Shown here in pieces: positions 1 to 44,878 of a DNA stretch of 44,878 nt. Positions within the stretch are counted from its first letter, which is position 1. Each line of letters opens with the position of its first letter. This DNA comes from Bacteroidota bacterium (GTDB lineage: Bacteria; Bacteroidota; Bacteroidia; Bacteroidales; JABHKC01). The stretch spans positions 1-44,878 of the forward strand of contig JABHKC010000004.1 in assembly GCA_018692315.1 (NCBI GenBank), in the 5' to 3' direction. The notes below the pieces were generated by a model that searched no databases, was not told where the DNA came from, and worked only from the letters and a program-made list of their open reading frames with translations. The position numbers and the translations under genes are program-made.

Positions 1-253
1 AGAATCATTCAAAATAAAATTCGGTAAAATTTAAAATTGAATAAAAAAATTAACTAAAACTCATCAATGTTAATATATTTGAGCATGAAAATTGTAGAAA
101 CGTTTATGAAAAAAAAGTTTATGAATTAATCAGGTTAGAAAGATTTTAATTGATTATAGAATAAAAAATAAAGAAGATTTAAAAGCAAACTCATATCTCA
201 AAGAGGCTTTACCGAATATCTATTTACCAAAAACACAAGGCAATAGAGGTCAA

Positions 254-2149
254 ATGGATGATAAGTCTATATTGTCACCGGCAAGTTTTGTTTCCACCGT
301 CGGCGGCCTTAACGTAACCGACTTTGCTGATGGCCTGGCTCGTTTTATAGTTGAAAGAACAAAACAAGAATTAAGCATTGCCTTTTTTGAAAAATTCAAA
401 AAAGAAATGAAAAAGTCGGAATATGACGACCTTAAAATTTTATTTCCCCAAACATATAATATTTTGAGTTTCTTGGATGAGGATATTTATCAGTTTAATG
501 CTTACTTAAGTAGCATGAGAGAAGCATTTCAACAAGATCTGGCTAACTTATTTGTAAATTTAGAAGATGTTATTAATAGCGAAAAATATATGAGATATTT
601 TAAAAAAAACGAAGAACTAAAGGCAATAATTCAAAGTTCTTTTTTTATTATTGACAACTTATCAAAAAATAAACATCCGGGAACTATATTTGATGAGTAT
701 TCTAAAAAGGAATATATTGATTCATTACATGAGAATATATCAGGTTCTGTTAAAACTCTTAATTTGTTTTCAAATTCATTAAAATCAAAATCAAAAGAGC
801 ATTATTGGATATCTCCTGATTCTTTGAAATTGCTTTTTGATAAAACAACTTTTAATATTTACCTTGGCCTGATATACCAACAAGCTAGCGATATTGAATT
901 CAAAAAGACAACCCTTAGAATTATTCTTGACAAGTTGAAAAATCAGAATGATTCAATAGAACTATACAAACTATTCATAGAGGATTTTATTGATCACGCC
1001 AGCACTATTGAAGAATATCTTCACGAGATAACGAATAAAAAGAAAAGTGAGCGTACTTATAATGACTATTATAAATACTTCGATGCTACCCTTGACTTAA
1101 TAGAGATAGCTGATCGTTTGAAAGAACTTCCTTATATTAACATAAAAGAATTTCCCGAATTTAATACTTATTGTTATGTCGCCAGAAGAATCGGTGATTT
1201 GTATTTAAATATAAATCAGAAAAACTACAGTTCAGCAATTGTTAATACTGTTTGTATTCTTGATACTTTATTTTCACAAAGTTTTACAAATGATATTAAA
1301 AAATACAATAAAATAAAAAGTGACATTCGAGCAAATAAAAAAACCGTAAAGAAAAATATCTCTTCTTTTGACAAAAAAAATTTGTATAAAATTACGAAAG
1401 AATCTAATGATAAAATTGACAAAAAAATTAGAAATCTTTCTGTAAAAGGAGAACCTTCTAAAGGTGAAATTAAGAAATATCATAATGAAATCATTAAAAT
1501 AGTTGAAACTGAAATTAAAAAATACGAAAAATTAAATTATACAAGAGCCTTAATTTTCAAATATGGAACTTTTATAGCAAACATTGCTACGGCAGAAAAT
1601 TCTCTGGAAGTACAAAATATTATTGAATCAACTGTTTTGCCTGCCGGTTCGGCAAGAATAAAAAGAGAAAGCAAATTCAATGTTTCATTAAATGCATACT
1701 GTGGATTATTTGTTGGTGGAGAAGTAATAAAAGATGTAGACAAACCTTGGACTTGTAAATATCAAAAAATAAATAGTTGGGGGGTTACAGCTCCAGTAGG
1801 ATTAGCAATAAGCAAGGGTGCACTATTTAAAAAATGCAAAAACCATTCTTCCCATTCTATATTTGTTTCAATTATTGATCTGGGAGCTTTAGTCGCATTT
1901 AGGTTTACGGACACTCTCACTGAAAGTGTTCCAAATATTCAATTGAAAGATATTATATCACCGGGAATTTTTTATTCATTTGGTATTCCAAAAAGTCCTT
2001 TATCATTTAATATTGGTTATCAAATTGGACCATTATTAAGAGAAGTCAAGATGGAAGAAGGTACTTTTGGCGATAGTTATTCTAGATTTAGTATAGCATT
2101 GACTGTAGATATCCCAATTGTAAACTTTTACACTAAACCAATATATTAA
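254..2149 (+). CDS. Unrecognised 631-residue protein, possible C-terminal beta-barrel, 5' end doubtful
   Basis: I do not recognise this family by name. Residues about 1-450 are Lys/Glu/Asn-rich and mostly helical, opening with a conserved-looking stretch (FVSTVGGLNVTDFADGL) followed by charged helix. Residues about 475-631 change character: alternating hydrophobic, Gly- and aromatic-rich strands (NAYCGLFVGGE, GVTAPVGLAISKG, SFNIGYQIGPLL) ending in an aromatic residue, as in small outer-membrane barrels. No signal peptide follows the ATG. The same frame stays open upstream of the ATG back to a TGA at 122-124 and reads like protein, yet holds no ATG, GTG or TTG. So either 254 is the true start or the gene lost its 5' end. 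A TATATTTG motif at 74-81 and a 14-codon ORF (85-129) lie upstream. It converges on the S41 protease gene. Confidence 0.55.
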   Translation: MDDKSILSPASFVSTVGGLNVTDFADGLARFIVERTKQELSIAFFEKFKKEMKKSEYDDLKILFPQTYNILSFLDEDIYQFNAYLSSMREAFQQDLANLFVNLEDVINSEKYMRYFKKNEELKAIIQSSFFIIDNLSKNKHPGTIFDEYSKKEYIDSLHENISGSVKTLNLFSNSLKSKSKEHYWISPDSLKLLFDKTTFNIYLGLIYQQASDIEFKKTTLRIILDKLKNQNDSIELYKLFIEDFIDHASTIEEYLHEITNKKKSERTYNDYYKYFDATLDLIEIADRLKELPYINIKEFPEFNTYCYVARRIGDLYLNINQKNYSSAIVNTVCILDTLFSQSFTNDIKKYNKIKSDIRANKKTVKKNISSFDKKNLYKITKESNDKIDKKIRNLSVKGEPSKGEIKKYHNEIIKIVETEIKKYEKLNYTRALIFKYGTFIANIATAENSLEVQNIIESTVLPAGSARIKRESKFNVSLNAYCGLFVGGEVIKDVDKPWTCKYQKINSWGVTAPVGLAISKGALFKKCKNHSSHSIFVSIIDLGALVAFRFTDTLTESVPNIQLKDIISPGIFYSFGIPKSPLSFNIGYQIGPLLREVKMEEGTFGDSYSRFSIALTVDIPIVNFYTKPIY

Positions 2150-2152
2150 ACA

Positions 2153-2169
2153 AGCGAATTTGTTTCGCT
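2153..2169. terminator. Small hairpin between convergent genes
   Basis: AGCGAA and TTCGCT form a 6-bp stem with a 5-nt loop just after the stop of the upstream plus-strand gene and before the stop of the minus-strand protease gene. There is no clear U-tract, so its role as a terminator is inferred from position. Confidence 0.35.
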
Positions 2170-2197
2170 ATTAATACCAACACGGTTCAGCATAGTT

Positions 2198-3865
2198 CTA
2201 TTTCAATATTTTATTATACTCATCATTATCACCCAACAAGCTAATTGCCTTTTTAATATCATTGTCATATTCGAAAGATTTCTGGATACGACCTTTTTGA
2301 TAATAATATCTACTAACAATTTCTTCGCTTAAAATCTCAATAAGCTCATCTTTAAATATTTGAAGGTCTTTGTTTTTATCGTGCCTAATTTTTTCGTAAA
2401 GTGCATCAAATTCTTCTTTTGCCATATCAAAATATTTTTCCTGTTCGGCAATTTTTTTCAGCTTATTGAAATTATATTCGCTATTCGATTCGTAATCGAA
2501 ATCTTTATCTGATATGTAATTCTTGAAATCTTCATAATCTTTGTCAGCGAAAACAAAATCTTTTGCAGATACAATAGAATCGTGTTTAAGACAATATTGT
2601 GTAGCAAAATCGAAAATATGATTTTTCAAGACAAGGCTGATACTAATATTGCTAATTGTTTTTGGCTCAGTAATAATATCTGGCATTATCCCACCGCCAT
2701 CATATACTTTTCTGCCATTTTTTGTAGAAAATTGTGTTATTATAGAATCAGCAATTTTGCCTACACTTCCATCATCATTTCTGTTTGAATAATCAAGAGC
2801 CTGTATGCACCTGCCACTCGGAATGTAATATTTTGCAGTAGTAACTTTTAGTTTTGAATTGTAGCTAAGGTCTCTCGTTGCCTGAACTAATCCTTTTCCA
2901 AAAGTTCTTTGCCCAACAATTACACCCCGATCGAGATCTTGAATAGCGCCCGAAACAATTTCTGATGCCGATGCCGAACCGCTATTTACGAGAACTATAA
3001 TTGGAATTTCTGAATCATAGGCTGGCATTGTAGATTTATATGTTTTGTTCCACTGCTTTACTTTTCCTTTTGTACTAACAATTTCCTGATCTTTTTCAAC
3101 AAAAAGATTTGCAATTTTTACAGCTTCCATTAACAAACCACCCGGATTGCTTCTTAAATCGAGAATTATTGATTTTGCATTACGATTTTCTTTTAAATCA
3201 ATCAATGCTTCTTTAACATCATTGCTGCAATTCATAGTAAACTGCGATAAACTTATATACCCAATCTCTTCGTTCAACATATCAAAATATGGAACACTTT
3301 TTATTTTAATTTCCTCTCTAATAAGAGTTTTCGTAAATTTATTTTCTTCGCCCGGACGTTCAATAAGCAAGTCAACCGGAGTATTTGGCTGCCCTTTTAG
3401 AACTTCGCTAATCTCGTCCGAGTCTTTACCCTTTATAGATTTTTTGTCAACTTCAATTATTATATCACCGGCTTTTAGTCCGGCTTTCATTGCTGGCGAA
3501 TCTTCATAGGGTTCAGCAATTAATGTAAAATCACCGGAATTTCTAATTAAGGCACCAATTCCTCCATACTGACCGGTTGTCATAAATTTATAATCCTCAA
3601 GTTTCGATTCGGGAATATAAACTGTGTATGGGTCTAATGATTTTAGCATCTGGTCGATACTGGTTTTTACTAATTTGCCGGCATCGGTTTCGTCAACATA
3701 AATTAAGTTAAGTTCCCGAAATAGTGTATAATATATATCCAGATTTTTTACAATTTCAAAATCATCGTTATCGAAACTTACCAATACAAATCCTGAAAGG
3801 ACCAGAACTATTGTTGCAATTCTGATTTTTGTACTCTTATAAATTTCCTTCAATCTCATAATCAA
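2198..3865 (-). CDS. Carboxy-terminal processing protease, S41 family (CtpA/Prc type)
   Basis: Periplasmic serine endopeptidase that degrades or trims proteins from their C-termini. One N-terminal membrane segment or signal anchor (about residues 14-30) is followed by the Ctp N-domain, a PDZ domain (about 85-165, GLKAGDIIIEVDKKSIKG) and the S41 catalytic core. The nucleophile lies in NSGSASASEI and the general-base Lys in FGKGLVQ, the usual Ser/Lys dyad. About 150 charged residues after the core form the long tail usual in Bacteroidota homologues. At 555 aa it has normal length. The start could equally be the Met at residue 3. A TAGTTTTG -7-like box lies on the minus strand at plus 3889-3896, without a clear -33 element. 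It is transcribed divergently from the MBOAT gene. Confidence 0.9.
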   Translation of the reverse strand: MIMRLKEIYKSTKIRIATIVLVLSGFVLVSFDNDDFEIVKNLDIYYTLFRELNLIYVDETDAGKLVKTSIDQMLKSLDPYTVYIPESKLEDYKFMTTGQYGGIGALIRNSGDFTLIAEPYEDSPAMKAGLKAGDIIIEVDKKSIKGKDSDEISEVLKGQPNTPVDLLIERPGEENKFTKTLIREEIKIKSVPYFDMLNEEIGYISLSQFTMNCSNDVKEALIDLKENRNAKSIILDLRSNPGGLLMEAVKIANLFVEKDQEIVSTKGKVKQWNKTYKSTMPAYDSEIPIIVLVNSGSASASEIVSGAIQDLDRGVIVGQRTFGKGLVQATRDLSYNSKLKVTTAKYYIPSGRCIQALDYSNRNDDGSVGKIADSIITQFSTKNGRKVYDGGGIMPDIITEPKTISNISISLVLKNHIFDFATQYCLKHDSIVSAKDFVFADKDYEDFKNYISDKDFDYESNSEYNFNKLKKIAEQEKYFDMAKEEFDALYEKIRHDKNKDLQIFKDELIEILSEEIVSRYYYQKGRIQKSFEYDNDIKKAISLLGDNDEYNKILK

Positions 3866-4030
3866 ACATTTTAAATTTTCTTAAACTACAAAACTATATT
3901 TATTTTATTTGATTATATTTTTTATTCGATTTTTATAAAAATAAATGTGTAAAATTTTTTAATTTGTAAATAATCCGAAAGCTAAAATGCCACAATTTAT
4001 ATATTTGTAAGTTTTTTGTAAAAAGATAAT

Positions 4031-5509
4031 ATGTTATTTAATTCGATAGAATTTGCAATATTTTTGCCAATTGTTTTTGTTTTATACTGGTTTGTAACAA
4101 ACAAAAACCTCAAACTCCAAAATATTCTTTTGCTGGTAGCAAGCTATGTTTTTTACGGATGGTGGGACTGGCGTTTTCTTTCCTTAGTTTTTGTAAGTTC
4201 GCTTGTCGATTACATAATTGGGATAAATATTGAAAAAACCGAAAAAAAACTAAATCGGAAAATTCTTCTTTTTGCTAGTTTGTTTGTCAACCTAGGCTTT
4301 CTAGGTTTTTTCAAATATTATAACTTTTTTGTTGATTCTTTTATTGATGCCTTTTCGTTTTTCGGAATGCAATTTCAAGCCCGAACTTTAAATATTGTGT
4401 TGCCTGTCGGAATTAGTTTCTACACATTTCAGACATTGAGTTACACATTAGATATTTATAAGCACCGCCTAAAACCTACCGAAGATATTATTGCTTTTTT
4501 TTCGTTTGTAAGTTTTTTCCCTCAACTTGTAGCCGGACCAATAGAAAGAGCATCTAACCTGCTGCCCCAATTCACGAAAAAACGAAAATTCGATTTGCTT
4601 CAAGCAAAAGATGGAATGAGACAAATTCTCTGGGGGCTTTTCAAAAAAATTGTAATTGCCGATAATGCAGCCACTTTCGTAAACGAAATTTTTGAAAAAT
4701 CGGATACTATGCCCGGTAGTACGCTGTTTATTGCTGCAATACTTTTTGCATTTCAAATATATGGCGACTTTTCCGGATATTCCGATATTGCAATTGGCAC
4801 AGCTCGTTTGTTTGGTTTCAAACTGATGAGAAATTTTGCTTTTCCGTATTTCTCAAAAGACATGGCGGAATTTTGGCGAACATGGCACATTTCCTTATCT
4901 ACCTGGCTTCGAGATTATTTGTTCCTGCCAACAGCCTACTGGACAATGAACAAAATAAAAAATCCAAAATTCCTAAGCATAAAAGCCGAAGTTTGGGGCT
5001 ATGTAGTTGGCATTTCGTTCACATGGTTTTTGGGCGGACTCTGGCATGGCGCAAAATGGACATTCGTACTGTGGGGTTGTCTGCATGGATTATATCTCGT
5101 TGTTTCGCATATTACTAAAAAATTCAGGAAAAAAACCTTACGAAAACTAAAAATTAAAAAGAAAAATCCAGTATTAGTTTTTATACAAACAATTGGTACA
5201 TTTTTTCTTGTAACAATTGCATGGGTTCTTTTTAGAGCAGAGAATGTCGGTCAGGCTTTTTCAATTTTTAACACAATCTTATCAGAAAGTTTTTTTGAGA
5301 CTCCAAATTTGAAAGGAAAAGTTTTACTTTCAGGCATTTTTATAATCTTTCTCGTTGTTTTTGAATACATTCAGCGAAAAAAAGAACACGCACTCGAAAT
5401 TCAAAAGTGGAATTTAATTTTCCGATGGAGTTTTTATTTTTTCGTTCTTTTTATAGGTGTATTTTTTGGGAATTTTAACGAAGTCGAATTTATTTATTTC
5501 CAGTTTTAA
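4031..5509 (+). CDS. MBOAT family O-acyltransferase (AlgI/DltB-like)
   Basis: Polytopic membrane O-acyltransferase, expected to move an acyl group (usually acetyl) across the membrane for attachment to an extracellular glycan or wall polymer. The 492 residues contain about ten hydrophobic segments. Family signatures are visible: SFYTFQTLSYTLDIYK, FFPQLVAGPIERA, GDFSGYSDIAIG, FWRTWHISLSTWLRDY and FLGGLWHGAKW. The last carries the invariant catalytic histidine, H339. A TATATTTG -7 box at 4000-4007 sits 23 bases upstream of the ATG. The next gene begins one base after this stop and encodes an SGNH-like partner, the arrangement seen for AlgI with AlgX/AlgJ and DltB with DltD. The polymer modified cannot be told from the sequence. 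Confidence 0.93.
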   Translation: MLFNSIEFAIFLPIVFVLYWFVTNKNLKLQNILLLVASYVFYGWWDWRFLSLVFVSSLVDYIIGINIEKTEKKLNRKILLFASLFVNLGFLGFFKYYNFFVDSFIDAFSFFGMQFQARTLNIVLPVGISFYTFQTLSYTLDIYKHRLKPTEDIIAFFSFVSFFPQLVAGPIERASNLLPQFTKKRKFDLLQAKDGMRQILWGLFKKIVIADNAATFVNEIFEKSDTMPGSTLFIAAILFAFQIYGDFSGYSDIAIGTARLFGFKLMRNFAFPYFSKDMAEFWRTWHISLSTWLRDYLFLPTAYWTMNKIKNPKFLSIKAEVWGYVVGISFTWFLGGLWHGAKWTFVLWGCLHGLYLVVSHITKKFRKKTLRKLKIKKKNPVLVFIQTIGTFFLVTIAWVLFRAENVGQAFSIFNTILSESFFETPNLKGKVLLSGIFIIFLVVFEYIQRKKEHALEIQKWNLIFRWSFYFFVLFIGVFFGNFNEVEFIYFQF

Positions 5510-5510
5510 G

Positions 5511-6362
5511 ATGAAAATATTTCTAATTAAAATAATATTATTTTTTGTGCTCGCATTTATTATTCTTAGCACGATTGCAAATCTTGTAATTCCTTCAGGG
5601 AAACCGGCTATTTTATCGGAGCAATGGTACAATGTTTACGAACGAATAGTAAGAAGCAAAAAGAAAATAGATTCGAAAACAATTTACATAGGAGATAGTG
5701 TTGCAGATCAGATTTTTAACTTTAAAAAAACAAGAAATTCGCTGACTTGCAATGCAGCAATTCTTATGGCAGGACATTACATTCTTACTTACAATGCCAT
5801 TGAAAACAATCCACAAATCGAAACCGTAGTTTTGGTAAGCGTACCGCAAGAAATAAATACAAAATTCGAAAGAAAGCAAGTTTATAATAATTTCACTTTG
5901 CCTTTTTTTACCTTTGAAAATCTGAAACATTTTGATTCCTTTCTTTATTCAAAATTTGACCAATTTCCGAGAAGTTATCTTGTGCTTCCAATGGCCAGCA
6001 AAATGCTACCGCTCTCCGATATTGATTATGCACAAGGTAAAAAACGTTCAGACCGAGATATTTTGTCGGATGTTTCAATTCATTATCTTCTAAAACTGAA
6101 TGATTTATGCGTAGCAAATAATATTGAACTCAAAATAATTTCGCCTCCTGTTTCCGAAAAATTATATAAAAAAACAAATAACTGGAAAAAAATGAGAACC
6201 CAAATTAGAGAACTAAATTTGGATTATCTGTTTGTCGATTATTTTAAAAATATCAGATATTTAAGCGAAGATAAATTTAAAGATGGGCTACATTTGAAAC
6301 GAAGATATCTTCAAGAGAGTTTTTTAGACAGATATAAATTTAATATGATTGAAGAAAAATAA
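5511..6362 (+). CDS. SGNH-hydrolase-like partner of the MBOAT acyltransferase
   Basis: 283 residues with one N-terminal membrane segment (about residues 4-25) and an extracytoplasmic domain. The SGNH catalytic elements are visible: GDS with Ser63 in IYIGDSVADQIF, and the C-terminal D-x-x-H, D258 and H261 in DGLHLK. By analogy with DltD and AlgX it would take the acyl group delivered by the adjacent MBOAT protein and place it on the final acceptor; this is inference from gene order and motifs. A GTG at 5457 would also be in frame but overlaps the MBOAT gene by 53 bases, so the ATG right after the MBOAT stop is preferred. The two genes are almost certainly co-transcribed, perhaps with the Memo gene 15 bases on. 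Confidence 0.8.
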   Translation: MKIFLIKIILFFVLAFIILSTIANLVIPSGKPAILSEQWYNVYERIVRSKKKIDSKTIYIGDSVADQIFNFKKTRNSLTCNAAILMAGHYILTYNAIENNPQIETVVLVSVPQEINTKFERKQVYNNFTLPFFTFENLKHFDSFLYSKFDQFPRSYLVLPMASKMLPLSDIDYAQGKKRSDRDILSDVSIHYLLKLNDLCVANNIELKIISPPVSEKLYKKTNNWKKMRTQIRELNLDYLFVDYFKNIRYLSEDKFKDGLHLKRRYLQESFLDRYKFNMIEEK

Positions 6363-6377
6363 TTTTCGTTGAAATAT

Positions 6378-7217
6378 ATGCAAAATATGAAAATACGTGA
6401 ATCTTATGTAGCTGGCAAATTTTATCCGGCAAAAAAAAATGCAATTATCGACCAGCTTGATAGCATCAATATGCTCGAACGAAATAATATTTTGACAGAA
6501 TATTCAGAAAAATCAATAATTGGCGGCGTAGTACCCCATGCAGGATATATGTTTTCTGCCTATCAAGCTACTCATTTTTTTGAAATAATAAAAAATTCAA
6601 AGGAGCAATTCGATACTGTTTTTATAGTTAATCCGAATCACACTGGTTATGAACCTGAAATAGCTTTAGATGAAAATGACTTTTGGGAAACTCCTCTCGG
6701 AATTGTTGAAATTGATCAGGATTTTCAAGAAGATTTAAAGTTGCCAAAATCTGCAAATGCCCATAAATATGAACATTCCGGCGAAGTGATGCTTCCATTT
6801 TTGCAACATTATTTAAACTATCAATTCAAAATTCTTCCAATAACAATTTCAAATCAGAATCCTGAAAATGCAAAAAAACTTGCAGGCTTAATTTATGAGT
6901 CAAATAAAAAATTCGGAAAAAAAATTCTAATTATTGCATCATCAGATTTTTCTCATTTTGTTGAACCCGAATATGGAAAACAAATTGATAGTTTAGTAAT
7001 TGACGAAATATTAAAGTTTAACTCTGAAAAAGTTTATCAGACAATTAGAAAACACAATATTTCTATCTGCGGCTATGGACCTATTATGACTTTAATTGAG
7101 TATTCGAAACTACTTCTGGAAAATCCTAAAAACAAAATTCTAAAAATTGGACATTCCGGTGAAATTACGCCATCTACTGAAGTTGTGGATTATGTTTCAA
7201 TATTGTTTTATCGCTAA
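6378..7217 (+). CDS. Memo-family protein (AmmeMemoRadiSam system protein B-like)
   Basis: 279-residue member of the Memo family, related in fold to class III extradiol dioxygenases. The opening IRESYVAGKFYPA, then GGVVPHAGYMFS, FIVNPNHTG, HKYEHSGEVMLPFLQH, IIASSDFSHF and the closing IGHSGEI all match the family's conserved His and Asp positions. Many bacterial homologues sit beside an AMMECR1 protein and a radical SAM enzyme; neither partner is adjacent here. In-frame ATGs at 6378 and 6387 and a TTG at 6369 are all possible starts. It follows the SGNH gene closely and converges on recO with 28 bases between the stops. The biochemical reaction of the family is not settled. Confidence 0.85.
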   Translation: MQNMKIRESYVAGKFYPAKKNAIIDQLDSINMLERNNILTEYSEKSIIGGVVPHAGYMFSAYQATHFFEIIKNSKEQFDTVFIVNPNHTGYEPEIALDENDFWETPLGIVEIDQDFQEDLKLPKSANAHKYEHSGEVMLPFLQHYLNYQFKILPITISNQNPENAKKLAGLIYESNKKFGKKILIIASSDFSHFVEPEYGKQIDSLVIDEILKFNSEKVYQTIRKHNISICGYGPIMTLIEYSKLLLENPKNKILKIGHSGEITPSTEVVDYVSILFYR

Positions 7218-7245
7218 GTCCAGAAAAAAGAACCAAAACAAATTT

Positions 7246-7992
7246 TCAATCATTAAAAACTTGCTTGAAAATTTCCAGCGATTTAACTTCTTTGAAAGAT
7301 GCAATATGCAAAGAATAATACTGAATTATTGTAGCCAAAAGATTGTTTCTCGTTTTATTTGAAATAACAAAATCTTCTTGCTCATTAACAGAAATATTCA
7401 ACAATTTGTAAAAATCAAAACTTAAAGTTTCATTGAGAATATACAAATGAGTTGAGTTGTTTGCAACAAATTCACCGTTCATCAAATCGAAATATTTCAA
7501 AGGTTCAGAGAAATTATTATTTGGGTAAAAACCAAGATATTTGCTCAAATTAAGCAAAAATATTAAATGAAAGTTTAAAAATTTGTTTTCAAGAGTATCA
7601 AAAAGCTTTATTGAATTAAATAGGAAATCGAACAAGTTTTTATTCGGTTCTTCTTCTTTAATTGTTTTGAATAAAACCTCCGCAAGAAAAATAGCCATTG
7701 AATTTTTATATATATCGTAAGGAATTGAAGAAAATGGTGCAATATTCTTAATTTCTTTTACCATTTGTAAATTCCGGGAATCTTTAAAATAGATTTCCAT
7801 ATCGAGCAAAAAAAGGGGCTGAAATAGATTTGCCCGAATTTTTGCATTTTTGCCCCTCACACCCTTTATGATAAATGCTAACCTGCCGAATTTTTCAGTA
7901 TATATCTGAACGATAATACTCGAACTCAGATACTTAATTTGATGTAAAACAATACCATGCGTTGAATGCAATGCCGCCATATACTTATTCAA
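7246..7992 (-). CDS. recO: DNA repair protein RecO
   Basis: 248-residue RecO, which anneals single strands and, with RecR, loads RecA at gaps during RecF-pathway repair. The N-terminal OB fold is recognisable (THGIVLHQIKYLSSSIIVQIYTE, then RLAFIIKGVRG). The C-terminal part is helical, with LLNLSKYLGFYPNN typical of the family. The four zinc-binding cysteines found in many RecO proteins are absent, as is usual in Bacteroidota. Met5 (MAAL) is an alternative start. The gene is monocistronic here and converges on the Memo gene. Confidence 0.9.
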   Translation of the reverse strand: MNKYMAALHSTHGIVLHQIKYLSSSIIVQIYTEKFGRLAFIIKGVRGKNAKIRANLFQPLFLLDMEIYFKDSRNLQMVKEIKNIAPFSSIPYDIYKNSMAIFLAEVLFKTIKEEEPNKNLFDFLFNSIKLFDTLENKFLNFHLIFLLNLSKYLGFYPNNNFSEPLKYFDLMNGEFVANNSTHLYILNETLSFDFYKLLNISVNEQEDFVISNKTRNNLLATIIQYYSLHIASFKEVKSLEIFKQVFND

Positions 7993-8136
7993 TTTTTTAA
8001 CTCATTTTGCAGTAAAACTAAAAATGTTTTTTGAATGAAAAAAGAATAAAATACAATAAGATTTAATCCGGAAATAAAAATTACAAACAACGAAACATTG
8101 ATTTACAAAAGCTTTTATCCAAACAAAAAAATCAAA

Positions 8137-8165
8137 TTGCAATTTTAAAAATATTGTTACATTTG
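8137..8165 (+). promoter_or_regulatory. Bacteroidota promoter of tryptophanase (TTG-N18-TACATTTG)
   Basis: TTG at 8137-8139 and TACATTTG at 8158-8165, 18 bases apart, match the phylum's -33/-7 consensus exactly. Transcription should begin a few bases after 8165, giving an untranslated leader of about 135 bases ahead of tnaA and placing the 19-codon leader ORF within about 10 bases of the 5' end. The rest of the 315-base gap behind recO (7993-8136) shows nothing else I can support. Confidence 0.75.
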
Positions 8166-8180
8166 CAATAAATATAAACT

Positions 8181-8240
8181 ATGAGAGAGATTGTAAAAGT
8201 TAAAAATAGATTTATAAATATTATTTGTCCTTGCTTCTAA
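8181..8240 (+). CDS. Candidate leader peptide upstream of tryptophanase (19 aa)
   Basis: A 19-codon ORF, MREIVKVKNRFINIICPCF, starts 16 bases after the -7 box of the tnaA promoter and ends 67 bases before the tnaA ATG. Its last codons (Cys-Pro-Cys-Phe-stop) form the loop of a 13-bp hairpin. In enterobacteria tryptophanase is preceded by TnaC, a 24-residue stalling peptide that needs Trp12, Asp16 and Pro24; this peptide has no Trp or Asp, so it is not a TnaC homologue by residues. A role as a stalling or attenuating leader is inferred from position and structure only. A chance ORF in AT-rich DNA remains possible. Confidence 0.4.
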   Translation: MREIVKVKNRFINIICPCF

Positions 8241-8251
8241 ATAATATTTAT
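8214..8251 (+). promoter_or_regulatory. 13-bp perfect hairpin over the end of the leader ORF
   Basis: ATAAATATTATTT (8214-8226) and AAATAATATTTAT (8239-8251) are perfect reverse complements around the pyrimidine-rich 12-base loop GTCCTTGCTTCT. The 5' arm carries leader codons for Ile-Asn-Ile-Ile-Cys, and the stop codon TAA (8238-8240) crosses from loop to 3' arm. A ribosome finishing or pausing on the leader would hold this stem open. The stem is all A/T, hence not very strong, and no U-tract follows, so an intrinsic terminator is unlikely by itself. Confidence 0.5.
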
Positions 8252-8307
8252 CATTCCCACTATTTATTTTTATTCAAATTATCATTTTACTTAAAGAAAA
8301 CAAAATT

Positions 8308-9684
8308 ATGAAATTACCATTTGCAGAATCATATAAAATCAAGATGGTTGAGTCTATCAAAAGAAGCACTAGAAATGAACGAGAGAAGTGGATAAAAGAA
8401 GCTAATTACAATTTATTCAATCTGAAAAGTGAACAGGTTTATATTGATCTTCTTACCGATTCTGGAACCGGCGCTATGAGCGATAAACAATGGTCGGCAA
8501 TGATGGTAGGAGACGAAAGCTATGCCGGAGCTAGTTCCTATTATAAGTATAAAAACATTATCAAAGAGCTTCTTGGTTTCGATTTCTTTCTACCAACTCA
8601 TCAAGGAAGAGCGGCAGAGAATGTTCTTTTCTCGGTGCTCCTGAAGGAAGGAAATTTAATTCCCGGCAACTCGCATTTCGACACAACAAAAGGACATATT
8701 GAATTTAGAAAAGCCGTAGCAATTGATTGTACTATCGACGAAGCTTTCGACACAGAAATAAATCATCCTTTCAAAGGAAATATTGATTTAGAAAAATTGG
8801 AAAATGTTTTGAAAAACAATCCCACAGAAAACATCCCAATCATATGCGTAACAGTAACTTGTAATTCTTCTGGAGGCCAGCCTGTTTCTATGCAAAATCT
8901 CAAAGATGTACATAGTTTAGCACAGAAATACGGAATTAAGATTTTGTTTGACTCTGCCCGTTTTGCCGAAAATGCCTATTTCATAAAAATAAGAGAAAAA
9001 GGTTATGAAAATCATACAATTAAGGAAATTGTAAAAGAAATGTTTCAGTATGCCAACTATGTTACTATGAGTAGCAAAAAAGATGGCATTGTAAATATGG
9101 GTGGTTTTATAGCATTTGATGACGAACAGGTTTTCAAAAATGCTTCACTTTTTAATATCATGTTCGAAGGCTATATTACTTACGGTGGAATGTCGGGACG
9201 CGATATGAATGCCGTAGCTCAAGGTTTAGACGAAGCTACTGAATTTGATTATCTCGAAACACGAATAAAGCAAGTTGAATATTTAGGGAATAAGCTCGAC
9301 GCATTTGGGATACATTTCCAGAAACCAGTAGGTGGACATGGAATTTATGTGAACGCAAATCATTTTTTTCCAAATGTCCCTAAAGACCAATATATTGCTC
9401 AAACTATTGCGGTAGAATTGTATCTTGAAGCTGGTGTTCGTGGCGTTGAAATTGGGACACTTTTAGCCGATAGAGATCCAGTTACGCGAGAAAACAGATA
9501 CCCATCAATAGAATATGTAAGGTTAGCTATTCCACGGCGTGTTTACACGAACAATCATATGGATGTAGTGGCAGTTGCTTTGAAAAACGTATTCGACAGA
9601 AGGAAAGAAATCTCAACTGGATACAAAATTGTTAAAGAAGCTGAAATTATGAGACACTTTACTATTGAACTGGAAAAGATTTAG
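8308..9684 (+). CDS. tnaA: Tryptophanase (beta-eliminating lyase)
   Basis: PLP enzyme that splits L-tryptophan into indole, pyruvate and ammonia; 458 aa, the usual family length. Visible motifs are DLLTDSGTGAMS, PTHQGRAAEN, SSGGQPVS, FDSARFAENAYFIK and MSSKKDG, whose second Lys (K258) is the expected Schiff-base lysine. Tyrosine phenol-lyase is close in sequence, and the MSDKQW segment resembles it. But the region that carries the phenol-lyase substrate residue Arg381 (MERG in Citrobacter) reads VEIG here, and the FDTT-x-GH segment is tryptophanase-like, so I favour tryptophanase. The gene stands alone between a canonical promoter with a structured leader and a strong terminator. No tnaB-type permease is adjacent. 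Indole output would make regulation by this leader biologically meaningful. Confidence 0.87.
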   Translation: MKLPFAESYKIKMVESIKRSTRNEREKWIKEANYNLFNLKSEQVYIDLLTDSGTGAMSDKQWSAMMVGDESYAGASSYYKYKNIIKELLGFDFFLPTHQGRAAENVLFSVLLKEGNLIPGNSHFDTTKGHIEFRKAVAIDCTIDEAFDTEINHPFKGNIDLEKLENVLKNNPTENIPIICVTVTCNSSGGQPVSMQNLKDVHSLAQKYGIKILFDSARFAENAYFIKIREKGYENHTIKEIVKEMFQYANYVTMSSKKDGIVNMGGFIAFDDEQVFKNASLFNIMFEGYITYGGMSGRDMNAVAQGLDEATEFDYLETRIKQVEYLGNKLDAFGIHFQKPVGGHGIYVNANHFFPNVPKDQYIAQTIAVELYLEAGVRGVEIGTLLADRDPVTRENRYPSIEYVRLAIPRRVYTNNHMDVVAVALKNVFDRRKEISTGYKIVKEAEIMRHFTIELEKI

Positions 9685-9794
9685 CAGCTATAAAAATCGC
9701 TGAACAAGTATTTCTTGTCTGATTAAACAAACAACTTGGCTATTTGTGAGAGCAATGATATAGATTTATACAATCGCCAATAAAATACAGCAAT

Positions 9795-9835
9795 AAAAAA
9801 AAGCACTACCGAAAATTTCAGTAAGTGCTTTTTTT
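9795..9835. terminator. Bidirectional intrinsic terminator between tnaA and the tRNA gene
   Basis: An A-tract, the stem AGCACT/AGTGCT and a T-tract form a symmetric structure: AAAAAAAAGCACT (9795-9807) pairs with AGTGCTTTTTTT (9824-9835). It would stop transcripts of tnaA on the plus strand and of the tRNA on the minus strand. Confidence 0.85.
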
Positions 9836-9836
9836 G

Positions 9837-9910
9837 TGGGCCCACCTGGGCTCGAACCAGGGACCACCTGATTATGAGTCAGGTGCTCTAACCAACTGAG
9901 CTATGGGCCC
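9837..9910 (-). tRNA. tRNA with CAU anticodon (Met elongator or Ile2)
   Basis: On the minus strand the sequence folds as a 74-nt tRNA. The acceptor stem GGGCCCA/TGGGCCC spans 9910-9904 and 9844-9838, followed by D arm GCTC...GAGC, anticodon stem CCTGA/TCAGG with loop CTCATAA, and T arm CCTGG-TTCGAGC-CCAGG. The discriminator is A at 9837 and CCA is not encoded. CAU can be elongator Met, or Ile2 when C34 is modified to lysidine by TilS. The loop CTCATAA occurs in both and I cannot separate them by eye. Confidence 0.95.
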
Positions 9911-9939
9911 AATCTTTATTCAATTACAAATTAGGGCTG

Positions 9940-9947
9940 CAAAGTTA
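9940..9947 (-). promoter_or_regulatory. -7 box upstream of the tRNA gene
   Basis: Plus-strand CAAAGTTA reads TAACTTTG on the minus strand, matching TAnnTTTG, 30 bases upstream of the tRNA 5' end. No TTG is found at the expected -33 distance. The remainder of 9948-10089 is plain AT-rich sequence. Confidence 0.45.
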
Positions 9948-10089
9948 CATTTATTTCTAAAAAAATAAAATTATTTATTTAATTTGATTTTTTTATTTTA
10001 AAACAAGTTTCAAAATACTGCCCTCCAATGCTTTAACAATTTTTTCTAAAATAATTATTTTAGAACTTCAAAATTATTTATCAAAAAAC

Positions 10090-10097
10090 TAATTTTG
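10090..10097 (+). promoter_or_regulatory. -7 box upstream of hypA
   Basis: TAATTTTG matches TAnnTTTG, 21 bases upstream of the hypA ATG. A TTG-codon start at 10095 would overlap this box, which supports the ATG at 10119. No -33 TTG is seen. Confidence 0.45.
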
Positions 10098-10118
10098 TCC
10101 TCAATAAAAAAACGAATT

Positions 10119-10460
10119 ATGCACGAATTAACTTTAGCAATGAATGTAGTTGAAATTGCAGAGGAAGAAGTTCGCAAATCAAATGCGAAAATTGTCAACG
10201 AAATTGAAATTGAAATTGGAACTCTTTCCGGCGTGATTCCAGAAGCTATGGAGTTTGCAATGACTGAAGCCGTAAAAAATACGGTTCTACATAATTCAAA
10301 AATTACATACCGCATAATTCCTGCAAAAGCAAAATGTATGAAATGTTCTACTGAATTTGTAGTTGAAGATTTCTACAATAGTTGCCCTAAATGCAGTTCT
10401 TTTGAAAATGAAATATTGCAGGGTAGAGAGCTAAAGGTTAGATCTTTAGTAGTAAATTAG
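10119..10460 (+). CDS. hypA: Hydrogenase nickel-insertion protein HypA
   Basis: 113-residue HypA, which with HypB delivers nickel to [NiFe]-hydrogenase (and to urease in some species). It begins MHELTLAM, the family's MHE nickel-binding N-terminus, which also fixes the start; the longer TTG start would bury this motif. The zinc ribbon is intact, with CMKC and CPKC pairs about residues 75-100. No other hyp genes or hydrogenase subunits are in the window, so it is an orphan here, and the operon it serves must lie elsewhere. It converges on the peptidase gene with 14 bases between the stops. Confidence 0.92.
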   Translation: MHELTLAMNVVEIAEEEVRKSNAKIVNEIEIEIGTLSGVIPEAMEFAMTEAVKNTVLHNSKITYRIIPAKAKCMKCSTEFVVEDFYNSCPKCSSFENEILQGRELKVRSLVVN

Positions 10461-10474
10461 TGACACTAATTAGA

Positions 10475-12178
10475 TTAATTCACAAACTGCTTAGAAAAAT
10501 ATTGTGCAGAAAGCTTCTCGCCTGTAGCTTTTTCAATCAGATCGTTCCAATAGTATTGGTTTCCGGGCTTAAAAATATTTTCGATCAAATATTCTCCAAT
10601 TTTATTATTGTTGGTATAACACTGATTTCTATAATCGTCAGATTTTACTACATTTTCGACAATATAATAATGAAGCTGCGAAGCAAAAACTTCTCCTAAA
10701 AGGTAATTGTGATACGAACATGGTTGAAAGACAATATGGCTTTTAGTAACCCAATCGGGGCTATTTCGTCTTGCCGGACGTTTTAAAAGTTGGTATTTCT
10801 GAACCAAATCCCACCAAAGTTTATTTAATGCCTGATCTGGATTTTCATACATACGCTTCTCGAAATTATACATTACCTGAGCAAATCGGCTAAAAACAAA
10901 TTTCTCTAAACGTAGATTATTGCAACTCGATTCTGAAATATTTTGATATTCCTCGTCAGATATTTCAACAACATCTTTTAACCAAAGTGGATGTGAAGAA
11001 AACCTACTGAATAATGTTGCTATGGCATCATTTGTAAAAAAATGTGCAGGAGTTTTTAAAACGTAGGGTAGCGTGTCTTCTATATATTTATTGTATGCTG
11101 CAAATCCAAATTCGTATAAGACAGTATTCATCCAATAGTAGTTCAATTCAACATTACATAGAACTCTAACATCTTTTCCTCGCTCAATTACTCTGCAATC
11201 AGACTGCTGAACTTTGCCTGGCTTTTCATACAAATCGCTATTTTCTACAATTTCATCTATATCTATTCCTAAACTTTTGTAAAATTTCTTGGCGAGGTAA
11301 ACAATATCCTTCTTTTTGTAATATTCATCAAGGTTTATTTCGTAAATTTCAGGAGCAACCTGAAAAAATCTGTTTTGATAGTGCCATGGCATAAGGTCTT
11401 CTTTTCGCTTTTTGTACTTTTTTGCCAAATAAGAATCTATCTCATTTTTCAGTTGTGTATAAGGTCCTTTAGTTAAGATATCTAATTCTTCATATAAATC
11501 CTCAATCTCCTTTGGGTCTTGATCATTTAATATCAAAGTCATTTCAAAGAAATTTTTAAATCCTAAGTTTTTGGCAATTTTATTTCTTAGTTTAACTAAT
11601 TCCACAAAATCGTCCACTACAATATCCCCAACATTTTTACTTGCAATCCAAACCTCCTTCAATTCCTCAGAATCAGTAGAAGTTTTAAGAATATCTTCAA
11701 TTTGGTTAATCGTAATTTCCTGATTTCGATGACGCGGACGATAGGTTGAAAACTTCCGCTCAACATCATTATTCAACATAATTAATTCGAGCATATTCCT
11801 TTCGTCAATTTGATGCATCAAATATTTATTATAAAGAATATCTAATTGCCTTTTCAACAATTTGTCGGTAATGTGTCCCGAATCTCTAATTTTTTTAATT
11901 TTCTTAAAACTCTCTTGATTTGAATATAGATTCACTAAAAGAATTTCGAGTGTTGTTGATTTTCGGTAATCAACTTCTTTCCCGGTAATTGATGCATTAA
12001 ATGATGCCAGATTATATTCTTTCTCTAATAGAATCACTTTAGCTTCATAATCAGATATAAAATCTTTTAATTCTTGATTAGTGTTTTCAATTTCGCGTTG
12101 AGTACAGGAAAAAAGAAGTAGAGAAACTAAAATTAGAATAGTGTTTGAAATGGCAGAATGTAAAATTAATTTTTTCAT
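10475..12178 (-). CDS. M2-type peptidase-like lipoprotein with a degenerate zinc site
   Basis: 567-residue exported lipoprotein: a hydrophobic signal ends in LLFSCTQ, with Cys25 as probable lipidation site. The body matches bacterial M2 (ACE-like) peptidyl-dipeptidases along its whole length: LRNKIAKNLGFKNFFEM, KPGKVQQSDC, VRVLCNVELNYYWMNT, LWWDLVQKYQ and YHNYLLGEVFASQLHYY. Active relatives have HExxH after WMNT-x-L; here it reads L-Y355-E-F-G-F359, so both zinc histidines are gone. The downstream glutamate ligand (TTEAIA in relatives) is D384 in TNDAIA. The rest of the fold is well kept and uninterrupted, which argues against plain decay. I infer a non-catalytic pseudopeptidase, perhaps binding peptides. 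It has its own promoter at 12208-12238 and converges on hypA. Confidence 0.82.
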   Translation of the reverse strand: MKKLILHSAISNTILILVSLLLFSCTQREIENTNQELKDFISDYEAKVILLEKEYNLASFNASITGKEVDYRKSTTLEILLVNLYSNQESFKKIKKIRDSGHITDKLLKRQLDILYNKYLMHQIDERNMLELIMLNNDVERKFSTYRPRHRNQEITINQIEDILKTSTDSEELKEVWIASKNVGDIVVDDFVELVKLRNKIAKNLGFKNFFEMTLILNDQDPKEIEDLYEELDILTKGPYTQLKNEIDSYLAKKYKKRKEDLMPWHYQNRFFQVAPEIYEINLDEYYKKKDIVYLAKKFYKSLGIDIDEIVENSDLYEKPGKVQQSDCRVIERGKDVRVLCNVELNYYWMNTVLYEFGFAAYNKYIEDTLPYVLKTPAHFFTNDAIATLFSRFSSHPLWLKDVVEISDEEYQNISESSCNNLRLEKFVFSRFAQVMYNFEKRMYENPDQALNKLWWDLVQKYQLLKRPARRNSPDWVTKSHIVFQPCSYHNYLLGEVFASQLHYYIVENVVKSDDYRNQCYTNNNKIGEYLIENIFKPGNQYYWNDLIEKATGEKLSAQYFSKQFVN

Positions 12179-12207
12179 GACTATATATTTTAATTATTCA
12201 ACATTTT

Positions 12208-12238
12208 CAAAGTTAATGCTAATAAATCATATTGTCAA
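12208..12238 (-). promoter_or_regulatory. Promoter of the M2-like lipoprotein gene (TTG-N20-TAACTTTG)
   Basis: On the minus strand, TTG (plus 12236-12238) and TAACTTTG (plus 12208-12215) are 20 bases apart, matching the Bacteroidota consensus, and end 29 bases before the start codon. The gene is therefore probably expressed independently of rnr, whose stop lies just upstream. Confidence 0.6.
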
Positions 12239-12251
12239 TATTTTGTTAAAA

Positions 12252-14390
12252 TTATTTTAAAACAAAATCAATTTGTTTCTTAATTATGTCTGCTCTTACA
12301 ATTTCAATTTTAACATTGTCGCCAAGTTGGTATTTTTTTTTGTGATATTGCCCTACGATGCAATAATTTGCTTCGTCGAAAATATAAAAATCATCTTCTA
12401 AATTTCTGATGGAAACCATTCCTTCTATTTTATTTTCAAGCAGTTCAACATAAATCCCCCAAGGCGAAACTCCAGAAATAATCCCATAAAATTGCTCACC
12501 AATTTTGTCTTGAATAAACTCAATCATTTTATATTTGATTGAAGCTCTTTCTGCATTTGCGGCACTTTGTTCCATTTCCGAACAATGATTACACTTATCT
12601 TCGTAGGTTTTTGAAGATAAAGACCTGCCATTTTCTAAATAATGTTTAAGCATTCTGTGTACCATAATATCAGGATACCTTCTAATTGGTGATGTAAAAT
12701 GCGTATAGAATGGAAATGCAAGTCCGTAGTGTCCAATGTTTTGGGTAGAATATTTAGCTTTTGCCATTGTTCGAATTGCAATGGTTTCAATTAAATTTTG
12801 CTCCTTTTTTCCTTCAAGCTGTTTGAACAGATTGTTTAGCGAAGACGAAATATTATTTGCGGAATTTGTTTTCAAGCCATAGCCAAATTTTTTCAGGAAT
12901 TTCGAAAAATTGCTTATTTTATCAGGGTCGGGCAAATCATGAATTCTATATACAAATGTTTTTGGTTTTTTGCCAGTATCAACTTTTGAAATTATCTCTG
13001 CAACCCTTTTGTTGGCAAGCAACATGAACTCTTCGATTAAGCTATGTGTATCTTCATTTTCGCAAAATGAAATTGAAATTGGAAAAGATTTTTCGTCTAA
13101 TTCAAATTTCACTTCTGTTCTATCAAAAGAAATTGAATTGTTATTGAAACGATTTTTTCTTAATATTTTAGACAATCCATCAAATATTTTCAATTCATTA
13201 CAAAAAACGCCTTTGTCATTGTCTATAATTTGTTGAGCTTCAGCATAATTAAATCTCCTATCCGAATTAATTATTGTATTTCCGAACCATTGCTTTTTGA
13301 TATTTGCCGAACTATCCATTTCAAAAACTGCCGAAAAACAAAGCTTTTCTTCATTTGGCCGAAGCGAACAAATTTTGTTTGAAAGTTTTTCGGGAAGCAT
13401 CGGAATAACTCTATCGACAAGATAAACTGAAGTTGCACGATTAAATGCCTCTTTGTCTAAAACAGATCCTTGTGATACATAGTGAGTTACATCAGCTATA
13501 TGTACTCCAATTTCATAGTTTCCGTTTTCGAGTTCTTCAATAGAAAGGGCATCGTCAAAATCTTTAGCATCAATAGGGTCAATGGTAAAAGTAGGAATAT
13601 TTCTAAAATCCCGACGGCTCGCAATTTCACTTTCGCTAATTTTTTCGGGAATAGAATTTGCAATTTTTTCAACATTCTCAGGATATCTATAAGGTAAATC
13701 GAATTCGGCAAGAATAGCATGAATTTCTACTTCATTGTCGCCAGCATTTCCTAAAAGTTCCACAATTTTTCCAAGTGGATTTTTGGCTCCCACCTCCCAT
13801 TCAATTATTTCTGCTATAGCTTTTTGTCCGTTTTTTGCATTATTCAAAAGTTTCAGCGGAACAAAAATGTCGAATGGCATAAATTTGCTATCAGGTATCA
13901 AAAAAGCAAAATTTTGTGAAATTTCAACAGTCCCAACGAAATTGGTTTTGTTTCTTTTTATAATTTCAACTACCTCTGCCTCGTGTTGGGTTTTTTTTCG
14001 TTGTGCAAACAAATAGACTTTTACAAGGTCTTTGTGCAGAGCATTGTTCAAATTCGCCACTGACACAAAAATTTCTTCTTTTATTTCATTTGAATGTATA
14101 GTAGCCCTACCTTTTGCAGACATATTCACGGTTCCTACAAAATATCCTTCTCTCACCTTATTTCTATACTTGCCGCGATAAACTTCTTCGAGTCTGCCAC
14201 TTTCCTTCAATTCAGAAAGCACAGCCATTATCATTTGCTTTTGAGATAAATCCCTAATATTTAGCTTGTTTGCAATTTGTTTGTAGTTAAAAGTTTTTGA
14301 AGGACCATTTCTAAAAATAGCAACTATCTTGTTCTTTAAATATATTTTTGTTATACTTTTTGTTTTTTTTTTCTTCGACATATTTGTCAT
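12252..14390 (-). CDS. rnr: Ribonuclease R (RNase II/R family 3'-5' exoribonuclease)
   Basis: 712-residue processive 3'-5' exoribonuclease that degrades structured RNA, mRNA fragments and defective rRNA. The order is a Lys-rich start, an N-terminal winged-helix region (about residues 18-80), two cold-shock/OB domains (about 85-240), the RNB catalytic domain (about 260-590) and a C-terminal S1 domain (about 630-710, FYGIISGVSPWGIYVEL). The catalytic aspartates lie in TIDPIDAKDFDDAL. IGHYGLAFPFYTHFTSPIRRYPD is the other conserved RNB block. Length and order are normal. Met4 is an alternative start. A 96-base gap separates it from the sensor kinase stop. Confidence 0.95.
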   Translation of the reverse strand: MTNMSKKKKTKSITKIYLKNKIVAIFRNGPSKTFNYKQIANKLNIRDLSQKQMIMAVLSELKESGRLEEVYRGKYRNKVREGYFVGTVNMSAKGRATIHSNEIKEEIFVSVANLNNALHKDLVKVYLFAQRKKTQHEAEVVEIIKRNKTNFVGTVEISQNFAFLIPDSKFMPFDIFVPLKLLNNAKNGQKAIAEIIEWEVGAKNPLGKIVELLGNAGDNEVEIHAILAEFDLPYRYPENVEKIANSIPEKISESEIASRRDFRNIPTFTIDPIDAKDFDDALSIEELENGNYEIGVHIADVTHYVSQGSVLDKEAFNRATSVYLVDRVIPMLPEKLSNKICSLRPNEEKLCFSAVFEMDSSANIKKQWFGNTIINSDRRFNYAEAQQIIDNDKGVFCNELKIFDGLSKILRKNRFNNNSISFDRTEVKFELDEKSFPISISFCENEDTHSLIEEFMLLANKRVAEIISKVDTGKKPKTFVYRIHDLPDPDKISNFSKFLKKFGYGLKTNSANNISSSLNNLFKQLEGKKEQNLIETIAIRTMAKAKYSTQNIGHYGLAFPFYTHFTSPIRRYPDIMVHRMLKHYLENGRSLSSKTYEDKCNHCSEMEQSAANAERASIKYKMIEFIQDKIGEQFYGIISGVSPWGIYVELLENKIEGMVSIRNLEDDFYIFDEANYCIVGQYHKKKYQLGDNVKIEIVRADIIKKQIDFVLK

Positions 14391-14486
14391 TTATTGTTAT
14401 TGAATTACAGCTTTTTGTTAAGAAAAACTGAAATGATATTTTCTACTACTGCTACACGAATTTTGATCAATCTCTACGAAACCTAT

Positions 14487-15842
14487 TTAAAAACGTAAAA
14501 TCATTGTAGTGCCCTCATTTGGCTGTGAATTTACGGAAATTGTGCCGCCATGTAGTTTCAGAATTTGCCTCGACAGGCTTAGTCCAATTCCTGAGCCTTC
14601 GCTTTTTGTAGTAAAAAATGGAATGAAAATTTTATCTACTACATTTTCTAAAATTCCATCGCCATTGTCTGAAACTTCGACAACTAATCGCCCTCTGTCT
14701 GAAAGTTTTACATCAATTTCTATTTTCGGATTTTCAACATTTTGCAGAGCTTCGCATGAGTTTTTTATTAAATTTATCAACACTTGCTCCATAAGTTGGT
14801 CGTCAGCGACAAGTTCTAAATCTTCAGGAAATACTTTCAAAACAAATTGAATATTTTGTCTTTCCAAATCTCTCTCTAGCAATGAATAAATGTTATCTAA
14901 AAACTCCTTAATGTAGAATATTTTAAAATCGGGTTTAGGAATTCGAGTAAGACTTCTATATGTCTCCACAAAGTGCATCAAACCTGTGCTTCTTTTATTA
15001 ATTGTTTGCATTGCCGATTGAATATCTTCAAGATTTTCGCTCAAAATATCCGACTTCTCTAAATCCTTTTCTCTCGTTTCATTTATAATTGTATTAGCAG
15101 TTGCAGTTAGCGAAACTATAGGTGTAATAGAATTCATAATTTCGTGCGTAAGCACCCTTATCAGGTTTTGCCAAGACTCTATTTCCTTCTCTTCTAATTC
15201 TTTATGAATATTTTGAATAGAAACAAGAATTATTAGTTGGTCCTTAATTTTAAATTCTTTACCGAAAATAATCAATTGTAGCACTTCATTATTATCATTC
15301 ATTTTTATGAGTAATCGTTGCCCTGAAGTAAGATTCAGAAGTGCATCGACTAATTCTTTGCTTTGATCACTAAGGTCTCGGATATTTTTCAAACCTGTTT
15401 TCCGGAACAATCTTTTTGTAGCATTGTTAAACATCTCAACCTCACCATTTTTGCGGTATGCAATCATGCTTATTTCGATATGTTGAATTACATTCTGAAG
15501 GAAATAAAATTGTTCTTCTTTTTCGTTTCTGATTTTTTGAAACTCTTTTATTACACGATTGAATACGTCTTTCATATTGTCGAAAGACGACCCCAGGCCT
15601 TCAATACGAAAAGATCGCGTAAAATCAGAATATTTAATTGCTTCGAGAAAATCAGTTAAGAATTTGTTGGTTTTGGTTACAAACTGAAAAATCAGATATA
15701 CCTGAAGAATAATTAGTAAACCTACAAATAAGGAGGTTGTATAAAATTTTGTATTCGATAATAGGTAGATGAATACAAAAATTAAAATTGAAAGTATTAG
15801 TATTTTAAGAAATACATTAAGCTTAAAATTCTTATAAACCAT
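14487..15842 (-). CDS. Sensor histidine kinase, NtrB/NtrY-like
   Basis: 451-residue membrane kinase. Two N-terminal transmembrane segments (about residues 10-30 and 34-54) with a very short external loop suggest it senses within the membrane or inside the cell. A linker and PAS-like region (about 105-215) precede the HisKA box, where H233 in LTHEIMNSITP is the phosphorylated residue. The HATPase_c domain shows the N box (LINLIKNSCEAL), G1 (VSDNGDGI), F box (FFTT) and G2 (GSGIGLSLS), all intact. Its ATG overlaps the stop of the response regulator gene by 11 bases, so the two are co-translated and form a pair. The signal is not evident. Confidence 0.93.
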   Translation of the reverse strand: MVYKNFKLNVFLKILILSILIFVFIYLLSNTKFYTTSLFVGLLIILQVYLIFQFVTKTNKFLTDFLEAIKYSDFTRSFRIEGLGSSFDNMKDVFNRVIKEFQKIRNEKEEQFYFLQNVIQHIEISMIAYRKNGEVEMFNNATKRLFRKTGLKNIRDLSDQSKELVDALLNLTSGQRLLIKMNDNNEVLQLIIFGKEFKIKDQLIILVSIQNIHKELEEKEIESWQNLIRVLTHEIMNSITPIVSLTATANTIINETREKDLEKSDILSENLEDIQSAMQTINKRSTGLMHFVETYRSLTRIPKPDFKIFYIKEFLDNIYSLLERDLERQNIQFVLKVFPEDLELVADDQLMEQVLINLIKNSCEALQNVENPKIEIDVKLSDRGRLVVEVSDNGDGILENVVDKIFIPFFTTKSEGSGIGLSLSRQILKLHGGTISVNSQPNEGTTMILRF

Positions 15843-17199
15843 GCTTTTCTAATCTTCTATACAATGAAGTTCTGGTTAAACCTAATTCTTTTGCTGCATG
15901 GCTTACGTTACCTTTGTTTTTTGCGAGAACCTTGTTGATTATGTTTTTTTCAACTTCATCTAGATTATATGATTTAAGCTCTACTTCATTCGATTTAGTT
16001 TTCGATAATAAAATGAAATCCTCGTTTTCGAGTTTCGACGAATCGGTCATAATAACTGCACGTTCTATGGCATGTTGCAATTCTCTGATGTTTCCGGGCC
16101 ATGCGTATTGTTCAAGCTTTTTTAAGGCGGAAGAGCTAATTCCTTTTACATTCTTTTTGTATTTTTTTGCCTGGATTTTCAAAAAATGATCTGCTAATAA
16201 GGCAATGTCTTCAACCCTTTCCCGCAAAGGAGGTAATTGAATTTCTACGGTATTAATTCTATATAGTAAATCTTGCCGAAATTCATCTTTTACGGCTAAC
16301 TCATGTATAGAAGAATTTGTAGCACAAATCAATCTGATATCGAAAGAACGAGATTTGTTTGAACCAACTCTTATTACTTCTCTGCGTTCTATCACTGTCA
16401 AAAGTTTTGCTTGCAATGGCAAAGAAAGATTTCCAATCTCATCAAGAAAAAGCGTTCCTCCACTTGATATTTCAAATCTGCCGGGCTTTTCTTTTTTCGC
16501 ATCTGTGAATGCACCTTTTTCATGTCCAAAAAGTTCGCTTTCAAATAAAGTTTCAGCAATTGAACCCAAATCAACGCTGACAAAAACATCATCTGTACGA
16601 CGAGAATTTCTGTGAAGTGCTCTTGCAACAACTTCTTTTCCGGTGCCATTTTCTCCCAAGATTAAAACACTTGCATCAGTCTCGGCAACTTTTTTAATAG
16701 TTGCATATACTTGCATCATTGCAGGCGATTTTCCAATGAAATCTTTGAAAGGCTGATCAATTGCATCTATCAGACCTTTTTGTTTGCTTCTTAGATTTTG
16801 GTTTTCGATTTTCGATTTTCGAAGTTTTATTGCCGAAGAAATTGTTGCAATAAATTTCTCGTTTTGCCATGGTTTTATAACAAAATCAACTGCTCCTTCT
16901 TTAATTGCTCTAACAGCTTTTTCGGTGTCTCCATATGCTGTTATAAAAAGCACAACAGCTTCCGGGTCAATTTCAATGATTTTTTTCAACCAATCAAAAC
17001 CTTCCTGCCCACTAATGGCATCTTTTGTGAAATTCATATCCAACAAAATCACATCATAACTGAAATTTTTCATTAATTCAGGTATCTGTTTCGGGTTGGT
17101 TTCGGTATGGATAAGTTCGACATGCTTTTTCAGCAATAACTTTACAGAAAATAAAATATCTATATTGTCATCAACAATTAAGACTTTTCCAAATTTCAT
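15832..17199 (-). CDS. Sigma-54-dependent response regulator, NtrC family
   Basis: 455-residue activator. The REC domain has acidic pocket D10-D11 and phospho-acceptor D54 (LLDMNF), followed by the sigma-54 AAA+ domain and a Fis-type helix-turn-helix (VSHAAKELGLTRTSLYRRL) at the C-terminus. Walker A is GENGTGKE, Walker B is GTLFLDEIGN and the arginine-finger region is LLYRINTVEIQLPPLRER. The sigma-54 contact loop, usually GAFTGA, reads GAFTDA here (D233). It probably activates RpoN promoters elsewhere after phosphorylation by the adjacent kinase. A 16-base dyad upstream (17263-17278) could be a binding site. I found no -24/-12 promoter in front of it. Confidence 0.94.
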   Translation of the reverse strand: MKFGKVLIVDDNIDILFSVKLLLKKHVELIHTETNPKQIPELMKNFSYDVILLDMNFTKDAISGQEGFDWLKKIIEIDPEAVVLFITAYGDTEKAVRAIKEGAVDFVIKPWQNEKFIATISSAIKLRKSKIENQNLRSKQKGLIDAIDQPFKDFIGKSPAMMQVYATIKKVAETDASVLILGENGTGKEVVARALHRNSRRTDDVFVSVDLGSIAETLFESELFGHEKGAFTDAKKEKPGRFEISSGGTLFLDEIGNLSLPLQAKLLTVIERREVIRVGSNKSRSFDIRLICATNSSIHELAVKDEFRQDLLYRINTVEIQLPPLRERVEDIALLADHFLKIQAKKYKKNVKGISSSALKKLEQYAWPGNIRELQHAIERAVIMTDSSKLENEDFILLSKTKSNEVELKSYNLDEVEKNIINKVLAKNKGNVSHAAKELGLTRTSLYRRLEKHGL

Positions 17200-17262
17200 G
17201 GTAGTATGTTATAGTAAATAATTATTTTCAAATATTTTTATACACTTAAACAAAATAAAATA

Positions 17263-17278
17263 AACTCATTATTGAGTT
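17263..17278. promoter_or_regulatory. 16-base dyad upstream of the response regulator gene
   Basis: AACTCA-TTAT-TGAGTT is a perfect inverted repeat 64 bases upstream of the regulator start. A Fis-type dimer could bind such a site, so autoregulation is conceivable, but short dyads are common by chance in AT-rich spacers. The rest of 17200-17400 shows nothing further. Confidence 0.25.
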
Positions 17279-17400
17279 CAATATTATTAATTAAATTAAA
17301 ATCTATGAAAATTACAAATTTTAAGCCAGAAATTAGCAAAAAATATTTATTTAAGTTATTTTGAAAAATTAGACATATCCTTTGGTGAAAATTCGATATA

Positions 17401-17532
17401 CGATAGGAGCCCTCTAAAAATGCAAATTTCTTCGTTGTTTCGCAATTTTAAAATCCTCATTTATAATAGTAAACTCCGGTTTTCAAATTTCTTACGCCTT
17501 GAAATTTACTATTTTTAGAAGTCCCCGATAGG
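17401..17532. repeat. Small palindromic element flanked by 7-bp direct repeats (MITE-like)
   Basis: Direct repeats CGATAGG at 17401-17407 and 17526-17532 enclose about 118 bases. The element's ends are imperfect inverted repeats: the left end reads GGAGCCCTCTAAAAAT inward, and the right end, read on the other strand, is GGGGACTTCTAAAAAT. Inside, GCAAATTTC near the left end and GAAATTTAC near the right end extend the pairing. There is no ORF. The structure fits a non-autonomous miniature transposable element, or a fold-back intergenic repeat, inserted between the regulator and antiporter genes. Copy number elsewhere cannot be seen from here. Confidence 0.5.
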
Positions 17533-17582
17533 TATTAGCATAGATTTACAAATATTTCATAAAAGCAGGATAAATTTTTCTT

Positions 17583-18503
17583 TTAAATAAAAGTCCAAGC
17601 CCATCTTGCCAATCCTAAGCATATAAGGATAATTCCTTCTTTTCGGCTAATTCGCCAGCCAATTCGCATAAAAATAAGGACAATAAAAACCATTCCTGAT
17701 AGCATCAAAAGATTTGGTCGTGCTGCTGCTTCTACCGGAAGTGGACGAATAATAGCCGCAAGTCCTAAAACTCCAAAAAGGTTGAATATATCGCTACCAA
17801 TCAAGTTTCCTATTGACATTCCGTGATGCCCACGTAATGCAGCAACAATTGAGGTTGCAAGTTCGGGGGCTGATGTTCCGGCAGCAATAATTGTGGCTGC
17901 AACTACCCAATTAGAAACTCCCATAACTTCTGCAATATCTATAGACGATTCGACAAGAAAATGCGAACCGCCAAGGACCATAAGAAAACCTAATAGTAAG
18001 AGAAGAGTATCGAACCAACGAAGTTTTTCAGTTTCTGCAGGTGCTTCAAGCATTTCTTTCCTGAAGTATAAATATCCTAAATAAACAATCAGTAACGAAA
18101 AAAGAATAATTCCTTCGATTTGACTCAATCTTAAGTCCCATAAAAAGAATGTCAGCAAAAGAGTTCCGAAAAATAAAAATCCTCCGTCTCTACCAATAAC
18201 CTTTTTATTTGTCATTAAGCTATGTACAACGGCTGTTCCCCCGAGAATAAATCCAAGGTTAAAAATATTTGAACCTACAATATTCCCTACTGAAATATCG
18301 CCAATTCCTTTCATAGCTGCTAGTATGGTAACACCAAATTCGGGAGCAGATGTTCCCATTGCAACAACTGTTAATCCAATTACCAATTCCGATATTTCAA
18401 ATCGGCGAGCAATTTTGGCTGCCGAATCAACCAACCATATTGCTCCTTTCGAAATTGCAAAAATTGAAAATATTATTATTACTATATCTTTAAAAACTTC
18501 CAT
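17583..18503 (-). CDS. Calcium/sodium antiporter, CaCA family (YrbG-like), second of a tandem pair
   Basis: 306-residue inner-membrane cation exchanger expected to export Ca2+ in exchange for Na+ or H+. Both inverted alpha repeats are visible: VAMGTSAPEFGVTILAA with GNIVGSNIFNLGFILG in the N-half, and IAAGTSAPELATSIVAAL with GNLIGSDIFNLFGVLG in the C-half, each keeping the acidic ion-coordinating residue. About ten membrane segments can be counted. Its start overlaps the end of the upstream antiporter gene by 14 bases, implying translational coupling. The two copies differ clearly, so this is an old duplication or two paralogues brought together. Confidence 0.9.
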   Translation of the reverse strand: MEVFKDIVIIIFSIFAISKGAIWLVDSAAKIARRFEISELVIGLTVVAMGTSAPEFGVTILAAMKGIGDISVGNIVGSNIFNLGFILGGTAVVHSLMTNKKVIGRDGGFLFFGTLLLTFFLWDLRLSQIEGIILFSLLIVYLGYLYFRKEMLEAPAETEKLRWFDTLLLLLGFLMVLGGSHFLVESSIDIAEVMGVSNWVVAATIIAAGTSAPELATSIVAALRGHHGMSIGNLIGSDIFNLFGVLGLAAIIRPLPVEAAARPNLLMLSGMVFIVLIFMRIGWRISRKEGIILICLGLARWAWTFI

Positions 18504-19491
18504 TTACAAGCCATACAATATAAAACACATAAAAGCCTACAAAAATAGCTCCCTCCCACTTTTTTATTATCCCACTTTTTGCTGTAGAATAGTAAATTAC
18601 AAAGTAAACTATTTCCATAAACCTAGAGGAGATTTTTTTTCCAAAAGGAATCAAAAAAAACAACAATAAAAACGAAGCTCCCAGCATCCAATACAAATTT
18701 AAGTATAAGCTATCATTGATTATTTGTATGTTTTTAATAACACTGGTAATACCGAGAATCCCAAAAACATTGAAGATATTTGAGCCAATAATATTACCGA
18801 TTGAAATGTCTGTTTCTTTTTTAAGGGCTGCAATTATTGAAGTTGCCAATTCGGGAACGCTAGTACCAAAAGCTACTAAAGAAACAGATATTACTAAATC
18901 GGAAATTCCTAAACCTACTGCAATTCCTGTTGCACCTTTAATCAACCATTCGGCACCAAAAACCAAACCTACCGATGATATTAATATAAAAACAATTGAT
19001 AATCCTAATGAATATTCGGGTTTCTTAGATTCATTGTTTTTTTTAGTCTCTCGACGAGAAATATGAAGAGACATTAAGATATATAAAAGGAGTAATATTA
19101 CAAAAAGTAAACCTTCCCAAAAAACCAATTTCGAATCTAAAAGAAAAGCGATAAGTAAAAGATTTGCCAAAAGCATTATATTCCAATCAATTTTGATTGT
19201 CGATTTTTTTACCGGAATAGGGATAATTAAAGATGTCAGACCTAAAACCAAAGCAATATTTGCAATATTTGAACCTATTACATTTCCAACCGAAATTTCT
19301 GGATGACTATTTATTGCAGCGCCTACACTTACCACAAGTTCGGGCATGGATGTTCCGAAAGATACAACTACAATTCCAATTACTAATGTTGACAATTTTA
19401 GATTTCTTGATAATTCCACTGCTCCTTTAACAAGGAAGTTGCCGCTGAAAGAAAGTGTCAATATGCCTACAAATAGTAAAATGTAATCCAT
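18490..19491 (-). CDS. Calcium/sodium antiporter, CaCA family, first of a tandem pair
   Basis: 333-residue CaCA exchanger. The N-half has VSFGTSMPELVVSVGAA and GNVIGSNIANIALVLG; the C-half has VAFGTSVPELATSIIAAL and GNIIGSNIFNVFGILG. A hydrophilic loop rich in Lys/Glu (about residues 145-160) joins the halves. It is about 25 residues longer than its neighbour, mainly at the C-terminus. It starts 30 bases after the tatA stop and overlaps the next antiporter gene, so it is probably read from the tatA promoter. Two similar but distinct subunits encoded together could act separately or as a heteromer; the sequence does not decide. Confidence 0.9.
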   Translation of the reverse strand: MDYILLFVGILTLSFSGNFLVKGAVELSRNLKLSTLVIGIVVVSFGTSMPELVVSVGAAINSHPEISVGNVIGSNIANIALVLGLTSLIIPIPVKKSTIKIDWNIMLLANLLLIAFLLDSKLVFWEGLLFVILLLLYILMSLHISRRETKKNNESKKPEYSLGLSIVFILISSVGLVFGAEWLIKGATGIAVGLGISDLVISVSLVAFGTSVPELATSIIAALKKETDISIGNIIGSNIFNVFGILGITSVIKNIQIINDSLYLNLYWMLGASFLLLFFLIPFGKKISSRFMEIVYFVIYYSTAKSGIIKKWEGAIFVGFYVFYIVWLVNGSF

Positions 19492-19521
19492 AATGCAGAT
19501 ATAAGGTTTTATCTATTGGTT

Positions 19522-19752
19522 TTATAAATTACTATTTTTCTTAATTGTTTTTGATATTTCTTTAATGTCATCAACTACTTTTGATTCATTTTCAAATTCA
19601 CGCTTGATATCGTTTGTTGCCTTGCGGAATTCTTTCATTCCTTTCCCAAAACCTTTGGCAATTTCAGGCAATTTTTTCGATCCAAACAACAACAGTATTA
19701 CAATTAGAATGACAAAAATTTCGCCGCCGCTGATAAATACCACAAAGTTCAT
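19522..19752 (-). CDS. tatA: Sec-independent translocase subunit TatA/TatE
   Basis: 76-residue twin-arginine translocase pore subunit: one N-terminal membrane helix (about residues 9-22, [14 protein letters not shown]) with the conserved polar residue ahead of it, the [23 protein letters not shown] hinge and amphipathic helix, and a charged tail. An in-frame ATG at 19797 would add 15 residues but lies inside the -33 element of a canonical promoter and upstream of the predicted transcript start, so the Met at 19752 is the start. tatC is not in the window. It leads a likely operon with two calcium/sodium antiporters. Confidence 0.93.
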
Positions 19753-19768
19753 ATATACAATTTTTTCG

Positions 19769-19797
19769 CAAATATATTGAAAAGTTGACATATTCAA
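19769..19797 (-). promoter_or_regulatory. Promoter of tatA and the antiporter operon (TTG-N18-TATATTTG)
   Basis: On the minus strand, TTG (plus 19795-19797) and TATATTTG (plus 19769-19776) are 18 bases apart, an exact match to the Bacteroidota consensus, and end 17 bases before the tatA ATG. It fixes the tatA start and is the only clear promoter for the three genes downstream. Confidence 0.75.
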
Positions 19798-20126
19798 TAA
19801 TTTGCATATGATTTATAAGGAATAATAATTTTCAGTTCAACATATATTATTTTTATATAGCCCTTTTTATGCAAGTTCTAAATCATCTATCCGAGAGATG
19901 CAATTTAATTTCACAAACTATCTGAAACAAATGAAATTCAGCATTTTAGTTGAGAATAAGGCATTAAATTTATTATTAAAAATTTCAAAATAAAATATTA
20001 AAAATTTGGCAACAGATAATTTCAATTTAGAATATATGGTATTGAATAAAAAAACTAATTTTGGAGTTTTAAAATATTTTTATTGATACTTGATTTTTTG
20101 TGCATTTAACAACAAAATATAATAAA
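19798..20126. other. Intergenic region between divergent tatA and glnA
   Basis: 329 bases of AT-rich sequence with no convincing ORF or RNA. TAATTTTG at 20056-20063 matches the -7 consensus and is the best candidate for the glnA promoter, though no TTG lies 17-20 bases before it. I see nothing else here. Confidence 0.4.
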
Positions 20127-21632
20127 ATGAGAGCAGATGAAATAAAAATGAATCCTAACAAACTTGTTAAACATTTACAAAAAGCAGCAAGTCAATTCAC
20201 AAAAGATGATATAATTCAATTTATTGTGGATAATAATATCGAAATGTTAAATTTCAGATATATTGCTGGAGATGGAAAGCTTAAAACTTTAAATTTTGTA
20301 ATCACCAGTTTGGAACATTTAGATACAATTTTGACAGAGGGCGAAAGAGTTGATGGCTCAAGCTTGTTTTCATATATTGGCACAGGTTCTAGCGATCTAT
20401 ATGTTGTTCCAAAATATAGAACTGCATTTGTAAATCCGTTTGCCGAGGTGCCCACATTAGATATTTTATGCTCGTTTTATACTAATACAGGCGAACCACT
20501 GAAAAGCGCACCAGAGTATATTCTGAAAAAAGCACACCAGGTATTTAAAAATGCCACAGGATTCAAATTCAAAGCTCTGGGAGAATTGGAATATTACGTG
20601 ATGAGCGAAAAATATGATCGTTATCCGGCAATCGATCAAAGAGGCTATCATTCTGCACCGCCCTTTACTAATTGGGAAGATTTGCGTATCGAAGCATTAA
20701 AAATAATTTCAGAATCGGGTGGAAAAATAAAATACGCACATTCCGAAGTTGGAAATTTTACTACAAATGAAGAATCGTTTGAGCAACACGAAATTGAATT
20801 TCTACCACAGGACGTAGAAGATTCAGCAGACCAGTTGGTTATTGCTAAATGGATACTTCGAATGCTTGGCGACAAGTATAAAGCAAGAATTAGTTTTGCT
20901 CCAAAAATTACTGTAGGAAAAGCAGGAAGTGGCTTACATATCCATATGCTGATAGAAAAAGATGGCAAAAATTTGATGCTTGAAAATAACAAATTGAGCG
21001 ATATTTCGAAGAAAGTAATTGCAGGATTATTAGACCTTGCTGCACCATTAACAGCTTTTGGAAACACTATTCCTACCTCATATCTGCGTTTGGTTCCTCA
21101 TCAGGAAGCACCTACAAATATCTGTTGGGGTGATAGAAATCGTTCGGTTCTGGTAAGAGTTCCATTAGGTTGGATAGGCGTAACAAACATGATTTTCGAT
21201 GCTAATCCTCAAGACAAATCGCCTGCTTTGAGAGCAAGTTCGAAACAAACTGTTGAATTTAGGGCTCCGGATGGTTCAGCAGATATTCACTACTTACTTT
21301 CAGGCTTGGTAATAGCCGCACAACATGGTCTGGAAATGAAAGATTCATTGAAAAAAGCAGAAGACCTATATGTTGATGTGAATATTTTTAATGAAGAAAA
21401 TGCCAAAAAATTAGCATCTCTTGATACTCTACCTACATCTTGTTGGGAATCTGCTTTAGCTCTTGACAAATACCGACAGTATTTCGAAAAAAACTCTGTT
21501 TTCTCTAAAGGTTCAATCGATAATATTATTGAAATGCTAAAATCGTATGACGACAAAAACCTAAGTGAAACACTTTTTGGAAATGCCGACGAGATTAGGC
21601 AATTGGTTGATAAATATTTACATTGTAAATAA
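20127..21632 (+). CDS. glnA: Glutamine synthetase, type I family
   Basis: 501-residue ATP-dependent glutamate-ammonia ligase. The N-terminal beta-grasp part has LTE-GERVDGSSLFSYIG (about residues 70-90) and is followed by the catalytic barrel: GELEYYVM, EVGNFTTNEESFEQHEIEF, GSGLHIHM, NRSVLVRVPL and VEFRAPDGSADIHYLLSG, all family positions for metal, glutamate and ATP binding. The NLYDLPPEE adenylylation segment of enterobacterial enzymes is not present, so control by GlnE-type adenylylation is unlikely. A GTG at 20100 and an ATG at 20148 are alternative starts. The next gene is a PLP lyase 90 bases on with its own -7 box. It would recapture ammonia freed by the neighbouring amino-acid lyases. 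Confidence 0.93.
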   Translation: MRADEIKMNPNKLVKHLQKAASQFTKDDIIQFIVDNNIEMLNFRYIAGDGKLKTLNFVITSLEHLDTILTEGERVDGSSLFSYIGTGSSDLYVVPKYRTAFVNPFAEVPTLDILCSFYTNTGEPLKSAPEYILKKAHQVFKNATGFKFKALGELEYYVMSEKYDRYPAIDQRGYHSAPPFTNWEDLRIEALKIISESGGKIKYAHSEVGNFTTNEESFEQHEIEFLPQDVEDSADQLVIAKWILRMLGDKYKARISFAPKITVGKAGSGLHIHMLIEKDGKNLMLENNKLSDISKKVIAGLLDLAAPLTAFGNTIPTSYLRLVPHQEAPTNICWGDRNRSVLVRVPLGWIGVTNMIFDANPQDKSPALRASSKQTVEFRAPDGSADIHYLLSGLVIAAQHGLEMKDSLKKAEDLYVDVNIFNEENAKKLASLDTLPTSCWESALALDKYRQYFEKNSVFSKGSIDNIIEMLKSYDDKNLSETLFGNADEIRQLVDKYLHCK

Positions 21633-21675
21633 AATATTAATATTCAATTTTTCTTTCACATAGAAATAATTTGAG

Positions 21676-21683
21676 TAATTTTG
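21676..21683 (+). promoter_or_regulatory. -7 box upstream of the PLP gamma-lyase gene
   Basis: TAATTTTG matches TAnnTTTG, 39 bases ahead of the start codon. There is no -33 TTG at a suitable distance. A 7-codon ORF (21689-21712) just downstream is probably chance. Confidence 0.4.
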
Positions 21684-21722
21684 CACATATGTTCATAATT
21701 AATAATTTTTAAATAATAATAA

Positions 21723-22904
21723 ATGGATACTAAAAATTCAGGATTTAACACAAAACTAATCCACAGTGGCGATTTCAAAGACGAATTTGGTAGTGCAGTT
21801 GTACCAATTTATCAAACATCAACTTTTGCTTTTAAGAATGCACAGCACGGTGCCAACTGCTTTTCAGGAAAGGAAAAAGGATATATCTATACAAGAATAG
21901 GTAATCCTACAATTGATGCTTTAGAAAATAAACTGGCAGAACTCGAAAATGGATATCGAGGAATTGTTCTCGCCTCGGGCATGGCAGCGGTTACAACAGT
22001 TTATATGGCATTTCTTCATCAGGGAGCTCACATGGTTAGTACAGGTGCAGTTTACGGACCAAGCCGTGGAGTTATAAAAAGTCATTTCGAGAAATTTGGA
22101 GTTGAAGCAAGTTTTATTGATACATCCAATCTCGAATTAATTGAAAAATCAATTAAAGAAAATACCAAACTTATATATTTAGAAACACCTGCAAATCCAA
22201 CAATACAATTGACCGACATAGAGGAAGCATGTAAAATAGCTCATAAACATGGAATTACGGTTGTTGTTGACAATACATTTTCGAGCCCATATTTGCAAAA
22301 ACCGCTTGATTTGGGGGCAGATGTTTCTTTACATTCTTTAACAAAATTTATTAATGGTCATGCAGATATTGTAGGTGGAGCATTAATTGCAAAAGATGAG
22401 GCTATATATAACCAAATGCGAAAAACAATGGTTTATATGGGCGGAAATATGGATCCTCATCAGGCATATTTAGTGAATAGAGGAGTTAAAACCTTATCAT
22501 TGCGAATAGACAAAGCTCAGGAAAGCGCAATGAAAATAGCAGAGTATCTTCAAAAACATCCAAAAATTGAATGGATAAAATATCCAGGCTTAGAGTCGTT
22601 TGAGCAACATGAATTAGCTAAAAAACAAATGACTGGCTTTGGCAGCATGATAAGTTTTGGAGTAAAAGGAGGATATCAGGCAGGCGTTGTTCTTATGGAT
22701 AATGTACATTTGGCAAAACTGGCTGTTTCTCTTGGAGGTGTTGAAACTTTAATTCAACATCCTGCGTCGATGACTCACGCAGCAGTATCTGCTGAAGATA
22801 AGCTCGAATCCGGAATTACTGATAGTTTAGTTCGTTATTCTGTGGGAATAGAGGATGTAAAAGATATTATTTCCGATTTGGAGCAGGCTTTGGAGAAAAT
22901 ATAA
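21723..22904 (+). CDS. PLP-dependent gamma-lyase, methionine gamma-lyase-like (Cys/Met metabolism family)
   Basis: 393-residue member of the Cys/Met metabolism PLP family. Motifs include GFNTKLIHSGD, VPIYQTSTFAFK, YIYTRIGNPT (phosphate-binding Tyr-Arg from the neighbouring subunit), ASGMAAV, YLETPANPT, VVDNTFSSPYLQKPLDLGAD, SLTKFINGHADIVGG (Schiff-base Lys) and SLGGVETLIQHPASMTH. Overall it most resembles methionine gamma-lyases, which release methanethiol, 2-oxobutyrate and ammonia. However, the active-site cysteine typical of them (YGCT) is replaced: the sequence reads YGPSRG with Pro113. Cystathionine gamma-lyase or another gamma-elimination activity is therefore possible. It stands between glnA and an insertion sequence and ends in a hairpin. 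Confidence 0.82.
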   Translation: MDTKNSGFNTKLIHSGDFKDEFGSAVVPIYQTSTFAFKNAQHGANCFSGKEKGYIYTRIGNPTIDALENKLAELENGYRGIVLASGMAAVTTVYMAFLHQGAHMVSTGAVYGPSRGVIKSHFEKFGVEASFIDTSNLELIEKSIKENTKLIYLETPANPTIQLTDIEEACKIAHKHGITVVVDNTFSSPYLQKPLDLGADVSLHSLTKFINGHADIVGGALIAKDEAIYNQMRKTMVYMGGNMDPHQAYLVNRGVKTLSLRIDKAQESAMKIAEYLQKHPKIEWIKYPGLESFEQHELAKKQMTGFGSMISFGVKGGYQAGVVLMDNVHLAKLAVSLGGVETLIQHPASMTHAAVSAEDKLESGITDSLVRYSVGIEDVKDIISDLEQALEKI

Positions 22905-22918
22905 TCTAAAGACGAAAA

Positions 22919-22959
22919 TGTAAGTTTCGGCATCAAATTTTTACATACCGAAACTTGCA
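22919..22959 (+). terminator. Hairpin downstream of the PLP gamma-lyase gene
   Basis: TGTAAGTTTCGG (22919-22930) pairs with CCGAAACTTGCA (22948-22959) over 12 bases including one G-T pair, 15 bases after the stop codon. No U-tract follows, so termination would be Rho-dependent or incomplete. A third copy of AAGTTTCGG lies at 22972-22980. Confidence 0.5.
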
Positions 22960-23038
22960 TATTAATTACTCAAGTTTCGGAAGTAATTTCACTATTTTTC
23001 TTAGCGTCTGATAATCAATAAAAAAGTTTAAAAAAAAA

Positions 23039-23122
23039 GTAGCATATTAAAATTCAAAGAACTATCTTTGAGGGAGTTACTAATTCCAAAAGATAGGAAA
23101 TATGCTACACATCAAAGATAGT
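23039..23122 (+). promoter_or_regulatory. Nested and competing inverted repeats over the transposase start codon
   Basis: GTAGCATATT (23039-23048) pairs perfectly with AATATGCTAC (23099-23108), which contains the transposase ATG. Inside, CTATCTTT (23062-23069) pairs with AAAGATAG (23089-23096), stacking into one longer fold. Alternatively ACTATCTTTGA (23061-23071) pairs perfectly over 11 bases with TCAAAGATAGT (23112-23122), inside the coding region. The two long pairings cross and exclude each other. Fold-back sequestration of the start is known for IS10 and IS50 transcripts that read in from outside, and the same purpose is inferred here. Confidence 0.6.
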
Positions 23123-24541
23123 CAAAAATTATTTGAGTTTACAAGTTATTTTAACAATTCTACACAGGCAATCTCAAACCTGATTAACATTTTTTCTGTA
23201 TTCTCCTCCAAATCTATTACAAGAGATATTTTTGGTTTTAAAACAAAAGGATATTCTTATACAAATCTGTTGCAAATGCTTATTTTGATGCCTTTTCTCG
23301 GAGCAAAAAATATCCATAAGGTTTTCAGTTCTCATTATCAGGTATTTTATAAAGGAAAGAAGGACTGTCTGTACGACACATTACGTGATTCAAATATTAA
23401 TTGGAGACGATTGTTAGTGAATTTTGCGAAACGTTTTATCAAAAAGGTAAATGAAAACAGCATATCAGAATGCCTCACATATTTTATTGTAGATGATTCT
23501 GACATGGAAAAAAGCACACCGTTTTTTGAATGTCTAAGTAGAGTTTTTAACCATGTAAGCCACACGCATGTATTTGCATACAAAGTGCTTACACTTGGCT
23601 ATAGTGATGGTAAAAGTTTTATACCACTTGATTTTTCTCTGCACAACGAAAAAGGCAAAAAGAAAAACTATGGTTTAACAAGCAAACAGCGAAAAGAACA
23701 ATACAAGAAAGACCGAAATCCGGCAAGTCATGGAGCAAAGCGAAAAAGAGAGATGCGTACAAAAAAGGGTAAGAGTCTGATTAAGATGATAAAACGTTCA
23801 GTAAACCATGGTATTATAGCTAAATATCTTTTAACCGATTCATGGTTTATATGTGAGAATATGATAAGTGAGATTAGAAATATAAAGAACGGAGCAATAC
23901 ATATTCTTTCAATGTGCAAGATGGATAAACGAAAATATTCATATGCAGATGGAGAATTCAATGCAAAAGACCTGTTGAAGCGAAAAAAGCAAAATAGAAA
24001 AAATATCATACGTTCGAAAAAACATAAAGTGTATTATATTGAACTTCAAGTAGAATACAAGGGATTTAAACTTAAACTATTTTTCACAAGGCTTACAAAA
24101 CGGTCAAAATGGAGACTACTGGTTACAACAAATACGGCACTAACATTTACGCAAGCTTATGAAATGTATGTTAACAGGTGGGCTATTGAAGTGTTTTTCA
24201 AAGAATGCAAACAGCTTTTAGGGCTGGGCAAAAATCAGAGTAGAGACTTTGATACACAAATTGCTGCAACCACAATATGCTTTATCCAATACACAATACT
24301 TGCTCTTTACAAAAGAATTGAAAAATACGAGACTATTGGAGGTATCTTTGAAACTTGCAAAGACTCAATTACTGAACAGATATTTGCAGACCGGATAAAA
24401 GCTTTAATATTGGAGCTTATAGAAATATTGGTTCACATATTAGACCTATCAATAGAATTAGAAAAAATAATTTCAACAATTATCGAAAAAATGAAATTGA
24501 CAACAAAATCAGGCTCATTTTTTCTACCCATAACAACATAG
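23102..24541 (+). CDS. IS4-family transposase (DDE)
   Basis: 479-residue transposase, apparently full-length and uninterrupted. The first catalytic Asp lies in FIVDDSDMEKS (about residue 137), the second in LLTDSWF (about 244), and the Glu in the IS4 signature Y-x2-R-x3-E-x6-K: YVNRWAIEVFFKECKQLLGL. A strongly basic insertion (about residues 185-225) lies between the first two acidic residues. The start codon is inside an inverted repeat, which suggests expression is held low. Base composition matches the neighbourhood, so it gives no sign of very recent arrival from a different genome. Confidence 0.92.
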   Translation: MLHIKDSQKLFEFTSYFNNSTQAISNLINIFSVFSSKSITRDIFGFKTKGYSYTNLLQMLILMPFLGAKNIHKVFSSHYQVFYKGKKDCLYDTLRDSNINWRRLLVNFAKRFIKKVNENSISECLTYFIVDDSDMEKSTPFFECLSRVFNHVSHTHVFAYKVLTLGYSDGKSFIPLDFSLHNEKGKKKNYGLTSKQRKEQYKKDRNPASHGAKRKREMRTKKGKSLIKMIKRSVNHGIIAKYLLTDSWFICENMISEIRNIKNGAIHILSMCKMDKRKYSYADGEFNAKDLLKRKKQNRKNIIRSKKHKVYYIELQVEYKGFKLKLFFTRLTKRSKWRLLVTTNTALTFTQAYEMYVNRWAIEVFFKECKQLLGLGKNQSRDFDTQIAATTICFIQYTILALYKRIEKYETIGGIFETCKDSITEQIFADRIKALILELIEILVHILDLSIELEKIISTIIEKMKLTTKSGSFFLPITT

Positions 24542-24707
24542 GTGGAACAAAACTAGTAGTATAGATGAAAAATGGAATTCGCAACTCTCTTATTGTTAAA
24601 TGTATCAAAAATTACTAGAGCTGATTGTCAGAATGTTACAAGTGCTCAGAAAGTTGAGTTAATTAAAGTTTGAATTTTGATTAGAGGCAATTTTTATAAT
24701 AAAATTC

Positions 24708-25676
24708 TCAATTTTTCAGATATTTGTGAAACCACTTCTTTATTTCCATATTAACTTCTTTTTTATACTCTGGTAATTTATTGGTACCACCTTCGTACAT
24801 AATCAGTTTGTGCGGAATTTTATTTTTCAAAAACTCGCCAGAAAGATTCAAAACCGTTTGTGGTGCTGCCAAACTATCGGCAGTTCCATGCAATAGTAAA
24901 ATGGATGTAGTTTTACAAATATTTTCACAAAAGTAAACAGCAGACCGTTGTTTCATTGCTTCTTCTGAAATTGAAATAAAATCGGGGATAATTTCCGGAT
25001 AAACGGTTTCTACACTATCATTTCCAGCCATTGCATTATACAACAAATCTGACAATCCACCACCTACGAATGCAGCTTTTATCTTATCTGTTTTGCTTAA
25101 TGCTAAATAAGTCATCATTCCGCCTCTATGCCAACCGTACATTCCAATTTTTGTAGTGTCAGCTTCATTAACTTGTTTTAATACATCAATCAATGTAAGG
25201 ACATCATTAATATCATTTCCTCCAAATTCATCAATACCTTCATCACTACCAGATCCTCTATATTGACTTGCAATTACAAGGTATCCCCAACTTGCAATGG
25301 TTGCTAATTCTTTCATGGCAAATTCGTCTGTAATCATACCAAATTTACCAAAACCATCTCTATTGTAAATTATACACGGTAACTTGCCAGAATTTGTTGG
25401 AAATACAAGATAGCCGCTAATTAAATTTGTATCTGAAAAATATAATAATCTTTCAATTCTAATGTTGTCGATATACTCAAAATCAGGGTTTAAAATTGGG
25501 CCATTAGGTCCGTCGATAGTGAGAAGTTTCAATAAAGAAGTATCAGCATTTACATTTAAAATATCTCTGTATGCTAATTTGTTTTTTTGACTAAAACTAT
25601 TATTCATAAAAAACATGAAAACAAGTAAGATAATTCCTTTTAAAACATTATTTTTCTGCATTTCAATCATATTCAT
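24708..25676 (-). CDS. Exported alpha/beta-hydrolase-fold protein lacking the catalytic Ser and His
   Basis: 322-residue secreted protein: signal peptide about residues 1-29 (GIILLVFMFFMNNSFSQ) followed by a prolyl-oligopeptidase/dienelactone-hydrolase type domain. Conserved surroundings are clear: SGYLVFPTNSGKLPCIIYNRDG, SQYRGSGSDEGIDEFGG, DTTKIGMYGW, RGGMMTYLAL, KAAFVGGG and ILLLHGTAD. The nucleophile elbow, GxSxG in active relatives (GWSRGG), reads GWHRGG, with His183 in place of Ser. The acid D267 is kept in HGTAD, but the usual histidine of EGGDH is Asn299 in EGGTN. Two triad residues are therefore missing from an otherwise tidy open frame. I infer a non-hydrolytic binding role or a changed mechanism. 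It lies between the insertion sequence and a glycosyltransferase gene. Confidence 0.8.
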   Translation of the reverse strand: MNMIEMQKNNVLKGIILLVFMFFMNNSFSQKNKLAYRDILNVNADTSLLKLLTIDGPNGPILNPDFEYIDNIRIERLLYFSDTNLISGYLVFPTNSGKLPCIIYNRDGFGKFGMITDEFAMKELATIASWGYLVIASQYRGSGSDEGIDEFGGNDINDVLTLIDVLKQVNEADTTKIGMYGWHRGGMMTYLALSKTDKIKAAFVGGGLSDLLYNAMAGNDSVETVYPEIIPDFISISEEAMKQRSAVYFCENICKTTSILLLHGTADSLAAPQTVLNLSGEFLKNKIPHKLIMYEGGTNKLPEYKKEVNMEIKKWFHKYLKN

Positions 25677-25807
25677 AAATTACTATATGGTATTTTTGTA
25701 TTTGAAATTTTGAGAAATAAATTTTTCAACATACAAATCATAATAAAGGCAAATATTGACTCATTGCTATTTTCTTAATTGTCTAATAATTGCACACTTT
25801 ACACAAA

Positions 25808-25845
25808 AGGAAAGTGAAAAACTACCATTTCAGCTTCACTTTTTC
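25808..25845 (-). terminator. Terminator of the glycosyltransferase gene
   Basis: AAAGTGAA (25811-25818) and TTCACTTT (25835-25842) form an 8-bp stem six bases before the hydrolase-side spacer begins. On the minus strand the second arm runs into a short T-rich stretch, fitting termination of the glycosyltransferase transcript. The spacer 25677-25807 shows no clear promoter. Confidence 0.6.
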
Positions 25846-25850
25846 AATTG

Positions 25851-27134
25851 CTATAAAGCTTTTGCTTTTTCTAATAACAGTTCCAATTTTTCTTGAAGTG
25901 TGTCATACGAAAAATGCTTTTTCCCAAGCATAAAATTATATTCTGTAATTTCTTTATTCAATTTTTCGTTGTAAATTATCTCTTTCATATCTGCCACAGC
26001 TTTGTCGGTAAGATTATTGTCTTCCAACATTACAGTTTTGAAACCTTTGCTTCCAATATCGGGCATATAAACAGGCTTGTAATTATTTACAAAAATGGCG
26101 GTTTTCGATAAAATTGCCTCAACAAAAGCATTTCCAAATCCTTCGTATGTACTGAAATATGTACATGCACGTGAATGAGCATAAGCATCAGATAATGAAT
26201 AGGTTCTTGTATTTCCGCTCGACAAACCATAATTATTCACAATATGCGATGCAAAAATTACCTGACGAGGAATTTTCAATTGATGAATAAGGTCGATTAG
26301 TTCATTGTAATAAATAGCACCTTCATCGTCGGCTTGGCTACCTGTTATCACAAGTTTGATATTTTTATCGTCAAGAAGTGAAATTAGTTTTATAGCCACC
26401 TCAATTCCTTTTCGGCGAACAATTCTTGTGATTTGCGACAGAATCATATCGTTTTCAGAAAGTCCCAAATCTCTTTTCAAAAACTGATTGTTATGACTTA
26501 ATTGTCCGAATGGAATATCAAAATTCATTACATTTGGTACAACTACTGAATCTCTGTTAAATCTTTCTTTCAATGTTTTCTGACCATGAAGATTAATTAC
26601 CGCATGAAAAACATTAGGTAGTCGTAAAGGGAAATCGCATGCAACAATTTCATTGATTGCATTGTGAGGTGAAACATATCTTCCGCCCCTTTCCCATGCA
26701 AAATCGTGGTCGTGAGTGATAGTTGGTATTCCAAGCTTAATAACAGCTTTTTTTATTCCCAGCCCCATTTCGAGATGTGCAGGCAATGCTGATGCATTTT
26801 CCGAGAGAATGATATCTATTTTGTTTTCGTTTGCCCACTCTACAATTTTATTTCCAATATTATCAGAATAAAATTCAATATGCTCAAGAAGTTCTTCAAT
26901 ATTTACTTCCGGATGATGAAATGCTTTTTTTTGCCCCCAATAGCTTTCAGGAGAAAAAAACGACATTTCTACCATAAGTGTTTCATTTTTTGCGTCTAAT
27001 TTTCTTTCTTGAAATTGTCCGGAAAGAATGTAGGTTTCGTGCCCCATTCGATTAAAAATTTCTATCCATTTTTCCGTTTCCAGTGCAACTCCGTCAACTC
27101 CACCAATTCTACCTATTATTATTCCTATTCTCAT
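25851..27134 (-). CDS. Glycosyltransferase family 4 (GT-B)
   Basis: 427-residue cytoplasmic GT-B glycosyltransferase. The N-terminal half opens with MRIGIIIGRIGGVDGVALE, the glycine-rich acceptor loop, and contains THDHDFAWERGGRY. The C-terminal half has the GT4 donor site: VPNVMNF, DLGLSENDMILSQITRIVRRKGIEVAI (Arg/Lys for phosphate) and STYEGFGNAFVEAI, with the E-x7-E pair. The ATG at 27155 would add seven residues before this strand; the Met at 27134 fits the family. It is alone on its strand between the hydrolase and tricorn genes, away from any sugar-biosynthesis cluster, so donor and acceptor are unknown. Confidence 0.85.
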   Translation of the reverse strand: MRIGIIIGRIGGVDGVALETEKWIEIFNRMGHETYILSGQFQERKLDAKNETLMVEMSFFSPESYWGQKKAFHHPEVNIEELLEHIEFYSDNIGNKIVEWANENKIDIILSENASALPAHLEMGLGIKKAVIKLGIPTITHDHDFAWERGGRYVSPHNAINEIVACDFPLRLPNVFHAVINLHGQKTLKERFNRDSVVVPNVMNFDIPFGQLSHNNQFLKRDLGLSENDMILSQITRIVRRKGIEVAIKLISLLDDKNIKLVITGSQADDEGAIYYNELIDLIHQLKIPRQVIFASHIVNNYGLSSGNTRTYSLSDAYAHSRACTYFSTYEGFGNAFVEAILSKTAIFVNNYKPVYMPDIGSKGFKTVMLEDNNLTDKAVADMKEIIYNEKLNKEITEYNFMLGKKHFSYDTLQEKLELLLEKAKAL

Positions 27135-27316
27135 AATCAATATATTAATAAACATTCTCAGATTTCAAAATCATGGAAACAATTATACGAAAAAATTCTA
27201 CGGTATGAAATATTAGCTAATAATTTTTGATTAATTTTAGTTTTCAATTTCTAAGCAGCCAAAATTAATGTACGTGAATATTTTTTGCCACAAAATATTT
27301 ATTCAATTTTCAAGAA

Positions 27317-30300
27317 TTACTCAATTTCTTTCAAAAGTTCTTCAACTGCTTTTAGAATTTGTTGGTCGATACCTTTTGTGATTTTTTCAAATTCATTTTT
27401 TACAACAAAATCGGGGACAAATTGTTTATTCTCAAGGATTTCACCATCGATATTTGTAACTGCCATGTTTGGAATTCCGAAAACTATCCCGTTTTGCAAT
27501 CGTTCCCACCAAACAAAAGAACAAGTTCCAGGGACAGGCATACCAACTGTTTTGCCAATGCCAAGGTCACTATATGCAACAGGAACACAATGAGCATCGG
27601 AATAATTTGCTTCTGCCACAAGCATTAATGATGGTTTAGTCCAGCGTTTCCTCGACTCGAATCCAAGATTTTTTCCAGGATATTTAAATTCCATATATTT
27701 TTCGCCACTGAGAAAAGTTGTTAAATCGTCAACCAAATCACCGCCAGTATTAAATCGTGTATCAACTATTAATGCTTTTTTGTCGATTTCTTCGCCTAAA
27801 ACATCTTCAATAAATTCACGAAAACTTTGATCGGACATTGATTTTACGTGCATATATCCAATTTTTCCATCTGATAATTTATGAACAATATCTCTGTTTC
27901 GTTTTATCCATCGCTTATATTCAAGCATATCTTCCTGAGCAAGCGAAATGGGTTTTATTTTTTCCGTCCAACGTGATTTTTCATTTGCATCAAACAATGA
28001 AAGAATCATAGTTTTCCCAGCTTTTCTATTCAAAAGTGTAAAATAATTAATATCCTTAGAAATTTCTACACCATCAATTTTTTCAATTATGGTACCTTCT
28101 TTAATTTTTGAGTTATTCTTCACCAAAGGGCTCCCTTCCATAATTTGTTCAATTTGAAATCCTTGGCCTTCATAATTTTGATTGTAAAAAACGCCAAACG
28201 AAGCAGTTTTGTCAGCTTTAGAATTTGCGGTTCTATATCTGGCACCTGTGTGAGAAACATTCAATTCGCCAAGCAATTCGGATAAAATGTCCTTGAAGTC
28301 GTAATTATTTGTAAGGTTTGGAATAAATTGCCTGTAATTTTCCGAATAATTTTCCCATTCAATTCCTTCCATGTCTGGAAAAAGAAATTTCTTTTCCACT
28401 TGACGGCTTATGTGATCGAACAAATAAAGGCGTTCGGCACTTTCATCCAAAAGCATCTCACCATTAATTTGTACTGGTTTTTTCTTGCCGTTTGATAAAT
28501 CAACTTTGCTGATTTTGCCATTGCTCAAAACAAGAAGATGTTTCTCATCCTTATCTAAAAATATTTTGCCCGGACCACCTTTAAATTTTGTTAGCAATTT
28601 CGTTTCTTTGGTTCTAAGATCGGTTTGCCACAGGTCGTAAGCCTTTTCTATTTTAGCAAAATAAAGCAATTTGCCAGCTTTTTTAGTAACGACAGCATCA
28701 GAAATATTTGCCGAGAAAATTGTCAGCTTTTTCTTTCTTTCGGTTAAACCTGAAAAGTCGATTTTCACTGGAGTAAGTTCCTTTTCTTTATCTTTTTTCT
28801 TCTTTTCTTTTTCGTCCTTTTTATCTTTGCTATCATCCTTTTTCTTGTCTTTATCGTCAATCAATCCAAACTCTTCTTTGCTAAGATTAAATTTATCGAA
28901 GGACTTTTTGTTTAGGAACATCCCAAAAATATCTACTTCGGCAAAACCACTATTTGCTACACTTTTTAAACCTTGTTTGTTCGACATCCAAAAAAGCATC
29001 TCTCCGTCTTGTGTCCAATTTGGTGAGAAATCATCAAACCCGCTTTTCGATAAATTTAGAATTGGTTCTTTTCCTGTTGAACTAATCAATCCTATTTCCG
29101 GTGTCCAAAAACCTGTTGGGAAAAATTCAATTAAAAACCATTTTCCATCAGGACTCCACTCAAAATGCTGATCGCCATCGGCATACGAAAAATTATTTGC
29201 ACCATCGTGAATTACTCTGATTTTCTTTGATTTAATTTCAATTACTTTCAACACAGTTCGTTCTTCGAGAAATGCAACTTCTTTTCCATCAGGAGAAAAT
29301 ATCGGTTGAAAAGTCTCCGAATTTGTTACAAGTAATGGTTCTTCTGAGAGTTCGCTGGCAGTAACAAAATATTTTTCGTTTTCGAGAACCAAGGCTGCTG
29401 TGTATAAATTCCATGAATTGTTTCTTTCGCCGGCATAAACTATAGAACGCCCATCAGGGCTTACATCAAGGCTTCTCTCCTTTTCAGGCGTTTTTGTAAT
29501 TTGCTTTGTTAAAGTTCCATCAACCGTAGTAACAAATACTTCTCCACGATATATGAAAAATATTTCTTTGCCATTGGGTGAAGGCATTATTTCGCTGGCT
29601 CCACTCTTTACAAATAGAAGTTTTTCCTGCAAACTTTTGTCTGAAAATATTTTAATATCAATTTTGTTAGGAGCTCCATTTTCTATTTGTGTATAAACAT
29701 CGCCATTATAACTAAAACACATTGTTCCATTGTCTGAAACACTCATATTTCTGATAGGATAAGTCGAAAATTTAGTGATTTGTTTGCTTTCGTTTGGTTT
29801 TGAAAGGGACGATTTGAATACATTAAAACTCCCTGACTGTTCTGATAAAAAATAAAAATTATCATCTCCAATTTGAATTGCATTTCTATCTTCGCCAACA
29901 AAATTTGTCAATTTTTTAAAAGTTCCATCATTTTTTCGAATCCAAATATCGCGAGTAATGGATGTTGTGTGATGCTTTCTGAATTTGTCTTCAAAGCCTT
30001 TTAGTTCGTCGAATAATAATTCGCCATTTCTTGTAAATTTAGCATCAATGGCCGGGATGTCAAATATTTTTCTTGGATTTCCTCCATCTATTTCAACTTC
30101 ATACAATTCCGGTAGTCGATGATGCAATAAAGAGCTTGAATTATCTATACGATTTGAGCTAAAAATTATGCCCGAATTATCATTATTAAAATCGCAAGGA
30201 AAATCATCACCAGAATAATATGTAAGTCTATTAGGAACTCCTCCATTTTTTGAAATTACAAATACATCGAAATTGCCATGCCGGTTTGACGCAAACACAA

Positions 30301-30550
30301 TTTTTTCATTGTCGTTCGACCAAATCGGTTTATAGTCATATGCAACATTTGAGGTAAGTTGCTGTGCCTGACCACCCTCAACCGAAACTTTAAACAAATC
30401 GCCATTGTTAGAAAAAACTATTGTTTTTCCATCAGGCGAGATTGAAGGATAACTATACCACTTTACCAATGAATTGGCGGTATTTACCTGTGCCACGGAA
30501 ATTTTAAATACAAATAATAAAACTACGAGTAAGAATCTTACTAATTTCAT
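27317..30550 (-). CDS. Tricorn protease homologue (S41, secreted)
   Basis: 1077-residue exported peptidase. A signal peptide (MKLVRFLLVVLLFVFKISVAQ) marks the start; the upstream ATG at 30637 adds 29 residues that do not fit a signal. Next come WD40/TolB-like repeats (SPDGKTIVFSN, SNDNEKIVFASNRHGNFDVF and others) forming the two tricorn propellers. A Lys/Asp/Glu-rich linker lies between them, about residues 575-600, as in other Bacteroidota tricorns. The C-terminal part has the core domain, a PDZ domain (about 780-860) and the S41 catalytic domain with Ser984 in EANYSDAH. A TAATTTTG box at plus 30656-30663 (minus strand) is the likely -7 element. It would break down oligopeptides in the periplasm or outside the cell. 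Confidence 0.92.
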   Translation of the reverse strand: MKLVRFLLVVLLFVFKISVAQVNTANSLVKWYSYPSISPDGKTIVFSNNGDLFKVSVEGGQAQQLTSNVAYDYKPIWSNDNEKIVFASNRHGNFDVFVISKNGGVPNRLTYYSGDDFPCDFNNDNSGIIFSSNRIDNSSSLLHHRLPELYEVEIDGGNPRKIFDIPAIDAKFTRNGELLFDELKGFEDKFRKHHTTSITRDIWIRKNDGTFKKLTNFVGEDRNAIQIGDDNFYFLSEQSGSFNVFKSSLSKPNESKQITKFSTYPIRNMSVSDNGTMCFSYNGDVYTQIENGAPNKIDIKIFSDKSLQEKLLFVKSGASEIMPSPNGKEIFFIYRGEVFVTTVDGTLTKQITKTPEKERSLDVSPDGRSIVYAGERNNSWNLYTAALVLENEKYFVTASELSEEPLLVTNSETFQPIFSPDGKEVAFLEERTVLKVIEIKSKKIRVIHDGANNFSYADGDQHFEWSPDGKWFLIEFFPTGFWTPEIGLISSTGKEPILNLSKSGFDDFSPNWTQDGEMLFWMSNKQGLKSVANSGFAEVDIFGMFLNKKSFDKFNLSKEEFGLIDDKDKKKDDSKDKKDEKEKKKKDKEKELTPVKIDFSGLTERKKKLTIFSANISDAVVTKKAGKLLYFAKIEKAYDLWQTDLRTKETKLLTKFKGGPGKIFLDKDEKHLLVLSNGKISKVDLSNGKKKPVQINGEMLLDESAERLYLFDHISRQVEKKFLFPDMEGIEWENYSENYRQFIPNLTNNYDFKDILSELLGELNVSHTGARYRTANSKADKTASFGVFYNQNYEGQGFQIEQIMEGSPLVKNNSKIKEGTIIEKIDGVEISKDINYFTLLNRKAGKTMILSLFDANEKSRWTEKIKPISLAQEDMLEYKRWIKRNRDIVHKLSDGKIGYMHVKSMSDQSFREFIEDVLGEEIDKKALIVDTRFNTGGDLVDDLTTFLSGEKYMEFKYPGKNLGFESRKRWTKPSLMLVAEANYSDAHCVPVAYSDLGIGKTVGMPVPGTCSFVWWERLQNGIVFGIPNMAVTNIDGEILENKQFVPDFVVKNEFEKITKGIDQQILKAVEELLKEIE

Positions 30551-30764
30551 TCTGTTAGTTTTTGATGGATATAAATTACAAAACCAATATGGATTATTGA
30601 TTACGAAAATCTTCTTATTAAGTTCTATAACTTTCATTCAATAAATTTATAGTGCCAAAATTATATAAAAAACTGAAAAATCTACTAATATATAAGGTAG
30701 TTATTTTCTCAAAATAATTCTGAGTTTTATAAGATCTATAAATTTTTTCTATAAATGAAAATCA

Positions 30765-30772
30765 TATTTTTG
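30765..30772 (+). promoter_or_regulatory. -7 box of the DnaQ/GIY-YIG gene
   Basis: TATTTTTG matches TAnnTTTG and lies between an in-frame ATG at 30755 and the ATG at 30779. A transcript from this box would start at about 30779, which excludes the upstream ATG and implies a nearly leaderless mRNA. The -33 element is not evident. Confidence 0.4.
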
Positions 30773-30778
30773 CAGCCG

Positions 30779-32146
30779 ATGTATGCAATTATTGATATAG
30801 AAACAACAGGCGGGAGTTTTAGGCAAGAAAAGATAACAGAAATTGCCATTTATGTTCACGATGGTGAAAAAGTAATTAACGAATTTTCTAGTCTTTTGAA
30901 TCCCGAAAGGTATATCCCTCAATATATTACAAAAATTACTGGTATAACTAACGAAATGGTTGCAGATGCACCAAAGTTTTTCGAAATTGCAAAAACTGTT
31001 TTTGAGCTTACAGAAAACTGCATATTTGTTGCTCATAATGTTAGTTTCGATTATAATTTTGTAAAGAAAGAATTTAAAGAACTTGGTTTCGATTATCACA
31101 GAGACCAGTTGTGCACAGTGAAACTTAGCAGAAAATTGCTTCCCGGAAAACCATCCTACAGTCTTGGAAATTTGTGTAAGTCATTAAGAATATCTAATAA
31201 TGCCAGGCATAGAGCAGCAGGCGATGCATTAGCTACTGTAAGCTTGTTTGAGATTTTATTATCGGCAGATAAAAATGCAAATAACTCAATTCCTGTCCAG
31301 ATAAATGATTCTGTAAAAAAGAAAATTCTAAGTTCAGAAAAAGAGCTAATAAAAAATTTACCTAACGAAACAGGAATTTACTATTTCTACAATTATAAAA
31401 ACGAGATTATTTATGTTGGCAAAAGCAAAGATATTTACAAACGCGTGTTGAGCCATTTCCAGAACAATAGTTCGAGGCGAGCCATTGAGATGAAAGAAAA
31501 TACTTCTTCCATTGATTGTGAAGTTACAGGAAACGAATTGATTGCTCTTTTAAAAGAGTCTTCCGAAATTAAAAAGCATAAACCTTTGTATAACAGAGCT
31601 CAGCGCCGAACTTTTCACAATTATGGGATTTATAATTTTGTAGATGGAAACGACTATATACAACTCAAAATTGACAAAAACAAAAGCGATGACGTGCCAA
31701 TCACAAGTTTCTCGTCTCAGGTGAAAGCCACTAAATTCCTTTCGGAAGCAGTTGAAAAACATATTCTTTGTCAGAAATTGTCGGGTTTATATCAAAGCAA
31801 AGAATCGTGTTTTCAATACGGCATAAATAAATGCTTGGGAGCTTGCATAGGCAAGGAGCAGCCTGCAAGCTATAATGTTAGAGCAGAGGCTTTTATAAAA
31901 TCCTTCGATTACGATCACCATAGTTTTTTCATAATCGACAAAGGCAGGCATGCTGAAGAAAAAGCCTTAGTCAAAATAGAAAAGGGAAAATATATTGGTT
32001 TTGGATACACCGACATAAACCTTTTTAGCCAAAATATTGAGTACCTGAGCGATTGCATAAAACCATATGAAGACAATCGCGATATTAAACTTATTATTAA
32101 TTCTTATTTGAAAAAGGGAAAAGCTGAGAGGATTTTGCGGTTTTGA
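30779..32146 (+). CDS. DnaQ-like 3'-5' exonuclease fused to a GIY-YIG (UvrC/Cho-type) nuclease
   Basis: 455 residues. The N-terminal DEDDh exonuclease (about 1-165) shows IDIETTGG, HNVSFDYNF and HRAAGDA, all catalytic positions present. After a short linker comes a GIY-YIG endonuclease domain (about 190-275): ETGIYYFYN, IIYVGKSKDIYKRVLSHF and the Glu in VTGNELIALLKES, as in the N-terminal half of UvrC and in Cho. The C-terminal region contains a cysteine cluster (CFQYGINKCLGACIGK) also found in UvrC-like proteins. The fusion suggests an incision and resection role in DNA repair. It is a known architecture, but the exact substrate is not clear. The start at 30779 (MYAIIDIETTGG) is chosen from the domain boundary and the -7 box. 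Confidence 0.9.
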   Translation: MYAIIDIETTGGSFRQEKITEIAIYVHDGEKVINEFSSLLNPERYIPQYITKITGITNEMVADAPKFFEIAKTVFELTENCIFVAHNVSFDYNFVKKEFKELGFDYHRDQLCTVKLSRKLLPGKPSYSLGNLCKSLRISNNARHRAAGDALATVSLFEILLSADKNANNSIPVQINDSVKKKILSSEKELIKNLPNETGIYYFYNYKNEIIYVGKSKDIYKRVLSHFQNNSSRRAIEMKENTSSIDCEVTGNELIALLKESSEIKKHKPLYNRAQRRTFHNYGIYNFVDGNDYIQLKIDKNKSDDVPITSFSSQVKATKFLSEAVEKHILCQKLSGLYQSKESCFQYGINKCLGACIGKEQPASYNVRAEAFIKSFDYDHHSFFIIDKGRHAEEKALVKIEKGKYIGFGYTDINLFSQNIEYLSDCIKPYEDNRDIKLIINSYLKKGKAERILRF

Positions 32147-32178
32147 AAATAATAATAATAGTCAGTGAAGTAAAATGT

Positions 32179-33060
32179 TTACAAGCCCCGCATCCATTCC
32201 TCACGCAAATCTGAATTTTCCGGATTTATCAGCACTTTGTTTATATCTGAAAGTAATTTGGCTTTGTCTCTGTTTAATATACCTTTTAAAATCAGATAGT
32301 TTGAGGCATGGTCGCTGCGAAAAACAGTATTTTTCAGATTTAGATTTTCTATAAATATTTGCATTTCTTCAATCAATTCAAATTTAGAAAGCTGAACAAA
32401 TTTATCCTGAAATTTTTTGATATAATGCTCAACTCCAAACGGGTAGCTTAAAACTAAAGTTGAAAGAAATTCGGGTTCGATCTGATTTACAATTTTTGCA
32501 GAATTTATAGCGTGATTTTCTGAGTGCTTTTTTCCGCCTAAACCATTCAAAATCATAACAGAAAGTTTTATTCCGGCTTTTCGGGCTTTTATAAGTCCAT
32601 CAATTGTAGAATTATAAGTTTCGCCTTTATTTATGATTTTCAGCAAATTATCATCACCGGTTTCTATTCCTACATAGAGCAATTTTAATCCGGCATTTTT
32701 CAATTCAATGAGTTCATCCAGCGATTTCGAGTTAATATCTTTTGGGAGAGCATAGGCTGAAACTCTTGCTATTTTTGAGAAATTGTTATTTAAAGAATCT
32801 AAAATCGTCATTAATTTTTTTGCTGACAGAACCATAGCATTTCCATCGGCAAGAAATATTTTTCGATAATTTGGGGAATACTTAGATATATTTTCAATTT
32901 CTTGAAGTACATCTTCAGCTTGTCTAACTTGAAACTTTTTTGAAGAATACATCTCGCAAAAAGAGCATCTGTTCCACGAACAACCAAGCGTAAGCTGCAA
33001 AATCAATGAATAAGCCTCGCTGGGTGGACGAAATAATGGTTCTGAATAATTAATGTTCAT
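32179..33060 (-). CDS. Radical SAM protein of unknown substrate
   Basis: 293-residue radical SAM enzyme. The cluster motif is CSWNRCSFC, i.e. C-x4-C-x2-C rather than the common C-x3-C-x2-C, as in the Elp3-like/HemN-like branch. Further family features are FLADGNAM, RVSAYALPKDIN, GLKLLYVGIETGDDNLL and KLSVMILNGLGG, which form the barrel strands for SAM binding. There is no B12-binding domain and no C-terminal iron-sulfur module. It converges on the DnaQ/GIY-YIG gene with a 32-base gap. Bacteroidota carry many uncharacterised relatives; I cannot name its reaction. Confidence 0.85.
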   Translation of the reverse strand: MNINYSEPLFRPPSEAYSLILQLTLGCSWNRCSFCEMYSSKKFQVRQAEDVLQEIENISKYSPNYRKIFLADGNAMVLSAKKLMTILDSLNNNFSKIARVSAYALPKDINSKSLDELIELKNAGLKLLYVGIETGDDNLLKIINKGETYNSTIDGLIKARKAGIKLSVMILNGLGGKKHSENHAINSAKIVNQIEPEFLSTLVLSYPFGVEHYIKKFQDKFVQLSKFELIEEMQIFIENLNLKNTVFRSDHASNYLILKGILNRDKAKLLSDINKVLINPENSDLREEWMRGL

Positions 33061-33128
33061 TTGATTTCAAATTACCTTTTATATTTTTGAGTTTTAATAA
33101 CTTACAATAATGATTCTACAAATTCATT

Positions 33129-36092
33129 TTAGTAGATTGCATCATATATAATTTCCTGAATTCGGGTTCGAACATTAGTTTTAATTAGCTTAGAATTATT
33201 AGCATCGGGATAAACTCTGTTTGAAAGAAAAACATAAACGATCTGCTTTTCCGGATCTGCCCATGCAATTGTTCCGGTAAATCCGGAATGTCCGAAACTT
33301 GTGCCAGATATTCCCTGAAAAGTAGGTCCATCCTTAGAATAATCCATTTCGGGTTTATCGAAGCCTAAGCCACGTCTGTTGCCTTCATCACAAAACATAC
33401 ATTTTGTAAAAAGTTCTATTGTCTCTTTTTCAAAATACATTTTTCCACCATAAGTACCATCACTCAAATACATTTGCATAAGCTTTGCAATATCGTTAGC
33501 ATTTGAGAAAAGCCCGGCATGTCCACAAATTCCTCCCAACATTGCAGCTCCCGGATCATGAACAAATCCTCTTACAATTTGTTTGCGAAATTCTTTATCA
33601 TTTTCGGTAGGAGCGATTCTACTTTCATTAAATTTTTTAAGTGGATTATAGGTTAAAGTTCTTGTTCCTAAAGTTTTATAAAACTCTAAATCAACAAATT
33701 CGTTCAATTTTTGTTCTGTTATGTTTTCAATTATCTTGTAAAAAAGATAAAATCCAAGGTCGCTATATTTGTATTCTTCTTTTTTCCAAAGCTCAGATTC
33801 TGCTATCTTTAGAAAAATTGAATCCTTATAATTTTCAGTAATATACAAATTTTCAGCAACCTGAATAGAGTATTTTTTCGTCTTTTTGTTTGAATAAATC
33901 TGTGAATTCAGAGTACTATTATCAATAGTTTCCTCATAAAAAGGAATCCAGGGAGTTAATTGGGCATGATGTGTAAGTATATCAACAATAGACATATCCT
34001 TTTTATTAGTTGTATCAAGGAATGGCAAATATTCAGAAATTTTTGCATTAATATCAAATTTCGCTTGCTCGTAAAGCTTCATCAAACTTGGCAGAGTTGC
34101 AGCAATTTTTGTAATTGACGCTAAATCATATATATCGGAATTTTCGACTAAATGGTTCTTTTCATAGGTAAAATGCCCAAACGATTTATTATAAACTACT
34201 GTCCCATTACGACTTACTAAAATCTGACATCCCGGCATAGCTTTATTTTCGATAGCCTCGAAAACTACAGAGTCAATTTGCGATAGTTTCCTGGAATCCA
34301 GATTTTCTTCTTCCGGGATCGAGTATCGGTTCCTGATTTTGTCATAATTCATAATCCCAACACCTTCAGTAAACTCCGAATTCGCAGAAACAGGCAATCT
34401 TCCAATAGCCGGAATCCCACCAAATATTAATTGAGCAGAAAAATCCTGGCTCAATTTTGAATTATTGTAAGAAACAATTATTGATTTCAAATTCCTGTGA
34501 TTTGATAATAAATCTAAAGCATAAGGATTTGCAAACAAATCTAAAACAACACATTTTTCTACCGACAGTTTTTCAATAAAATCGATACTATTTTGAGAAA
34601 TCCCAAATTTTTTTGCAGGTCGGCGATCCGAACTTAAAACACCAACTACTATCAAATTGTAGGAAGATAATTCATTTATCAGTTTATTAAATTCTCCTAC
34701 AGGAGCATTTTTGTTTATATAAAAATCTTTTGTTTCGGCATACAAACTTAAAGTCTCCTGAAAATGTGAAGGTTTTCCAGAACCAATAGAAAGTGAGGCA
34801 ATTTTCAAAGTATCAAGAGATTCTAAAGGTAATAAACTACTTTCGTTTTTTACAAGACTTATCGAAGCTTCGGTTAAATGCCTATTAATCAAGCTTGAAG
34901 AAGTTGAGTTTAAATCTTCAAATAAATTCTTCGTTTCGATTGGTTTATATTTATCAAGCTCAAACCAGCGTTTGGCAGCCAAAACTTTTTTACATCGCCT
35001 ATCGATTTCGTCCATAGAAATCAAACCACTTTTTATAGCTCTTTTTATTTTTCGAATGGCTTTCGGAATATTTTCAGGATAAAGCAAAATATCATTTCCG
35101 GCAATAAGTGCCTGAACTTCAATCTCCCCAGGTTCAGAATAATTTGTGATACCTTTCATATTCAGGGCATCGGTAAAAATAAGACCATCAAATTTCATTT
35201 TCGATTTCAGCAAATTTTCTACAATTTTTACAGAAAGAGTCGAAGGAAGATTTTTTGTTGTATCGAGCGCCGGAATGTTCAAATGTGCCACCATTACTCC
35301 ACCCAGTCCGGCTTTTATCAACTGTCTGAAAGGATATAGCTCGATATCACTAAGTCGTTCTTTTGAATGATTTATTGTTGGAAGCATTTCGTGTGAATCG
35401 GAATCGGTGTCGCCATGTCCGGGAAAATGTTTTGCAGTTGCAAGAATCCTATTATCCTGTAAACCTGCCATATATGCAAAACTTTTTCGAGAAACATTTT
35501 CTTTGTTTTCGCCAAACGAGCGGCTATTTATAACAGGATTTTTAGAGTTATTATTAATATCGACAACAGGAGCAAAATTGATATGAACACCAAGACGTTT
35601 TAATTGTTTTGCAATTTCTACACCCATTTCGTAAATCAATTTGTTGTCTTCTATTGCCCCAAGCATCATTTGTCGTGGAAAAGACACAGTGCTGTCGAGC
35701 CTCATTCCGAGCCCCCATTCAGCATCCATTGCAATCATAAGTGGAATTTCAGAAATAGACTGATAATAATTTGTCAAATCTGCCTGCCTAAGCGGACCGC
35801 CCTGAAAAAATATCAATCCTCCGATTTTATACTTTTTTATCATCCTTGCAATTTCTTTTTTGTGCTCCTCATCTTTGTTGGAATATGCTGCAACCATAAA
35901 GAGTTGGGCAATTTTTTCGTCGGGACGAAGTGAGTTAAAAACTGAATCGACCCATGCTGAGTGGTCAGACAAAAAAGGTGGTGCAATTTCTTTATGTTTA
36001 AGAATGATTCCGGTATTTTCTGCTTTGAAGCTATATGCTACAAAAACTATAGCTGTCAAAATCACTATTTTAAATTTGAAAAATCTATTCAT
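33129..36092 (-). CDS. GH3 beta-N-acetylglucosaminidase (NagZ-like) fused to a serine beta-lactamase-like domain
   Basis: 987-residue exported two-enzyme protein with an N-terminal signal (about residues 5-24). The GH3 part (about 45-400) has the NagZ signature KHFPGHGDTDSDSHE, including the catalytic His/Asp loop, and the nucleophile Asp in GLIFTDALNMKG; a GH3 C-terminal domain follows (about 400-590). From about 605 to the end is a class C beta-lactamase/DD-peptidase-like fold: S659-I-T-K662 is the SxxK motif, YSDLGF stands for YxN, and HSGFTG for the KTG-like motif. The fusion is a recurring Bacteroidota arrangement and points to peptidoglycan or muropeptide turnover in the periplasm, with one domain cutting the sugar bond and the other probably the peptide or an ester. 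A TAATTTTG box lies at plus 36122-36129 on the minus strand. Confidence 0.92.
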   Translation of the reverse strand: MNRFFKFKIVILTAIVFVAYSFKAENTGIILKHKEIAPPFLSDHSAWVDSVFNSLRPDEKIAQLFMVAAYSNKDEEHKKEIARMIKKYKIGGLIFFQGGPLRQADLTNYYQSISEIPLMIAMDAEWGLGMRLDSTVSFPRQMMLGAIEDNKLIYEMGVEIAKQLKRLGVHINFAPVVDINNNSKNPVINSRSFGENKENVSRKSFAYMAGLQDNRILATAKHFPGHGDTDSDSHEMLPTINHSKERLSDIELYPFRQLIKAGLGGVMVAHLNIPALDTTKNLPSTLSVKIVENLLKSKMKFDGLIFTDALNMKGITNYSEPGEIEVQALIAGNDILLYPENIPKAIRKIKRAIKSGLISMDEIDRRCKKVLAAKRWFELDKYKPIETKNLFEDLNSTSSSLINRHLTEASISLVKNESSLLPLESLDTLKIASLSIGSGKPSHFQETLSLYAETKDFYINKNAPVGEFNKLINELSSYNLIVVGVLSSDRRPAKKFGISQNSIDFIEKLSVEKCVVLDLFANPYALDLLSNHRNLKSIIVSYNNSKLSQDFSAQLIFGGIPAIGRLPVSANSEFTEGVGIMNYDKIRNRYSIPEEENLDSRKLSQIDSVVFEAIENKAMPGCQILVSRNGTVVYNKSFGHFTYEKNHLVENSDIYDLASITKIAATLPSLMKLYEQAKFDINAKISEYLPFLDTTNKKDMSIVDILTHHAQLTPWIPFYEETIDNSTLNSQIYSNKKTKKYSIQVAENLYITENYKDSIFLKIAESELWKKEEYKYSDLGFYLFYKIIENITEQKLNEFVDLEFYKTLGTRTLTYNPLKKFNESRIAPTENDKEFRKQIVRGFVHDPGAAMLGGICGHAGLFSNANDIAKLMQMYLSDGTYGGKMYFEKETIELFTKCMFCDEGNRRGLGFDKPEMDYSKDGPTFQGISGTSFGHSGFTGTIAWADPEKQIVYVFLSNRVYPDANNSKLIKTNVRTRIQEIIYDAIY

Positions 36093-36255
36093 TTACTTCG
36101 ATTTCTAAAAAATTCAGCCTGCAAAATTATAATTTGAGCGGCATTAAAAAAATGAAACTATTTTTGTGTCTATTTTATTGAAAAATGAAAGGTGTTTTTT
36201 TTGCAATAAAAATGAAAAAAAATATCTCTATTAAATTCTTTAACAAATAATAAAG

Positions 36256-36807
36256 ATGTATTTCCCAAATCTATTATTGATAGGTGGTGCAAGTAGGAAT
36301 GTCGGAAAAACGACTTTTAGTTGTAATCTCATAAGACATTTCAGCGAAAAAAAATTAAACATCATCGCACTCAAAATCAAAACAGTTTATAAAAATGACA
36401 GTTTTTTTCATGGGAAAGATAATTTTCCTGATGGTTCTGATTATAACATTATTGAGGAAACAGACAAAAACAGTAGCGAGGACAGCTCAAAAATGCTAAA
36501 GAATGGAGCAAGGCAAGTTTTTAGAATTAGAACAAAGAATGATTTTATTGAAGCTGCTTTTTTAGAATTACTTAAAAAAATTGGGAGTAATTCAATTATT
36601 GTTTCAGAATCAAATAGTTTAAGACAATATTTTAAACCGGGAATATTTTTAATGATAAAACATTTGCATTCATCAGAAATTAAACCAAGCGCCAAAAGGC
36701 TTGAAAAACATGCAGATAGAATAATTTTTTCTGATGGAAAAAATTTCGATTTCGCTCCTGAAAATTTAGAATTTATTGGAGGTGAATGGAAATTGAAGTT
36801 ACAATAG
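36256..36807 (+). CDS. P-loop NTPase, MobB-like
   Basis: 183-residue P-loop protein resembling molybdopterin-guanine dinucleotide biosynthesis protein MobB. Walker A is GGASRNVGKTTFSCNL (residues about 9-24), and IIVSESNSL about residue 117 is a possible second nucleotide-site strand. No molybdenum cofactor genes are near, and MobB's usual Lys/His region is not clear, so the cofactor role is uncertain; the SIMIBI class of P-loop proteins would be a safer label. It converges on and overlaps the SHOCT protein gene by 9 bases at the 3' ends (36799-36807). Confidence 0.65.
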   Translation: MYFPNLLLIGGASRNVGKTTFSCNLIRHFSEKKLNIIALKIKTVYKNDSFFHGKDNFPDGSDYNIIEETDKNSSEDSSKMLKNGARQVFRIRTKNDFIEAAFLELLKKIGSNSIIVSESNSLRQYFKPGIFLMIKHLHSSEIKPSAKRLEKHADRIIFSDGKNFDFAPENLEFIGGEWKLKLQ

Positions 36808-37860
36808 TTCCAAAACTTTATTTTTTAGAGCTAAATATTCTTCATCGTTAAGTGTTCCAATATCTTTCAATCGTTCAATTTTTTCGAGCTTAATCAAATT
36901 TATTTCTATTTCATCTTTCTTTAATCTTGATTCGGGAAGCATTTTTTCATTCACTCTATCGCTTAGCGAATCTATTTCTCTTTGGGTTTTTGCAAGATTT
37001 TCTTTAAACACTTCAATTTTCGATTTCAAATAATCGTTTTCACTTTTATACTTAGAAAGCTCGTTTTCGCTATTTTGACTATTCGATTCCAATTCAATAT
37101 TTTGATTTTGTAGTTCTTCAATTTTTTCGGAAAGTTCGTTTTTTGTATTTTCAAATACCGTATTATTATACTCAATATCAGATTTTGTATCTTCGACAAA
37201 TTGTTGGTTCAAAGCAGTATTCTTGTTCAATTCCAGCAATTGTTCTTTTCTCTCGTAAAGCTCTTTTTGTAAGATATTAAATTTTTTGTTAATGTTTGTA
37301 TAAGCTTCTTTCGTACTAACATTTTCAGATTTTTCTTTACTTAACTCTGCTTTAGTTCTCGACAGCATTAGCCCGGTTGTATTTTTATACTCCTCCAAAT
37401 TTTCTTTGTCAGTGATTACTTGTTTTGAAGTTTTGATTGCTCGTTTATAATTCGTAATAGATAACCAAAGGAATATTAATGTAAACACTCCTAAAATGGC
37501 AAATATTATATAAAAATTTAACTCTTTTGATTTTTTGTCGGCTTTAAAATCTTCATGGTTTTCTGTCAATTCAATTTTTTGTTTACTAAGATCTGTATTG
37601 CTATTGTTTAGCTCTATTTCTTTTTTTCTAAGATACTCGACGATTCTGTTTGATTGAATTAGCTCTTTCAAAATCGAATCGTTTATAGCAAACAATAGTT
37701 GAATTCTTTGGTACTCAACCGAGTTTGAATCTAATTCTAATTGTTTTATTTCATTCTTCAATTTATCAAGATTTGTTATAGTTAAATCGTAAGATTCTTG
37801 AGAATATCCGAACAAAGCAAAACATAAAATTGCAATAAGCAGAGGAATAATTCTTTTCAT
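36799..37860 (-). CDS. Coiled-coil membrane protein with C-terminal SHOCT motif
   Basis: 353 residues. An N-terminal signal sequence (MKRIIPLLIAILCFALFGYSQ), a periplasmic coiled coil (about 30-115), one membrane helix (about 120-140, IIFAILGVFTLIFLWLSI), and a long cytoplasmic coiled coil (about 150-320) follow in order. The end matches the short C-terminal SHOCT domain: LEKIERLKDIGTLNDEEYLALKNKVLELL. SHOCT motifs are thought to mediate oligomerisation. The topology suggests a spanning scaffold. No enzymatic domain is present and the partners are unknown. It is alone on its strand and overlaps the convergent P-loop gene. Confidence 0.75.
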   Translation of the reverse strand: MKRIIPLLIAILCFALFGYSQESYDLTITNLDKLKNEIKQLELDSNSVEYQRIQLLFAINDSILKELIQSNRIVEYLRKKEIELNNSNTDLSKQKIELTENHEDFKADKKSKELNFYIIFAILGVFTLIFLWLSITNYKRAIKTSKQVITDKENLEEYKNTTGLMLSRTKAELSKEKSENVSTKEAYTNINKKFNILQKELYERKEQLLELNKNTALNQQFVEDTKSDIEYNNTVFENTKNELSEKIEELQNQNIELESNSQNSENELSKYKSENDYLKSKIEVFKENLAKTQREIDSLSDRVNEKMLPESRLKKDEIEINLIKLEKIERLKDIGTLNDEEYLALKNKVLELL

Positions 37861-38060
37861 AATTCATTTTTTACTAAAAAATTGAAAGTGCTAATTTAGG
37901 TATTTTCATTTAGCAATAAAACTTTCGCTATATTATTTAAAATATTTTTAGATATATTTTTCATTCTGTAGAGTTGAAAATACTATATTATATATTAAGA
38001 AAATTCAAAATCATAATAAATGATTTTTCGGAATGTTATATTTTTACAAAAAATATTTTT

Positions 38061-38849
38061 ATGAAACTGGGAATTATTTCTGACATACACGAAGATTATA
38101 TCAGCTTGCTAAAAGCAATGGAGATATTGAACAGCAGGCAGGTAGATGAAATAATTTGTCTTGGCGATATTGTTGGCTTTAGTGTCCCTTTCTATGAATA
38201 TCAGAACACACGAAATGCCAATGAATGTATTGCAATTGTAAAAGCAAATTGCCAGATTTCTGTGATTGGTAATCACGATTTGTATGCAATTAGAAAAACG
38301 CCAAAAAAAGCAGGAGACTTTAACTTTCCCGAAAATTGGTTTGAACTTGATTATGATAAAAGACATGAAATATCGGATTTTCAATTATGGCTATACGAAG
38401 AAAACGAACTTTCGGCAATGTTAAACCAAAGTTCAAAGCAGTATTTATTGAGCCTTAAAGAATCTGAAATATCAAATTATGGTGGACTAAAAATATTTTT
38501 TACACATTATTTATCGCCAGATATTACCGGTTCCACTAAATCTTATATTACTAAATCCTCAGATTTTGAAGAACATATTGAACTAAGCAAGAAAAATAAT
38601 TGCAAATATGGTTTTATTGGTCATGCTCACATGGATGGATGTTTGCTTGCAAGCAGAAAAAAATACAGCCTGAAAACCTTTGGTAAATTTAAAGTGAAAA
38701 ATCAGCTTCAAACCATAGTTTCTCCATGCATTGCCAGAGGTAAACATCATAATGGTTTCTTAATTTTCGATACCAAAACTTTTGAGATAGAGGCAGTTTC
38801 CTTACAATCGAAATGGGAAATTATTAAAAACATGAAACTAATAGGATAA
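38061..38849 (+). CDS. Calcineurin-like metallophosphoesterase (YfcE/MJ0936-like)
   Basis: 262-residue cytoplasmic phosphoesterase with all five metallophosphatase motifs: IISDIHED (D-x-H), CLGDIVGF (GD), VIGNHDLYA (GNHD), FTHYLSPD (H) and FIGHAHMDG (GH-x-H). Two metal ions are expected. An upstream TTG at 37974 gives 29 extra residues with no conserved character; the ATG at 38061 places the first beta strand at residue 2, as in the family. Relatives hydrolyse phosphodiesters or phosphoproteins, but the substrate cannot be read from sequence. It precedes dapD, which has its own promoter. The spacer 37861-38060 is AT-rich with no clear promoter. Confidence 0.88.
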   Translation: MKLGIISDIHEDYISLLKAMEILNSRQVDEIICLGDIVGFSVPFYEYQNTRNANECIAIVKANCQISVIGNHDLYAIRKTPKKAGDFNFPENWFELDYDKRHEISDFQLWLYEENELSAMLNQSSKQYLLSLKESEISNYGGLKIFFTHYLSPDITGSTKSYITKSSDFEEHIELSKKNNCKYGFIGHAHMDGCLLASRKKYSLKTFGKFKVKNQLQTIVSPCIARGKHHNGFLIFDTKTFEIEAVSLQSKWEIIKNMKLIG

Positions 38850-38859
38850 AAACTGCAAT

Positions 38860-38889
38860 TTGTCATTAGCAATTTACTCACTACTTTTG
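38860..38889 (+). promoter_or_regulatory. Promoter of dapD (TTG-N19-TACTTTTG)
   Basis: TTG at 38860-38862 and TACTTTTG at 38882-38889 are 19 bases apart, an exact Bacteroidota consensus, 23 bases before the dapD ATG. It begins 11 bases after the phosphoesterase stop. Confidence 0.75.
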
Positions 38890-38912
38890 CAGGAAATAAA
38901 TTTTTTTTGAAA

Positions 38913-39731
38913 ATGAAAAATAGATTAGAAGATACAATAAATAAAATTTGGCAGGACAGGTCATTGGTTAAAGAAGAATCGGCAAATCAAGCAATTATTG
39001 AAACTCTTGAAATGCTTGATAAAGGTAAATTAAGAATTGCTGAAAAAATTAACAATGAGTGGAAAGTCAATGAATGGATAAAAAAAGCTGTAGTTCTATA
39101 TTTTGTAGTTCAAAAAATGGAAGTTACAGAAGTCGGGCCATTCGAGTTTCACGATAAAATTGCTTTAAAAAAGAATTATAAAGAGCTCGGGATAAGAGTT
39201 GTACCTCATGCCATTGCAAGATATGGAGCCTATATTTCAAGCGGCGTTGTATTGCTTCCTTCTTACGTAAATATCGGTGCATATGTCGATTCGGGAACAA
39301 TGGTTGATACTTGGGCAACAGTTGGAACATGTGCTCAAATTGGGAAAAATGTACATTTGAGTGGCGGTGTTGGAATTGGAGGAGTTTTAGAACCAATGCA
39401 AGCTACACCTGTCATTATTGAAGATAATTGCTTCATTGGCTCGCGGTCAATCGTAGTCGAAGGTGTTATTGTTGAAAAAGAAGCAGTTCTGGGAGCAAAT
39501 GTTGTGCTCACAAAATCGACAAAAATTATTGATGTAAGCGGAGAAACTCCTAAAGAATTTTCAGGTAGAATACCGGCGCGATCGGTTGTGATACCCGGAT
39601 CTTACAAAAAATCTTTTCCTGCCGGCGAATATAATGTTCCATGTGCACTAATCATTGGTAGCAGAAAACAATCGACAAATATGAAAACTTCGCTTAATGA
39701 AGCTCTTAGAAATTTTAATGTTGCTGTTTAA
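38913..39731 (+). CDS. dapD: 2,3,4,5-tetrahydropyridine-2,6-dicarboxylate N-succinyltransferase
   Basis: 272-residue DapD, which succinylates tetrahydrodipicolinate in the lysine and meso-diaminopimelate pathway, using succinyl-CoA. A helical N-terminal domain (about 1-95) is followed by the left-handed beta-helix of hexapeptide repeats (about 100-235): [30 protein letters not shown] and so on, with the family motif [25 protein letters not shown]. The ending [12 protein letters not shown] is also characteristic. The TTG at 38907 is not needed; the ATG at 38913 starts MKNRLED. Other dap genes are not in the window. The product supplies peptidoglycan precursors. Confidence 0.95.
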
Positions 39732-39770
39732 ATATTGCTGTATATTTTTTTCTGACACATTTTGTAAGAT

Positions 39771-40886
39771 ATGAAAATTGGATTCGATGCAAAAAGAGCT
39801 TTTTTCAATAAAAGCGGATTGGGAAATTATAGCAGAAGCACGATAAGTTTGCTTCAGAAGTATTTTCCCGAAATCGAATATTTTCTTTATACACCATCAT
39901 TAAAAACCGCTGTGAGTTTCAATTTAAATAATAGTACAAAAATTGTTTCTCCAAAATACCTAAATAAAATATCACCTTCTTTTTGGCGAACTTTTAATCT
40001 GTCGAAACAAATTGAAAAAGACGAAATAGAAATTTATCACGGATTAAGCAATGAATTGCCAAAAAATATTGCAAAAACTAAAACCAAATCAATTGTTACT
40101 ATTCACGATTTGATTTTTTTACGATACCCCGAATTTTATTCCAAAATCGACAGAAAAATATATCTCAAAAAATTCCGACATGCTTGCCTTGAAGCAGATA
40201 AAGTTTTAGCAATCAGCAAGCAAACGAAAAACGACATCGAAAATTTCTTAGAAATTGATAAGTCAAAAATTGAAGTCGTTTATCAAACTTGCGATTCGTC
40301 TTTTGCAATTGAAAAAATGGAAGTTGAAAAATCTGAGATAAGGCGCAAGTATAATTTGCCGGAGAATTATTTGTTGTATGTCGGGACTATCGAAGAGAGA
40401 AAAAATCTATTGACAATTGTAAAGGCATTGCACTTGGGAAAAATTGATATTCCTTTGATTGTTATAGGAAAATCTACAGAATATTTAAAAAAAGTATTAT
40501 CATATATTTCAGAAAATAATATGAAAAATATTAACATTTTGAAAAATGTTGATTTTGTTGACTTTCCTGCGATTTATCAAATGGCTGAAATTTTTATCTA
40601 TCCATCGGTTTTCGAAGGTTTTGGAATTCCTATAATAGAAGCATTATATTCAAAAACTCCGGTCATTACTACAAAAGGAGGATGTTTCAACGAAACCGGA
40701 GGACAAAATTCCTTGTATATTTCTCCATACAATGTTTCGGAAATGACTGAAGCAATCAATAGAATTTTGTACGATACCAATTTGCAAAAAACGATAGCTG
40801 CTTCAGGTTTTGAATTTGTTCAAAAATTTAATGAAGACATAGTAGCTTCAAATATTTTTTCTCTTTACCAAAAATTGTTATCGTAA
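39771..40886 (+). CDS. Glycosyltransferase family 4 (GT-B)
   Basis: 371-residue GT4 enzyme. The N-half begins MKIGFDAKRAFFNKSGLGNYSR with the glycine-rich acceptor loop and has EIYHGLSNELP and VTIHDLIFLRYPEFY. The C-half has the donor site: YLLYVGTIEERKNLLTIVKAL, FVDFPAIYQMAEIFIYPSVFEGFGIPIIEALYSKTPVIT with the E-x7-E pair. The mannosyltransferase-like spacing of these motifs fits enzymes that use GDP-mannose or UDP sugars, but this is weak. It starts 39 bases after dapD and may share its promoter. It is not closely similar to the other GT4 enzyme in the window. Confidence 0.88.
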   Translation: MKIGFDAKRAFFNKSGLGNYSRSTISLLQKYFPEIEYFLYTPSLKTAVSFNLNNSTKIVSPKYLNKISPSFWRTFNLSKQIEKDEIEIYHGLSNELPKNIAKTKTKSIVTIHDLIFLRYPEFYSKIDRKIYLKKFRHACLEADKVLAISKQTKNDIENFLEIDKSKIEVVYQTCDSSFAIEKMEVEKSEIRRKYNLPENYLLYVGTIEERKNLLTIVKALHLGKIDIPLIVIGKSTEYLKKVLSYISENNMKNINILKNVDFVDFPAIYQMAEIFIYPSVFEGFGIPIIEALYSKTPVITTKGGCFNETGGQNSLYISPYNVSEMTEAINRILYDTNLQKTIAASGFEFVQKFNEDIVASNIFSLYQKLLS

Positions 40887-40887
40887 T

Positions 40888-40943
40888 AATTATTCAATTA
40901 AACAATTATTCAATTAAACAATTAAACAACTAAACAATTAAAA
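40888..40943 (+). repeat. Tandem repeat of seven 8-bp units ahead of the next start codon
   Basis: The 56 bases read as AATTATTC, AATTAAAC, AATTATTC, AATTAAAC, AATTAAAC, AACTAAAC, AATTAAAA, ending one base before the ATG of the thiamine-binding family gene. This fills the whole spacer behind the glycosyltransferase. Unit-number change by slippage would alter the distance between any upstream signal and the start codon. Confidence 0.8.
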
Positions 40944-40944
40944 C

Positions 40945-41256
40945 ATGTCAGTATTATTAGAATTTTCGATGTTCCCAACAGATAAGGGAGACAGTGTGAG
41001 CAAATATGTAAGCAAATTGATAGATATGATCAGGAATAGTGATTTTCCATACAAACTTACAGCTATGGGCACCATCATCGAAACCGAAACTATGGATGAA
41101 GCTCTTGGAATTGTAAAAAAATCGCATGAAATTCTCGCAGAAGATTCAAATCGAGTATATTCATCAATAAAATTAGATATTCAGAAAAATAAATCGAATC
41201 GTTTAGAAGGAAAAATTGCTTCTATTGAATCGAAAATTGGTATCGTAAATAAATAG
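40945..41256 (+). CDS. MTH1187/UPF0045 thiamine-binding family protein
   Basis: 103-residue small alpha-beta protein of the UPF0045 (MTH1187, YkoF-like) family. It begins MSVLLEFSMFPTDKGDSVSKYVSKLIDMI and has YKLTAMGTIIETETMDEALGIVKKSHEIL, both conserved family blocks. Members form tetramers, and some bind thiamine or its precursors; no thiamine genes are adjacent, so the ligand is open. The start is firm because the ATG directly follows an AT-rich repeat. A hairpin after the stop (41264-41303) closes the unit. Confidence 0.85.
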   Translation: MSVLLEFSMFPTDKGDSVSKYVSKLIDMIRNSDFPYKLTAMGTIIETETMDEALGIVKKSHEILAEDSNRVYSSIKLDIQKNKSNRLEGKIASIESKIGIVNK

Positions 41257-41263
41257 TGGTAAT

Positions 41264-41303
41264 AAGAAAACGTCAAATACTGCCTTGTCTTTGACGCTTT
41301 CTT
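41264..41303 (+). terminator. Terminator hairpin after the UPF0045 gene
   Basis: AAGAAAACGTCAAA (41264-41277) pairs with TTTGACGCTTTCTT (41290-41303) over 14 positions with one A-C mismatch, 8 bases after the stop codon. It is not followed by a long U-tract but is the strongest structure in the 130-base spacer. Confidence 0.6.
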
Positions 41304-41386
41304 AATAAGCACTTGAAAATAGATAGTTTTTTTAGAGACACTAAATAGTTTTATTAAAATCGTCAAATAGTAAATATTCAGCAAAT

Positions 41387-42649
41387 ATGAATTTCAGGAA
41401 ACAGAATATCTTTTTATTTTCGATAATTTTAACTTGTTTACTCTTTTCTTGCAAAGATTCCAGATGGGGAGGACAATCGCCTCTAAAAAAAGTAAGTACT
41501 CATAATCAGCCCATTCAGCAACAATTGAAAACAACTTTTGATATTGGAAATGGGATTTATGCCTCAAACGAATTTGCAGGAGCCAGACTTAATGGAATTG
41601 TCCTATCGAATGATACAATTGTTGCATTAATAAATCCGGAAAATACACCAATAAATAGCAGCCCTTGGTATTCGTTCAAAATTTGGAGCAATTCAGAACA
41701 AACTATACAATTAAGACTTAGCTATCTGCATGGTGTTAAACATCGATATTATCCGAAACTTAGCCACGATGGCATAGTATGGAACAATCTTGATTCTGCA
41801 AATTTCTCGAAAGGATTTGTAAAACCTGAAAATAATGAGAGAGAATTGGCGGACAATATTACTATCAAACTTTCGATTGGGACTGATACATTATGGATTT
41901 CGGCGCAAGAATTAATTACATCGAAACACGTTTTAAATTGGACCGAAAAAATGGCAGCAAAACCATTTGTGTCCTTTACTGAAATTAGCAATAGTACCGA
42001 AGGCAGACCAATAAATATGCTAAAAATTGGCAATAGCGACGATAAAAAAATGATAATCGTTCTGGCAAGGCAGCATCCTCCCGAAGTTTCGGGCTATTTG
42101 GCAATGAAATCTTTTGTAGAAACTATTTGCGAAGAAAATGATATTGCCATAAAATTCAGAAAACAATACAATACTTACGTAGTACCGCTTGTAAATCCTG
42201 ATGGAGTTGATAATGGACATTGGCGGCACAATTCAGGCGGGATTGATTTGAACCGAGATTGGGAGCATTTTAATCAAATCGAAACACAGCTAATTAGAGA
42301 TTTCATGCAAAATAAAATTCAAACAAGTGGCGGAAAATTTTATTTTGGAATCGATTTTCACTCAACTTGGGAAGATATATATTATACTATCAACCCGAAT
42401 TTGATGGGCAACATGCCAGGGCTTGTTCCAAAAATGATTGATTCGACAAGTAAAGAAATCCAAGACTACGAAGCAAATATCCTCCCTACTGAAGATGATG
42501 TAAACAAAATTAGTTCGCTCACATATTTCTTTTACGAGTTTGGTGCAGAATCATTAGTTTACGAATCGGGCGACGAAACTCCAAGACATTTCATTGAAAG
42601 AAAAGCAGAAATAACTGCACAAAAATTAATTGAGTTAATGTTAGAATAA
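41387..42649 (+). CDS. M14 zinc carboxypeptidase-like lipoprotein
   Basis: 420-residue exported lipoprotein. The signal ends in LLFSCKD (Cys22 probable lipid site). A beta-sandwich-like region (about 30-180) precedes the M14 catalytic domain. The zinc ligands are visible as H-x-x-E in ARQHPPEVSG and the later His in GIDFHSTWED. The substrate Arg follows in NSGGIDLNRDW, and the catalytic Glu is probably in the segment FGAESLVYESGDETP. All key positions are kept, unlike the M2-like lipoprotein at 10.5 kb. It probably removes C-terminal residues from peptides, or acts on wall peptides, at the cell surface. It is followed by a strong bidirectional terminator. Confidence 0.87.
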   Translation: MNFRKQNIFLFSIILTCLLFSCKDSRWGGQSPLKKVSTHNQPIQQQLKTTFDIGNGIYASNEFAGARLNGIVLSNDTIVALINPENTPINSSPWYSFKIWSNSEQTIQLRLSYLHGVKHRYYPKLSHDGIVWNNLDSANFSKGFVKPENNERELADNITIKLSIGTDTLWISAQELITSKHVLNWTEKMAAKPFVSFTEISNSTEGRPINMLKIGNSDDKKMIIVLARQHPPEVSGYLAMKSFVETICEENDIAIKFRKQYNTYVVPLVNPDGVDNGHWRHNSGGIDLNRDWEHFNQIETQLIRDFMQNKIQTSGGKFYFGIDFHSTWEDIYYTINPNLMGNMPGLVPKMIDSTSKEIQDYEANILPTEDDVNKISSLTYFFYEFGAESLVYESGDETPRHFIERKAEITAQKLIELMLE

Positions 42650-42692
42650 GAACTTTTTAGAAGGTCCCTCAAATAAGTTTTGGACTAATATT

Positions 42693-42728
42693 CATCTTTC
42701 CAAAAGTTTTTGAACTTTTGGAAAGATG
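42693..42728. terminator. Bidirectional terminator, perfect 16-bp stem
   Basis: CATCTTTCCAAAAGTT (42693-42708), loop TTTG, and AACTTTTGGAAAGATG (42713-42728) form a perfect 16-bp stem between the convergent M14 peptidase gene and the propeller protein gene. It would serve both strands. Confidence 0.8.
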
Positions 42729-42738
42729 CTGCTAAAAT

Positions 42739-44664
42739 CTAATTCGCCGGATAAAGCAAAGTATCAGCCGCCAGCATTTTTATTTGGTAGCCTTCGCCGG
42801 GGTTCATGTTTCCTATGTTGTTGATACCGTACATTGGCCAATAAACCAAACCGGAACCATTTTTCACTACATATAAATTAGATGTAATTCCTGCAAGCAT
42901 ACTTCCGATAGCTCCACTATTTTGGCGAAGATAGCCAATTATGCTCCAATCTTGATTTAGGGCTAATGGTGACCACTGTGGGAAAGCCGCAATTCCAGAT
43001 ATTTCAAGAATATTAAAGGTGTTCATTTTTATGATATAACCTTCGCCAAGCAGAAAATCGCCTATGGTATTTACATTATACACTGGCCAAAAAGTCTGCC
43101 CGACATCGTTTTTCATAAGTACCATATCAGAGGCTACATCGACAAAAACCGTATCGCAATCGGGGACGTAAGGATCTACATAGCTCGAAATAATTGACCA
43201 GCCCTGATTTAGATTTATAAAATGTTTGGTATGGTCGGGGATGTATTGAGTTGCTTTTAATAAAAAAACATCTAAACTGCCAGGGAAAAAGCTAGGAGAA
43301 CTAAGACTGTCAAATTGAACGTCTGGATTTCCAAAAAACCTGCCCGCTATAAATATGTTGTATTCATCATCAACTACAATTTTGTTTGGTTTTACACCAT
43401 GTGATGTCTCGAGAGGCATTATCCATTGTTTTTCTCCTGTTGTGCTAAATTTACAAAAATATGGTGCTTCAAGTGGATTATCAATTGCCGTATTAATTGT
43501 GTCAGAGTCAAAATATAATGTGTCATTATTGTAAATATGAAAAGTTAAATAGGCATTATCGTCTTTATCGCATGCAATGGCAGGCTCTCTATTTCCATCA
43601 AGGTGCCCTGCGTTATTAGTATATTTTGTCCATAACAGATTCCCATTTGGACTAAGTTTAACTAAAAATGAATTGTCATTATAAAAACCAGTACCGGAGG
43701 CAGATGACCAAATCGTATCATTATTTATAAAAAATGTAGTACATTTAGATCTACCGCAAAGCAAGATATAGTTCGAACTATCAACTTCTAAATCATATAA
43801 ATTGCTTGCCAAATCGCCCCCAAATGGAACATTCCATAGAAGATTTCCATTAGTATCAAATTTTAAAAGATAAGTAACATAACTATTATTTGCAGGCAAA
43901 GTGCTACCGCCAACATTTAAAGGTGTAACATTGTATCTTTGAATATAATATATGTCTCCAAAAGCATCAACTACAAGGTCAGTTGGCTCATTATTAGCAG
44001 ACGAGAAGATTCTTTTTATCCAAAGCTCATTGCCAAGCGAATCGTATTTTGCTATAAAAGCATCTTCGCTGCCCGAATTTCCAATTGTTGTACCTGCGAA
44101 GCTTAATGTTGGGCTGTCGTAATAGCCGGTAATAATAACATTTCCATTATTATCTATAACAATATTTGAAGCATAGTCATCCCCAGAGCCTAATATTACT
44201 TTTAATGAAATTGGATTTCCTAATGTATCTTGTTTTGTAACAAAAACATCTCTGGTCTGAGTAATGGGTGTTGTTGAGCTACCATAATTGTATGAGCCCC
44301 AAGTAGATCTTGACATGATTGAGTACATGAAACTACTGCTTTCTTGGAATCCTGATATGGAGGAAGTAAGTATATCTGGTACCTTAATGATTGAATTAAT
44401 GTTTCCATATTCATTAAAATTAAACAGACAATTATTACTTCCAATAAAAAAAGTATCAATTAGAAATATGGTATCTGAATTTCCTGCAGCAGGCGATTCA
44501 ATCACTAATTTGATGCCGCCATTGCTATTTGAGTAAATACATTTAGGATGATCATCATTTTCATTCCCCATTGTTCTAAGCCAGTCATAACTAATAATCT
44601 GTGTAAATCCAAAAAGGAAGGAAAAAATTAGATATAGAAGGATTAAATATTTCTTCATAATCAT
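42739..44664 (-). CDS. Secreted beta-propeller (SBBP-type) protein with duplicated C-terminal module
   Basis: 641 residues. A signal peptide (about 1-22, ending GFTQ) is followed by SBBP/propeller-like repeats (about 60-470). Recurrent motifs are NNGNVIITGYY, DAFIAKYDSLGNELWIKRI, KFDTNGNLLWNVPFGG and VKLSPNGNLLWTKY, with the usual D-x-x-GN-x-x-W turns. The C-terminus holds two copies of a 65-residue module, about 483-547 and 567-630. Shared features are LNQ-x-WSII, a central VLMKN/YVVKN strand, then WP-x-Y-x-(V/I)N-x-IG and GEGY-x-IKM. No canonical type IX secretion tail is evident after the second copy, so the modules may be the outermost part. Met3 is an alternative start. Confidence 0.78.
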   Translation of the reverse strand: MIMKKYLILLYLIFSFLFGFTQIISYDWLRTMGNENDDHPKCIYSNSNGGIKLVIESPAAGNSDTIFLIDTFFIGSNNCLFNFNEYGNINSIIKVPDILTSSISGFQESSSFMYSIMSRSTWGSYNYGSSTTPITQTRDVFVTKQDTLGNPISLKVILGSGDDYASNIVIDNNGNVIITGYYDSPTLSFAGTTIGNSGSEDAFIAKYDSLGNELWIKRIFSSANNEPTDLVVDAFGDIYYIQRYNVTPLNVGGSTLPANNSYVTYLLKFDTNGNLLWNVPFGGDLASNLYDLEVDSSNYILLCGRSKCTTFFINNDTIWSSASGTGFYNDNSFLVKLSPNGNLLWTKYTNNAGHLDGNREPAIACDKDDNAYLTFHIYNNDTLYFDSDTINTAIDNPLEAPYFCKFSTTGEKQWIMPLETSHGVKPNKIVVDDEYNIFIAGRFFGNPDVQFDSLSSPSFFPGSLDVFLLKATQYIPDHTKHFINLNQGWSIISSYVDPYVPDCDTVFVDVASDMVLMKNDVGQTFWPVYNVNTIGDFLLGEGYIIKMNTFNILEISGIAAFPQWSPLALNQDWSIIGYLRQNSGAIGSMLAGITSNLYVVKNGSGLVYWPMYGINNIGNMNPGEGYQIKMLAADTLLYPAN

Positions 44665-44727
44665 ATTAATTTAATAAACGATTTTTTAGTTTCTAATAAG
44701 ACGTTTTTCAAAAGTTATTTCGTTTTT

Positions 44728-44758
44728 CAAAAATAAAACAAATTTTGTGTAAAGTCAA
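44728..44758 (-). promoter_or_regulatory. Promoter of the propeller protein gene (TTG-N20-TATTTTTG)
   Basis: On the minus strand, TTG (plus 44756-44758) and TATTTTTG (plus 44728-44735) are 20 bases apart, ending 63 bases before the start codon. It matches the Bacteroidota consensus. Confidence 0.55.
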
Positions 44759-44845
44759 ACTCAAATGAATTTGTTTTTGCCAATTTTGAAAAGCTTACTG
44801 CAATTTGGGTAAATTATTTTCGAGTTGTTTTTCGCTGTGTCGTAT

Positions 44846-44878
44846 AGACCTGACATGTTTTCAAAACCTGTCAGGTCT
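44846..44878. repeat. Near-perfect 33-base palindrome at the window edge
   Basis: AGACCTGACA-T-GTTTT-C-AAAAC-C-TGTCAGGTCT: two 16-base arms around one base, with a single mismatch. It may continue beyond the window. Palindromes of this kind recur between genes in Bacteroidota as REP-like repeats or terminators, a statement from memory rather than something visible here. Confidence 0.7.

Follow-up and report, generated by a model that had tools for sequence, protein, structure and literature searches.

A conserved short open reading frame upstream of tnaA in Bacteroidales, a putative ribosome-arrest leader of tryptophanase

By sequence comparison, a short open reading frame (ORF) with a conserved peptide core precedes the tryptophanase gene tnaA in most of the Bacteroidales upstream regions that we sampled. 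Bacteroidales are important indole makers in gut and sediments, and their tnaA leader is apparently undescribed. We regard it as probable (about 0.67) that this is a ribosome-arrest leader which senses tryptophan or another aromatic amino acid and controls read-through into tnaA, and that the ORF in front of tnaA in the DNA under study is a diverged or decayed copy of such a leader.

The tnaA locus of the window

The window, i.e. the whole 44.9-kb stretch of DNA analysed, contains the following features at tnaA.

8137..8165, + strand: promoter of Bacteroidota type, with TTG at 8137-8139 (-33 element) and TACATTTG at 8158-8165 (-7 element), read from the sequence
8181..8240, + strand: putative leader ORF of 19 codons plus stop, MREIVKVKNRFINIICPCF, probable diverged counterpart of the Bacteroidales tnaA leader
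8202..8222, + strand: codons for KNRFINI, equivalent to krrfLNI of the leader profile in the hmmsearch alignment
8214..8226, + strand: 5' arm of a perfect 13-bp stem, read from the sequence, without conservation in relatives
8239..8251, + strand: 3' arm of the same stem, read from the sequence
8241..8307, + strand: spacer from leader stop to tnaA, its first 40 nt with 6 C and 0 G; candidate Rho-loading or U-rich termination region
8308..9684, + strand: tnaA, tryptophanase of 458 aa (NCBIfam tryptophanase TnaA NF053783, 862.6 bits, cut-off 750)

According to NCBIfam the enzyme is a PG1401-type tryptophanase. TTG and TACATTTG fit what we take to be the Bacteroidota -33/-7 consensus. The distance from TTTG to the ATG of the ORF is 15 nt and that from the ORF stop to the tnaA start 67 nt. 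The TAnnTTTG box is located before the ORF and is missing 20-52 nt before tnaA, as in the leader loci described below, so that the ORF should be transcribed. In a preliminary description of this locus the promoter, the 19-codon ORF, the perfect 13-bp stem and tnaA 67 nt further on had been pointed out, and all these positions were confirmed in the sequence. The residues of TnaC, the tryptophanase leader peptide of Escherichia coli, are indeed absent from the ORF, as had been said: it has no Trp, and its C-terminus is CPCF. Downstream, a tRNA-Met gene (anticodon cat, 9836-9910, - strand) converges on the 3' end of tnaA; Rfam matches in the window are to tRNA only, with none in the leader region.

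In 878 of 5000 shuffles an ATG was followed by 18 or more sense codons, and the window ORF alone therefore proves nothing. The hairpin loop (12 nt, 8227-8238) begins with bases two and three of the first Cys codon, continues through the codons for Pro, Cys and Phe and closes with base one of the stop codon. Its stem is made up entirely of A-T pairs, and no T run follows directly. A 13-bp stem was reached in 3 of 500 dinucleotide shuffles, a figure that refers to a 185-nt stretch only, out of the 44.9 kb searched. The fold of 8172-8310 is only moderately better than that of shuffles (z -1.66, 11/200 as good), and the segment extending from 40 nt upstream to 25 nt downstream of the ORF stop has a z-score of -3.25.

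Leader ORFs upstream of tnaA in Bacteroidales

The relatives comprised 80 named loci with TnaA 70-79% identical and, in addition, the upstream regions of further Bacteroidales genomes. Reduction of 200 upstream regions by identity of the last 130 nt left 175 distinct ones, the window included; L080 and L081, which have 2 nt and 26 nt of upstream sequence respectively, were counted as misses. A short ORF with the core [NHSTRK][IVL]K.RD was found in 139 of the 175 regions, as compared to none on the reverse strands and 0, 0, 0, 0, 2, 0, 0, 1, 1 and 0 in ten shuffled sets. Three near-variants with another first core residue (L059, L161 and L173) bring the total to 142/175. The consensus over these 142 leaders is [FY]-[LR]-N-I-K-x-R-D-x-[FY]. 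K, R and D were demanded by the core search itself; F or Y occurs two positions before N in 134/142, N itself in 134/142, and F or Y two positions after D in 139/142. Freeing K, R or D in turn with F/Y kept yielded no further ORF in the 33 other regions. Moreover, none of 20 upstream loci scanned, a subset of the 175, matched an Rfam family.

Since the codons of the conserved residues vary freely and the residues are fixed, selection acts on the peptide. For the conserved K and D, entropy is zero at codon positions 1 and 2 and near its maximum at position 3, with AAA/AAG at 83/59 and GAC/GAT at 74/68 among the 142 leaders, and the conserved Arg is encoded by six codons (AGR 81, CGN 61). The modal leader length is 26 residues (46/139), and intact leaders occur, for example, in Marinifilum, Labilibaculum and Parabacteroides sp. 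PF5-6. Most often 16 residues precede the core N (64/142) and four lie between D and the stop (72/142), with core-to-stop distances anywhere between 1 and 22 residues. With the first ATG taken as start, three leaders have only four residues before N, and leaders of 14 residues exist (MNYLNIKDRDAFLC).

The leaders are placed directly behind a promoter box. The end of a TAnnTTTG box falls 0-35 nt ahead of the leader start in 113 of 142 loci, as compared to 3 of 141 for a control stretch 100 nt further upstream, and such a box 20-52 nt before tnaA was seen in 3/142 leader loci versus 13/30 leaderless loci. From leader stop to tnaA the median is 76 nt, with a leader-to-tnaA range of 50-253 nt. Spacer composition was taken from the 98 of 142 leaders with 60-110 nt to tnaA. 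Between -70 and -40, C exceeds G in 69 of these loci and falls below it in 18, and between -40 and -20 in 70 and 11; for 65 control genes on the contigs of these loci the two intervals give 29 and 29, and 26 and 29. A lean to C is also seen in the leader ORFs themselves (87 versus 42) and, more weakly than in the leader spacers, in 29 leaderless tnaA genes (15 versus 9 and 16 versus 8 in the two intervals). Hairpins directly behind the leader stop are modestly enriched (mean z -0.97 versus -0.11 in the upstream control). A general intrinsic terminator was rejected, terminator-like hairpins being present behind the leader in only 17 of 143 loci versus 2-9 in shuffles. Such a C-rich spacer with few terminator-like sites would suit Rho better than a classical terminator, and the transcription-termination step of the leader model is, on these sequence features, weakly supported.

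A hairpin as conserved switch was likewise rejected. From 20 nt before the leader start through to tnaA, stems of at least 13 bp are absent from all 142 leader loci (the longest has 12), and the longest stems lie at varied places. The hairpin of the window is private to it, is AT-rich and overlaps the end of the ORF; it is not a conserved element. Conservation of the stem among relatives, to which the preliminary description had looked, did not hold, and the hairpin as a working part of the control is unsupported, the evidence favouring a nascent-peptide mechanism. The more general proposal of a peptide-based control of indole production other than TnaC in Bacteroidota is, on sequence evidence, well supported for the order Bacteroidales, given the conserved leader ORF in 142/175 regions. 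The checks named in that description had a mixed outcome: leader codons of relatives show synonymous change, but the window ORF no longer has the core, and its stem is private.

A profile (A1) was made from 72 of the 139 leader cores, near-duplicates and pieces shorter than 16 residues being left out. At an E of up to 0.01, matches were obtained in 183 of 386 Bacteroidales genomes, once each except for G282 with two matches. Many Bacteroidales that possess tnaA lack the leader, particularly those of one TnaA branch. Among the matches listed, 112 leader places had a known tnaA place with which they could be compared, and 110 of them lie at most 500 nt upstream of tnaA on the same strand; the leader of G171, 85 nt upstream of tnaA, raises this to 111. 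The last of the 112 belongs to G089, where the leader precedes an acyl-CoA-synthetase-like gene, itself followed by tnaA. There (L275, 333-2390) the leader and the acyl-CoA-synthetase-like gene are followed by tnaA on the same strand about 275 nt beyond, an arrangement suggestive of an operon for tryptophan fermentation in which pyruvate would be used to make ATP. Twenty further leader places were picked, five without a listed or nearby tnaA and 15 with the tnaA place unlisted; all of the latter 15, as read by eye, precede an ORF that begins like TnaA.

Genes other than tnaA stand behind the leader in a few genomes without a tnaA match, i.e. with none at E up to 1e-100. An IorA-like fused oxidoreductase follows in G190, G088 and G191 (TIGR03336, E 1e-78 to 1e-115, below cut-off) and an acyl-CoA-synthetase-like gene in G305 (acetate--CoA ligase models, below cut-off), so that the latter kind of gene is found behind the leader in two genomes in all (G305 and G089). 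G262 has a caprolactamase-alpha-like gene, which is below cut-off and cut by the locus end. Since the assemblies of G262 and G190 are 79% and 88% complete, tnaA may be missing from them. As judged by eye, the promoter box starts 73-76 nt before the core in these non-tnaA loci and in G089, and TTG and GTG starts in G190 and G088 would restore the modal 16 residues before N. G047 has a leader match with a thiolase-like gene 563 nt further on. Reuse of the leader in G131, G241, G269, G277 and G321, also without tnaA match, was rejected, as E values of 0.0026-0.0086 are at chance level over 386 genomes.

Outside Bacteroidales, 141 of 296 genomes matched the profile at E up to 1, with a best E of 0.005, which is near chance. 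The recurring flavobacterial match HIKNRD (L214, L215, L216, L223, L228) was discarded because, read by eye, it is antisense to the start of what we take to be an L-serine dehydratase gene; in three of the flavobacterial loci no start codon precedes it. Such antisense matches call for caution in profile searches with short peptides.

Some single loci deserve mention. In G159:C165 and G156:C529, tnaA has one internal TAA and a leader match in front. L029, L052 and L081 are MAGs titled Chlorobiota or Delongbacteria with a tnaA 72-75% identical to that of the window, in L029 and L052 together with the leader; mislabelling of these MAGs or transfer is possible. In L036, codons for K-I-Q-T-R-D (about 1360-1420, with tnaA at 1501) lie out of frame with the ATG ORFs, as seen by eye, and a TAnnTTTG box is found 38 nt before tnaA; possibly the leader is broken here and a new promoter bypasses it.

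The window ORF most likely is a diverged or decayed copy of the leader, as far as its sequence and setting indicate. On the leader profile its peptide scores 9.3 bits over the seven residues KNRFINI, as high a value being reached by 3 of 1000 shuffles, and the distances from box to ATG and from stop to tnaA are typical of the family. K-x-R-D is absent: I-C-P-C is found instead, with FINIICPCF in the place of the core, and the ORF may for this reason be inactive. The window genome has no match to the leader profile at E up to 0.01. A second intact leader in this genome was sought and rejected, 12 pattern matches being found versus 17 for a control pattern, and none of the ten inspected by eye being leader-like. 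In a TnaA tree of the 123 of 175 loci with full TnaA, the window pairs with the leader-bearing L004 (leader MQTETTKARNYLNIKDRDDF) at an SH-aLRT of 91, below the 95 mark. The next nearest rows, L036 and L039, are without leader, and the 14-row set around the window and L004 has nine rows with leader and four without, including L080 with its 2 nt of upstream sequence. Over the whole tree the leader label is clustered (14 changes versus a shuffled mean of 25.4). The TnaA nearest to that of the window is 79% identical, and no second genome from the genus or family of the window is among those compared. Loss of K-x-R from the window ORF by a plain 9-nt deletion would, judged by eye, agree with L016 and not with the nearer L004, and it is not claimed.

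Proposed mechanism and alternative explanations

In the proposed mechanism, plentiful tryptophan (or another aromatic amino acid) would be held by the nascent peptide in the ribosome tunnel, and the ribosome would halt on the core or immediately behind it. Halted there, it would cover the spacer and thereby prevent transcription termination, probably by Rho and at a hairpin in some loci, so that tnaA would be transcribed. The variable core-to-stop distance (1-22 residues) suggests an arrest that is determined by the core in the course of elongation, in contrast to that of E. coli TnaC. The entire sensor may consist of the core, as there are leaders of 14 residues, provided that they start at their first ATG. 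The substrates of IorA-type enzymes are 2-oxo acids derived from aromatic amino acids, and the pyruvate formed by tryptophanase can be turned into acetyl-CoA. Together with these enzyme roles, the leaders before IorA-like and acyl-CoA-synthetase-like genes point to tryptophan or aromatic amino acids as the signal. We incline slightly to the still wider proposal of an order-wide arrest peptide, [FY]xNIKxRDx[FY], which would have originated independently of TnaC, sense tryptophan or aromatic amino acids by elongation arrest at the core and serve as a portable module before tnaA, IorA-like and acyl-CoA-synthetase-like genes.

The part of the window in this picture could be questioned in two ways. 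Its ORF might be a functionless chance product of an AT-rich 5' UTR, even if the leader of the relatives is real. The frequency of ORFs of this length in shuffles, the missing core and the lack of a profile match in the window genome all speak for this, but the promoter-ORF-tnaA layout and spacing are those of the leaders, few shuffles reach its profile score, and its TnaA adjoins that of leader-bearing L004 in the tree, and we consider a mere chance ORF rather unlikely. Distinctly less probable in our judgement is a window-specific device, either a re-specified arrest peptide (FINIICPCF) or a position switch in which a ribosome at the stop melts the 13-bp hairpin. The rarity of such a stem in shuffles, the fold around the stop and the location of TAnnTTTG before the ORF and not next to tnaA would agree with it; against this, no leader locus has a stem as long, and the stem is of A-T pairs throughout, has no T run directly behind it and is known from a single genome.

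Two further alternatives accept the leader family and concern what it does. The stalled ribosome could protect or unfold the message and thus act on tnaA translation or mRNA stability, not on termination, which would explain why intrinsic terminators are not general and why hairpins behind the stop are only modestly enriched. This we hold to be unlikely, as leader loci show the C-rich, G-poor spacer more strongly than control genes do, as expected of Rho loading, and as the leader-to-tnaA distance is variable (50-253 nt). The ligand could also be another signal than tryptophan, namely phenylalanine, tyrosine, an indole compound or general starvation; in keeping with this, the leader is also found before IorA-like, acyl-CoA-synthetase-like and, once, caprolactamase-alpha-like genes, which are of uncertain substrate. 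Nevertheless 111 of the 112 compared and all 15 further places precede tnaA, the substrate of which is tryptophan, and we consider a different ligand rather unlikely.

Significance and relation to known systems

If this reading is true, Bacteroidales would possess a compact arrest system with few fixed residues and a very short peptide, without detectable kinship to TnaC. Whether unrelated peptides can build a tryptophan site in the ribosome tunnel, a question of convergence, would thereby become testable. As a marker, the leader could help to predict in which bacteria tryptophan induces indole formation, and it is perhaps a portable switch for Bacteroidales genetics.

Codon-counting attenuators of the trpL type likewise have a leader ORF with downstream structure, the latter being seen here in some loci. 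As Trp occurs in only 7 of the 142 leaders (and not in the window ORF), codon-counting attenuation is unlikely. SpeFL and other ligand-sensing arrest peptides are metabolite-sensing leaders before a metabolic gene, with another ligand and in another phylum; the likeness to the Bacteroidales leaders lies in the metabolite-sensing leader peptide with a metabolic gene behind it. In Proteus vulgaris, tryptophan reportedly inhibits elongation of the TnaC leader peptide, according to the title of a 2009 paper; by this title alone, the likeness is elongation arrest, as we infer for the Bacteroidales leaders.

Within Bacteroidota, a search of the open full-text literature, motif strings included, yielded no report of a tryptophanase leader peptide among the matches listed, judged by title and the start of the abstract, in a body of literature that mostly excludes subscription papers and preprints. 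In the excerpts at hand, tnaC is named only as an excluded search term (PMC8537960), the tna operon with its leader peptide is mentioned in an introduction citing E. coli work (PMC6426650), and a leader peptide is mentioned only in the reference list (PMC10382180). Candidate arrest peptides linked to secDF and ending in N-A-P or N-S-P are described for Bacteroidota in the excerpt of PMC10987492. They share with the present leaders that arrest-type upstream ORFs were found in Bacteroidota by genome survey, but, according to the same excerpt, they belong to export genes and have a C-terminal proline, whereas the tna-type leaders belong to catabolic genes and have the core NIKxRD.

The closest comparison is with E. 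coli TnaC, which, in the excerpt of PMC10941005, needs W12, D16, I19 and P24. In E. coli, tryptophan makes the ribosome halt at the stop codon of TnaC, and a ribosome halted there hides a rut site (excerpts of PMC10941005 and PMC8429421). The residues that define TnaC are not those conserved in Bacteroidales, where Trp is as rare as stated above and a terminal Pro is found in 1/142 leaders. TnaC arrests at the stop, whereas the Bacteroidales leaders vary in their core-to-stop distance. A likeness through the motif FNI was rejected: the score of E. coli TnaC on the leader profile is -2.5 bits, and 800 of 1000 TnaC shuffles equal or exceed it. Pfam and NCBIfam searches at E up to 10 gave no family for the window ORF and four leaders, but PF08053 and TIGR02616 for E. 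coli TnaC. Because of the missing family match, the profile score at shuffle level and the different conserved residues, we do not file the Bacteroidales leader as TnaC. By analogy it may nevertheless work like TnaC, with which it shares a short ORF between promoter and tnaA (24 residues in TnaC, modal 26 here), a presumed nascent-peptide arrest with free ligand and a spacer behind the stop that might be able to load Rho.
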